The translations under genes were made by a program, and so were the position numbers. A DNA stretch of 64,000 nt. Origin: Ulota crispa. Its lineage: Eukaryota; Streptophyta; Bryopsida; Orthotrichales; Orthotrichaceae. Shown piece by piece: positions 1-64,000 of the stretch (the stretch's first letter is position 1; each line of letters opens with the position of its first letter). The notes beneath the pieces were generated by a model that saw only the letters and a list, made by a program, of their open reading frames with translations, ran no database searches and was not told the origin of the DNA. The stretch is taken from contig OY987248.1 of the NCBI GenBank assembly GCA_963920765.1, positions 8,962,539 to 9,026,538 of the forward strand, in the 5' to 3' direction.

Positions 1-1
1 T

Positions 2-3000
2 GTGGGAATTCTAGAAGACATATCTTGGAAGAAAGAGGCAGAGGAGTCGTTACGGCGGAGCGAGGAGCGGTACGTGCTGGCGGTGCGAGGCTCTAATGAC
101 GGGCTGTGGGATTGGGACATCGAATCAAACCAAGTGTTTTACTCGCAGCGCTACAAGAACATGTTAGGGTTGGGACCCACGGATGCCGCTGATAATCTCG
201 GCGTGTTTGAATCTCGACTGCATCCCAAGCACCGCGGTTTGTTTTTTCATCGCTCCTGTCCCCGCATATTTTTATATGGTTCAAAGTTGCATTGAAATTG
301 GCTTACAAGCAGTTTACCTTGGGCATTAATTTAAAAACTAATTACAAAAGCTACAATACACCAAAATGCCATGGTTATGGTATAATTTAAAAGATAAATG
401 AGTCAAGGTTTTGTATCAAGTTTCAAAATCTTAAAAATGAATGAAACATGTGTTAGTTATCAGAGTTTCAATGAGATAAGGTCAAGGTTAAGCTCAAATT
501 TGAAATTGCCCTATTATCACTTCCTCAGAGATTTTGGTCTATCATACATGATCATATTTTGTCATATTTCATCTTTGGCCTCTTTCTTTGACATGCCCTT
601 GGCCTTTGTGGTTGGTCCTCCATAAGTGCTAGCTAAGTTGACAAATTTCAGTTGTTTTTGGTATTCTATAATTGACTTTGCTGTAGCTGAGGCCTTCACA
701 CAGCTAATATGCTCTATCTTTACCAAATTTTGATCAAATGGGATAAAAACTACACTACTATCAAGTAAAGAACTTTGAGACCTTTCTTGCAATACCAATA
801 ATCCCACGTTTGAAACAAAACACCTACCAAAAAGATATAGATATTTGAAAACATAAAAGTGATTATAAGATAAGGGAGGATGCTCATAAATTGCACACCT
901 TCTCAAATGTAATTGTTCTGTACATGTTATTTTTCATAGCCTGCAACAATGTACAAGCAGTGTACGTTTGAGAAAGTGGGTGGTTTTAGACCCCTATGCC
1001 GCTTCAACTTCAAAAGTTCATAACTAATTCCACAAAGCTTCAAAAGATATGAAACAACTTGGGTTAGATGCCAATTCCTGTTGTCTTTCACGGAAAATTT
1101 ACTGAAAAGAAGTTTCAGCCCTTAGATGGTCGGTTTATGAGCAGGAGTGATAACTGCCTGTATGGCTGAACGCAGTGTTGAATGTATACTGTTTGAACCG
1201 CAGAGTCTGTGTTGGCCACGATGAACGCGTACCTGGCGACCAACAGCGCGGAGTCGCCGCCCTTCGACGTGGAGACGCTGCTGCAGACGGGCGTCGGCGG
1301 CTGCTACAACTGGTTCCGAGTGCGCGGGCAGGCGTTGTGGAACAAGCACGGCAAACCCGTGCGCATGGCGGGCTCCATCACCGACATCACGGAGCGGCGG
1401 AACTGGGAAGAGGAGCAAGCCCGCTTGATTGCCAACCTCGCCGTTGCTCGCGACAAGGCTGAGAAAGCTGCCAAAGCCAGATCCGAGTTCCTCGCTGTGA
1501 GTAATTAACGCACCCCCAATTCCTCTTCTCCCTCCTGATTTAGGGTTTAGGGTTTAGGGCCCTAGGGCTTTAGGAATTAGGTCATGACATGGTTTAAATT
1601 GAACTTGCAAGCTAGAATTTTTACCAGCTCAACTTCGGTAATTTTACTTCAAAGATGACACTTTGGAGTATTTGACGCTGCATACAATCTTTGATTCATA
1701 TTAATGTTAGGGTCTATTAATATTTTAGTGGTCACGCTACTTTAGTAACAATGCTAATACTAAAAAATGCAAAAAAAAGGCATAGTTAGCTCAAAAAGCA
1801 AAACTTGATCCTTCTGAAATTTCATTTGGTAACCATACAGTCTTCAAATAGTGTTGTAATTTTTTTTGTCATACCCTTCAAAGTCCCACTTTCACTTGTT
1901 AGTTCAAAGATATACTAAAAGATTTAAATAATGAAGGTTTTAGACTTCATTTCCACCTCAACCTTGAAGGAGCAGTTGAGCAGTCAAACGAGTACATTGT
2001 GGGGTTTAATTTGTTGAGTGCAAGAAAATTTCGGTAAGCAAGTGAGGTTGATTATTGAATTTCATGTCGATTTTAGGCATTGCAAGACACTTTGGTTTTT
2101 TTTCTACTTACACATGTTCATGCAATTCACCGAATTACCTTGCTGCATAATGTTAAGAGCTGATATGGGCAAAATAGTTGTACTTTAAGGGGTTCAGAGT
2201 AATATAGCAAGTACAGTGAAGAATGGCAAGGACTGGGTTCTAATCGTCCTCCGAGTCAAAACCCTACATGGGCATCATGGCTGTAGGCAGTGATCTCAGA
2301 TTTTGTTTCCATAATTTGCTTACGTGGCTATAAAAACACTGCTAAATGTGCTAAATATACTCAAATTCAACACTTCATGGGATCCGCATTTTTTTTTGCC
2401 GCAAAAAACAATATTAGTAGAGGTTTTGCAACAGTAGCCACATTTGTGAACAGTGGTTTGAAGGGTGACAGTTTGGTTGTGATGCTGAGCTTCGAACCAG
2501 AGGTGACAAATGTGAATTTTTCATAAGTACCTCAAGTTGCTATAAAGACACTGCTAAATGTGCTAAAACTTCATGTTTATCTGATCTTCATACAATTTTC
2601 ATACTTGCATTTTTTTTGTTTTTTTGGGTTGAAGCTTTGTTTTGGCCACATTTGTGGAACCTGTTTCTGACCATTGCTATTTTTATGGTATCCAAGTCTT
2701 TTTGTAGCAATAAAAACAACCATTAGTAGAAGTTATGCAATAATAGCCACAATTGTGAACACTGGTTTGAAGGTGACAGTTTGGTCGTGATGCTGAGCTT
2801 CTAACCAGAGGTGCCAACTGTGAATTGCTAAATGTGCTAAAACTTCATGTTTAACACTCTGATCTCATACATATTTCATACTTATATGTTTTGTTTTGTT
2901 TTGTTTTTGTAGAACCTTTTGTTCTAGCCACGCTTGTGAAACCTGTTTGTGACCATTGCTATTTTTATGGTATCCACGTATTCTTTGTAGCAATAAAAAG

Positions 3001-6000
3001 AAAGGTTAGTCGAAGTTTTGCAACAAGAGCCACATTTGTGTACACTGGGTTTGAAGGTGACAGTTTGGTCGTGATGCTGAGCTTCTAACCAGAGGTGCCA
3101 ACTGTGAATTGCTAAATGATTGTGCTAAAACTTCATGTTAAACGCTCTGATCTTCAAACATTTTTCATACTTTTATTTTCTTTGTTTTTTATGAGCTTCT
3201 AACCAGAGTTGCCAAATGTGAATTTTCACAAGTACCTCAAGTGGCTATAAAGACATTGCTAAATGCGCTAAAACTTCATGTTTGACACACTGATCTTCAA
3301 ACACACATTTTTCATGCTTTTTTTTCTCTGTTTTTTTGAGCTTCTGTCCAGAGGTGCCAACTGTGAATTTTCATAAGTACCTCAAGTGGCTATATTGACA
3401 CTGCTAAATGTGCTAGAACTTCATGTTCAACACACTGCTCCAAACATTTTTCACACTTTTATTTTCTTTGCTTTTCATTTTTTAAAGCTTAAGTTTTGTT
3501 TTCGCCACATTTTTGTGAAACCGTTTTGCTGTTTTTGGCAGGTGATGAGCCACGAGATCCGGACGCCGTTGAACGGCGTGATAGGAATGGCGTCGGTGCT
3601 GTTGGACACGGCGCCGACGGCGGAGCAGCAGGAGTGCCTGGAGACGATCCGGACGTCGGGGGAGTGCCTGCTGTCGATCATCAACGACATCCTGGACTTC
3701 TCCAAGATCGACGCCGGCAAGCTCACCATCAGCAGCGTGCCGAGCAACCTGCGCAACGTGGTGGAGGAGGTGGGCAGCATGCTGGCGCTGCGCGTGGAGC
3801 CCAAGGGCGTCGAGATGGTGGTCCGCTACCGCCCCGCGCTCTCCGCCGTCTTCGTCGATGCCGTGCGCTTGCGGCAAGTGCTCATCAACCTCGTCGGCAA
3901 TGCCTGCAAGTTCACCCACGCGGGGACCATCGCCGTCGACGTCTCGCTCGTCTGCGAGGGCTGTCACCAGGGCTTGAATACTGGGGAGCTTCACTGCTCG
4001 CACTGCAAGTCCAACAACCCCTCCCAAATCTCCAAAAAGGTAACTCAGTTTTGCTGGACAAGCAGGTGTAGCTTTATTGATTTACTAGAGTATGGGCACA
4101 CGCTCTGCGCGAGTTGGATGTGCATGGATAATGCAACATTCGACTTTATAGAAAATCAATATTTCACAATTGGTTTTGAATTAACCATGATGCACCGTCA
4201 CTTTGGTTGTCTTTTAAAACCAAAAATAGTAATTGCCCTCATCACAATGATACTGTTTAGGAAAATTTGATGAATACCCTTGAAGTTTGCAATATTTGTA
4301 TAGATGTCCTTGGTTTTTCAAAAATTGCACAAATGCCCTTGGACCATACTTTTTAGGCGTTTCTTTTGGTGTGCACGCCACTTCCTTCTCCCTTTGTGTG
4401 CACACAAAATGGGAAAGAAGCATAGTGTGCACAAAGGGAGAAGGAAATGGCATGCACAACAAAAGAAACGCCTAAAAATTATGGTCCGAGGGCATTTGTG
4501 CAATTTTTGAAAAACCAAGGATATCTATACCAATATGGCAAACTTCAAGGGTATTCATTAAATTATCCCTACTTTTTAATATTTTACTGGGAGGTGTTTA
4601 ACATTTTGTTGGTTTTCTACCACATGGTTGGAGGGTGCTTGGTGTTTTATATCTGGGACGTCCTTTATTGCTTCAGCTTACACTAAAAAAGTTCTAAAAG
4701 ATTCTGGAAAAGGAATGGAATCAGAAATCCTCCCACTTATTAGGGGCGGTTTAGACTACGTCCCAGGTCCCATTTGACGAAGTCCCACAACATTGCAAAA
4801 TCCCATCTTTCTGAGCTAGAGAAGATGGGAAAAGATGGGACTTGGGCTAAAAGATGGGTCTGCCAAAATGCTAGATTCAATCTTGGAGTGAAGTCCCACT
4901 TTTTTTGGCGCCAAAACTTGGAAAAGTGCTGCCATGTAGGCTCCATGTAAGCAAGTGGGATGTGGGACTTGGGACATAGTTTGAAACGCAAAGTCCCGTC
5001 TTTTGCCTCTCAGCCAATCAGATTCTCAGATTTCATCAAATTTCAGTGGGACTTGGGACGTGGGACGTAGTAGTCTGAACCGCCCCTTAGTGTAGATAGA
5101 TAGATGTGCTGAACTTTGCCATTGTCAATGTAATGGAAACCCTTTGCTCAGGTTTTCCCCGTGGACGTAGCGCGAGGACTGGACGACGCCGCGCTGCCAA
5201 CCGGGTACTGGGACCCCGGCGACCCGGAGCCGATATTTGTGCACACTCCAGACAGCGGGCAACGCAGGAGCCGCGCGCTGGAGAACATCCGCGCACATAT
5301 GTCGCTGTGCGAGTCCTACAAGGGACTCACCATCGACAAGCTCGGCGCCATCGCCAAGCTCTCCAACACAGGAGATCTGTTCGCCGAAGGCATCATCATG
5401 GGGAAGTCGGATCCCATTACACAGGACTCCGACGTGGAGATGCCGGTTTTTACCAACCATAACAAGAGGAAGCGGCTCTACGGGCGGATGCAAGAGGATC
5501 AGAGCGTTGAACACCATATTAGGTAAGGTAGCAGCACTCTTAACTGTCAAATTAAGGGTTTTGAACATGATGATTATTAATAAACATCTAGCAAATTGTA
5601 GGATCCTGTTAGCAAGAGAAAAATAATGAGTTTGCACTTTTTAATGTAATATTTGGATACTGTGAGAATAAGTTGTGAATGTTTAAGGAGCCAACTACAA
5701 TTGCACCTAATACCAATACTAAGGTTTCATGTTCACATGTTGTACATTCTTGTAATTATATCTATTCACTTCCACAAATTTTCCAAGATTTTAGAGGTGA
5801 TGGTTATGGGTGTTGCTAGTTATGGATGTTGCTACCTTAAATTGAGAAGAACAGTACATTTTAAGACTTTCACTATTTTTGTCATTATGTACAATTTAGT
5901 ATTTTACAAAAAAACAAGCTTGCACTTTCTTGTACAATAGTGAAGTCTTAGTGTTTGCCTGCAAGAATTTCAAGTAATCATAACTAGGAGCTATAGCTAT

Positions 6001-9000
6001 GCCTACATATACTATATGTATGTAAGATTAACCCCTAAAGGACCAAGCAATCCATAGTAAGCAATACAATACGATGTATTTTTCTTGTATTTGGAGTGAA
6101 TCCACACCTTTATTACATTTGAGATCAACAAAGAAGTTAGAATATAGATCAATGCTGTTCTAGTGAGGTAGTCACGATCCCAAATTAAAACTTTTTGTTG
6201 GTAGCAAATGCTAGTTATACAGCTGCATGCATACTATGTACTATGGTTGCTTGATTGTTTAAGGGTTAAGGTGGAGCACAAAATGGTCCCTTCGTTTTTT
6301 TCAGTTACCTAATATGGTGTTGCTGTTGTCCGTAGCAACTACGGGGATGATAGCTCCAAACCTGTCGAAGAAGCTGAGTTGTGCACCACGCCGAGTTCGT
6401 GGTACTCTGAGCGAGGGAACGCCGACACGACGACGAACTGCGACGCTCCCACCACCAGTGGGAGTGACAGGGATTCGGACGGTGAGACCGATGCGCACGT
6501 GGCGCAGAACTCCCGCGTGGTTCGGTGGTTTCGGTTCTCGGTGATCGACACGGGCATCGGGATTGCCGCGGACATGTTGGATTCGTTGTTCGAGAAGTTC
6601 ACGCAGTGCAGTCCTAGTACCACGAGTACTTACGGTGGTACTGGTCTTGGCTTGGCTGTCTCCAAACGCCTTGTAAGTTGGCTTCCTGCTCTTCCATCTC
6701 TCCTCTGACAGTAACCCCAAATATGATTTTCTCACTTTTAGCTGAAGGGTTTATTTCTCTCAAGGTAGACAGACTCTCACCCCAGAATGCACGCAGGTAG
6801 GGAAAAATTGGCAAAAATTGGAATGAATGAATGATTTGCACACATTCATCCACTTAGCTTACTAATATAAGCTACTTTCATCCAAAATCTAGCGAACATG
6901 GTGCTTGAGTAAGGAGGAATGTGGCGATTTCATCCACTTTTTCTCACAAATTTCTTAGTGTTGGGCTAGCTAGAAGCAATTTGAGGTGAGAATTAGGCAC
7001 AAATTTGCCAAAAAAAAGATCCCTGGCTGAAGTAGCTAAAAACTCTGCTTAAAAAAAGTTAAAATTTTCAAATTTAATACAGTTAAGTTTAGAAGTTTTT
7101 TTTTTAAAGCTGCATGAAAATTTTGGTAGCAATCTTGTGAAGTTTAGCTAGTTCCAGAGATGAGTGCTCCTCTTATGTAATCTAATATAGTGATGTTTGG
7201 ATAAGGTCAACCTTTGTAAGAGAAACATTTGGATAGTGTCAAGGTCTCCTCTTTTTTTATGTTTGGATAATATCAAGGTCCTCCGATCTCTTTTTTGTGT
7301 TTTGTGTTCTAGGGGTATTTAAATAGAGTGTTTGTTTACGGTCCATGCTTGGATATGGCCAGCATTTTTTTCTCTCTTACCCGAGACATTGACCTTATCC
7401 AAGCATCATTGTAGTTGGCGAGTTAAGACTAGAACAAGAGTTTTGACCTCCCTATTTTAACTCCATGTAAGTTTTTTTAAGTGACAAGGGGATAGGGTCA
7501 ACTGAAGAGATTCCAAAAACCAAAATGGTCCTCAAAATCCAGCATTTCCTCTTGATTCCTTGGTTTTTCAAAACAAACTAGAAAAGTAAATACCCATATG
7601 AAGTGGTCGGTTATCTTAAGTTTCAGGCCTACTTTTGAAAAATTGTTTTTTCAATCTTCTAGTGTAAGTTTTACCCTTTACGCCTCCTAATGTTTTGCAT
7701 TCTCTACTATTGCACCCTTTTCCGCAGTAAAGCTCATCAAAACAGTAAAACAATGTCCGAAACCGCAACAATACTTCAGTGAGGAATTCATAACCAATGA
7801 CCCAGTGTGGAACCCAATTAGTTGACTTTACATTTAGTTGGCTAAGTACCAAAGCTTTGAAACACCATATTCGTTCAATTGGGAAAAAGGGTACACTTTG
7901 GGACTTCTGAATTTGGCATTTTGGAGAGTATTTTGGCAATTTTAAAGTGAGTGTTTTATCATAATTCCTTCAAGATCCTACATCATTGACGTAAGATCTT
8001 GAAGAAAATCATCATAACATTCACTCTACATCACCAAATTACTTTCAAAAATGCAAAATTCAGAAGTCCCAAAATGTATCCTATTTCTCAATTTAACAAA
8101 TATGGTGTTTTGAACCTTGAACTCAAGATGTAAGTCAAAGAAGAGGATTAGAAACATATTGCATTTCCTGGCGTTTTTTTTGTGGTTTCCTAGCTCTAGT
8201 TAGACGGAGTGTTTTGTATACAGTGAATGCTTGGATATCGTTTTCTTCTTGACCTTATCCAAGCATCACTATAGTGTGCGAGTGCTATAACAAGAGTTGA
8301 CTAAGTACCAAAGCCTTGAACCTTGAACTCAAAATGTAAGACAAAGAAGAGGATTGGATTTCCTGGTTGTTTTTTTGTGGTTTTTGTTGCATATTCTGGT
8401 GCCGCACTTCCTCATGTTGTTGTTGTCATGGTATCCCCAGGTGGAGCTCATGGGCGGCACCATCGGCGTGGAAAGCGAGGAAGGCAAAGGCTCGAGATTC
8501 ACGTTCACGTTGCCGCTGGAGCTCGACGCATCCTCCGAGGTACCAGACAAACCTCCCACGATCTCAACCGAGTCCACCGCCACCGACACCGCCACCGACA
8601 CTTGCTCGCACCGCCGAAAGAAGCGCGTGCTGGTAGTAGACCGGCACGAGATGACGAAAGAAGTGCTGTGTGACCAAATCCAAGCGTGGGGGTTGGACGC
8701 CACGTCCTGCAACAACGTCGACGAAGCCATGGCCATCTTGAAACACTTCCAACACCATACTAGGTAAATTGGGAAAAACAGTTCATTCTGGGACTTTCAC
8801 TATTTTTGCCGTTATGGGTATATATTAGTTTATCACAAAAAAAACAAGAGTGCATTTTCTTTTCTTGTATAATAGTGATGTCTTAGTGATTGTCTCCAAG
8901 AATTTCAATAATTACAACTTTTGAACAATAGCTATGCCTAAATTTTTGGGAATGACTAGGGAGACACCCCTATAGCCCAACTTATTAAATTTGAGATTAT

Positions 9001-12000
9001 TATTACGTTGAAATACAAAATCAAATCAAAACAATACTTTAGCACACATCTGCATCTGCAAGCATTGCAAACATAACAAACATGTCTCATTTGTGCATGG
9101 TCAAGAGTTAAAACTAGTTGTTCCCTTTGTTTGTAAGTTTAACTCTTGACCATGTCACAAATGAGACGTATTTGTTGTATGTTTGCAATGCATGCAGCAA
9201 ATGTGTGCTAAAATATTGTTTTGATTTGATTTCATATTTCAACGTAATAATAATCTTTATAGGTTGGGCTATAGGGGTGTCTCCCTAGTCGTTCCCAAAT
9301 TTTTAGAAGTGAAATTAAGGTGAAGTACAAAATGGTCCCTCCGTTTATCCCAATTCACCTAACATGGTGTTTTGACCCACACAATCAGACTCCCATTCCA
9401 AGTGGCAATCATCGAGCGCTCAGTCGTGGAGCTCTTCGGCCATGAAATGCGCAAGCTGACAACTCAACTCCCAGACATCAAACCTTTGCAACTGGTGATG
9501 CTGGGACGTGTGGCAAACAGTCTTCCCTCGCAGAGCATGCTCGTCGAGCTGGGCTGTTGCGCCAGCTTCAGCAGGCCCGCGCGTCAAGCGTACCTGCGAG
9601 ACGCGTTGTCGGTGGCGTTCTCCGGCGACGGAGACGAGAAGTTCGTCCCGACGAAACCGGACTTCTCGCTCGACATGATGCGAGCTGCGCCGAAGAACTT
9701 GCGATTCTCGTCGTCTGTCGGTAACGGCAACGGCAACGGGCGGCGCAAGAAGAGCGTTGAGCTGGTGGACAGTCCTGTTGTGGGGAGCCCCGTGTCTCAG
9801 AGTTCGTCTCTGGAGGACACCCTGGCTCGCAGCCCCAAAATTTTGGTTGTGGTACGCCCTTGCTGAATTAATACCCGGTTTTTCTACTTTTTTCTGCCTT
9901 TCTAAACACCCCCTGTTAACAAAAAAAAAAACGTAAAATAAATAAATAAATAATTGACATTCACTACATGTGAATTTTTTTTATAGCACAACTAGCAATC
10001 ATCACATATAAAAATAATTAGAAATATAAGTAGCAAGTATCACATGTAAAAAAAATGATAACTGTTCAATAAATACTAAAAAAATACTTGACAATACTCT
10101 TTGTGATTGAATTCCCCCCCTTTTACAATATCCTCCTGTCCTTCTATAATCGAATCTGCCCTAAATCTTGAACAACATATGTGAAACACTGAAAAGTCTG
10201 TTTAGGACATATAAAGTTTATAATTACATGAATAGTCCATATTTAGTTTTAGTTCAGGGAAAATGTGAAGGATACCCCTGGAATTTGCAATGTTTATACA
10301 AGTGCCCCTGATTTTATCAAAAATTGCACGAATACCCTTGGACCATAATATTCAAGCGTTTGGTTTGTTGTGCATGCTTGCTTCGTTCTCCCTTTGTGCA
10401 CATGTTTCTTTTTTTCATGTACTGCGTGTGCACATAGGGAGAAGGAAGAGGTGTTGCACAACAAGAACAAACGCTTGAAAAGTAGGGTCTGAGGATTTTT
10501 GTGCAATTTCTAATAAAACCAGGGGCACCTGTATATATATGGCAAATTTTAGGGGTATCCATCAAAAAAAATTATAATATTAATTACATGGCAACTTAAT
10601 CATAAGTAATAATCCAAAAATTGCTTAGGTTTGCAAAAGATTGGGAGGTACTTGCAAAACATCAAGAATTATGTTCAAATAAAAAGATATGAAATACTTT
10701 GAGAGTAACATATGTGAAACAGTGAAAAGTTTACAATGTTTAGGACTTAAAAAGTTCATAATTACATGAATAATGCATATTTAGTTAAAACGTGGCATAT
10801 GGGTAAAGTTTTGTGATGATACTAGTTGTTAGATTAGTGTACTTTGTATAGTTTTAGTTGAGTTTTTTAACGCAAATGCAGATGGCGTTTACCTTTTATG
10901 AATGGTAGTGTTTTTGGCATTAACTTGACGTTGCATTGGCAACTGTTGATTGATTGTCAGGAGGACAACGAAGTGAATCAAATGGTTGCGCAACGACTTC
11001 TCAACAATCTGGGCTGCTCTGTGGACGTGGCGTGCAATGGTGTGGAAGCCATTGGTTTGTTGGAGCGCTCTGATGCTTATGACATTATTTTCATGGACTG
11101 CCAAATGCCTGTAAGTTTAGCAGCACCTTTTCCCTTTTCATGTTTTATATTGTTTACTTGCAGTGAGAATGTTTTTCCAGTGTGGGACAGATTTTTAGTT
11201 TGTGTGGAGAATTTTCAAGAGCAGGAATTTTTTTGCAAATAGTCAGGGTTAAGGGTGAAACGTCCATGGTGGTCCAGAATCAATAAGAAGTGAGAAAACA
11301 ACAAACTAGTTTCAAACCCATGCATGGAAATGCGCTAGAAATTAACAGGTTTGGAAATTGGAAATGGTGTTTTGGCAAGTTTTTTTGCAAGAAGCACATG
11401 AGTTTTGGGGATTTGAGTTTCCCGAAGTCAGAAAACGTCAATTGCCATTGCCAATTTTGATGCGATGTGGAAGTTGGCCTTAAGTGGTCATGTTCGTTTG
11501 ACTCTTTTGTGATTTGTTGATATTTTTAGTACTCACAAATGGTTAAAGAAAACAAGACCACTCACAAATAAGTTTTGTTTGCCTCGTAAGCATTTATGTC
11601 ATTTTTTCAAAGATTGCCAAGATTCTTTTTCTCCATGCTTGTTTGGAAAACAGACAAACTTGTGAATCTAAGTTCTTGTGGTAACTAGAAAATCAACCAA
11701 TTACCTAAATTTTGTTAAATTAGTGGTATTCATGCGCCAAGGTTATGACATATATCTTTACTAAGGTCTAATCTCAATTAATATAGATTTTGGATTTACT
11801 TTATGCAATCTAAACCGCGCCAAACTAATGGCATATTGATGACATTACATGTCATGTATGATTCACGTTTGAGGTTGACCACTTCAGACGTGCCACCAAC
11901 TAAAAGTACTTAAATTTGGCTACAGGGGCACGTACTTCAGGTGAAAGGATAAACACTTCGACTCTTGACCAATCTCATTGCTAGTTTCCTTAACATAGCT

Positions 12001-13241
12001 GAAAAAACTTGTCCTCTTGGCTTGTTCAATAAAAAGTAAACACTTGGTTGTTGGACCGTCTTTGAAGGCCCACCCACACATACCAGTACAGTTGACACTC
12101 AACTATCGTAAAAACAAGAAACTCGGTTTTGTAATCTTGCACTGATCAGACTGAATTTTCAATGTAAACCAAGTTCTTCAAACTCGGAAGGGAGTATCCA
12201 ATCTTCAGTCCGTCAATCTATCCAAACATTGCAAAGTACCACTATTAAAGAAATGGGACCCAAATGAACATGATTTTGTTGGTTAGGATGCTTTTATTTG
12301 ACATTTTGAACATAGTTCTGTTGATTAAGACATACTGTGTTGGTTAGGACCGCTTGATTAGGGCCTACTTTCTACTACCGGTAGTATACAAAATCAAAAC
12401 CTTGCGAATTAGCGCTAATCTCTCCATTGTCTCCAGAAATACAATGTACTCAATGCGATTCTAGAGCTTGCTTGATATCTTTCGTAATCTGATTTTTTCT
12501 CCACCATTTTGTGCTGGAGATTTTTTTTCGTTTCTTGTCGTTTTCCTTGTTTTCTCATGCAAGACAATTAATGCTTGCACTTGAGCTTGGACTTTTTGTA
12601 CCTTGCTAGATGTGCAAACCTTTTCGCTAATTTACGTGAGCTACAGTCATCTCTGCATAACGTCTTTTCTATAGAAAATGCTGTTGTCTCTGAGGTTTGA
12701 AACTTCTATATAGAGTCTGTGTAGCTTTGACTAGCATGAAACTGAGCTAAGGGTATGTTCACACTTGGTGTTAAGAGTGGTAGTAGCAAAGGAAAATTAG
12801 ATGCAGTTGGTCAACAAAGAAAACTTGGATGCAATTGGATAGCACAGGAAAATTAGATGCAGTTGGTCAACAAAGGAAAATTAGATGCAACTGGGCTCAC
12901 ACCTTTAGACTGCATTCATATTGCTAACACCCCTCCTAACACCAAGTGTGAACATACCCTAAGCTGGCCAGTGCCGGTGGAATTGACGTAACGAAGGGCG
13001 GGGCGAGGTGCTGCAGATCATGGACGGCTTCGAGACAGCGCGACTGGTGCGACAGAAGAAGCACTGCATCTCGCACGCCATCCCCATCGTCGCGCTCACA
13101 GCAGCCACCTCGGAAGACGAGGTGGAGAAGTGCATGGCGTCCGGCATGGACGACTACGTGAGCAAACCCGTGACCAAAGGAATCCTGCACCGAGCCTTGG
13201 AGAGATGGGTCGGTAAAGAGTCGCCTCGGCGATGGACGTGA
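2..13241 (+). CDS. PAS-domain hybrid histidine kinase (3' part; 5' end outside window)
   Basis: Phosphorelay sensor kinase. Exons read by eye: 2-236, 1204-1496, 3542-4039, 5152-5522, 6336-6672, 8441-8763, 9389-9851, 10961-11110, 13017-13241; phases agree throughout and give about 964 residues. Order in this partial protein: end of one PAS, a PAS_3-type domain (about 20-140), coiled linker, HisKA with HEIRTPLNG (phospho-His 180), N box (about 283-303), a long insert with CxxC pairs (C314, C317, C328, C331), G1 DTGIGI (537-542), G2 [11 protein letters not shown] (566-576), a degenerate receiver (about 640-755; Glu695 and Arg748 where Asp and Lys are expected), then a full receiver (Asp842, phospho-Asp886, Lys940) to the TGA at 13239-13241. 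The bacterial-like PAS resembles moss/liverwort PAS-histidine kinases (inference); it is not a typical cytokinin or ethylene receptor in the part seen. The domain call is firm; the ligand is unknown. Confidence 0.94.
237..1203 (+). other. Kinase intron 1
   Basis: AT-rich intron between exons that together encode one PAS fold (LHPKHR joined to ESVLATMN). The donor is G|GTTTGT at 236/237 and the acceptor is CAG at 1201-1203; the split codon is G|AG. No RNA gene or clear transposon ends were seen in it. Confidence 0.8.
1541..1570. repeat. Short telomere-like TTTAGGG run in kinase intron 2
   Basis: Three near-perfect copies of the plant telomere heptamer TTTAGGG, followed by degenerate copies, about 50 bp after the donor site. 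It is too short to be a telomere remnant of any size. Confidence 0.7.
2320..3530 (+). repeat. Degenerate tandem repeat in kinase intron 2
   Basis: Intron 2 (1497-3541) is largely a decayed tandem array. The phrase gctaaatgtgctaaaact recurs near 2550, 2825, 3110, 3255 and 3405, and gagcttctaaccagag near 2799, 3082, 3187 and (degenerate) 3340. Spacing is about 285 bp between the larger units and about 145 bp between the later, shorter ones. It ends just before the acceptor at 3541. No coding potential is likely; the short ORFs inside it are by-products of the repeat. Confidence 0.75.
4255..4570. mobile_element. Palindromic foldback MITE, family P, copy 1
   Basis: About 316 bp that is almost entirely an inverted repeat. 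The left arm contains gaatacccttgaagtttgc and the right arm its complement gcaaacttcaagggtattc. The arms continue through a Phe-rich-looking segment to a centre near 4410 with mirrored gtgtgcac motifs. It lies in kinase intron 3. Copies 2 and 3 are at 10256-10575 and 32484-33745. ORFs here are mirror images of each other and not genes. Confidence 0.85.
4743..5086. mobile_element. Tourist/PIF-Harbinger-like MITE with TTA target duplication
   Basis: A 344-bp element with long terminal inverted repeats starting GGGGCGGTTTAGACTAC on the left and the complement of GGGGCGGTTCAGACTAC on the right. It is flanked on both sides by TTA (4740-4742 and 5087-5089), the target duplication expected of PIF/Harbinger MITEs. 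It lies in kinase intron 3, about 65 bp before the exon at 5152. Confidence 0.85.
5527..5837. mobile_element. Nested MITE with TAA target duplication in intron 4
   Basis: The ends are GGTAGCAGCA on the left and TGTTGCTACC on the right, flanked by TAA on both sides (5524-5526 and 5838-5840). The related intron 6 reads straight through this place as gtaaattggg, so this is an insertion in the terminal repeat of the intron-forming element. The family is probably PIF/Harbinger-like because of the 3-bp TAA duplication. Confidence 0.7.
6028..6269. mobile_element. TTAA-flanked MITE, subfamily A, copy 1
   Basis: Bounded by TTAA on both sides; internal ends CCCCTAAAGGACCAAGCAAT and the complement of CCCTTAAACAATCAAGCAAC. 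About 242 bp with flanks. The interior matches 62605-62837 and, inverted and shortened, 18666-18851. The matching place in intron 6 (aaattaaggtgaag near 9315) has a single TTAA, which supports a TTAA target duplication. Confidence 0.85.
6765..7080. repeat. Dispersed repeat family D, copy 1
   Basis: Shares a run of motifs (gaatgcacgcagg, aaaattggaatgaatga, ctttcatccaaaatctagc, tttgaggtgagaattaggc) with 15915-16400 and 18070-18360. Ends are unclear. It lies in kinase intron 5. Confidence 0.6.
7320..8385. repeat. Tandem duplication in kinase intron 5
   Basis: Two related copies in series: about 7320-8185, and about 8200-8385. Shared landmarks in order are gcttggatat, gaccttatccaagcatca, acaagagtt, ctaagtaccaaagc, ccttgaactcaa, caaagaagaggatt and atttcctgg. 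The first copy is interrupted by the foldback element at 7862-8108, the second is not. Confidence 0.75.
7862..8108. mobile_element. Foldback MITE, family F, copy 1
   Basis: Inverted-repeat element beginning ACACCATATTCGTTCAATTG and ending in the near complement (AAATATGGTGT). It is flanked by TTTGAA on both sides (7856-7861 and 8109-8114). The empty sequence near 8313 reads ccttgaacc. A second, diverged copy lies at about 50577-50838. The terminal repeat resembles that of the intron-forming family I. Confidence 0.82.
8752..9365. mobile_element. TIR element that forms kinase intron 6 (family I)
   Basis: The left terminal repeat ACACCATACTAGGTAAATTG begins in exon 6 and supplies the donor AG|GTAA at 8763/8764. 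The right repeat (cctaacatggtgtt) ends near 9365, about 24 bp before the exon at 9389. The interior is homologous to intron 4. A 369-bp hairpin (8938-9306) sits where intron 4 instead holds a TTAA element. Confidence 0.8.
8938..9306. mobile_element. Long hairpin element in intron 6
   Basis: Near-perfect inverted repeat with arms of about 165-180 bp. The outer ends are ctaaatttttgggaatgac and its complement, and inner motifs such as catgtctcatttgtg and cacaaatgagacg mirror each other around a short loop near 9125. It is inside the intron-forming element. Transcribed, it would fold into one long hairpin. Confidence 0.8.
10256..10575. mobile_element. Palindromic foldback MITE, family P, copy 2
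   Basis: Same structure as 4255-4570: the outer arm with gatacccctggaatttgc and its mirror gcaaattttaggggtatc, then mirrored segments with ccataatattcaagcgttt and tctccctttgtgcac around a centre near 10415. In kinase intron 7. Direct repeats of about 100 bp (around 10150-10255 and 10690-10800) flank it. Confidence 0.82.
12751..12959. mobile_element. Tourist-like MITE with TAA target duplication, next to last kinase exon
   Basis: About 209 bp. The terminal inverted repeat GGGTATGTTCACACTTGGTG and its exact complement are flanked by TAA on both sides (12748-12750 and 12960-12962). The interior holds a short repeat (gaaaattagatgcagttggt). It lies only 57 bp before the last exon (13017), so it may overlap the branch-point region. 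Confidence 0.85.
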
Positions 13242-14141
13242 CCTTACTAGTCACCGCTTGTATATTACCAATCATTGTATTCATTCATAAAGAGAGACAG
13301 TAACAACAACAACCAGTTGTCCTTCTCTGCTTGGCCCTCGGTAGTTTTAGGTACATTTTTTTAGAGAAAAACTGGGCCAAGCTTTGACAAAGCTTCGTCA
13401 GATTGCAGTAAATTGCATCTTTCATCGATTTTTATTCGCCTGTTTCGCTTCCGAAGTGTTTGCAATGATGGTGTCGGCATTGAAAAAACCCCTTACGGGA
13501 AAAAACCGGGGTCAACCTGAGATTTTGGTGGTGGCAGCATTGCTTCGTTATCAGTGTTTCTTATGCATGTGGACAGACTTGAAAAACAGGTAGGGTACAA
13601 AAACAAGCTCCGTTTTGGTCAACGGGTTTCAGGGCATCCTTTCATGCTGCGTTGGGGTTTCAAGGCATCTTTTCATGCTGCATTGGTAATTGGGAGAAAC
13701 GCTAAACGATAGTAGTTGGCTTGGCCTGATGAGTGTTCATGGAAGTGATTGTAACGTCAAATATGGTGATCTTTCCCCCATGCATAGGTTATTTTTGAGT
13801 TTCAGTTTGCTTCTTTCTATTATTTGCCAATCATTGGTGAGGGCTATTTGCAACATCCCTTCCAAATGAGAGTGTCAAATGTAGTAATCAATAACTCTGA
13901 CACAGAGAGCTTCCACCCACAACAAGTTCTGCTTTTAGAAAAGCCCCCACCACCCCCTCGCATAGATAGACATCCTCAAAGGAGTAAGAGTTAGGAAACT
14001 TTGCAAAATTTTATATACATGAGCGATGCTATTTAAGTAGTCATCATGGAATTACAAGCTCGGATCTATCTTACATACAAGACTCTGATTTTTTGAACTG
14101 CTATGAAAAATATCGATGCTAAAGAGAGAGATCCATTACGA
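13242..14141. other. Intergenic region between convergent genes
   Basis: Holds the 3' UTR of the kinase (+) and of the C2 gene (-). A 36-bp tandem duplication (ggcatccttttcatgctgc type) lies at about 13627-13688. No conserved ORF was recognised; the 69-codon ORF at 13384 has no recognisable similarity. Confidence 0.6.
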
Positions 14142-14975
14142 TCAACCACCGCATCCTCCACCACATCCACCACCACCGCAGCCACCACCACCATCGCCAC
14201 CACCATCACCACCGTCAAGCGCCGACCCAAGCACATATCCACCCAACAGGCCGGCTCCTAACCCTAATCCTGCACCACCAAAACCCCGCTTCGGTTTCTG
14301 CTGTGGAGGATACCCTGCTTGCGAGTACTGCCCAGGCGGCGCGTACTGCTGCTGTTGCTGCGGATAATACTGTTGTTGCTGCTGAGGGTAATACGGTTGT
14401 TGCTGCTGAGGATAATACTGCTGTTGCTGTTGTGGGTAATACTGCTGCTGTTGTGGGTAATACTGCTGCTGTTGCTGACCATATTGTCCACCCGCCATAG
14501 CCGCCATAGCCGGCATACCCATACTAGGAGGACCAGATTTAGCCGCGACCTCCGACTCCGACAGCGTTCTACCCACCCTCACCGCCACGTTGATCACACC
14601 CTGATAGTTCCCCGACTTCTTCCTCACTTGATACGCCGTGGCTTTGGTGGATCCAGTCCCAGCCTTGGAGGTCCCTTGCACGTCCGCCAGGGGGACAATA
14701 GCAGACCCGATGAGCTTGTTGGAGAACGTGCTGTGGTTGTAAATCTCCACCGTCACGGCGGCGTCGCCTTGCTCTAGCAACGACTCCTCCGCTACTAGTG
14801 TGATGATGGCGTTCCATGTGGGGTGCACGCCTCCGCCTTTGCTCACGGGGCCGGACACCTTTGTGTGTGGGTACAGCCATGCCACGCAGTAAGGGTCCAT
14901 GGCGCCCAACATCGCCACGTTCTTCAAGTCCTGCGCTGAGAGTACTGTCACTTCTAGTTCCTTCTGTTGCCCCAT
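14142..14975 (-). CDS. C2-domain protein, SRC2-like, with Tyr/Gln repeats and Cys/Gly tail
   Basis: Single-exon gene of 277 codons. The start was taken at 14975 because the C2 domain begins at once (MGQQKELEVTVLSAQDL); the longer in-frame ORF to 15401 is low-complexity Leu/Ser/Pro. Residues about 7-105 are a C2 domain (MDPYC, HPTWN, IGSAIVPLADV). Next comes a stretch with six YYPQQQQ-type repeats and PPGQY/GYPPQ motifs, then a Gly/Leu hydrophobic segment (GLGLGAGLLGG) typical of SRC2-like proteins, and an unusual tail with three CGG repeats. The SRC2 family (cold and stress induced in plants) binds membranes, and some members bind NADPH oxidases; a role here is inferred from family only. CAG/CTG-type codon runs code the Gln tracts and may vary in length. 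Confidence 0.9.
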   Translation of the reverse strand: MGQQKELEVTVLSAQDLKNVAMLGAMDPYCVAWLYPHTKVSGPVSKGGGVHPTWNAIITLVAEESLLEQGDAAVTVEIYNHSTFSNKLIGSAIVPLADVQGTSKAGTGSTKATAYQVRKKSGNYQGVINVAVRVGRTLSESEVAAKSGPPSMGMPAMAAMAGGQYGQQQQQYYPQQQQYYPQQQQQYYPQQQQPYYPQQQQQYYPQQQQQYAPPGQYSQAGYPPQQKPKRGFGGAGLGLGAGLLGGYVLGSALDGGDGGGDGGGGCGGGGCGGGCGG

Positions 14976-15589
14976 CTCACCACGCTCCCACAATCCCAAC
15001 AATTCTAACAATCCTAACAATTCTAACAATTCGGAGTTCAAGCGAACTGTATCAAGTCCGCTTGTATCCCAAGGTCTGCGTTTGTCCCGAACCCTGGCGC
15101 GCTCCACAATCGCAACAACTCTAAAAGTTCTCGTGTATCCCAAACCCTGGCGCGCTTGCTCCTCGATCGATGTCGAACACGTCCGCTGTGAGTTCCTGAT
15201 TTGCAACCCAAGTGAAGGAGAAAGTAGTAATGGATGGAATTGAGTGCAGGGGTGAGGTTTTATGGGGAGACGAGGAGGATCGAGAAGCGGAGAGCGAAGG
15301 CGCGCTTGACGCGGGAGGGAGTGGGAGTGGGGCCGGGCGGGCGGAAGCGTGTCGGCAGAAGCTAAGCTAGACGCGGGGGGGGGGCTCAGGTTACAGCACA
15401 TACTTGGATGTGGGGCCAGGGTGGAAAAGCTCAGTTTTTTTCAAGGAAGGGTAATAGTAATAATTTGTTCTTTATTTTGTTGTGTTGTTCAATTATGTTC
15501 TCCTTCATTAGTATACTGTCCGTCACTACGACAAGATTATGCATGGCATGGCCCCATGCTATTCCATGTCATATATTCTTCTATTCATG

Positions 15590-15740
15590 TGTTCCCTTGT
15601 CCTCATATCTATTCTTATCCCCGTGTCCCCTATCCATATGTATTTCTATCTCTGTGCCCCCTATCTAAATGCCCATCTATCCTTATAACCCTTATTCCCG
15701 TGCTCCCCTATTTTTGTGCCTTTTATCCATGTGTCCCTCA
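15590..15740. repeat. Degenerate copy of the 16-bp minisatellite
   Basis: Irregular succession of ttatccccgtgtcccct-like units, clearly related to the large array at 26357-27004 but with more substitutions and uneven spacing. Confidence 0.6.
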
Positions 15741-15914
15741 AATTTTACTTTATTCCATTTGTAACTTTAGTTAAACTTGTACTTTACTCTATTTTTAAGT
15801 GGAATTAAAGATGGACTTTGCGGAAATGTCCTCCTCACCTATGGAACCATCAAATGCAACCGCGGCATATTCAATTATTAACATAGATTCAAGGTTTCAT
15901 AGGGTTTTATTTTT

Positions 15915-16400
15915 GTTAGGATTGAGAGACCCACACTCCAAAATGCAGGCAGGGAAGGAAAATGAAAACTCAACTAAAATTGGAACATATGAATGATATA
16001 CACAAGTTCATCCAACAAATTGCCAATATAAGGTACTTTCATCCAAAATCTAGCAAATTGGGATTTTGCGGATTTGATGATGTCATCCAATTTTTCATGC
16101 GGATTTCACTACAAGGGAAACTGTCCAAAAGGACAAAAATATGTCCTAATCAACATGGCTAAATCTACAAAATATGTCTGATTTGACTGTTTTTTTCTCA
16201 TTTTGGACACATTTAGTCAATTTGGACATGTCAATTGGGACACAATTTCTTGTAGTGTTTTTTAGTGTAATGATTGCCAAATGACTTTTGAGGTAAGATT
16301 TAGGTAAAAAAATGGCCAAGAAGTTAAATGCTTTGATTTCAATTTAAAACATAGCCACTGAATCCAAATATGAATTCAGAATTTTCAAATTCAATCTCCC
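15915..16400. repeat. Dispersed repeat family D, copy 2
   Basis: Related to 6765-7080 and 18070-18360 by the motifs aatgcaggcagg, ctttcatccaaaatctagc and tttgaggtaagatttaggt. Ends not resolved. Confidence 0.55.
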
Positions 16401-16498
16401 GATGATAAATATCTGAACTCTCACATTTTTTATTGGGTGAAAATACCTGACCTTTTCCACCCTGGCCCCACATCGACGGTATGTGCAATAAACTGAGG

Positions 16499-17538
16499 CT
16501 AAGGTAGACGCGGGAGTTGGCTAGTGGCGGCCACCGCGAGTGTACAATCTGGCTTCCGCGAAGTGTATGTTGCTGGAAATCTGGACTTCTGGAGCCCTGA
16601 GGGACGCGGGAAGCCGCAATTTCTCGACACGACTGGCGTTTGTCCGCGGCGATCGTGACGCCGTGAAATTCCTGGTGGCCTGGTCACCACTGTTAACAGT
16701 TTATTGGGCTAAATTTAACATAACCGCCCCCCAGAACCGAAGTGTTTTCAAAACATATGATTTCACGGCAGTTCTTTTTCCTTCTTTCTCGATATTTTAG
16801 AGCGATGTTCGGGAAGATTCGGCTGTCTATGTAAAGCCAGCCAGTGGATTTGCCTGAAAGACCGGTTGAAATTTGAAACTAACTACCAGGAATTTGAATC
16901 TAACTACAGTACCGGGAAAATCAGCCTAAATTGCCATGTTTCTAATTATAGTGTACGTATTATCTACAATTAATAAAAAAACTCATGTTAGCGACCTGTT
17001 CGTATAGTCGTTGACTGACCGGTTTACCTGTTGTCAAAAAATAATTTGTAATCGATGTTAGGTGGTTAAGTTGCAAGTGAGGCTTTGTCTCTCCCACAGT
17101 GACTTGCAAAATCCTAGCAATTGTACTTGGCAGTTAAGCGGTTGGGTTGTGAATCTTTGCACTTTCTTTGTGCTTGTCGATGAGGTTTTGGATCTTTGCA
17201 TCTTCAATTATTTTGTAGCATTTATGCTTGCTCGCAGGTGAGGTTCATGAGTAGTTGCAGTAACGTAAGTTGGAAGTGTAACTATTTTGAATAAAAAATG
17301 TCAAACAAAAAATAACACAAACATTGAGAATGTGTTAAGGCATTCATTTACCTTGGTAAATGAGTTTACACGACTCATGCTGATAGAAAATATCCAAGGC
17401 ATGCTTGGAAAATCAGTTGAAATTGGAGGATTACCAAATCAAGGGTTTTATTTCCATTTTACTAGGGTAGCGACCAGCACCCAATAGGGGTTTTTGTTTA
17501 GTTTTGAACTAGTAGCTTCGCAGGCCATATGGTAATAT
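16499..17538. other. Intergenic, nothing recognised
   Basis: A GC-richer patch (16500-16690) is followed by AT-rich DNA. No ORF with recognisable similarity, no RNA gene, no clear transposon ends. Confidence 0.5.
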
Positions 17539-17634
17539 TTAACCCTTAAACGCCGACGGGGACAAAAAATCGTCCTCGGCAAATACACTTAGCCCGTGTA
17601 TTTGCGGCCATAGGCCCCAATGATTAAGGGTTAA
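17539..17634. mobile_element. Very short TTAA-flanked element
   Basis: TTAA at both ends with CCCTTAAACG on the left and the complement of CCCTTAATCA on the right; only about 96 bp. Fits the TTAA-CCC family by its ends, but the interior was not matched to other copies. Confidence 0.5.
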
Positions 17635-18069
17635 TAGTGCAAATTTGACCATAGGAGACTTTTTTTTAGTGCAAAATTAGGCTGCAAACATTTACACATT
17701 GAGCTTGTTGATGGTGACCAAATTTTCCTAATATTAAAAGCTAGTATTGCAAGAATGAATTTTATGAAAATGTGGGTTACAAAACCCCAAGATTTATAAT
17801 AGAAGAGGCATTATCTCAAAGAAACTTAAGGACGTCTTGATTCTCTAATAATATGGCTCCACATGGTGTGAAGATCATGTTGTTCTCAGCTGAAGTTCCT
17901 AGCCTAACTAGTTGACACTACAAACAACAACACATTGTTTTTTCTAATGCGTGGTAGGCACCTAGATTTGGAATATTGAACAACATCTAGCTTCATGACG
18001 CTATTTTTTCTTCATTTTTTTTTGTATAGGCTTGTAGCTTGATATTTTTTTGTAGCTATCTGGCTTTTA

Positions 18070-18360
18070 AAATCCAAAAAAAAACCCTCACACCCAACAA
18101 TGCAAGCATGTACAGAAAAAATGCATAGAATTGGATAGAATTGTTGACATGTGGATGTTCATCTATAAACTATATTAATATTAGTAAATTTCATCCAAAT
18201 TTTGGCAAATTTGGTGTTGGTTTGGGGAAGGATTTTATGATTTCATCCATTTTCCCATTGTATTTTTTTAGTGTTATGGTAGCCAATGACCATTTGAGGT
18301 AAGAAATAGGCAAATTTTTGTCAAAAATAATAATCCTATACCCAAATTCTATAATTGGAG
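18070..18360. repeat. Dispersed repeat family D, copy 3
   Basis: Matches copies 1 and 2 in motif order (acacccaacaatgcaagca, tttcatccaaattttggc, tttgaggtaagaaatagg). Confidence 0.55.
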
Positions 18361-18665
18361 CTCACAAATCTGTCCAAATGGTGTTTTAGGGTGTGCAATC
18401 AACAAGGGAAGGATGAAGGCACTGCAAGGCAATTCACATTATGTTCCAAGTGTTAGTGATATCACAATATTCTATTAATTGAAAGCCAAAAGTTGGAGCT
18501 TGATAATTTACATTATGTCTCAAGTCTTCAGAATTAATTGCATTTTGTCTACATGGCAGCATTTTTTGGATGTTTGGTGTCAAGGTAGAATTTTCCTCAA
18601 GTTGAAAGTTGGGTCAAACAAAATGGTCTACCCAAACCAAACTAAGTCCTACTAATATCTTTGCA

Positions 18666-18851
18666 TTAACCTTTAAAGAACCATAGGGCATAGTATATAT
18701 GCTGCCCTATAATTGTTATTTGCTACCAGTAAGAAGTTTTAATTTGGGATCTCAAGTAGCTCACTAGAACCGTTTTGATCTATTCCAAATACAAGAAAAA
18801 TACCTTGTATTCTACTGGTCGCAGTGGCACACTGTATTCTTTAGGGGTTAA
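18666..18851. mobile_element. TTAA-flanked MITE, subfamily A, inverted and shortened copy
   Basis: TTAA at both ends, CCTTTAAAGAACCATAGGGC on the left and TTTAGGGG on the right. The interior is the reverse complement of 62605-62837 and 6028-6269 (aattgttatttgctacc, gggatctcaagtag), with about 50 bp missing. Confidence 0.8.
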
Positions 18852-19559
18852 TATTCATGACATTCTAGCATTTAGTTTTGTTCTCAATAACCCAACAAAG
18901 ATGGAATCTCACGTGGAGGTGGGACTTGCAAAGATGGGATGCCCACGGTAGTGTGAACCACCTCTAAATGGCTGTTCATCTTGTATTGTGGCAATTACAG
19001 CTTTCTCCATAAAAAATCATTTAAGTGCTTTGCAAATATTTTGAAAATGCTGTGAAAGTGCTTTTTCAATGGCTTGCCCATGTTCTCACACACAAAATGA
19101 TAAAACCTCAATAATGTGGTATTCTTTTCATGAGGGCCCATGATTGTTGACATAATGCATGCTTTTATTGTCACCTCCATTTTAGATAGAAACCATTTGT
19201 TCATCTATACTCTATATGCTCTTTTAATCTAAATGTAAAAATTTCATCTAATGCTTTATAAATAATAAGAGTTCATCTAAGTGCATAACTCTTAAATTTT
19301 GGCCTATATGGCGCGATCTAGCATCGTTTTGTTCAAAAAACAAACATTTATAAATTTGCCACATTTAGTGGTGTCGTTTTTAATATTTTGGTTATTATTT
19401 TTTGTAAAGCAACTTGAGTTCCTTATAAAGATCGCATTATTTGGTTTTTACTTTTTGTATATCAGCTTGAGTTCCTTATGGAGTTTGCATTTGAGGATCC
19501 CATTGCTACTCAGTTAGTGCATGCTAGATTTCAAATGATATCCAAAGGAAATTGATATG

Positions 19560-19925
19560 GGCACACCCGGGGTTTGATGAATGCAAATTTTAGATTTTTA
19601 CCATCGAAAAGCTAAATCTGAAAATTTTAAATTCAGATTTGGACTTAGAGATCTTAATTTAATCTAGAACCATAAAGGAGGTTACAATTGAACAACACCC
19701 AATGAAAAAACTTAACTAGAGGGCAAATTATTACTTTTACTTTTGTTATTTAAAAAAACTAAGCTTTTTCATCAAGTGTTGTTCAATTGTAACCTCCTTT
19801 ATGGTTCTAGATTAAATCAAGGTCTCTAAGTCCAAATCTAGATTCAAAATTTTCAAATTCAGATTTTGGATGGTAGAAATCTAAAATTTACCCCGGGGGT
19901 GTGCATATATCAAACCCAGGGTGTG
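19560..19925. mobile_element. Long hairpin foldback element
   Basis: Arms of about 150-170 bp mirror each other: acacccggggtttgatg on the left and catcaaacccagggtgt-like sequence on the right, with aggaggttacaattgaac and its complement nearer the centre (loop about 19720-19760). Intergenic, 600 bp downstream of SEN2. Confidence 0.75.
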
Positions 19926-20488
19926 CCGGTGGCATTGCTTTTGAGCCAATGGGTATATGTGTTGTGCTTTGGTATTTCTTGCCACAGCAATTATAAGTGT
20001 CATGCACTATAGTCAAATCCAATATTGGACCTTTTCGGCATGAAGAAGAGAGTAACTACAGCGCACCATGGTTACGAGAGTCAGCTTGGTGTAGTGCACA
20101 TTCGTGTTTGACGGCCGAGGTGGAAAACTCGTAAACAAAAACCCTGAAACTATCTATGCAATCTGACGCAGACAAGCTCCTAAAAAAGATCACTAACCCA
20201 TGGATTGCACAATCAACATACGGGGACATCTACAATGACGAACACCATTCATACAAATCATACTGCCAACAAGCGATGTTATATCACAATCACAATAATT
20301 CAGATACTAACATGCCAGGCCTCTAAATTTGTGGAAACGCAGCATTTCCCAGAGTTACAAAGGTTACACAAAACGAGAAAGTATCACACATTTCAAGGTA
20401 AAAAAAGGTAAAAAGACAAGACCTGTACAAAAATAGTGTCCAACTCTAAAACCTTGACAACTTTCCACCTGCTCAGAGCTAGCTAGCT

Positions 20489-22734
20489 TCATTCCGCACC
20501 AGGCTCATCGTTCTCTTCACGATTCTTCTCCGGTAACCACCGCCGCACCTCCACAGCCTCCACTGCAAACTCCCCTTCCCACGCTGCACTTGACGTCGCC
20601 ACTCCTTCGCACTTGGCAATCACATGCAGCACCAGCAGTGTCTGCACATCATCACACCAGCCAGCCATACCACCCAGTTAACACACCCAAAACCCATTGA
20701 GATCCTGGCCACATCCATGACATCGCCACTCAAACTTCTCTCACTACAAGACTCGGAATACGTGAAAAAACCGTGAAGACGAAGCACTCCAGGGGACCGA
20801 GCTGTGGTCCTCATACCTTGGCGACGCTACCGCACAGTCGGTTCATGGCTTGCACTTCGGTCCATGTCCTCAACCTTTCCTCTTGCCCTTCCGCCACCAC
20901 CACCACGGCGTAACTGCCACAGGACGCAAGAACACCACCTTTTGTGTTTAAAGTTGGTCCTTCCTGTCACCTCCACAATCCGGCTTGCTGAACGAGGAAG
21001 TGACGCAAAAGCACAGGCCGGTTAAGACTCAGAAGTGGACAAGATTTAGGAATATCTCGTTGGCCAGTGGGAGGGTTTTGTCAAGTGGAACTTTCATATT
21101 GAAGCGGATGGCTGGCAAATGTTAACGCCATGGCATCATCCACTCCCACCAAAATTGAAAAGGATTTCACCAAGAGAACAAGATTGGGGTCACATACAAG
21201 GCGTACCCAAATCTTGTCCAGTGGAAAAAACCCTCCCTCTCACTTCATGTGAGGTACAGACAATAATGTCAAGCAGGAACAAAACTATAACTTCACTGGA
21301 CGTCTGCTTCCTAGTGTGAAACCTTCCACCGGACAGACAAAATCAATGATGACATGGCGCTATCCCACCAGACGAAGATGGACAAAGCATTTCGTCCACT
21401 ACGACGTCCCGTTTACTTTAGGTATGAACCGGCGCTTAGGGTTCCACGAAAGGAACTCACTCGGAGTGAACGAGGGCGGGATGATGACGGTACGCCATGA
21501 AATCTGCGCCGAACTGAATGCCGGCACGCACCACCCAGTGCTTGGCACGCAGATGAGCATACGCCCTGTACAGCTGCCCCACCTCCGGCCGGATCGCCTG
21601 CATGCGCCTCCATGCTTCCTCTGTCGACAGAACCTCTCGCCCCTGATAACAGTACCACGTCCACGCCAGCCCACCAGACACGTCAACTCTAACACCCCGC
21701 GCTCCACTAACGCCCGAAACCCTAAACCCGAAACCCTTCAAGAAGCACGCCACTGGAAGCTTGAATCGAAATGCACAAAGGAATGATCCAGAGTACCAGT
21801 ACGATGGGGGGAGGGAGATGACCAACAACTTCGTCCCTTAATTAATGATTTTTCTGATCGAACATAAAACATAATTTATTTTGTTTAGTACTCTAGGTGC
21901 TTTTATGGCATATAACATAAATTTTGTAGCAAATCCATCAACTTTTGCAGGCTCATGTACGGTTCGGAAGCCGAGCTGCGTCAGCAATAGAGTGGCTTGG
22001 GTTAACATTGGAGCAGGAGCAGCTACCATTGCTTTTTCTTCATAATGTGCAGTGGTTTTGTCACACACATGCAAATGCCATTCCAATGATGTTGAGGAAA
22101 ACTGATCAAGGAAAAACCGGAACTCAGAAACTTATGGCACAAGAAAACCCTGGATCATGGAGTTCGGTTAACAGCACCTCAGAGGTGTGCGTGCAAATCG
22201 ATATGCACCGCAAATGAGACGCCAGAAAGAAAGCCTCCTCCAGGCCCAACTGAAACAACCCAGCGCTCTGCACCTCCAAGTCCCCTTCGGCAAACCACGG
22301 CGACCCTTCCAACCACATCCACACCGCAGCTCAACGTCATTCTTCCCCCTAAACCCTCAACCCTCAACCCTAAATCCTAAACCCTCAAATTGATGGAGTG
22401 GCAACGAAAGAGACGCGGCGTTTGTGAGGAGGAGGATTGCAGCGGCCTTACGGGTGGAAGTCGACGAGGCGCAACCCTGCGGTGACGTGGCAGGATATAT
22501 GGGAGTCCCGAAGCAAGCGCGGTTGAGCACTTGGGCTTTGGCACAATCGACGCTCAAAAGAACGCACGACTGGGCCAGCAGAGCTTCGACGGGGGGCGCC
22601 CATTCCCGCATCTGCTTGTAATAAAAGGAGATGGGCTCCTCCACCGCCACTGCTGCCGCTTCTCGCGACTTCCACCTTGCGCTCGATTCCATCTCAGGAT
22701 ATCGCTGCGTCATCGTTGCCCTAATTCTCTCCAA
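20489..22734 (-). CDS. SEN2: tRNA-splicing endonuclease catalytic subunit, SEN2 type
   Basis: Cuts pre-tRNA introns as part of the tRNA-splicing endonuclease; in plants the enzyme is nuclear and perinuclear. Exons: 22734-22452, 22284-22178, 21642-21461, 20913-20817, 20641-20489; phases agree and give 273 residues (plant homologues are about 240-260). The start could instead be Met15 at 22692, which aligns better with known N-termini. The C-terminal nuclease fold is clear: AYAHLRAKHWVVRAG, GADFMAYRHHPALVHS and RLCGSVAK. The catalytic Tyr (181), His (189) and Lys (223) are all present, as expected of SEN2 rather than SEN54/15. The junction between exons 1 and 2 is the least certain: it leaves an extra loop of about 15 residues after CFGTPIYPA. 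Telomere-like AAACCCT motifs lie in introns 1 and 2. Confidence 0.92.
21715..21745. repeat. Telo-box cluster in SEN2 intron 2
   Basis: Degenerate CCCTAAA/CCCGAAA repeats. Plant genes for translation and RNA processing often carry such telo-boxes near their 5' ends. Confidence 0.55.
22350..22388. repeat. Telo-box cluster in SEN2 intron 1
   Basis: About five head-to-tail copies of CCCTAAA/CCCTCAA on the + strand, within the intron between exons 1 and 2. Confidence 0.65.
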
Positions 22735-24230
22735 GCTCTCTCCATAAGCTCATCCTGCACAAAAGAAGCACACACATACTTGTTAAGGTGGAAGCACCCA
22801 TATCTGGTAACTTAAGCGATTCTACAAAAAAAACTACAAAGAGTTTGAAGCAACACATATTTTCCTCATGTAAGAAAATAAGAAATATTGGGAGTGCAAG
22901 ATGTTCATAATTTTATTTGCAAGACTGTGAATTTTAGGAGTCAAAAAGTGTTCCAAACCCAAGGCCAACGTCTAGACTTGTGCAATTGCAATTTGGGTAA
23001 CAACCAAACTAGTTTCATCACATTACTTCCTACCTCACTTTGGGACATGTGACATGACTTAAGTGGCCTCACCCTTGAAAAGGACCAAAGAACGCATTCC
23101 AAAGCACCTATCCGTGCTGATGTTGGAAATAGCACACCCTACCCTACTGATTGGTAGGGAGCGTTGGTGGCAATGCGTGCTTCCACCTCAGAAAGGACGC
23201 TTCGCACTTCATTTTTGAGCTCAGATGTTGGAATCATAACCAACGTCCTGTGATCACAACAAACCTAGCTAGTTGACAGAATTCAAAGAAGGTTTGAACA
23301 TCAAAACCAGTGATCCCAAATATAATTTTCACTTTTAGCTCAAGTGGCTAAAACATTGCCAAAAAGCTAAAGTTTTCAAATATATTACACTGCAAGGCTC
23401 ACAAGTTTTTTAGCTGCATAATTTTTTTGGTAGCAATTATGCAGAATTTAGATCGTTGCACTCAAAAATCATTGCCTTCTCTCACTGCATCCCCTGCTGA
23501 TACGAGTCCACGCTACTCGCATTCTTCGTTTGCACGAGTCAAGTCAAACAGCAACTCTCGAGAACATCGTGACGAGATTGGATTAGGGCTCAGGATTTTA
23601 GGATTTTAGGGTTTAGGGTTTCGGGTTTTAGGGCTTCACAACGACTTCCCCGGGGATGCATTTGGGTTCGCAATTTAACCGAAACCGAATGTCACCAGCA
23701 CTGAAGGTAGCTGATCGAACCGGCGAATCTCTTCAGCCCGACAGCAAGCAACCTCTAGAACTATGCTTCGGGCTGGCATCATCCACGATTGATGACGCAC
23801 CCTCGCGACATGGATACGTACAACTTCTCCAAAACGTCACCAAATCACACAGAAAACCTACGTTTTGGAAAGAAAAAGAGGTCGTGATAATGCAAGGAGG
23901 AGGGCGTACCATGGGAGAGCGTCGTGGTACGCGGAGCCCTCAAATGAAGAGCTTGCTGAAGATGATTGCCAGTTCCCATGTTTAGCATGCCGCTTCCTGA
24001 AGCTCTGTCTCGGTCTCTGCAACATGGTTTGCAGAGCGATGACAGCTCCGAAGAACGAAAAAATCCCACCATGAAGTCCAGAACGGCGACGATTCTGTCG
24101 CTTGCAAGGGAAAGAGATTTTGCGGTCGTTTTCTGAAACCTGTGATGCAACGGATACTGGCACCAGAGCCCTTGGCCCAGACTGCAGTTTGAAACCTTGG
24201 ACTAAGGTAGACAGACCCATACCTGATCGT
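22735..24230. other. SEN2 upstream region and an unassigned GC-richer patch
   Basis: 22735-23430 is AT-rich. 23440-24150 has more balanced base composition and contains a TTTAGGG-like run at about 23600-23635. ORFs on both strands here (up to 180 codons) have no similarity I recognise, so it could be a promoter, a 5' exon or a degraded gene. Not called as coding. Confidence 0.5.
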
Positions 24231-24887
24231 TTAACCCCTAAATGCCCAAGCCCTATCTGAATTTCTTGGAATTTCCATAAAACAGAATAATTAACCAATC
24301 TTTTCAAAAATTTCATCAAGTTTTTTTGCAATTGTAAGTGTACAAATTTAAACTGAACATAACAGAGATTACATAGGACAAGAAAACACAACAATATCAC
24401 TTATAGTTTGAAAGATTATAAAGTTTGAATATGAGAGTGTTAAAACTGCAAAAGTGACTTGAAGTTTTCTAATCCTCATTTCACATGTCAAATCTAAAAA
24501 GTTGGTTACCAAAAAAATACAAGGTTTAAGGTCATTACATGTTTAACTTTAATCAATTTATGGCTTTCAAAATTTACTCCTATATACTTTTCAAATGGAT
24601 TTCTAATATGATTTTGTTTCCAAGCTCTCGTGTATGTGAGGCTCATTTTCAAGATCTTCCAACACTAAAAAACTCAAGATTGCAATGGATACCCTTGTAC
24701 AAATTCTTGAGTAGAAAAATCATCAATTTTCATTTTCAAAATCAGATTTTTTATATTGGAAATAGACTTCAAAACCAACTTATGTTGAAAAAAAAAAAAT
24801 ACTAAAAATAGGGATTTGATAAGGTTTTATTCATTTTCAAAGTTTTGTTGCGGCCCAAAACTGGTTGCTTGGGCATTTAGGGGTTAG
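24231..24887. mobile_element. TTAA-flanked element, subfamily B, copy 1
   Basis: Left TTAA then CCCCTAAATGCCCAAGC; right the exact complement GCTTGGGCATTTAGGGG followed by TTAG (one base off TTAA). 657 bp. The interior is homologous to 47977-48625 (aggacaagaaaacacaacaa, gaggctcattttcaag). No long ORF, so non-autonomous. Confidence 0.85.
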
Positions 24888-25431
24888 GGGTTTGGACCTT
24901 TGGGGTACCTCAAGTCTTGGAAAAATCAAGAAAAAAATCCGGAGGGTTAACCTTTCAACAAAGTGTTGTGGAGTGTCATTTCTGTGGAAAAAAGTATTGT
25001 AGACTATTTTATATTAAAGGGCAAAGTTGCAGCTCCTGGGTCCCTAAAAGCAACTCTAGACTAACCTTGAAACTACTTGGATATGTTCCTACAACGGCAC
25101 TTAATGGTCCCAATCCCAACCCTCCCAAATTTGACAAGATTGCTTGTGCAAGTAGCTTTCAATGCTCCACTTTGGATTCAAGAGTGGATTGTGAACACCT
25201 AAAAGGTAGGGTGCAGATTTGAGTGCTTCTCAAGAATGGGTATGTTTACCTTAAAAAGTGTTTAGAGATATGTGTATTATGCCATGCAAGCAGTTGCAAG
25301 TTGAGCCTGGCAAGGGCAACAAGACCTATAGCTTGACATGGCCGCTCTAAAGAGTTAAAAGTGAAAGAGGCTTATTTTGCTCTGCAATAATTGGTCTTTG
25401 TAAAATTGGTCTTTGTTGCAAATTTTACAAT
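24888..25431. other. Intergenic, nothing recognised
   Basis: AT-rich DNA. The 101-codon ORF at 24917 has no recognisable similarity. Confidence 0.45.
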
Positions 25432-26174
25432 TTAACCCTTAGACAATGAGGCCGATGGGAAATGTCGCTGGTTATCAAAAGAAGAGTTTGTAAGATGCAG
25501 AAACCCAATTTTCATCTTTTTTATTTATATGAAGTAATCTTGGAGACTTAATCTTTTATGCAAGGCAAAAAAATACCTTCACCCATTTTTTCACGTAGCC
25601 CAAATTGCGAGAAGATTCAAAGACACATTGTTAGGTCCATGTTGCCCATCTTGCAATTTTCATGAGGTAAGCATGCACTATTGTTTTTTGCAACTTATGA
25701 AAACAGTAGTCAATAGGTTGGCACTTGCCACACCACTGTAGAGAAGGGCACCAACATGATGTTTAGAGCATCCTCAATCTAGCTGGGTTAATACCCTTGC
25801 ATTAGTACTCTCATTGTGGAGAACTACAAACTTGGTCCAATTGCACCTTGCAAATGGGACGTGATCTTGAAGGGGACGGCAAAACCTAGCCCATACCATG
25901 TAATTTAGCATTCTTCAAGAGTCCTTCAAATTGCATTGTATATTGTTGTCAAAAAAATGATTACTACTTTGCAAGTTAAAAATAGAGATTTTGTTAGAAA
26001 ATTGACAAAAGTTTGACAAAAACAAAATTTAAAGTCTTGCTACTTGTGCACGCGTTGGATCTAAGGAGCAGGTTTCCTACTTGCATTGGTCAAGGCCATT
26101 TGACAAAGCTCTGTAATTGTCTCTAGCCAAGCCGAATACAAGTTCTAAATTGAGGATGCCCTTAGGGGTTAAAA
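25432..26174. mobile_element. Possible TTAA-flanked element with a second MITE inside
   Basis: TTAA-CCCTTAG at the left and CTTAGGGG-TTAA at the right, 743 bp. Inside, gcatcctcaat near 25769 and its complement attgaggatgc near 26150 look like the ends of another inverted-repeat element of about 390 bp. The pairing of the outer ends is only short, so this is tentative. Confidence 0.45.
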
Positions 26175-26356
26175 GCAACACAGATATAACAAATTAAACC
26201 CCTTTTGCTTTTAACAAATGAGGAGCAATCAAAAGTTGGGGCAGATGAATGAAAGAGTTTCAGCTGAAGTGCACCTATGTAGAAATTGATATATTCCCTT
26301 GTCTTTTATTTTTATATATATACTAATATACTACCTGTCGTATTGGCGGGTTTATG

Positions 26357-27004
26357 CCCCCCACCCCTATCCCGTGCTCCTTGATCCTTGTGCCCCCATA
26401 TCCCCATGCCCTCTATCCCCGTGCTCCCATATCCCCGTGCCCTCTATCCTCGTGCCCCCATATCCTTGTGCCCCCTTATCCCCGTGCCCCCTTATCCTCA
26501 TGCCCCCTTATCCCCGTGCCCCCTTATCCCCGTGCCCCCTTATCCTCATGCCCCCTTATCCCCGTGCCCCCTTATCCCCGTGCCCCCTTATCCTCATGCC
26601 CCCTTATCCCCGTGCCCCCTTATCCCCGTGCCCCCTTATCCTCATGCCCCCTTATCCCCGTGCCCCCTTATCTTTGTGCCCCCTTATCCCCATGCCCCCT
26701 TATCCTCGTGCCCCCTTATCCTCGTGCCCCCTTATCCTCATGCCCCCTTATCCCCGTGCCCCCTTATCCTTGTGCCCCCTTATCCCCATGCCCCCTTATC
26801 CTCGTGCCCCCTTATCCTCGTGCCCCCTTATCCTCGTGCCCCCTTATCCCTGTGCCCCCTTATCCTCGTGCCCCCTTATCCCTGTGCCCCCTTATCCTCG
26901 TGCCCCCTTATCCCTGTGCCCCCTTATCCTCGTGCCCCCTTATCCTTATGCCCCCTTATTCCCGTGCCCTCTTATTCCCGTGCTCCCTTATCCCCGTGCC
27001 CTCT
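26357..27004. repeat. 16-bp minisatellite, about 40 copies
   Basis: Tandem array of the unit CCTTATCCCCGTGCCC and variants with CCTCA, CCTCG or CCTTG in the middle; a 48-bp higher-order pattern of three units is visible at 26490-26650. Because 16 is not a multiple of 3, all three + frames stay open (217-267 codons of PLIPVPPYP type), which is an artefact of the repeat. Confidence 0.92.
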
Positions 27005-27940
27005 TTTGGTCAAGAGAAAGTTGTGGTGCAACTGCCAGTGACAATGCAACTACTAGTGACTTGTTGTCCACGTCTAGTGAAGCACATAAAAGAAAGTCAT
27101 AGGTGATTTTACTTTATCCATTTATGCCTTTTCAATCCTAATCATGCCCAAATCTAGCTTATGCCCAACCCTAATTAATTGAACGCTATTACATGATAGG
27201 CCCTAACTGACTGACGGCTATTCTTTTATTTATTTATATTTATATATATATATATATAGAAAGAAAAATATGGTATGTGAAGCCAAAGCTTTTCATGTGC
27301 TATGGGGTTTTTTTGTATGGGAAAATTGTTTGTCCACGAAGGTCAAGCTTTTTATGTGCCACATTTGAAGAGATGCTATTATGCAACCATGATGATTTGA
27401 GTTAAATTGCAAAGTTTCATGTGGTGCATGAGAAGATTCGATATGGTCTTATCAAGACAAAGCGGAGGTTTTGAGCCCACTACACTATATAAGCTGGCAG
27501 TCTTAGGGATTAACAATTGAGGTCTAATAAATTTTTCAGGAACTAATGACTGTATTTGCACCAAAACCTCAACCTCCGGTAAAAAATGATCATCCCATGA
27601 ACTATACGAATAGGAGATTGGCTAACCTAGTGCAAGCCTCTGAGCAATGCCAGCCACAAAAACATTACTAAGAAAGAAAGAAAAAAACTACACGTGAGAT
27701 TTATGCAGAGAGCAAATGCTGAGCACAAGTATACTTACAAACGATTTAGGTGCTCGTACCTATGCTGATTTATTCTTAATTCCAACAAAGAAAAGCAATT
27801 GCATCAACTTTCAGTGCATAAAAAGCAATTGCATCAATCAACTTACACTGCATAATATTGACAACAGTTCTATGAAACGTCACAGTTCAATCTGTCAAGC
27901 AGAACAGAGGTTATCCTACGAAAAGATATGCATAGCTTGT
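27005..27940. other. Intergenic, downstream of the BORCS8-like gene
   Basis: AT-rich with a (TA)n run near 27240-27260. It includes the 3' UTR of the gene on the minus strand. No other gene seen. Confidence 0.5.
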
Positions 27941-29994
27941 CTAGGACTTCAAGATTGCGGCGTGGTGCGGCGTGGCCTCATCTTCTTTAGAATTCCCCAA
28001 CCAGGCTTCAAGCTTTGCTTCCTGTTCTTGTTGCAATCTTGCAAAGCTCTCAACTACCTGAGGATCTTCCAGATCCAACCCTGTATGCCCCTCGTCATCC
28101 TCTTTCTCAAGGTCTTCGTGTTCCCCGCTGGCTGCATTTCCTCCGATATCAGATGCTTCCAGCGATGGTGCTACAAGAGCAGACTCTGGCGAACTTGAAG
28201 AAGAGAAGCTTCGAACAAAGAGAGATCTACGAGAGGAATCGCCAGAACCAATACTACCCCCTGCACTCACCATGTGACCGGCCTTTTGTATAGCAGACTC
28301 GACAACATTCCAATAAGGGATGCTTGGTATGTAGCCTATATTAGAACCTGAACTAGAAGTACTATTTGATGGTGTCGTAGAAACTTCGGTGGCATTGGCT
28401 TGTTTAGTAACTCGTTCATTGGCTTCAAATGCAATAGGCATAGACATCCTCACGCTGCTCGCCCTTTGATATGCCGAGCTCAAAAATCCGCTTACGAAAC
28501 TGGGTGCGTCTGTTTGAGAAGTGGAAGACGACTTTGTGTGTCCCTGGCACATCAAAACTTCAAAATAAGAACAGAGAGAACAGTTAAGGCAAAATCCTGT
28601 ACATTGCAAGAGAAAAAAAGAAGCTTGCATTTATTTGCATTTTCGAATCCTTTTCGACGTAGCTGCCTTACTCACAATCAGGGCTTTCTTTTTTTGGCTT
28701 TCTGGTGCCAGATTGCACCCAAAAAAAATAGTCTGGCTAAAAAATTTCAAAAAAATGCCAAAAAACTTGGATGAAATCGCCAAAAGGCTTCAAATTTTAA
28801 AAAAAACTTGGGTGAAATTGCCAAATTGTGGATGAAAACCAAATTATAGACATATAATATGTACTAATGTGATAATTTCTATCCAATATGTGGATGAATG
28901 TTGAAATTTGGAGCACCACTGTAACATTTTGAATCCTCACTTTCGCACTTCTTAAAAAATGAAAAAAAAAGCCCTGCTCACAATAGAGACCATGCCCCGA
29001 GCCTGACAAGGAAAAACAATGATTAATTAGATCTCTAAGAGGATCGTCTCCGGGGAATTCACAGGAACATTACCTGCGAAGGTAATGACCTAGGTAAGAC
29101 AACACGTTCCTCCACGGAACTCGAGACCCGGGATGGCTTCCCTGTAGCCTCTGGAATGCTGCTCTCCAAGAGCACTCTGCTTTTAGTCCCTGGCTGTGAG
29201 CTTGGCAAAGTTACAGCACCGTGATGTGAAGCAGACCTAGGTAGGTGTGCGCGGACTGGAGGCGGTCGACTGCTTCTAGATGAAGCAAACACGTAAGCCA
29301 AAAGTTAATGAGTAGGTAGACAGACGTTCTCAATCAAATGTTTCCATCATGTAACCACACCAAGACCATGCACAAAAATCTCTATCAAGGAAAGAAAGGA
29401 GTGTCACAAAGTAAGATAAAAAATAACTTAACAACTTTGATAGCATAAGCATGCAAACTTGTGAGTCCTTACGTATTCGGATGGTAAAGAGTTGGAAGGA
29501 GCAGAAGACTAGCATTGAGCGTAGAAATCATTTTGCTGAACACCGGAGGACCAACCTCGTTCATTACTCTCACAGACGCGAGAGCATCGTTCACATCTTG
29601 CGTGTACAGAATAATCTCTTGTGTTGCTTCAACAACATGGCCCTGCTTGCAAGATTGGCAACTAATTCGTTACTGAAATTGTGATCAGCTTAACCGTAAA
29701 GAAGGCTAAACATACGTTTCCGCTCATTAATTGACCACAAACCAAAACCACTTCAATTAAGCATCACACTCACAAAACTATTCAACCACATGAATGACTG
29801 CAAGCTCGTTCAAAGTCATCAAAAGCACTTCTTTCTAAACAAGTCACTGGGGAAACAGACCACACCTTCAGCCCTAACAGCCCTGGAACAGCCTTATGCA
29901 CATGCTGCTGCACGAAATAAAGGCCCACCGATGGCTCATTCGCCACCTCCTTCACCGTCTCCGTTATCGAGTTATGAACTGGTACACAATACAT
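27941..29994 (-). CDS. BORCS8 (MEF2BNB)-like protein with long C-terminal extension
   Basis: BORCS8 is a subunit of BORC, which in animals recruits ARL8 to lysosomes and controls their movement; the plant role is not established by this sequence. Exons: 29994-29866, 29645-29473 (or from 29642), 29275-29074, 28543-27941; phases agree and give about 368 residues. Residues about 8-95 match the family: VKEVANEPSVGLYFVQQHV is very close to the animal ANEPSVALYRLQEHV core, followed by the helix with TQDVNDALASVRVMNEVG. Animal BORCS8 has only about 120 residues; here about 260 further residues are Ser-rich and disordered, ending in an acidic segment and LQQEQEAKLEAWLGNS. The N-terminus is uncertain: a non-coding first exon probably ends at 30425, and the Met at 29994 is the first in-frame one. 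Compared with animals about 11 residues are missing between exons 1 and 2, so a tiny exon may have been overlooked. Confidence 0.8.
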
Positions 29995-30466
29995 TTTCCT
30001 CGTCAAACATTCGTCACTTCTACAACAAATGATCCAACAAAGAATAAAAGAAATAGAAAAAAAAAGGCATATTGCACTAGCAGATGCAGGCACGCCTACC
30101 TCCTTGGAGCGCATCTTTGCATGCAGACGGCTGCATCCTCAAAATACCGATCAAACATGCAACCAAACAATCAGTTCACTCTCGTCTTCAAAACCAGCAA
30201 CAACACGCAATCGCGCAACGCCATCTGCAAACATCAATCATCCACACACACTGTCAATTCACGCAACCAATAACTCCACAAGCACCAGAATCCAAAAAGT
30301 GATCATTAAACAGAAGCACTCTCACCGTCTCAACTCCAAATTCGAAAAAAATTGCTTCAAACCCTAGCAACAACGCATTTCTCCCTAAATCCAACTCATA
30401 CAAATATTAATTCTAATTACCGTCGTCCAACGAATCTCCCGATCTAATTAGCAAGCAATTATCCAA

Positions 30467-30752
<286 letters not shown>

Positions 30753-30961
30753 CATTACCTCGGACGTCAAAGGTATGGCCTCCGAAAGATTCTGAAGTAA
30801 AATACGCTAATTCGTTTCGGACGACAGCACGCCCTGAGAATCGTGAAACTCTCGCTCCTGCCTCAGTCTTTCCCTCTGGAACATCACAGCACAATTCCAA
30901 AGCACGAGAGTTTTGAGAAAGTTGTGTCGCTGCAACGAAACGGACAAACGAGGTGCATATT

Positions 30962-31120
30962 TCAGAGCAATTTGTGCGAAACGGGATTGTTGCTAACCCG
31001 GCGCTCCCAGAAGGGAAGGTCGCAAACGAAGTCGTAGACGGGGCCCAGACTGAAGCAGAGCACGCCGTTAAGCGCTACAATGGTCACGGTGGTCTGCAAG
31101 GGACGCCTCGTGTACGGCAT
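30962..31120 (-). CDS. Small putative membrane protein, 52 residues, uncharacterised
   Basis: Short ORF from ATG 31120-31118 to TGA 30964-30962. It begins MPYTRRPLQTTVT, has a hydrophobic segment (VALNGVLCFSLGP, residues about 16-27), then VYDFVCDLPFWERR. Basic start, one membrane helix and the aromatic-charged PFWERR motif resemble small, conserved, unnamed plant membrane proteins that I recall, but I cannot name a family with certainty. GC and codon use look genic compared with the surroundings, and a GAAGAAG-rich leader precedes it. A donor-like CGG|GTTAGC lies after the second Arg of ERR, so the last 11 codons may be intron and the gene may continue downstream. Confidence 0.45.
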   Translation of the reverse strand: MPYTRRPLQTTVTIVALNGVLCFSLGPVYDFVCDLPFWERRVSNNPVSHKLL

Positions 31121-31264
31121 TCTCGCTGCTCAGATGAGCTCAGATCAAATGAGATCTCTCTCTGGCATTGCCACACCTGCTCTTCTTCTTCTTCTTCGCT
31201 TTCTCTCGCAGCAACTGTGCTCTCGTCATGGGCGTCAAAATGCTCGGAGCAGGGTTTCCCTCTC

Positions 31265-31450
31265 TAAAGTCTCCCTTCTTTATTATCACCTTCTCTGTCC
31301 CAGTCAAACCTCTTTAATGTCTCCTTCTTTATTATCACATCCTCTGTCCTAGCCAAACCTCTTTAAAGTCTCCTTCTTTATTATCACATTTTCTGTCCTA
31401 GCCAAACCTCTTTAAAGTCTCCTTCTTTATTATCACATCCTCTGTCCCAA
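31265..31450. repeat. 49-bp tandem repeat, about 3.7 copies
   Basis: Units start near 31271, 31321, 31370 and 31419 and contain ctccttctttattatcaca and cctctgtcctagccaaac. A partial extra copy lies at about 31665-31712. Confidence 0.85.
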
Positions 31451-32483
31451 GGTCCGGGAAGAACCGATCGCTAGTTAGAAGCTAGCCGATTGAAATGTGA
31501 AAAAACCGTTAAACCAACTAAACGTTTATAAATTTTTTATTTATAGTATGAAATGTAGAAAATAACCAAAATCATTCCTTGATTAACCGGTTCAATATGG
31601 GAATCGAAAAAAATCAATTGAAAAATCTCAAATATTTCCCAGACCCTACTATATCCCAACCGAACCTCTTTAATGCCTCCTTTATTATCACATCCTCTGT
31701 CCCAGCCATACCTGAAACCCTAGGGCAGAGGACTAAGAGGGTTTCAAACCTCAGGGAAAATAGATTGATTACCGAGATGTGTTTTAACTATATCATGTGA
31801 CAATTAGTGTGGATGGGTTGTTGCTTATTTTGAGGTTCATGGGATCTTTAGTTCAATTTATACTACACCAAATAGTGCATATAGGTTGCCCCATATTGAT
31901 TTCTCAACATTTCACACTATTTAAATATTTATTGTTGTTATTGTAAATTTTAGCAATAATGATTGTGATAAGTAATTTTTAAATGTCTTGGCATTAACAA
32001 CGCAACTTTGTGTTCATGTCATAAACCATATGAAATTCCAATGTTTAAAAAGTTATTACCTAAGCCTCCAAGTGGCCAAGCAATGAGTCATGAGGTAACT
32101 TTCCACACTAAGGCAACCTAATTGTTAAGGCAACCTAAATGCACTATTTGGTATAGTCATATTGGTATTTGTAACTTAAGCTTAACCCTTATAGGATGTT
32201 GCTTTTTTGTAAACAAACTCTTGAGTTGTATGTAGATGGGGTATTTGCACATGAATTCCATTAGTTGTAAATTTCAAGCCAAGTCATAGACATAATACTT
32301 GCCAACTAGGATTTTTAGGGGAATTTTATACATTTTTCATAAAGTCAATTTTTCAAGTACTAAATGGTTCTTGTACAAATATAGACAGCACTTTTGGTAG
32401 GCAACATCCTTTAGGGGTCACTTGGTTTGATGAGGAAAATGAAAACTCCTATTAATGGTGGAGGTGTTATCACAAAGAAAAAA
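31451..32483. other. Intergenic, nothing recognised
   Basis: AT-rich DNA. Apart from the partial 49-bp unit at 31665 I see no gene or clear element. Confidence 0.5.
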
Positions 32484-33745
32484 AGGAAAATTCTATGGAT
32501 ATTCCTAAAGTTGGTCATATTTGTATAGATACCCTTTGGTTTTTCAAAAAAAAACATAAATATCTTTAGACTGTAAATTTGCAAGAGCTTGTTTTGTTAT
32601 GCATGCTACTTCCTTCATGACTAATGTTAATCCCTCAAGAATCATTGCCCCTGCGAGGGACAAATGGGATTTTGGGCATGTACCTATGGCTAAACTATTT
32701 TGTGTGATTTTTTGAAACATTTATTGAAGATGGAGAATTCAAAGAACTGCATGGGCATCTAATTTTTCCTTCATTCCGACAATTATTGAAGAATTTGTGC
32801 ATGAATTTTTGAAAAATAGGGGAGAGCGGGCAGCCAAAGACTTTTTGACAAATAATATTTTTTCAAAATAAAAATCTGAAATCAGTTCTTTAGATTTACA
32901 CATATGTGGGGAGCTTTGAATCATTCAAATTCAATTTATGAGTGAAAAGTTTTAGTTTGCGGGCAGGTACAGGACTTCCATACCTCCATTCCTTTTGCCT
33001 TTGATCCTTTACTTTTTTGAGCTCCTTATAAATTATTTTTTTGAGTTCTTTTTTTTTAGAGTTGTAGAAGACTAAGATTCCTTGGTTTTTGCCGTGTGGG
33101 TCAAAGTAATTCACATTTCTGAATTTTACATAAATCCTCAAATTTTGCCTAGTGTATATGCACATTTGATGACCTTAGAGCATTGCAAGATTTTACAAAG
33201 TATGATTCACACCTCCAATTCATTTGAATATTCTCCCACACTTATCTAACTTGATTTTCTACATGGAAAAAATAAACCTCAACTTTGCGTAGAGCAATAT
33301 TTTGATTTATGGGCAATTAAAGGCTTCATAAATTTTTGGGCAGCAAGGGAAATATTTTTTTTTCACTTTAGATGTCAATATCTCACTCCTCTACATCCAG
33401 AATGAGCAAAAAAAATTCTACAAGTACCTCCCATAGTCTAGGGCAAGATCCTACGGTTGGATTTTTAAAAATAATTGTTTTTCCTACCTTTCTACTCATT
33501 CCCCCAAAAGTGGCAGTTTCCAGTAACTTTCACTGAAAAAAGGGCTTGGTCCTTTAGGGGTTAAAGCAAGGAATGTAATAGAATAGTAAAGAAGTTGTGT
33601 GCACACAAGGGAGAAAATAGTGGCATACACAATAGAACATACACTTAAAACTTATAATCAAAGGATATTTGTGCAATTTTTGAAAAACCACAAGTATCTA
33701 TACAAACATGGCAAACTTCAGCGGTATCCATAAAAAAATTCCCAA
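32484..33745. mobile_element. Palindromic foldback MITE, family P, copy 3, split by a nested element
   Basis: Left half about 32484-32626 (tttgtatagataccctttgg, gttatgcatgctacttcct) and right half about 33565-33745 (gtgtgcacacaagggagaa, tttttgaaaaaccacaag, catggcaaacttcagcgg) correspond to the two arms of copies 1 and 2. They are separated by a 938-bp TTAA-bounded element. Confidence 0.8.
32627..33564. mobile_element. TTAA-flanked element nested in family P copy 3
   Basis: TTAA at both ends; left end reads TTAATCCCTCAAGAATCATT, right end GGTCCTTTAGGGGTTAA. 938 bp, AT-rich, no conserved ORF. It interrupts an older palindromic MITE. Confidence 0.75.
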
Positions 33746-36700
33746 GAAAGTAATGATGAGGTAGGGTTAGTTGGTTACTTCTTGCAACAGTTTGGTTGTA
33801 GCAACAAATTGTATATGTCAAATTAAATAAATAATGAATTAATAAATAACAACCTTGGACAATAGAATTTTGTTAAGGCATTTTTCTATGCAAAAGCAAT
33901 AGATTTCATACTTAATTTTTTTGATTTTTCTCATGAGAGGATTAAAAAATGTATTATTCATCTATCAAACTGTACAAAAGTGCTAGCATGGGCTCTCTTG
34001 CATGAGAAAACAAGGAAAAAGATAAAGGAGCATGAGTTATTTTGCATGAGAAAAGAATGAAAAAGAGGAAATCAAGTCTTGAAACTAATGTGAAAATAAA
34101 AAGAAAAAAATAAGGAAAAAAGACTCGAGGAAGACATAGATTTTGTTGTAATTGTAGAATGGACCAAGCTTTAAAACATGCTAATGCAATTCAACCTTGA
34201 GGGTGTAGTGAGATGTAGTAGTAGAAAACTATGTGTCAACAAATGATAGAGTACCTAAAAAACATTTGAGATAAAAATTATAATTTGGTTTTTTGTACTA
34301 TAGGGTACAAAAATACCATGAGATGTCTTCAAACTACTATAGGGTATAGAAAATTAGGTCCAATTAGAAAAAAAATAGACCTAAGATACCCCTTTTTATT
34401 CATTTTTTTGGCCAAAACTATTAAATGTTGTTATCTTGTGAATGGCATATTCAAAGTGTTCAATAATTTTATAGACTTTACTAAATTTCTACAGTATGTG
34501 TTGGCTGGCTTTAGGTGGTTGTCATTTAATTTTGGAAATTGGTGGTTCTTGCTCCTAGCCCTTTCTTTGTTGTACTAGCTATTTAGGGTTCAAAGTCCAA
34601 CTTGGGATTTGGAAATTGCTCAGTCTGTCTTTTCCACTGTCTTTGTTTTTGGCTACTATTCAAAATATATTTCTCACATCTTATTTTGCATACTGTAAAG
34701 ACATGTACATTGAATCAAATAATGTAGGTTAAAGTTTAGTTAATATAAAAAAGCGATCTCTATATCAGGCATAATAATCATGTAAAAAGGACCTAAACCT
34801 AAAGTTCAATTTATAGCATTCAATATTATAATACCTTCTTAGTAAATGAGCGTCATTGACAATTTTTATGGAACATACAATAGCAGTATTGAGTGCACTT
34901 TTTTGCTAAGTTATAGTTGAAACTTGAAAGTAGTCAATAGTGGGGGACAAAATAAAGTTTGAAAGAAATTTAATGTTTAACAAAAGTTGAAGTAGATTTT
35001 TTTGTTTTATCTGATTTACCATATCATTAATTCATATCAATTTAGGATTATAAGTAATGCAAACTCCTTCTTTAATAACCCAAAGTAGGAAATTACATAA
35101 TGATAGCGTGTTTAAAATATTTTAAAAAAAACTAATACCCTCTAAAAAATACTTGGTATTTGCACCTATCCCCTTATTTTTTTACACACTAATCCCCTCC
35201 CCCCTAAGATGTTACAAACCTCCCTAGGTCCGTAACTTAAATTGTCCAAATACTCATATAAAACAACAATTTATACATAACAAACTATAAAAACCACAAG
35301 GAGCTCAACCACTCAACCATAGAGAAAGGTTAATTTCCAACCAGAATTAATCTCCTTACCCTCCAAGCCCCATCTCATACTATCAATCATTTCATAAAAA
35401 TAGAATTATTTTAACTATTTTTATCTTTCTATCTTTAATATTCATTTCCAACCTTTGTTAAGGTTTAGTTATATTTAGAAGTATTATAAATATAACTCAT
35501 ATCATATCTCATCTTTTACTTGGAGTTGTCTAGCTCCAAGTTCCACTCTTTGTCTTGTCATCAATTGTACATCCTATACACTTGTCATCCAAGTACATTC
35601 CATGCCTTTGTCCTCAAGTGTACATCCCGTTCACTTATCATCAAAGGTTCATTCCATACATTTGTCATCAAAGGTACATTCTGTACATTTGTCATCCAAG
35701 TGGAGTTGTCTAACTCCACTGCGTAAATCCATCATCCGTAGATGTCATTCTTTTAGCCTTTGCAGCTTATTTACTAATTCACAATTTAGAGTAAATTAGT
35801 TCCTCACCAATTGTTTTATTATTAATTCACAATTCATTATGAATTAATTAATTCATCAATCTTTCATCCATCCTCAGTGGTTTAATTGCTAATTCCCAAT
35901 TTATTGTGAATTAGTTCATTCATCAATCAATCAATCATCTATCCATCCATCAATCATCCATCCATCCATCAAGAGTCATGAGTCTCATGACACGAGAATT
36001 CAACGTACTTTATATTCACAAAGAAAGTTGCATGCAATGATTTTGCATTCACAAAGAAAATTGCATTCAATGAATAGATTCACAGTTGTAAAACAAGTTA
36101 TATATTACAATTCTTAATTCTCAATGTCAATTTTAAATACAACTCTTCCTTAGATTATTGAAATTTGTTGAATCCTCAAATAATTGTAAATAATTAAATA
36201 GACTGAAATGTCAATCTAAAGGACTTAATTGCATTGGTTTGAAAACATTGTGAAATACATGCATAACATCAAAAGATACATGCAAAACATTGGAAGATAT
36301 AAATGCAAACTATCATGAGATATCTTGTAGTGATGTAAAAAGTTCATAAATACATGAGTAATCCAAAATTGTTAAATACGCCATCAATTAATGTTTATGA
36401 TATTCTTCGACTAAGATGTGATTTTTTTTGTCTTCGCTCCAATGAATTTGCAATAACTTTTAAAGCACCTACGCCTTCGCACAATTATTGCAAAACAGCT
36501 TAAAAGAACTCTACAAATTTTGCTATGTCTTGTTGCATATGTCAGACCTAAATAGGACCACTTGAGGTGGAATTGGTAGTTTTGGTGGCTTTGGGTCAAC
36601 AAATATTGCCAAAAAAGTGCCGGGCATGGTGGCATTTCAAACAAAAAAGTATTTCATTTTTACTACAAATAATTTTAGAAACTAGGTAAACACCAGTAAC

Positions 36701-37010
36701 ATTCCTTTTCAGCACTTCAAGCAACTCTTCAAGTGTTTTATTGAGCTCAAGCATTTGATTTGGTGGATTTCTACTCAAATTAAATGCAAATTTCTAGCAC
36801 TTTTAGTCCTAATTGGAGATTTTTCCTCTTAGCTAAAGGATTGAGGATTCCTAATTCTACCAAAAAGAGATTCAGTTTTCATGTGAATGGTGCATCAAAA
36901 GTTGGGGTTTTAATGAAACTATGGAAAACCAAGAGTACACTAATTTGCTAAAAGTCGAGAATTTTCCTCAATTTGTTTTCAAAAGTTGTGAATCATTCGT
37001 TTCCAACAAC
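33746..37010. other. AT-rich intergenic region with simple repeats
   Basis: No gene recognised. 35560-35710 is an irregular tandem repeat of about 29 bp (tttgtcatcaaaggtacatt). 35770-35970 is another, with attcacaatttattgtgaat-like units running into a (CATC)n tract at 35925-35970. Short ORFs match nothing I know. Confidence 0.55.
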
Positions 37011-37560
37011 TTAACCCCTAAAGGCCCAAGGGGATAAGGGCAAAACATAGATGTGTTATAAAATGGTACTTTTGTAACTTTGATGAAGTTTGCTTCAAAA
37101 GAGAAAATAACAATCATAATGTTTAGTAATTATCTATATGGTCAAACACTCAAAAAAAGTTTTGGATTTTTATGTAGTGAATTTAGAAGCATTTACCATT
37201 TAATATTCACCAAAATTACAAATTTTACTCATAGATTTAAAAATTTGGTATGATTGGTTGAAAATAGACATTCTATCCTAAACTTCAAAAATGCAATCTT
37301 TTGAAAGGAGAGAACATTGTTAGTTTCCCCAAATAGTGAATTTTACAACACTAACAAATATTGAAGTGTTTGTCTTTGGAAAAATCTCCTTGGTGGAGTA
37401 TACCTTGGATTGGCATGATTCAAATTAAGTTGGAAAGTAGACTTGATTTTCTATTACAAAAAAGAAAAAAAAGAAAAATTGAAAAAAATGTTTTTTTGTC
37501 TTGGGCAGCCCGAATAAAGGGAAGTGACCAAAAAATGGTCAATTGGGCGCTTAGGGTTAA
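37011..37560. mobile_element. TTAA-flanked element
   Basis: TTAA then CCCCTAAAGGCCCAAGGGG on the left; GGGCGCTTAGGG then TTAA on the right; 550 bp with flanks. Non-coding. Confidence 0.75.
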
Positions 37561-37663
37561 CCACAAGAGGTTTTAGAAACACTTGAAAGACTCTTAGGAA
37601 GGTCTTTCCATCTTTTCAAGTTTGTAAACTTTGCCTTGAAAGGCATTAGGTCCATTTCAGTTG

Positions 37664-37912
37664 TTAATCCCTAAGCGCCCATGCCATATTCACTCAAATC
37701 CATACCCTTGTGTACTTAGTCCAATAAAAGTATTACCTAAGTAGAGTCAAATAGCTTGAATTTTTTTTGAGTGGTAGTAGACACATGCCTAGAGGTACAT
37801 GAATTGGTACAACTCCTTTGATTTTACCATTAAGAAGAGGATAAGAGTCAAACATGGACATTTTTCAAAACTGAGTGACCACGTAGTGGTTGCTGGGGCG
37901 GTGAGGGGTTAA
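37664..37912. mobile_element. TTAA-flanked element
   Basis: TTAA then TCCCTAAGCGCCCATGCC on the left; GGGGCGGTGAGGGG then TTAA on the right; 249 bp. It lies about 100 bp from the preceding element. Confidence 0.7.
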
Positions 37913-39963
37913 TGGTTGTGGAAAGTGTACAAAGAATAAGCTCTTATTATAGAGATAAAGTCTCATATAAGGAGCTTGATATTGATATAAGCCAATGGTC
38001 AATTAACTTCTAAATGTTTTTGACTAAGTTTCACAAAAATAGCTCCAAAACTGCCATTTCTAGTACAAATATCAAATATTAGAAAAAAAGACATTTTTGG
38101 TCACATGAAACCAAAAGATCTTGAAGTACACTAGCTTTAAAAGATGCAAAACAAATTCAAAAACCTCCACCATATAGATAGAAAGATATTTGAGTTTGAA
38201 TTGACAAAAAGCCATTTTTGTCCTTGCAAAAACTTGGGTAGCTGTAATTCCCAAGGTCACATTTGTGTGAATAAAATTCCAAAATGATTGTAAATATTTA
38301 AATTTATTCTTCAAGGCAAGTTGGATACATACTTGAAATTTTTCAAATTATTAGGAATTGTACAACTCATGGGAAAATCATATAAGTATAAAGAAATAGA
38401 GAACGGTTCAAAACATTATATTGTCAAGAATCTAGATATGAAAACGAAAAATGCCAATCTCAACAATTGTAATGTTGTACAAAACAATCTACATGCAATG
38501 GTTTTGTTTTTCCAAAATATTGAAAATTGAGTAAATCAAAGGACTCCACAGTTTATTTTAAAGTAGAGAATCCATAATTGCCCGCAAACAAAAACTCCTT
38601 GTAACTTTCATCTTATTGATCAAAATATAATGATTCAAAGCTTTCCACATACACATAAATCTCCTAAACCAATTCCAAATTTTTTTTTCAATAAAAGTGA
38701 CTTTTCTAATCCCAAACTGTCCACATGGGCAAAAAGGTAACATATTAGGCCATAACTTTGTACTCATAATTCCAAATGTCAAACATTTGTTGCACATAAA
38801 AGATATTCCTTGTCCCCTTTCCATTAAATTTTCAGGCTAAAATGCGGAGATCTCAATAGAAATATACCTGCCCAAAATTACCATGTTATAAAAAAAAAAC
38901 ACATCTTGATTGTTAAGGGGTTAAATCAATTCTAAAAACAACTTTTGTTATGTTTTTATTAGGTACATTAATACTCTATTCCAATCTATTTACGAATCCA
39001 TGTCATGCAATGGAGGATTTTGTAAGTAATAAAGATTTCAAAGAGCACTCTACAACTAGGATTCATCTATGAGTTTTTAAAGCTTCCAACTTGGAAGATC
39101 CAGACTTGTATAAGGATTTTATTAAGTTTGTTTAATTTTTTCGGCTAGCAAATCAATTTTTACTTTTATTCATTGAACACATTAACAAATATTCCATGTT
39201 TAAACATTTGATCTTTATTTATATACTTATTACAAGGCATGAAAAATGCAAGAATGAGATCGATTTTTGAGTTTCTTTTATGCACACTAAGGTAAAAGTT
39301 TTTCCATTTGATTGATAGTATCAATGAGAATGTTAGAGCATTAATACAATAAATATTTTGATGTTATTTTAGCATGCTAATATTGTTTCAATTTAATGAC
39401 ATACTATTACATGCACTATTTTATTCATTATTAGTATAACAACATTTTTTGCGTTGAGATAATACATTACAAAATCAAGGCTAATGAAGCAACATAAAAT
39501 CCCTAAAGAATGTTAGTAAAGCTTTTACAATTATATAATGCTCAAACTTGCAAGTTACCTAAAATTAACTCAATGATCAATATTGTGTTATTTTGAATAT
39601 GTCATTACTGAAAAGTATGACAAGGATGGTCCTGCTTCTATCATTGTTCAATATGTGGTTATATGTGTGAAATCAATATTGGTCTAATTGTGATTTAAAA
39701 AAATATGGATATGATTTTTTAAATGAATTTTCTTAGTACCAATATTGCATATATTGTGGTAATATACTTGGTAATATACAATCATTTATGCCTTGGTATT
39801 AAAACAAGGTCACTATGTAAACTTTAATTAGCAATTCCGAGGATACAAAATTAGAAGAAAGCATTATTATTTTTGCCTTGTATTTAGAAGGTTAGTCCTT
39901 TTTCTTCTAACATTTAAATTTCAAAACCTTTGCAACTATTTGGATGAATTGTTTTCTGAAAGT
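37913..39963. other. AT-rich intergenic region
   Basis: No gene recognised. An orphan TTAA-type end (tgttaaggggttaaat) is at 38910-38925; its partner was not found. Confidence 0.5.
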
Positions 39964-40738
39964 TTAACCCAGGAATGCCGGAGGCGCCATTTAGTGGCGC
40001 TTGAATTGATGAAAAGTGGCCCGGAAACCATTTTTCATCCATATTTTGTTGATGTTGGGTTATGAGGAGTTGTTGTTGGGTTATGAGGAGTTGTTGTTGA
40101 TCTATCATGTTGGGTTATGAGGAGTATCTAGTTGAATCTGTAGTTTTGTTAGTGTTTTTCTTTATGTCAATGAGAAGTTAGTAAAAAAAATGGATCACAA
40201 AATATGATTTTTTAGTGTATTTTGGGAAGTTGTTGCTCCTTGCTCTAAATCTGAAATTTCTTCACAAAAATGATATTTTTTGAACTTGAGCCCAACTAAC
40301 AAAATGAAGGACATCTACTCTAGTTTCTACTCCAGTTTGAATTTTGGAAAATTTCCTAATATTGAATATTTTATTGCAATTTGAGCACTAAATGTATTTT
40401 TAATGTCTATTATTTTCTAATTATAAAATGACGTGGAAATTGAGTTTACAACATGATGTTTTTCATCATAATACACACACATGGTGAAATTTTCAGATTT
40501 TTTGAAATGATTTTCTATTTGATGTGATTTTTCTTCACTTTTTCTTCAAAAATCTCAAAAAAAACAACATTGCACAAATTAAATCTATTTTTTTTGTGAA
40601 GTATAGAAGACATGTAGTTTCATCTCTAAAAAATAAATTTAAATTTTTCATTCAAATCTAGTTACCAATGACAACAAATTAAGTGATAGGCACTAAAGAT
40701 GAAAAGCAGTGGTCATAGGTCCGTCACTTAGGGGTTAA
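39964..40738. mobile_element. TTAA-flanked element
   Basis: TTAA then CCCAGGAATGCC on the left; GTCACTTAGGGG then TTAA on the right; 775 bp, non-coding. A short tandem (gttgggttatgaggagttgtt) lies inside at about 40050-40125. Confidence 0.65.
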
Positions 40739-40798
40739 AGTGCAACCAATGTAGAATTTCTTTGGTATAATCACACGCACTCTCATCTATTAAAAATA

Positions 40799-41214
40799 GG
40801 GAACTGCTAAAGCCACACCCAAAATTGCTAATGCCACACCACTATGAGCATGTAATTTGAGAATTTAATACTATTTTTTATATATTTAAGTGGTTCATCA
40901 TTCATTTAGTCACGGGCTCATGACATTACCACCTCCTTGAAAGAAAGAACAAGTATAAATTTTTGTTGAACTTTTATTGCCTCATTGGTACTTTTTAAAT
41001 GTGTTTTTGATTTAAGTAATTCAAAAGTCCTATATATTTTGTTTCAAATTCAAACATCTTCAAATTTTTCAAATATAACCTTAGGATGATAGAGGCGTAA
41101 CACATCTTTTGATCCAAATCAAAAAAAGCAACATCAAACTCTTGCATTTTATGCTCAAAACACACCTTGGGGTGTGGCGTTAGCAATTTTGGGTGTGGCT
41201 TTAGCAATTCCCTA
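40799..41214. mobile_element. TIR element with ends of about 40 bp
   Basis: GGGAACTGCTAAAGCCACAC at the left is mirrored at the right by gtgtggctttagcaattccc, and the match continues inwards through aaaattgctaa and gccacacc. Total 416 bp. Flanks are A-rich (taaaaata, taaaaaaaa) and could be an 8-9-bp target duplication. A decayed relative starts near 42307. Confidence 0.75.
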
Positions 41215-43743
41215 AAAAAAAATCTTACAATTTCGTGACATATATGATAATAAATCTTGTCACCATTTTGAAAACAACTATTCAATGAAAGTTTTAACAT
41301 TCTTTCTCAGTAAATGCAAATACCATAGTGACAATAATATTTTCATAATCCAACATACGCCTTGTTCTTTTATTGGAACTAATCAAATAAATAAATTATT
41401 ATCTTTAGTGTTGATGCATTATTGAAAGTCTTACTACACATATACATATACATATGTGCACTATACTATAAACAACTATCCAATTATATAATATAAAAAC
41501 AAAACTATATGGTTTCTAGATTGAATAAAAATAACCAATGATCAAAGTTTTTTTTATGAATCATTAAAAGGAAATGCAAAACAATCTATGCAAAGTGATT
41601 TTAGGTTTTAAGTGTAACCATTTAAAGACTAGAAGAGACACTCAATTTCCAAAGATGTGAAGAAGTTTTTTTTAAGTGCAATTTAGAAATATAATTAAAT
41701 GATGAATTTCACAAAAAAATTGTAAATTATGAATTATAGATCATATCCGTATAACTGGATTTGATATTATAGTAATCGGTATTTATCAATAAAATCTGAA
41801 ATATACAGTTCAAACTTTGTTCTAGAGTAAATATCAAAAGAGAAATCAACAATTTTTGCAATCCTTATATATTAACATTTGGATGAGTGAAATAATTAAA
41901 AAAACTGTAAGTCTTAACAATTTACATATGTTAATCATGCAAATTTTGCAAATTTAGTTTGTAAAGGATAAACATCTCTTATTTTTGAAGCTTTGTATTT
42001 TAGCATTTTACACTTTTTCCACTTTTTCCACTTTTCCAACAAACTTATTGTAAATGTATTTTCCAACAATTCCACTTTTAATTATTTTGTGCCAAATCAT
42101 ATACTATGTTAGATTGTCTATTGATGACTAGATGTCATTAGTAAAAAAATGCCATTAGAAATATTTTTTATCATAAATTTCAAAATTCTCAAAATCAAAC
42201 GTATCATGAGTTTCTAATGTTGCAATGCGTGTTTAAAAGCATTCAAAGGGAGTACTAGCTTCTATAAGGTGTTTGTTTCACAAGTTAAAAAATCATGATT
42301 TTTTAAAGGGAATTACTACAACGGGATACCCATTGTGAGCATGAAATGTGATTTTTAATGCTGAATTTTTTATTTGGATCAAAAGATTTGTTTCACTTTT
42401 ATCATTCTAAGGCTATACTAAAAAAACTGTGTAAATCTAAAACTAAAAATATAGGATTTTTGAGTTACATAAAGCAAAAATACATCAAAAAATAGTATTG
42501 GTGCAAATATGCTGTTCAGTACCAAAATCATTCACGTGAACAAGATTTGTGAAACACGTGGGCAAGGCACTCCGTGAACAAGCCCTGATGACCTCCCGGA
42601 GGATGTCATGGCTCTTTCACGGAGTGACTTAGCCAAGTTATTCACCAATTTCATTCACGTGAACGAAATTGCTAGTGAACATCATATTTGAACCAATGTG
42701 CGGGAAAAACTGGCTATTAGTTCATTGTTAGCCAGTGGAATTGGGAAAAAAACTAGTTGCATTTTGAAATTGCCGGCGAAAAAACCAATTAGATTTTACT
42801 AAAGGATCTCAATATAGCATACTAGTTTACTCACCCTTTGTACCAGCAGGTTGATCATTATAGAAAATGTAAAAGGTGCAACAATAGAAAACGTAAAAGG
42901 TGCAACTTTATAAATAAAGAAAATGTAAAAGGCGCAACTTACATGCATGGAATGCAACTCATAGTTGCACTCAAACTCTTTACTTTTCACCCAAAATGAA
43001 TCCATGGGATTCTTTTAGATATAGATTACTATGTAAATTTAGAACTATATCCGACATAGTTTGGAAGAAAACCGGTTGAACACAGAAAATGCCGGTTTTT
43101 AGCTGGTGAAGGCCAAAAAAATTCCCGAACACTGATCTGAAACCCCCTAATATGTCCACACGGTACTTGTGAAAGAGTTCTAGAACACCTGCATCGATGA
43201 GAGCTTAAAATTGGCAAAATGGTATAACTCAAAAAGGTCACACACTCTCCAAAATCTAATTTTATTAAAAGTTTATGATTTTCTTTATCTACAAGTGAAA
43301 AAACCTCTGAGCCCACCCTTCACTCCATATACGCAAGCAGCTCACATGCACGGTATTAGGAACTACTACTTTACTTGTCAACTAGAGAGCGTGACAGAAA
43401 AACGAAAGTTATGAAATGGTGCACCACCCAGGTTTATGCGGTATATGGCTTCAAATCAGTGGAAAAGTACATGTTCCAATCTGGCCAGTAATCCACAAAT
43501 GACCAGATGAAATTCACAGAGTATACTACTGACTAAGTTCAGAAATTTGATCCAAACAGAAACTACCGATATCCAGTATTAACAATCCGCTAGAATTCAT
43601 ATTCCACGGTGAGAGAAAAGTAGAAATAGGCACTGCCTGTGTACCCATCTCCTTGCTGACAAACGTGATAGATCACGTGCACTACTCTTGATCATGTTGG
43701 TTTTGAAAAGCACTCATACAGTTGGATAGCCTCATGGACCACA
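41215..43743. other. AT-rich intergenic region
   Basis: No gene recognised. 42530-42670 is a compact inverted repeat with two CACGTGAA motifs (42536 and 42656) and mirrored cactccgtgaa / ttcacggagtg. From about 43020 on the DNA includes the 3' side of the gene on the minus strand. Confidence 0.5.
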
Positions 43744-46700
43744 TCAAACGTAGGGCATTCGTGCACCATACTGCTGCTGTCCACGTCCTCTGCCACCGCC
43801 GCCAAAACCTCCTCTTCTGCGACCACCTGGCTGAGCGATAAACTTCGGTGCTGCTTGCTGTGGAGCGTTGCGGATACTTGCAAACAAGGAGTCCAATGTC
43901 TTTGGCCTCTGAGGCTGTGATTGAGATTGATTTACCTGTTTGTCACAAGACACCAAATGATCGAATCATTGTTATGCCCGTCCATTTGGAACAGCCGAGA
44001 GCTACATTCAAACATGACCAGCATTAACGTGATAAACTCAAAACGTTCATACCGTAGACTTTCCAGTGTGCCTATCAACAAACTGGTATCTGCAATCATT
44101 CACGGTCCCCAAAAAGATACAATTCCCAACAGCAGCCAACTATTGGGATATTAAGTTAAATTTTCAACGTGGAAATGAGAGAATTACCGAGTTGTGAGGA
44201 TCAGCTGAAACTTGTCGAATCCCAACTGCTGGTGTCACTGCGGCATTGGGTCTCCGGAAGTTCCCAGCTGGCCTACCTGCACCAGACCTGTAAAAAAAAA
44301 TGCCAACAAGATGAATTGGTATTTCACGACATATTTCTTGGCAACAAGCCAAGAATCGCCTCCAAGAAACCAACCTGGATGAACAGAGAAAGAGAGACAT
44401 ACCACACGGGTCGTAATGACCCTAATACCTCTGTGACGATCCAGGTAGGGAAGTGAAGGGATTAAGGTGAAGGTAGAAGATTTGTCCAACTTGAATTAGA
44501 GCTCTGATATCAATTCGCAACAGGTGGCAGCTGGAGAAGCACTGATTTGTGATGATAGTACCATAAAGCTATACTTTCCTTCGGTATAAGATTCAAATGC
44601 CACGCATCAAGAAAGACCTCTGAGAATGGGATGCACCGAGTTGCTCAAACCAAGTCATCTGCTCTTCCTTAGGTCTGAAGTTGGAAGCAAAGTCTCCAAC
44701 TGATGCTCATCTACTCGTTTCAATGATGTCAAAAAACCTCATAGACTGCTCATTCAAGAGATGTACCAGCAACTGAAAAGCCTAACCAAATCAAGCCTGG
44801 AATCCTATACCCTTAACCACGCCATATTGGTTTCCAAAGTCAATGCACTGCAACTTCCATGACTGAAGGGCTTCTCATAGGCTGCAGCACTTGTTGCTTT
44901 CCCCTACGTGCTCACTCCGAGCAGCCTTGGCCTGTACCTCCACTACCGAAGGACGTGCAAGGCAGGCAAGTGACAAGCCTCCGTAAAACAGCAGGACATC
45001 CTTCCCATACAGATTTCTTAAGGTGGTGGTAGACCCCTGTCTGAAATCGTTGCTGTTCTCAATCGATATACCTATCCTTCCCACTCCACCTTAAGTACGT
45101 TGACCGTAAGCTTAAGAACATCTTCAATCTGTTCACTTGTGACCTTAAGCAGATCTGATCAATTCTACAGCATGGTATAAGGAGCATACTGTAGGAGATC
45201 TTTCATTCTGAGAACCTCGTCACAAAAACCACTTCCGACACTGCAAAGGCCAGTACAAAAACCAAACAATCCCCGTAATGTGGCAGCAATTGGAATCGGG
45301 CACACCGGCTACTCACTTGCTCGCATAATTGACGACTGATACCGTCATATTCCGGGCAGCAGCTGGGATATTGGGAATCCTCTGAAAATTGCGCTTCTTT
45401 CCAAATGCTGTTCTTCCAGATACCTCATTGCTATTCTTCATTATTTGCCTGCTCCTTGTGTTAATAGGGGCAGAGAAAGCTCTCTTGCTAGCAGCTTGAG
45501 TGGCAGGGAAATTAGCACCACCACCATTCCGGGCTCTTGCCTCCGCAAACTTTCCCTGCCATATCACAGAAAATTCCAAAACCATCAGAAAAGTTACCTA
45601 GGAACTCAACCATCGACGTTCCGCAACACAGCTTCACAAAAACGATCGTAGTATTATTCCCAAAGCGCGTTTCTTATTCACCAATATTCCAGACTGTCGT
45701 ACCTGTCGCATGCCTGATGATCGAGAAGCAACAGATTTTTGAAGAGCAGCCTTTGCATTAGGTCCATTTGGTTTTTTGGTCTTCCCCTTATTCTGCAAAA
45801 AAAAAAGTGTCAGGTTACATTAGCGTTTTAAGAATCTGTTTGAAGTTTCAACAATTAATTAATTAAGCAAAGTAAACTGTAGAATCATCAGGCAGGCACA
45901 CAGGTGAAAACCAAGATCAAACAAATGCTTACCGGAACTCGAGTAGACTTCTTTGACTGCTTAATGATATCATCTGCAGGAAAAACAGGGACACCTTAAA
46001 ATTGATGCAAACTCTGCAAACCCGCATGCATTGCAGAAGCTAAAGCCTAACTACTGACGAATATAGCTAATCACGCCAAAAGTAAAATGGCAACACACGT
46101 GATCCAACATATTTACAAAACGTCAGGTTATCCCAAACGTCATCTACAACAAAAGAAGGACGCGCAGCATCACAGATGGAGATTAATGCTTCGCCATAAA
46201 AAACGTGAAAAAACATGAAAAAATGCGTGACAATTATCGTTGATAACAGATTAAAACCGCCCTCAAGTCTGACGACAAAATATCGCAATAGCACGCGGAA
46301 AAAAGAGCGCAGAATTAATTTATCCCCGGGAACTCAACAGCCTCGCCAAATGTAATCCCAAAAAGAGGTGTCTAAGCAAAAACTCTAGATGCAACATCTA
46401 AACCTAATTATCATCTCACATAATCTAAAGGATTTATATGACAACAGAATTTTTCACAAATTATATAAAATCGAAGGACAGCCGCAAAGCAACAACAAAG
46501 ACAGGAAAAAATTCTTCGACATATAAAAAACATAGAGATGAGGAAATCTGAAAGCCAACTACTATCCTAATTTCCTACTCGCTCTCAAATCTGAAAAGCA
46601 AATATCACCAGAGAGCACGGGGAAAACAATACAAACACTCGTCCTTGAAACTCTCAACATCAGCCTCACGGAAAGAGGGAGACGCAAACGAAATATCAAT

Positions 46701-47033
46701 TAAACAATTCCCGACGTGTAATCGACAAACGAAACGAAAGCGTCGCTCCCTCTGCTCATCGCTACTAACAAAATCTAAACCAGAAAACGGCGTAAACAGA
46801 CCAAAATACAACTCGGTGTCATCAAACGTGAATTCTGCAGAGAGAGATTTTTCAACAGCGTACTCTCAAAAAACCAAAACAAAAGCTACAGTTCCAGAAA
46901 ACAAAAAACCTCGACAAAATCGATGCTGCACACAAATAAAAGTGCAAGCGTACGTACCAAGGCTCATGTCCATCTTCTGCTCAGTACTTCCGATGGAGAA
47001 GTCCATCGCCGTGGACGCATTCAATCCCGCCAT
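43744..47033 (-). CDS. UAP56-interacting mRNA export factor (UIEF/UIF-like)
   Basis: Adaptor that binds the RNA helicase UAP56 and RNA and helps hand mRNA to the export receptor in the nucleus. Exons: 47033-46958, 45973-45933, 45792-45703, 45555-45317, 44287-44188, 44082-44053, 43935-43744; phases agree and give 255 residues. The UAP56-binding motif MDMSLDDIIKQSKKS (from residue 21) is split by intron 1 inside the first Asp codon. The middle is Arg/Asn/Ala-rich (AFGKKRNFQRIPN). The last exon has RPKTLDSLFASIR, a second short motif like those in UIF/ALY-family adaptors, then an RGG-type tail (GGRRRGGFGGGGRGRG) for RNA binding. The 30-nt exon 44082-44053 is uncertain: skipping it also keeps frame. 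Family assignment rests on the UBM and RGG layout. Confidence 0.85.
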
Positions 47034-47976
47034 GACGAACGAAAAACACGCAGCGGGTCTCAATCGAGATCACGCAAGATTAACACAAAGCGGTCCAGAA
47101 AAATCGAAGAAGCCACAGATTTTTCTCACCAAAAGAAAATCGCCTCCAAGGCTCTCTCGCGTTCTCTCAATCAAAACCGCCTTATTACTGATCAGTGTTG
47201 ACGCAACAAACAAATCTCTGTAGGTGGAGAAGATGAAGCAAAAGAAATCGGCGAGAAGTACGAAAGCGAACAAAAAAAAAGGGAGGCAGAGCACTCACGG
47301 AAGAAGCACCGAAAACCTAAGCTTAGCTTACTTCCTGTCGGTGTAGACAATGCTGATATCTTAGCATATATCCGGGGGTTCCGGGTATGTGGGGGCCTGG
47401 GTTTCGTGTTTTTTCTGTTCATCCATGCGTCGCGGGCACGGCAACTGCTTCGTGGATGATATCTTCCTGCGAGGGCCCGCCGGTTTTTCGTATTTTGGGG
47501 GGAAACTTTTCGTCCCCGGTTTGAAAGTGAAAGTATAGGGTAAGGTAGGAGGCTCATAAATGGAGCATCAAAGATCAGAAGAATTGGCATCTAATCCAAG
47601 TTGTTTCATATTTTTTGGAACTTTGTGGAGTTACTTGTGAAATTTTGAAGTGGAAAGGTCATAGGGCTCTAAAATGGAGCATCTCCCCAAATGTATATTA
47701 TATGTACATTGTGGGTTATGATAAACAACATGTACAAATGGAGTACATTTGAGGATGTGCTCCATTTTAGAGCTTGCTCCAAATTAGAATCTCCTATTTT
47801 AAAGGCATCTCTATCAATCCTTGCACGTTCAAAGGTCTTTATCTATTTTTAAAAGGCCCCAAAGCTACTCCTTGGACATATCATGTGTGAAAATTTCAAA
47901 GAAAAATAATGAAAACCCATTGGTAGTGAGCTGCCCAAAATTGCTATGTTGCCAAAAAAGGGTGTTGCTTTAGGGA
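47034..47976. other. Intergenic region upstream of the UIEF-like gene
   Basis: The 5' leader and promoter of the UIEF-like gene occupy about 47034-47400. 47650-47785 is an inverted repeat with arms containing ctctaaaatggagca and tgctccattttagag. Confidence 0.55.
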
Positions 47977-48625
47977 TTAACCCCTCACCACCCACAGACG
48001 TTCCCGAGTATCTAAGAATCTGCTCTTGGATGCACAGAATAGCAACATTTTGATATGTTGCATCATTTAAAATAAATTGTAACCATAAAAATTCAAACTA
48101 GATATGTTAGAGATCACATAGGACAAGAAAACACAACAATATCACACATGGATTGCAAGATTATAACATTTGATCATGTGGGTGTTATAATTGTGAAAGT
48201 GATTTGAAGTCATTCAATCCTCTTTTCACATCTCAAATTTAAAATTGAGGATATAAAAAAAAAATGAATGTATAAAGTACAACATGTGTAACCCTTATCA
48301 ATTTACGGCTTCTTAAAATCTATTCTACAACATTTTAAATTAAGTTTCTAATGTGATTGTTTCTCCAAGTTCTAATGTACTTGAGGCTCATTTTCAAGAG
48401 CTCTAAGCACTAGAAAGTGAAGATTTGCAATGAACACCCTTGCACAAAATCTTGAATAGACAAATCATAGTCATTTATTTTCAAAATCGGATTTTTGATA
48501 CCAAAACAAGACTTCAATAAGAATAATTTAAAAAAATAACCATAAAATTAATCTTCAAGAAAAGTCAAAAATTTCCAAATTAAAATGCAGGGTGAACACT
48601 TTTGGTCCCCTTGTGCGGTGAGGGG
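47977..48625. mobile_element. TTAA-type element, subfamily B, copy 2
   Basis: Left end TTAA-CCCCTCACCACCC; right end GCGGTGAGGGG but followed by AGCC rather than TTAA. The interior is homologous to 24231-24887 over several hundred bases (cataggacaagaaaacacaa, tgaggctcattttcaag). Non-coding. Confidence 0.75.
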
Positions 48626-48840
48626 AGCCACAAATAGGTGTCTACTGCACAGAAAACTTTAAAAATTCACCAACAATTCAATAATACTTCAAAAAATATG
48701 AAAAATATTGTGTTAAATTTAACATCCATTTCTCTTTTGTCTAAAAATTAAACAAAAAAATCTTCCTATCTTGAAAAGCCCATGGAAAAGCAGAAAAGCA
48801 GACCAGCCCTTAAAGTGACTGTTTTAGAGCATACTACCTT

Positions 48841-49165
48841 AACACAACAGTTCCCACATCTTTATCAAAATGGAATCAAGCACTGAACGTTTCTGAGAGC
48901 ATACTTGTACACAAAAATGCACAGCCAAGCAGGCTTTTCAGATAATATTACGGCTGCTAGTGATGATATGGACCTCAACCATCATGCAAAACGCCAACAA
49001 AGCTCTTCCAGACTCAGTTTCTTCTGCATTTACATGAAACACAACAGTTCCCACATCTTTATCAAAAGGAATTAAGCACTGAACGTTTCTGAGAGTACAC
49101 AAAAATGCACAGCAAAGCAGGCTTTTCAAGTAATATTACGGCTGCTAGTGACGATGTGGATCTGA
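48841..49165. repeat. Direct duplication just downstream of SEC5
   Basis: Two copies of about 145 bp, 48841-48985 and 49027-49165, both running from aacacaacagttcccacat to gctgctagtgatgat-like sequence. They lie directly 3' of the SEC5 stop and are probably in its 3' UTR. Confidence 0.85.
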
Positions 49166-49169
49166 ATTA

Positions 49170-52100
49170 TTATGAATTTTTTTGGAACCCAGGTCTCTGT
49201 GTTGTGCGCCTCAAGTCCGACTGATCTCTTGAATACCGGTCAGTTGCATTCGAGGCTCCTCTGGAACGCAAGTCCGCAATGCCTCCATCACTTCCAAACT
49301 CGGAGCTTGCATACCCGCCATACGGTGACAGGGGAGGCAGCAGTGCACTGATCACCGGCTTCCCCGACTCGGAATCAGTCAGGCTTGATGCGGAGTTTTT
49401 CCTCGGGTGCCTCGTCGTCGTCTTCAACGCAGCAGGAACGACAACGCCGCTTGACCGAATTCGTTGATGAGTGGCTATGGTCCGCCTTCCTTTTTGTGAG
49501 TCCGAGTCCAACATTGCATCCGCGAAACAGAAGACGTTCACACGTGTTCTATTCAATTCGTTTGGAAGAAAATCGGTAATGACTTGTGGTACAAGTAGCT
49601 GCACACATCACATTTAACTCTTTTAACCCCTAAATGCACCAGGGTGTTTTTCTTGTTTTCGGAAGGTAGTTTTGAAGTTTTGGAATTATCCTTGTAAGAT
49701 CATTATCAAACATCAAAATAAAATTGTCATTATCAAACATCAAAATAAAATTGTAATCCTTGAATCTTGAACGTCAAGGTATCTAGATGGCACTACCCAA
49801 AAAGAATCCAAAATGGCCGCGCAAATGTTAAGATATTTATGATTGAACGATGATGAGTATAGAATTTTTTGCTTTTTTTGGAGTTACCCAAAACTTCTAA
49901 TGCAAATTGGCAACTTTTGGATACAAAATTGGGAAGCAGCCACATAGGATGCTTTAGTGTTTACTGTTGTTACTTCAAAACCAATGGCCCCTCTTTCAAA
50001 TCCATGACCACAATTTCACAAATGAGCCTGCAACGCAATTGTCAAAACGCAATTGTCTAACACAAAGAATTTTTCAGCTTCAATTATTGACCAAAAATCA
50101 TTATGAATGAAAGAAAATTCAACGGAAAAAGACTCTAATTTCTATAACAAAGACATTCCAAGTGAAATTAGTGCAAAAGCACTTTTTAGATTTTGTTAGA
50201 TGTCAAAATTTCAGTAAAAAGGCCCTTATTGCCCAAGGGAAATCTTCACCTTTTGCTCAACTTGATGCCCGTCTTTTCAATGTGGCAACTTCTCATAGGC
50301 TCTGTGAGACTATTCACAACACTATTCATGACAGAAAATGGATGCTTGTAATTAACCTTCCACCAAAAACAAATGGAATAAGATATGGAGGAAATTGAAT
50401 TTGAATGGTGAAGCTAACTTCAGTGCACAACCTTCCCAAAAAGAAAAACCTCAAAACAATAAAATCTGTGCTTTCTACAGGGTTTCAAAGTTTTCTGAAA
50501 TTTTTTGGACACCAGAATCTGGTGCCTTGGGCATTTAGGGGTTAACCATAATCCAGGAATCTCATCATTAAACGCGTCAAAACATAATATTCGTTCATTT
50601 GGGAAAAACACTTTCCCAAATTGGATTTTGGAATACTAAATTTTGCGCACTTGTGGGAAAACTATGGTGATTTAAAGTGAGTTTTTGATAATTCCTTCAA
50701 GATAGTTCATCATTGATGTAAAGTCTTCAAGAAATTTTCATAAAGTTCACTCTAAAACACCTAATAAACTCTTAAAATGTGAAAAATTAAGAAGTCCCAA
50801 AATCAAGGGTTTTACCCAAATTAACGAATAATTATCGCGTTGGCCTGACATTCACTAAAGTGACATTCTGGAAATCCTGCGCAGTTCCCACGCTGAAATA
50901 GGCCTGTAGCACATTTGTCACATATTCAAACTCTTTTTGGGTGAAAAGGTTGGGACTCCAGGTGGTAAATTAAAGAAATTGAGTGTTCATGACAAGGAGT
51001 GCACTGTGTATGTGTGTGTGTCACCTGTATATCCTCCTTTGAAATGCTCACAATCGAACCCCTGTCCTCGGTTCCCATCCCATCATCGCTGCTTCTAGTG
51101 GATCTTCGGAGACTTGGTTCTGATATATCACCAACAGTCTCAAGGACCTTCTCAAGAAGCAAGTCTCGCAAATGAAGAGCTGCTTCACGAGCTGGTCCGG
51201 TTAGGTGACCTCTCAGTACAGCTTCAATATATGCAACCTGTAAAAGTAGGTGGATGTCAGATATATTTGGAATCTCCACTGTGATGAATAAAGGTATGTC
51301 CAAGCATATATATGCTGGGTGGATGTGGGTACTCAATGATAAAGCCCTGAAGATGCTTGATCGCTCAAAAAAAACCATTCGGGAAAATTTTGTCCAGATG
51401 CTGATAACACTAGTCACTGGCTTCTAATTCCATCCTTGAATATCAAGGGAAATAAACAAGTACCTCCAGCATCAGTTGGCAGTATCCCTGAATATCAAGA
51501 CCTTTTAGAACTTTTGTCTTGTTCTCTGTGAAGACATTGAGTAATGCTTCCATAAGTCCCTCCGTCAGATGGTTTATCACCTTCTCTACAAAAGGTTTTG
51601 CCCCCGCGTGTACCTGTCCAAAAAATCCGTTCTCAGAGTTGCTTAGTATCATAAGATGCTTGCACCAGCATTCAAAACCAACCATTTCTGTTCCATCAGG
51701 TTTGAGCTACGACTTAAAATGAACAACATCGTACTAAATCGCATGTCATCAATTCGAAATTTAGACACCAAGGGTTCTTAGAAACGGAATATATATTAGC
51801 TCCTGAACTTGTGTATGTACATCGTTCTGTCGAAGTATCGAGAGCATAGCGGCAGAAGCATTCTCTCTTAAGCGGCCCATTATCAAAGTGATGAATTGAA
51901 GCGCAACGGACCTCTGCATGGACGGATACAAGTGGGTGAAGTAGTTCCACCACTGCATCTCGAATGCCCTGTAAAGAAACAACAAGATAGTTACAGGCTG
52001 CATAGCCTTCGAAGTGCTATTAGATATAAACGACAGTACGTTAGAAAACAGTCAACAAGCCGGAGCTTTGAACTAGCGAATAAAGTAGCACCAAACGATT

Positions 52101-55100
52101 TTCAGAGGCACAAAAAGTATAAATATTTACCTTTACAGGAGGAGAAGCAGACCACTGAGTTCCATCATCTAGCAGGTATGCTGCTGCAGCTGTTCCAACA
52201 GACGTTGCCTGCATCAAAATCAACGTTGCAGGTTTCGTTTCAATTTCAGAAACCAATAGCAATAATACTGTTAAACCAAATGATTAGTTCAGTAGCAAAT
52301 CGTCAACTCAATCAAGTGAAGGGTAAAACCTTTGCAAAGTTGTACTGATTAAGGATCTTGTCTTCCAAAGATGACAAGCTGGATATGGCTTCTTCAGCAG
52401 TGACTTGATTGCCACCGCGACCGATACCCTTCATCTCTTCTTTCCTGTCAAGACAGATCCAAAGTTCATTGAGAAATATTGAGCCATCGAACATCCGCAG
52501 ATTTCTCATGTTGAAATATATAATTCCTAGCATATGGAAATCTTGAAAGGGAAAAGCACAGGACCAAGTTCCCGATGGACATGCGTTAAACAGCTATTCA
52601 CTAACCCAGCATAAGACCAAACGTGCTGGTACTTTCTTGAAAGCTCCGGCAGGAGGTGTGAATGGCAAAATCCAGCGTTACTAAGCACTATCAGGAAGCG
52701 CTGATGCTGGCTGGTCACTTCGTTTCCAGCAATGAGCCCCATAAATCTACCCGAACCTGGTTGATCTTGGTCAATATCATTTTCTGTACTTTCATTTGGT
52801 GGAGGCATTCTTGAGAGGTCAAAGGCTAGCTTCTCCAGATATTCTGCAAGGTGAAAATCAAACATGTAAAAAGAATAGCAATGTGAATTAGTTAGGAATT
52901 TAACACTTGCTCTCATCAACCTTGTGCCAGAGAAAGAGATGGTCTCTATGCAATGCTAACCGAAGAATAAGCAAAGGATTCCGGACCGGCAAGAGTGAGA
53001 AAACACTCGTAGAACGAGTAGTGCACGTTGTCTTGCATTTGATGAAGCTGATTAACCATATCCTCATGCTCTGGAGATCCCGCTTTCAGTCTGTCCAGCA
53101 TCCTATAAACCAATAGATAAGATCATTTGTCAGATCTGCTGTTTTCTCAACAATCAAGGAACCAGTATCGGTAATTTATTATGAGATGAGCAGAAGATTC
53201 AGAGATCTGCAAGTAGCTCAAAGAAGGAGCACTTTACTCATTCAGCTGTTCCATTGCAGAATCAAGCATGTCCCGAAATCTTAGAGGTATGCTTGAAATA
53301 GTGAAAGGTGAACCACCCCTTTCCACCGTAGCTACAGGAATCCAGTCTTCTTCATTCACTAGATTTGTCGTTGCTGTGTGCATTAGAGCACATAATCGCA
53401 ACACAAACACTCTTGTCACCTCAGTCCTTAGGACCAACAACATTTGAACTGTCAGCACCAAACACAAATTAATCAAAAGGTCAGATTCTCTGGTTCCGCA
53501 ACAACTCGCATGCTCCATGGTCGTCTTCCTCAGTAGAAAGTAAGTGTTTCGCAAAACTCTCACCTACGCAAGGATATTAGCCACAGAAAAGTAATGTCGT
53601 TCTTAACGATTAGAAATGCTCGATAGTTCATCCTTGTCATAAGACTATACAGAAACAACACATTGAATACAATTTTCATTGGCGACATAGAGTTAGAGGG
53701 TCTAAATGGAAAGTTACATGCACTTGCAGGCGCACAATCTGTTTCTTCGAATGCAATGCAAGCTATTGAAATTTCTGTCACTCCCTGCCGCATGTATGGA
53801 CGAAGGACATTGGCTTCCGCCAAAGCAAGAAATGCAGTTTGAACCTGGTAGACAAATATCAACAATGAAAATGCCACTAGTATCTAGGGTCATTCTTTTA
53901 TTACCCACAAGATGAACATTGCAATATTCTCATGCAATTGAAAGAGAAAACAACTGCCAAAATCGTGAAAAATGATTCCAAGAATATCCTCAATACCTTT
54001 GACTCATAGAGGGAAATGATGCAGTGGATCATAGCTACAACTTCGTCAAGAGAGTGGGAAGTAAATTTTGATTCAGCAACCTCTTCAAAAGGATACTGCC
54101 CACTCTCATTATTTAAAATACTGCCTGACTTGCGCATTCCCCGACTTCCACCTGTAACCTGCAAAATGCCGCACGTACTAATAAGCAACTGCATTCCACT
54201 AATCTTGCCTGCACTACTGTCTTGTTTGGACTGAACCATATATTAGTTGTGACAACTTTATGCATCATCGACAGCCATCCAATGCTGTGAACATCAGGAA
54301 TGTACAGCATTGACGCATAAAGATCAATGGTCCATTGAAGGAGATCATGTAGTAATCCACCTTAAACCTGTTTTGTTTGCAGCAAATAGATTTAAAAGAG
54401 CGATAAGAAACCTTCTTCAGCGGCAATCAGGTAAACTATAGTGGAAATAATCATACTTAAGATATGGGATGAACAAATATCATTTTTCAGAGTACACAAT
54501 AGTGCCTAACTATATTCTTCCAAAATCAATCCTCATAGTGACTCGTAAAAAGGTTATAACCTTCTCAAATTTCCCATTGAAGATGGAGATAGCTAGACGC
54601 CAGAAATTCGGCAAGTGCGTCATGATAACAGCAGTAAGTCGCCGAATCAGACGACCCAAGAGTGCATCTGCTTCGTTGCCAGTTGAATCTTTGAGACTGC
54701 TCCGGTCCTGCTCTTTATCATGGTTGCCGAGAAGCAGGTTGAAATCTACATTTGACTGCGAACAAAACATTTGCATACTTGAGGCTATATATCGCAATAA
54801 AGGCATCATTGAACTGAACTACCACGACGTACTTTAGCAGGCCTGCTGTAATCGAAGAATTATCTTTTTGTCATGATACCCCTACAGTTGCGTTAACTGC
54901 CTAAGAAAATGTAACTAATTGTGCAAGACAAAGAGAAAATAACTTTCTGAGAGCACACATACGACCTTATTAGAATCTCGTTGAAGTTGCTTCCAGCGAG
55001 CATCAGACTGTACACGCTCTCGAACACGGCCATGGAGTGCATCCACGCAAGCATCACATTCTAAAGTACATCCTTCCAGGAGTCCCCGAATTCTTCGGTC

Positions 55101-58100
55101 CTGCGGAAGTGAATCGTAGTTATAATAAAAAGGTAAACGAAATATAAATAAGATCGCATTAAGTGGAAAACGATTCTGCTCGAGGTGATTATTAATAAGA
55201 ACATTCAGAGGATCGAGGGTGAGTTTGCAAAGCCTATAGTAGCTTCGAGATTAAGTAAGCTGACGGTGGAAAGAGAAGATACCTGAATAATGAGATAGTG
55301 CCAAACTGGATCTGAATCTGGTTCGAGCTCCAGCAGGAGCCGAATTGTGTTCTCCAACTACACGTACAGGAAAGGAGTCCTCGAGTACATAAATCAAGGA
55401 ACGCATCAACCCAAGCAACGAAGTGTTGACCTGATTCTACCAAGTAATGATCCACAAAAACTGGTAGCAGCGGAGAAGACATAAGCTCGAACCTGGGAAA
55501 TTTCTAGATAAGGATCCTCCATCTTCTTGTAAAGCATCTCTTTAAATTCCTTGACAATTTTGTCTACCTCTGCCAGCACCCTGCTCAAGATGCCAACCTG
55601 CAGGGACCTCAGACACAAGGTATAGTCGTAGCAGATCTCTCTGCTCGATAATTTCCTTGATTACATGAGTCGACAGGACCAAGCTCAAACACGCAAATAC
55701 AAACTTCTGAAACGTACATGTGAATACAAGACCAAGGACTTCGCTTTTTTGTACTCTCGAATAGCAAGGTCATATTCACCCTTGCTGATGTTTGCTCGGA
55801 TCATACTGGGCAGGTTGAAGAGGGTTCTAAAGCGTTGGAGCATTCCCTGCACAGACCTGATCCGCTCCACTTGAGCCTGTCAAATAACAGTAGAAGTTTG
55901 ACTACTTCGGAGTATGGAGAATCTCAAAATTAACGTGACTCTTTAATACGAAGCAACCTTTGTTCAAAAACGATCATTTAATTAGAAAATCGATATGGTT
56001 CAGTTAAGTTTGGGCAAATCTGCAACAATACGTCCGTCAATTCCAAGCAAGTCTAGTTAGAGAAAGACATGTCGCTTATAACAACTCGAATCAAGTAGAT
56101 AAAGAATGAAGTGTGTGAGTCTGGACCTGTCGTTCTAAGAGAGGTGCAAACGCTCGCTTGGCAACCACATCCACTTCCGCAATGGCGTTGTTCAGGTGCA
56201 CAGTTCCCGTCCCCTCTTTGGCGTTTTCTATTTGTTGCATTTTTACATGTATATCTACAATAGTTGAGTAAATAAGAGATTAGGTACTTAGCTAATATCA
56301 GAAGCCATACAGTAGGTCAACTCCCGAGCTAACTTGAAAAAATCTGAGCGAGGCAGATAGCGGTGTAGAAAAGCACACAAGCAAGTGCAACAACATGTCA
56401 AATATCTTGTTGCTAACACTCATAGTCAAACAAGACCATGAATATCAGAGGATAATAGAGCTATTACCGTCTATAGTGTTTTTGCATGAGATGAAGCAAT
56501 CGAAATTCTCCTTCACCAGCATTTTGAGCTGCTCTTTGCGGCTTTGCAAATCTCGTTTCAGAGCATCACCGGCGGCCTCCAGATCATGTGCGCTGGTATT
56601 ATGATGTATACGAGCCAGGAAGAACCTTGGTTCAAACTTCTCTAAATGATATAACACTTTTTCTGCAGATGGTAAGAATTGAAGAATGCAATCAACTCAG
56701 AACAATCAGACGTCAGAGCCTGTGGACCTGTACTCCACTCAACTCAAACAACCCAAGATAAAACCGTAAAGGCCAGCAGACACGTTAAAAAAAAAGAATT
56801 GTGTGCTTTCTATGAACGGCATCAATAAAATCCCTCTATAGCGAACAGAAGAACAAGCAGGTGCATAGTAACAAACCTCTGGTCGCGTGGTCTATCACAA
56901 TTGGGAGTTCGGGCTGTTGATTATCCTCCTCGGTTTTATCCCTTGCAGCTCCCTTGGTACCATCCTTCTTGCCCTTTTTCCCTTTATCTGTTGTAGATGG
57001 ATGATCTCCAAGCCTATCCTTAGGAATAAGTGTCAAATTTCTGATATCTATGACACTGGCAGTAAGCACAAAGATTCAGAGCACTGACGAACTGAGGCTT
57101 TGGGGCACATAGCCAGTTGCAACAATATCTAGCCAGAGACTTTGAACCACACGCATTCTTTTTGGCACATAGATTGCACATTATAATCAAGCTGGTAAAA
57201 GCATTCAATAAGTGTTGACAATCCATGAAGTTGAAAGCTTTATATGTTTTTCAACTTTTCAAGCAATAATAAGAATCGAAAAGAATGCATATGCCTTTCA
57301 GAACTATATCGGGCTTTTAAAGCTTTCTAAATTTCTATAGCGAGTTGGCCTCAACAAGGCCTTCTGAACCCATGAGATGATGCTTGAAGCACTCCACAAA
57401 GCACAGCTCAAGAGTAATTATACGAACAAAAAGCTTTGTACCGCACAATATGGAAGACGGCTTCTTTCTCATGTATGCACAATACAAAATTGTTGCTGAT
57501 GCACATACCCAAGCCCTAAGGGATCCAAAAAATCCTCTGCTCTGGGAACAGACTCCAGAATATTGGTGGATTTGCGCAAGCGATTCGTTGGAGCATAGGT
57601 GGTTGCTGCTGTTCGAGTTTCCCGCATCTCCCGCACCCTTCGTCCCAGCTGCATTGTTATCCAATCCAAAATTGAGGTCAGTGCCTTCAGGGCCGGCACA
57701 TAATCTTCTAATATCTATGAACCAATTAGAAGCAACATATGCCAAGTACAGCAGGAGGGGTTCCTACATTCTCTTCGGATGCAATTGATATATCAATACC
57801 TATCCTGTCGACAATTTACTCTGTGTAAATATACCAGTGAATACTGCAACCCTTGCATCTGAACTGATATTACATTGCCGATGAATCAAACATGAGAGAA
57901 CGTGAGACGTTTATCAAAACCTGCTCGAACTCTGAATTATAGAGAAGAGCGACGCTTTGGAATAGCTGACTCAATCCTGCGTCCCAACGAGCTGATTCTC
58001 TATTGGCTGAATGCAGCCGGTAGCCAGGTAATGTGCTAAACACACCCATTCCGTTTTTGATAAGGAGTTCATTCAGGGACTGGTACGTGACACGAGAGAG

Positions 58101-59059
58101 TTTACACAAGTGCTGCCAGGCAAGGATAAGGTAGGAATACCATAAACGGTTCCCCCCATAGTGGCAGAGTAGACTGTTCAGAAACCAACAAGAGCTGGCT
58201 TTGAGAAAGATTTTGAAAAGATGCATTTGTTTTCGCATTTGATTGGTTCAAACCTGTTTCGGAACAAGTTTGTAAAGGTGGCCGTTTAAGGTGCACCTAT
58301 GAAACGAGACTAGGTCCAAATGAAGGAATCCACATTTATATTGCATAAAATATTCATTCTTGAGTTTTTTTTTTTTTTTTTTTTTTTTTTTGCATTCTTC
58401 CTTATCCTTGTTTCTGCACAGATTGAGCTTAATTTCTCAAGAAACTCCCCATATCTTACAGGCTAAAGTGGATTATTTTAACCGTTTATAGTATTTCTAC
58501 CTTAGCAAAAAAAGCTTTCGAGACGAAAATGGTCGACATTCACCTCTGCCTGATCGACTCCACTCCACAACTGAGGCTCTTCATCCTCCTCATCCCAAAG
58601 ATCGTCGTCCTCTGCCACTACAGCGCCCTGAGCCTTCAGCAGCTTGCTCCCAAGCACAATCGCTCGACGTCCCTGATCCTCGTCTTCGTCATCCGAGGAT
58701 AAGCTCAGCAGCTCCACGTCCGATTCATCGTCGTCGTCAATCGGTACCTGCTTAACAACGGGCGGGGCTCTCCGCGGCGGGGCAGCCGCCAGAGTGCCAT
58801 TGGCCCTCGGAGCTTCCCTCCTCGGTGGACCGTTCACTTCTATCTGAGGAGGCTCTCGCCTCGGCGGTCCGACGAGAGTCTCTTCTGGAGAGCCGATCTT
58901 GATAGTTCGCGGAGGTACGCGTCTTGGCGGCCCCGCTGCAGCTGGAGACACGTTCGGCGGCGGCTTATTTGACGGCCGCTGGTAACTGACCTCCCTGGCT
59001 GCCTGCTCCGCCAACGCTCGCTGTAAGAGCTCCTCTTCCTCGTCGACGTCCTCCCTCAT
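49170..59059 (-). CDS. SEC5: Exocyst complex subunit SEC5
   Basis: Subunit of the octameric exocyst, which tethers secretory vesicles to the plasma membrane. 21 exons: 59059-58544, 57648-57509, 57055-56877, 56662-56468, 56254-56127, 55876-55718, 55597-55493, 55357-55283, 55100-54966, 54755-54561, 54158-53997, 53844-53724, 53448-53238, 53102-52987, 52843-52606, 52444-52330, 52208-52131, 51968-51912, 51613-51464, 51237-51025, 49598-49170. Every junction keeps phase; about 1238 residues (Arabidopsis SEC5A about 1090). Matches to plant SEC5: acidic ESDVELLSLSSDDED, GRRVREMRETRTA, DPLGLG, FLARIHHNTSAHDLEA, IRSVQGMLQRFRTLFNLP, GEYDLAIREYKKAK, LIRRLTAV, EDWIPVATVERGGSP, RFLIVLSNAGFC, and ELNRTRVNVFCFADA near the C-terminus. 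Oddities: four or five PPRR-type repeats in exon 1, a Lys/Glu-rich insert in exon 3, and a longer Ser/Arg-rich tail. Transposons fill the last intron. Confidence 0.96.
49623..50545. mobile_element. TTAA-flanked element in the last SEC5 intron
   Basis: TTAA then CCCCTAAATGCACCAGGGTG on the left; CCTTGGGCATTTAGGGG then TTAA on the right; 923 bp, the longest matching terminal repeats of the family after 24231-24887. Inside intron 20 (49599-51024); no conserved ORF. Confidence 0.85.
50577..50838. mobile_element. Foldback MITE, family F, copy 2, in SEC5 intron
   Basis: Arms with atattcgttcatttgggaaa and its mirror, and a centre with aattccttcaagat / tcttcaagaaatttt, match copy 1 at 7862-8108. It lies about 30 bp from the TTAA element. 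Confidence 0.75.
58368..58391. repeat. Homopolymer run in SEC5 intron 1
   Basis: About 24 T (A on the gene strand). The surrounding 895-bp intron holds a 122-codon minus-strand ORF with no recognisable similarity, which I treat as intronic. Confidence 0.8.
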
Positions 59060-59229
59060 TCTCCTCGCTACTTCCTACTAATCCCTTCCAATTAGCCTCT
59101 ACAAAAACACACTCTCCCCTGAATCTCTTTCCGCAACACAATGCGCCACTGGATGCAAGCGCGCACCGAAATGTTAAAATCTCAAAACAGCTCTATCGAG
59201 AAAATGCCTCAGTTCCATTCCAAGTCACC

Positions 59230-60330
59230 TACTCTCACCATAACTGTCCCCTGAAGCTCCCAATAACACAACGCAGCAGCACCAGAATCAAGAAAAAAAA
59301 TCCTGCTTCCTCATCGCCATCACTCCTACTCCGCCAATCCTCACATAAACTTTTAGCCAGTACAAAGCAGCCTCTTCTATGCCTCTCTGGAGCTCCAATA
59401 AGGCAATACATTGCGCCAACACACGCACTTCAAATCAACCATAGCGAAAGAACCGCAAGGAACTGCAGAAATAGCTCGATCGCATTGTTGTCAACCGAAT
59501 TGGATCGGAACCGGCCGCGGAAGCTCCAAAATGCGCATAATGTGGCAACTCCACAACACCACAAGACACATGACAAAGAGCAGGCATGAAAAGTCTACAA
59601 ACTTACTGCAAGTGAGCAGCAAGCGGATGCCGGTGCGAAGCTTGCCGGCTTTTCCTTGCTAACAACCTAATCTCGCCATAACTGTCCCCTAAAACTGCAA
59701 ATAACGTTACACAACAACCTCCATGGAATCAGGATCAAGAATTAGGTCCCGCTTCCCCTTCTTCATCTACTGACACACTCCTACACTCCGTCCATCCTCA
59801 CAAATGCGTAGTGTCACTCGATCCAAGAAATCAACCTTTACTCCACGAGCAAGGCCTCTTCGGACCTCCAGCGAGACAAATATATTGCGAACATCACATC
59901 AGCCATAGCGATAGAGCCGAGAGAAAATGCAGAGAAAGCTCGATCAAGCTAGGAGGATCGGAACCTGCCAAATGCACGCAATGCAGGAACTAAAGAACGC
60001 TATAACAACAACACCACAGGACATCAACTAGAGCAATGCCTCTTTGGACCTCCAGCAAGGCAAATACATTGCTTACATCACATCAGCCATAGCGACGGAA
60101 AAATGCAGAGAAAGCTCGATCAAGCTAAGCGGATCGGATCTTCGGACCTTCAGCGAGGCAAATACATTGCGCAAATTACATCAGCCATAGCGACAGAGCC
60201 GAGTGAAAATGCAGAGAAAGCTCGATTAAGCTACGCGGATCGGAACCTGCAGAATGCACGCAATGCAAGAGCGCTATAACAACAACACAAGACATCGACC
60301 AGTCATGAAAAATCGAGAAACGTACTCAAG
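59230..60330. repeat. Tandem duplication upstream of SEC5
   Basis: Segments of up to about 430 bp repeat from about 59230: units near 59230-59660 and 59670-60030, then shorter ones near 60030-60140 and 60145-60330. Shared landmarks are ccataactgtcccct, agcaaggc, acatcagccatagcga, aaatgcagagaaagctcgat, gcggatcgg and aatgcacgcaatgca. This is the SEC5 promoter or leader region. Confidence 0.8.
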
Positions 60331-62604
60331 AAAGCGGACGGTGTGAAGCTGTGAAGAGTTTGTACTTTGAAGCGGAGGGAAGACGAAACGCAACAAGAAA
60401 GAAAAACAAATTTGGCTGCAGTTGGGATTGTTCAGGTATTCCTGATTCACGGGACCACGACGCTCGCATTCAGTTGCTCTGTGTCATGCTAGCTCGTCGC
60501 CATGCTTGATATTCCATGGCAACGCCACCGTCGTCTTCCTCCTGTGCGCATATTTTCACCTGTTTTGATCCCATAGCATTTGTTACGATTACAGGAACTC
60601 CGTGATGTCCGACCTTTAAGTGTAAAATTCAAAGGAGGTTATAGGGGCTGGGGGTGAACTCACCCCTCGTTACAGTAGTCATTACCCCCGTGCCTGGATG
60701 AGTAGGGCCTTCGGGGTTCTGTCCATCACACATCCATGTTTTGGGCCAGGGTGGAATTTGTCATTAGGAAAAATATGGGCCCAATTAGGTTCTGAGTTTG
60801 GGGGTTCCTAGTCATGGGAATCCAATTCCCAAGAAAATCATGCGCATGCTGATGTGGTACTATTGGTGACACGTTAACTTTTTTGATTTTTTAATTTTAG
60901 AACAAAGTATAAAAAAATTCAAAAAAGTTTATTATTTTTTTCTAAGATTTTTTTTTTCCGGATTTTTTTAATTAATTTTTTCTGGTCATCAGCATGAGCT
61001 GGTTCCCCACATTAGGAACAAAAATTATGGAGGGTTGGAATCATTTATAAAGGCCTTATTGAGGCCCCATATTTTTCCTAATGTTCCTATTTTGATGTTG
61101 TTCAATTGTATCCTACTCCAGTTTTTTAGATTGAGTTAGGGTTTTTGAATTCACATATGAATTCAAAGTTTCAAGTTCTATCTCCTAGTGATGAATTTTT
61201 TAAAATCTCAAAAAATTTGAAATGTGAAAAGTAGAGCTTTTATCACCTTGATCCCACAACCTCATGAAGTAGTTGGTTGAGCTCCTCCCCTCATTCATCC
61301 AAGTCGAGGGCAATGAAGGCATCAGTTCACCCTAGCCAATTTTAGGGGCAATTCTCACCATGTCCTTTTTCCACATGCCATGGAAACCTAAGAATCCTAT
61401 TGGTTGAGAGCCAAAATTTGAGACTTAGCAATTTTCACTACCATTGTACAAGAGAGTGTTGTTTGTTAACAAAGAAATAAAATGTGTAGGGTAAGGGTCT
61501 CATGCAAGAGCATTCTCACATTTAAGCCATTGGGAATGGGGACCAAGCTTGAGTAACTAGTGGTGCAATCGTGAGATTGCCTATGCGTGAGGCCCTTAGT
61601 TTGTATAAATGTTGCTTGAAGAAAACATTGTCATGTCTTCTTTTTGATGACAAGAGTGACATTGCGCCATAGCATTATGCAATGTGACACCATTTTGAAA
61701 TTTTTGTTGTTATGTTCACAAATATAAGAGCAATTGAAAATGCAAAAGCTTTTGTTCAAGTGGCATTTACAAATATTTTATTATTTTTGAATGATTATAT
61801 GCTTACTTCATTCATGGGTTTGTTGGACATTCATTCTTGGTTGCATATATTTTTGATGATTTCATTAATGTGTTTTGTGTATTTAATTACAGGTTATGTT
61901 ATGCAACTAATGATCGTTGAAAATATTAATGCAGGTAGTGGTATTTACGCATAACAAGTACTTGTGAGAATCTCAAGGCCACTTGGCTGAGACAGACATC
62001 AACAATCACGTGTTTCTGGAAGCTTTTGTTCTTAGTCTTTTAAATTTGTGTTTCTACTCATCAGTTTATAGACTTTGGTTTATTTTAATTTGGAGTTATG
62101 TCAAAAAAAAAAGTTGTTTAATAACAAACAAGACCAGCTTCTACAATATGTTCCAAGTTTCACATCTCAATTCACAGTGCATTTTGCATTGTAGCAGCAC
62201 TTTTTGAAGATTTATTGTAAAAGAAGGTGGAACTTGACTTGAGGTTTTTGGATCAATTGTTTTTGTTCAACTCAAGCGCAAGGTACATCAATCTTCTAGC
62301 ATGAAATATTCATGGGCTTTCATAGTACGTCTTTTTCTTTTAATAACCCAACAAAATTAGGAGTTTGTATTGAGGCGGAACTTGCATAGATGGTACGTGG
62401 AATGTAGTTTGAATTGCTCCTTAGCCTCTCCAGCTCTGAATGCATTTTTATCAATTAAAAGCATTGGATATAGTTTCATTTTTTCTATTAATGTATATTG
62501 TTGTTTTTTTGTGAAAATTCTCAAATGATTTGTTTAATTTTTTATAGTTCAAACAATGTTATTTTTGACCTCTTGAACACAACTTCTTTTTGGTCATTTA
62601 GGCA
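60331..62604. other. Intergenic region
   Basis: 60331-60600 is still GC-richer; then AT-rich. Near 60735 gggccagggtggaa resembles the end of the 15384-16498 element, with no partner found. The 80-codon hydrophobic ORF at 61712-61954 matches nothing I recognise. Confidence 0.5.
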
Positions 62605-62837
62605 TTAACCCTTGAATGTATGAGCATGCCGTTGTGACCAGTATAATACAAGGTGTTTTTCTTGTAACTGGAATGGATCCATAACTTTATTACATTTGAG
62701 ATTAACAAAAAAGTTGGAGGGTAGATTAAAATGGTTCTAGTGGGCTACTTGAGATCCCAAATTAGAACTTCTTATTGGTAGCAAATGCCAATTATAATGC
62801 ATTATATTACTATGCCCTATGGTCATTTAAGGGTTAA
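62605..62837. mobile_element. TTAA-flanked MITE, subfamily A, copy 3
   Basis: TTAA-CCCTTGAATG on the left; CATTTAAGGG-TTAA on the right; 233 bp. The interior aligns with 6028-6269 (ttattacatttgagat, gatcccaaattagaac, ttggtagcaaatgc) along its whole length. Confidence 0.85.
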
Positions 62838-64000
62838 GGTGTTTGCAATCAATTATATTAATTTTCAGATTGGAAATTTAGAGATTCAAAAGTAAATTTA
62901 TGATGGTTACAATGTCTACTTTATATGTCTAAAATCAGTTACTTTTTATATAAATTTTATCCTATATCAAATATAAAATCCTTTAGATTTTATTTAGTTC
63001 CCTACTTACTAATTTATTTCTAAATCATATGTACGTTGATATTCAACTGTATATATGATTTTTGGCTTTTAGACTTATGTTTTTACTTTGGAAAATACAT
63101 TACGAAATGAGAGCAAGGACATACCATAGCACATACAACTTAAAGGAAGAATAATGTTTTTATCCAGATTAGTTTGAATTTTAAAGGAATTTTTTCATTT
63201 TCAACGTAATTCATGTTTTGTGATTTTTCAGCATACTATGAGAAACATCAACAATGTTAAATTGATTCTCAAAGAGATGTAATCAACTACAAATCAATTC
63301 AATATAAACGTCATAAAATAGCATAACATAATGAAATAGGTGTTTTTTGATGCTTTGCATTAATTTTTTAGCACAAACCATTGCCATAAACATATTAATA
63401 TGTTTTTTCACCTCTTTAATAAAGAATATTTGCATTTTCAAATTTTATTCAAAAATTAAAAAGTAAAACATCAAATTGATGATATTCATTTTGGTTGCAA
63501 AAATCTCACATAATCATGATTTGAACCCATTACAAAAATGAACAAGTATAAGATCTTGTGCCAATTTTTTTTCAAGTGATTTTTTTATTTCTATTGTTCA
63601 ACATCTCCAACACTAGAGGTTTAATATGCAAAAGCCTTAACAATAACAAAAGAAACAAACCTCTATAAAAGTTATTAATGGTTTCCAAATGAACCATGTT
63701 TAGTACATTGAAACCCTCAAATTTTCTTAGAGTATGCAACTAAATTTTCTTTATTTTAATGTTTTTTAACTCTAATTCCTACTTCTAAAAAATGCATAAG
63801 CCTATACACCTTCAAGATATGCAAACCAATAGGCTTTGTAGTAAAAGGAAACTCTAATTCTTTTACAGCCTACATGAATACAAGTACATGTATCTATACT
63901 CTAAACTAAGGTATTCAAGATGATGTAACTTTTAATCAAAATTAAAAAATGTCTTTGTAGAGCTCCTTGTAAAGGTCAATGCAACAATCAAGTATTAAAT
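62838..64000. other. AT-rich intergenic region to the window end
   Basis: No gene, RNA gene or transposon end recognised. Confidence 0.5.

Follow-up and report, generated by a model that had tools for sequence, protein, structure and literature searches.

The origin of new introns is an old question. An intron made by Ds in maize was reportedly described by Giroux in 1994, and dSpm introns are also known; the Ds and dSpm cases are single alleles. Table 1 of PMC3443670 lists intron gains by transposon insertion in Oryza, Zea, Drosophila and Oikopleura, with 35 events. In the introner survey (Gozashti et al. 2022, PMC9860276), introners are non-autonomous DNA elements with terminal inverted repeats (TIRs) and 4-bp target site duplications (TSDs), which bring one splice site with them and acquire the second by co-option upon insertion. 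The survey also reports codon gains, with an Aureococcus family that adds 12 nt, and reports no introners in land plants.

The Ulota crispa MITE described here resembles introners, as presented in that survey, in having TIRs, a 4-bp TSD and one carried splice site. Unlike in the surveyed introners, its donor lies within the TIR, at a depth of 13 nt, and its predicted acceptor is a variable host AG 4 to 19 nt beyond the TSD. As with maize Ds and dSpm, an exonic plant DNA transposon would be removed as an intron via splice sites near its ends. However, those cases are single alleles, whereas the MITE is a family with seven predicted introns in six genes. The MITE would also create introns by transposon insertion, like the cases in Table 1 of PMC3443670, but a single plant family with a common TIR donor is not known to be among them. 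We propose that introns 4 and 6 of a histidine kinase gene arose by introner-like intron gain from this high-copy MITE (probability about 0.83), with splicing predicted from the genomic sequence. The chances are about even that Ulota crispa is a land plant with an introner at scale, namely a MITE present in several thousand copies, which carries a two-sided splice module in its TIR and made at least seven introns. If this is true, such introns would run counter to the survey, which reports none in land plants. The exon before insertion can be read here, as can the target duplication and the frame that results, and uninterrupted paralogues serve as controls at three sites. Therefore, a mechanism with a transposon donor and a host acceptor is directly testable on one genome.

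The window, which is the whole 64,000-nt stretch analysed, holds part of a hybrid histidine kinase gene on the forward strand (3542..11110), recognized by its ORFs and by Pfam matches to HisKA, HATPase_c and receiver domains. The exon with MSHEIR begins at 3542; exon boundaries other than those of introns 4 and 6 were read by eye. The first MITE copy, el1 (5510..6321, forward strand, subfamily S1, sense), is identified by its TIRs, its homology to the consensus and the open frame of its empty site. It corresponds to predicted intron 4 (5523..6335, forward strand), which runs from the donor GTAAGG at 5523 to an acceptor TAG ending at 6335, the first AG past the right TIR, and gives an in-frame spliced product. 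The left TIR (5510..5526, forward strand) is AACACCATATTAGGTAA, and bases 5510-5522 would stay in the exon as EHHI plus AG. The right TIR (6305..6321, reverse strand) is the exact complement of the left and reads TTACCTAATATGGTGTT in the sense direction. It lacks AG and contains CTAAT 23 nt upstream of the acceptor end, a possible branch point. The target duplication matches at 3/4 positions (GTTG at 5506..5509, GCTG at 6322-6325). Two later insertions interrupt el1. One (5527..5837), presumably PIF/Harbinger-like, has the ends GGTAGCAGC...GCTACC, an inverted repeat and a TAA duplication; the other (6030..6265, approximate ends) appears as a gap in the consensus alignment.

The second copy, el2 (8751..9371, forward strand, S1 sense), is identified by its TIRs, homology, empty-site frame and a paralogue exon, and corresponds to predicted intron 6 (8764..9388, forward strand), which starts at 8764 with the donor GTAAAT and whose acceptor, ATCAG, ends at 9388. 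Its left TIR (8751-8767) is AACACCATACTAGGTAA, and its right TIR (9355-9371) has 2 mismatches to the family repeat. The flanking duplications, TTCC (8747-8750) and TTGA (9372-9375), match at 2/4 positions. A nested fold-back element (8944..9310, approximate ends) is recognized by inverted repeats and a gap in the consensus alignment. The ordinary intron 5 contains el3 (7861..8109, forward strand, 249 bp, TSD TTGA/TTGA), a third member of the TIR family. At up to 3 mismatches the window has six TIR matches, four being the ends of el1 and el2 and two those of el3, versus a mean of 0.33 in shuffled sequence, where 0/100 shuffles reached six.

As the preliminary description held, intron 4 is homologous to intron 6 apart from nested insertions, which differ between the copies, and both align to the S1 consensus (el1 88.4%, el2 85.8%, over about 250 nt). 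It also correctly placed the left repeat across both donors and the complement near the 3' ends of both introns, and it gave both the same phase, which is phase 2 at the donors. The junctions that it named, 5522/6336 and 8763/9389, are the last and first exon bases of the predicted introns. Of the two exon ends that it attributed to the repeat, QHHTR stands at intron 6, but EHHIR does not, since exon 4 gives EHHI and then S (codon AG|C).

The element is a MITE of about 257 bp, with a short uniform length, long TIRs and a high copy number. Its consensus subfamilies are 257 and 256 bp long and have perfect TIRs of 28 and 31 bp; the repeat is AACACCATATTAG^GTAAATTGGG..., with the donor 13 nt into it. 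Genome-wide, there are 3061 + 3025 = 6,086 repeat ends at up to 2 mismatches, versus 106 + 91 = 197 for the reversed pattern. An exact 4-bp TSD was found in 42 of 74 TIR pairs, which include a few compound pairs with a common end, and shifted offsets gave a mean of 0.65 and a maximum of 5. The TSD is thus fixed at 4 bp, a length for which Sola was considered as a possible superfamily. The median identity of S1 copies to the consensus is 86.8% (n = 31). The exonic copies are 84 to 90% identical, comparable to other S1 copies, so the flanking frames have stayed open over that divergence.

Seven copies lie inside coding frames of six genes: two in the kinase and one each in GRDP, MBOAT, ALMT, WRKY and an unnamed ORF (L118). 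These are sequence-similar predicted introns, all S1, at unrelated places. Pfam matches at the hosts are to MBOAT, GRDP_C, WRKY and kinase domains, with a weak match on the left side of ALMT. On the right side of ALMT, the same frame has a matching paralogue. For L118, searches found neither a Pfam match nor a paralogue. TSDs are exact at GRDP, MBOAT and L118 and poor at el2 (2/4) and WRKY (1/4). In-silico removal of the element gave a single open frame across the empty site in 7/7 copies, with lengths of 252 and 304 codons (kinase, where the net change is +3 and 0 nt), 306 (GRDP), 312 (MBOAT) and 223 (ALMT). Read unspliced, each of the seven frames meets a stop within the element. Such stops, and other copies in or at damaged-looking genes (L115, L105), would suit elements that are unspliced and disable decaying gene copies. 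However, this is very unlikely: the flanking exons are open despite elements 10 to 16% diverged from the consensus, the kinase retains its HisKA, HATPase and receiver domains, and the acceptors obey a frame rule in 7/7 copies.

That rule concerns the first AG past the right repeat, which keeps the frame in 7/7 exonic copies versus 39/102 non-exonic flanks, namely those of 134 with an AG within 26 nt (p about 0.001). It agrees with the host-derived acceptor of the preliminary description. The insertions follow codon positions 1,1,1,1,0,0,0 and never position 2 (p 0.06), after which an inserted repeat would read TAG. The donor AGGTA is kept in 7/7 exonic copies versus 95/134 other ends; this is not an independent test, because no more than 1 mismatch was tolerated in the search patterns, and 6/7 exonic copies were found through the donor end. 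The right repeat lacks AG in 6/7 copies. Its branch-point-like motif is CTAAT in 4/7, CTAAC in el2, TTAAT in WRKY and CTAGT in GRDP, where the branch A is lost and an AG arises within the repeat.

Could the in-frame cases be chance picks among thousands of copies, owed to a search with a preference for GC-rich flanks? Most loci were indeed picked by GC-periodic flanks, the exonic set is small, the codon-position bias alone is weak, and with two doubtful copies (L036 and L091) the AG rule falls to 7/9 (p 0.02). We nevertheless rate this as very unlikely, the least probable of the alternatives. AG position played no part in the search, yet 7/7 copies obey the rule; the kinase, GRDP, MBOAT, WRKY and ALMT hosts have independent homology; and paralogues confirm the absence of the element at 3/7 sites. 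The codon score misranked four copies: its top rank fell on the wrong strand for el2, WRKY and L118, and on the wrong frame position for ALMT. The final exonic set therefore rests on reading frames and homology. In a set not selected by flanks (L001-L030, which all come from the beginning of contig 1 or close to it), the weak codon score gave 0/20 paired copies a conspicuous coding signal on both flanks, so most copies are probably outside exons.

Where the element is absent, the intron is absent at 3/7 sites (GRDP, MBOAT and kinase el2), as judged from paralogues within the same genome in place of orthologues. The GRDP paralogue, 76% identical over residues 3-191, is one frame of 492 aa with the site uninterrupted, and two MBOAT paralogues are likewise uninterrupted. 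In the kinase paralogue the exon is continuous across the el2 site, and the sequence after el2 (RLPFQ) aligns with its exon (GLPFH). For el1, ALMT and L118, no paralogue found in the search covers the insertion site. These comparisons bear on the possibility that the elements entered pre-existing introns near their ends and took over the donor, with no intron gain. The kinase paralogue does have an intron of its own 4-5 codons downstream of the el2 acceptor, and in the Rubisco activase gene (L105) an element seemingly lies on an exon/intron border. However, the exact TSDs at GRDP, MBOAT and L118 make the empty site equal to the joined flanks, which leaves no room for an older intron, and the three sites with paralogues read through as exon. 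Pre-existing introns are thus largely refuted at GRDP and MBOAT. Overall we consider them unlikely, if the most probable of the three alternatives. The proposal that a DNA transposon caused intron gain, made in the preliminary description from two introns, is now supported by a high-copy MITE with 4-bp TSDs, seven in-frame copies and these uninterrupted paralogues.

We suggest that intron gain proceeded as follows. Two MITE copies would have landed in coding exons of the kinase, each with a 4-bp target duplication. Because the TIR starts AACACCATATTAG^GTAA, its 5' copy would supply a donor of the U2 type, 13 nt into the element. The 3' complementary repeat (TTACCTAATATGGTGTT) may offer a branch-point-like CTAAT or near form 17 to 32 nt before the acceptor end, and the spliceosome would use the first host-exon AG beyond the repeat. 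The mature exon would gain 13 nt of transposon, read as xHHI/T or, in another frame, as NTIL-like, and lose 4 to 19 nt of host sequence. Only frame-keeping insertions would therefore survive, those that have an in-frame host AG and do not follow codon position 2. The near-palindromic TIR would thus hold the donor AG^GTAA on one strand and the branch point CTAAT on the other, and an inserted copy would need only a nearby in-frame host AG. With such a symmetrical TIR, we considered a strict version in which both orientations serve, and we rejected it: 6/7 exonic copies have one orientation (L118 is reversed), and S1 makes up 7/7 exonic versus 31/67 non-exonic copies (Fisher p 0.012). Internal sequence therefore seems to play a part too. 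We likewise rejected acceptors within the element, as by hand reading their use would give a downstream frameshift or stop. Internal AGs occur as TTTCAG in el1 and TCACAG in ALMT, just before the right TIR, and within the right TIR of GRDP.

Copies longer than 340 bp through later insertions make up 6/7 exonic versus 10/67 other copies (p 0.0003). The 10 include some compound pairs, and scoring covered pairs of up to 1400 bp. The near-gene copies L047 and L048 also appear nested, and for L059, which lies in a gtacgc intron of SPT16 by eye and was dropped, no right end was found within reach. Genic targeting by the nesting elements may therefore explain the excess more simply than relief of a TIR hairpin would.

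Several further candidates were set aside. L105 follows codon position 2 at the border of an exon, which would end in TAG. L036 is OPT-like on one flank; it has lost the donor (AGATA), and past its TSD the first AG does not keep the frame. L091 has a coding score on both sides, but its TSD matches at 0/4 positions and the first AG breaks the frame. L065 has no TSD, L094 adjoins an ATG, and L115 (FBPase-like by eye) has an in-frame stop. L062 falls within the 5' leader of what by eye resembles a PDR transporter gene. L058, L061, L063 and L109 were left out too. Two copies showed weak resemblances below the Pfam cut-off: L081 is within an ORF that is endonuclease-like, and the ORF next to L012 is pectate-lyase-like. 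The genes indicate a land plant, as do the TTTAGGG repeats carried by two of the seven contig ends read; four of the other ends were N.

The kinase gene has HisKA, HATPase_c and receiver domains (Pfam) and lies in the window at contig C7:8962539-9026538, in a genome of 274.8 Mb and 157 contigs. Two of its predicted introns have AACACCATAYTAG^GTAA at the left border and the complement of that repeat at the right border. The repeat is the terminal inverted repeat (TIR) of a MITE of about 257 bp with 4-bp target site duplications (TSDs). It has six matches in the window at ≤3 mismatches, against an average of 0.33 in shuffles. Three copies, each with two repeat ends, are present: el1 (5510-6321) and el2 (8751-9371), which give predicted introns 4 and 6, and el3 (7861-8109), which lies within ordinary intron 5. 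The preliminary description took introns 4 and 6 for copies of one transposon, and indeed both el1 and el2 belong to subfamily S1 and differ in their nested insertions. The junctions it proposed, 5522|6336 and 8763|9389, are correct when read as exon bases. Its exon end EHHIR at intron 4 needs amending, because the residue following EHHI is S, not R.

The family is abundant. A whole-genome search with the repeat at ≤2 mismatches gave 3061 forward and 3025 reverse matches; with the pattern reversed, the numbers fell to 106 and 91. The fetched loci yielded 74 left-right pairs with distinct flanks, each repeat having ≤3 mismatches and the pair a length of 180 to 1400 bp; a few are compound, with a common end. 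An exact 4-bp TSD was present at 42 of the 74, and a control with shifted offsets averaged 0.65, with at most 5. There are two subfamilies with common ends, S1 (consensus 257 bp, 24 copies, perfect repeat of 28 bp) and S2 (256 bp, 27 copies, 31 bp).

The first loci comprised a flank-unselected set (30 of the first 100 places listed) and all 18 places with GTAAG at the donor. Later loci were enriched for coding insertions by choosing flanks with high third-position G+C, in groups of 8 places (all fetched), 49 (30 fetched), 23 and 58. Afterwards, 28 regions, one of them a paralogue piece, were fetched in pieces. We found a continuous reading frame through the empty site at seven insertions. Besides el1 and el2, these are in genes for GRDP (locus L044, C8, minus strand, 306 codons, TSD CTGA/CTGA), an MBOAT acyltransferase (L080, C3, minus strand, 312 codons, AGCA/AGCA), ALMT (L097, C5, 223 codons, CGGA/TGGA) and WRKY (C7:8321600, TSD 1/4), all four with Pfam matches (for ALMT a weak one on the left side), and in L118 (C3:13604182, TCAA/TCAA), an open reading frame only. 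The TSDs are poor at el2 and WRKY. Since the sample was enriched, 7/74 is not a rate; among 20 pairs from the flank-unselected loci, none stood out as having coding sequence on both sides. A codon-usage score depended too heavily on GC to decide the strand: it put the wrong strand first for el2, WRKY and L118, and the final set was made without it.

Sites without the element were found for three of these insertions. For GRDP, a paralogue at C1:21662929-21663471 shows 76% identity over residues 3-191, with one 492-aa open frame spanning the site. Two MBOAT paralogues (L122 and L123) read through the insertion site. Each has two other introns, both missing from the element-bearing copy, which in this respect resembles a processed copy; the MITE is the sole interruption in that stretch. 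In a kinase paralogue on C8, uninterrupted exon sequence spans the el2 site (IVKESIDVGLPFH). This paralogue carries a separate intron 4-5 codons downstream of that position (C8:15529097-15529243, partly in L125; a gap of ~145 nt between matches), and the window gene has no intron there. No paralogue covering the insertion site was found for el1, ALMT or L118.

We set the donor at repeat base 13 and took as acceptor the first AG past the right repeat and TSD. This AG lies 10 (el1), 13 (el2), 7 (GRDP), 4 (MBOAT), 10 (ALMT), 19 (WRKY) and 7 nt (L118) into the host. All seven depths are 1 mod 3, the residue required for keeping frame, with net length changes of +3, 0, +6, +9, +3, -6 and +6 nt, respectively; in MBOAT, an AG within the TSD is likewise in frame. 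Among non-exonic flanks, 102 of 134 had an AG within 26 nt, and because 39 of those 102 had the frame-keeping residue, the 7/7 result has a p of ~0.001. Counting two doubtful loci, L036 and L091, as exonic gives 7/9 (p 0.02). L036 is OPT-like on one side and has lost the donor; L091 breaks the AG rule and has no TSD. Read unspliced, all seven exonic copies have a stop within the element.

These results agree with the earlier proposal that the element supplies the donor, its repeat giving AG^GTAA, and that the acceptor is host derived or just outside the repeat. The predicted AGGTA donor is kept in 7/7 exonic copies versus 95/134 other ends, but the searches themselves required near-identity of one end and found six of the seven via their donor end. 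The right repeat has no AG in six of seven. It contains CTAAT in four copies, CTAAC in el2, TTAAT in WRKY and CTAGT in GRDP, and this motif, 17 to 32 nt upstream of the AG's end, may act as a branch point. Four of the insertions followed codon position 1 and three followed position 0; in an insertion following position 2, the repeat would contribute a TAG stop. Out-of-frame and position-2 insertions have presumably been purged by selection. Because six of seven copies share one orientation and all are S1, internal element sequence seems to matter as well. Nested insertions take six of seven exonic copies past 340 bp, versus 10/67 others (p 0.0003).

Introners with TIRs and TSDs that supply one splice site have been described, and that survey reports none in land plants among its genomes (PMC9860276). 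Transposon-made introns are tabulated elsewhere for genera including maize and rice (PMC3443670). A discussion of MSH1 introns in green plants, including bryophytes, cites introners and, in that portion, makes no claim of a moss introner (PMC10487979); introners in dinoflagellates are mentioned in another paper (PMC12235515). Among the papers listed in searches of the open PMC literature, we recognised none on an introner-like MITE from a land plant. The host itself appears to be a land plant, judging by TTTAGGG repeats at two contig ends and by its ALMT, WRKY and GRDP genes.

A case that runs counter to this reading is the Rubisco activase gene (L105, Pfam; with L124, C3:30906600-30907175), where a MITE copy sits on an apparent exon border and would end the frame, apparently introducing an in-frame TAG and destroying the host donor (CCA|GTAAGG). 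At L094 (C9:16359153-16359439), two MITE-family ends flank 28 bp immediately ahead of the ATG of a gene resembling, by eye, AP2/ERF, and the TSD, TCCA, takes in the A of this codon. In el1, a nested element with GGTAGCAGC ends (5527-5837) directly follows the GGTAA of the MITE repeat. The same nested element has this position at L047 (C9), which adjoins a gene resembling, by eye, an ammonium transporter; either the two elements transposed together as one composite or the nested element prefers a GGTAA target. Inverted-repeat stretches in kinase introns at 4258-4560 and 10256-10575 have similar, GAAAATTTGATGAATACCC-like ends, as does one nested in the MITE of L048, and another inverted-repeat element (GGGGCGGTTTAGACTACGTCCC ... 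GTAGTCTGAACCGCCCC, 4740-5092) lies in the intron preceding the 5153 exon, all by eye. At 26385-27041 and 30452-30800 there are long low-complexity arrays, a CPLIPVPPYPRAP-like repeat and an LSLSLS dinucleotide run, in which several frames stay open.
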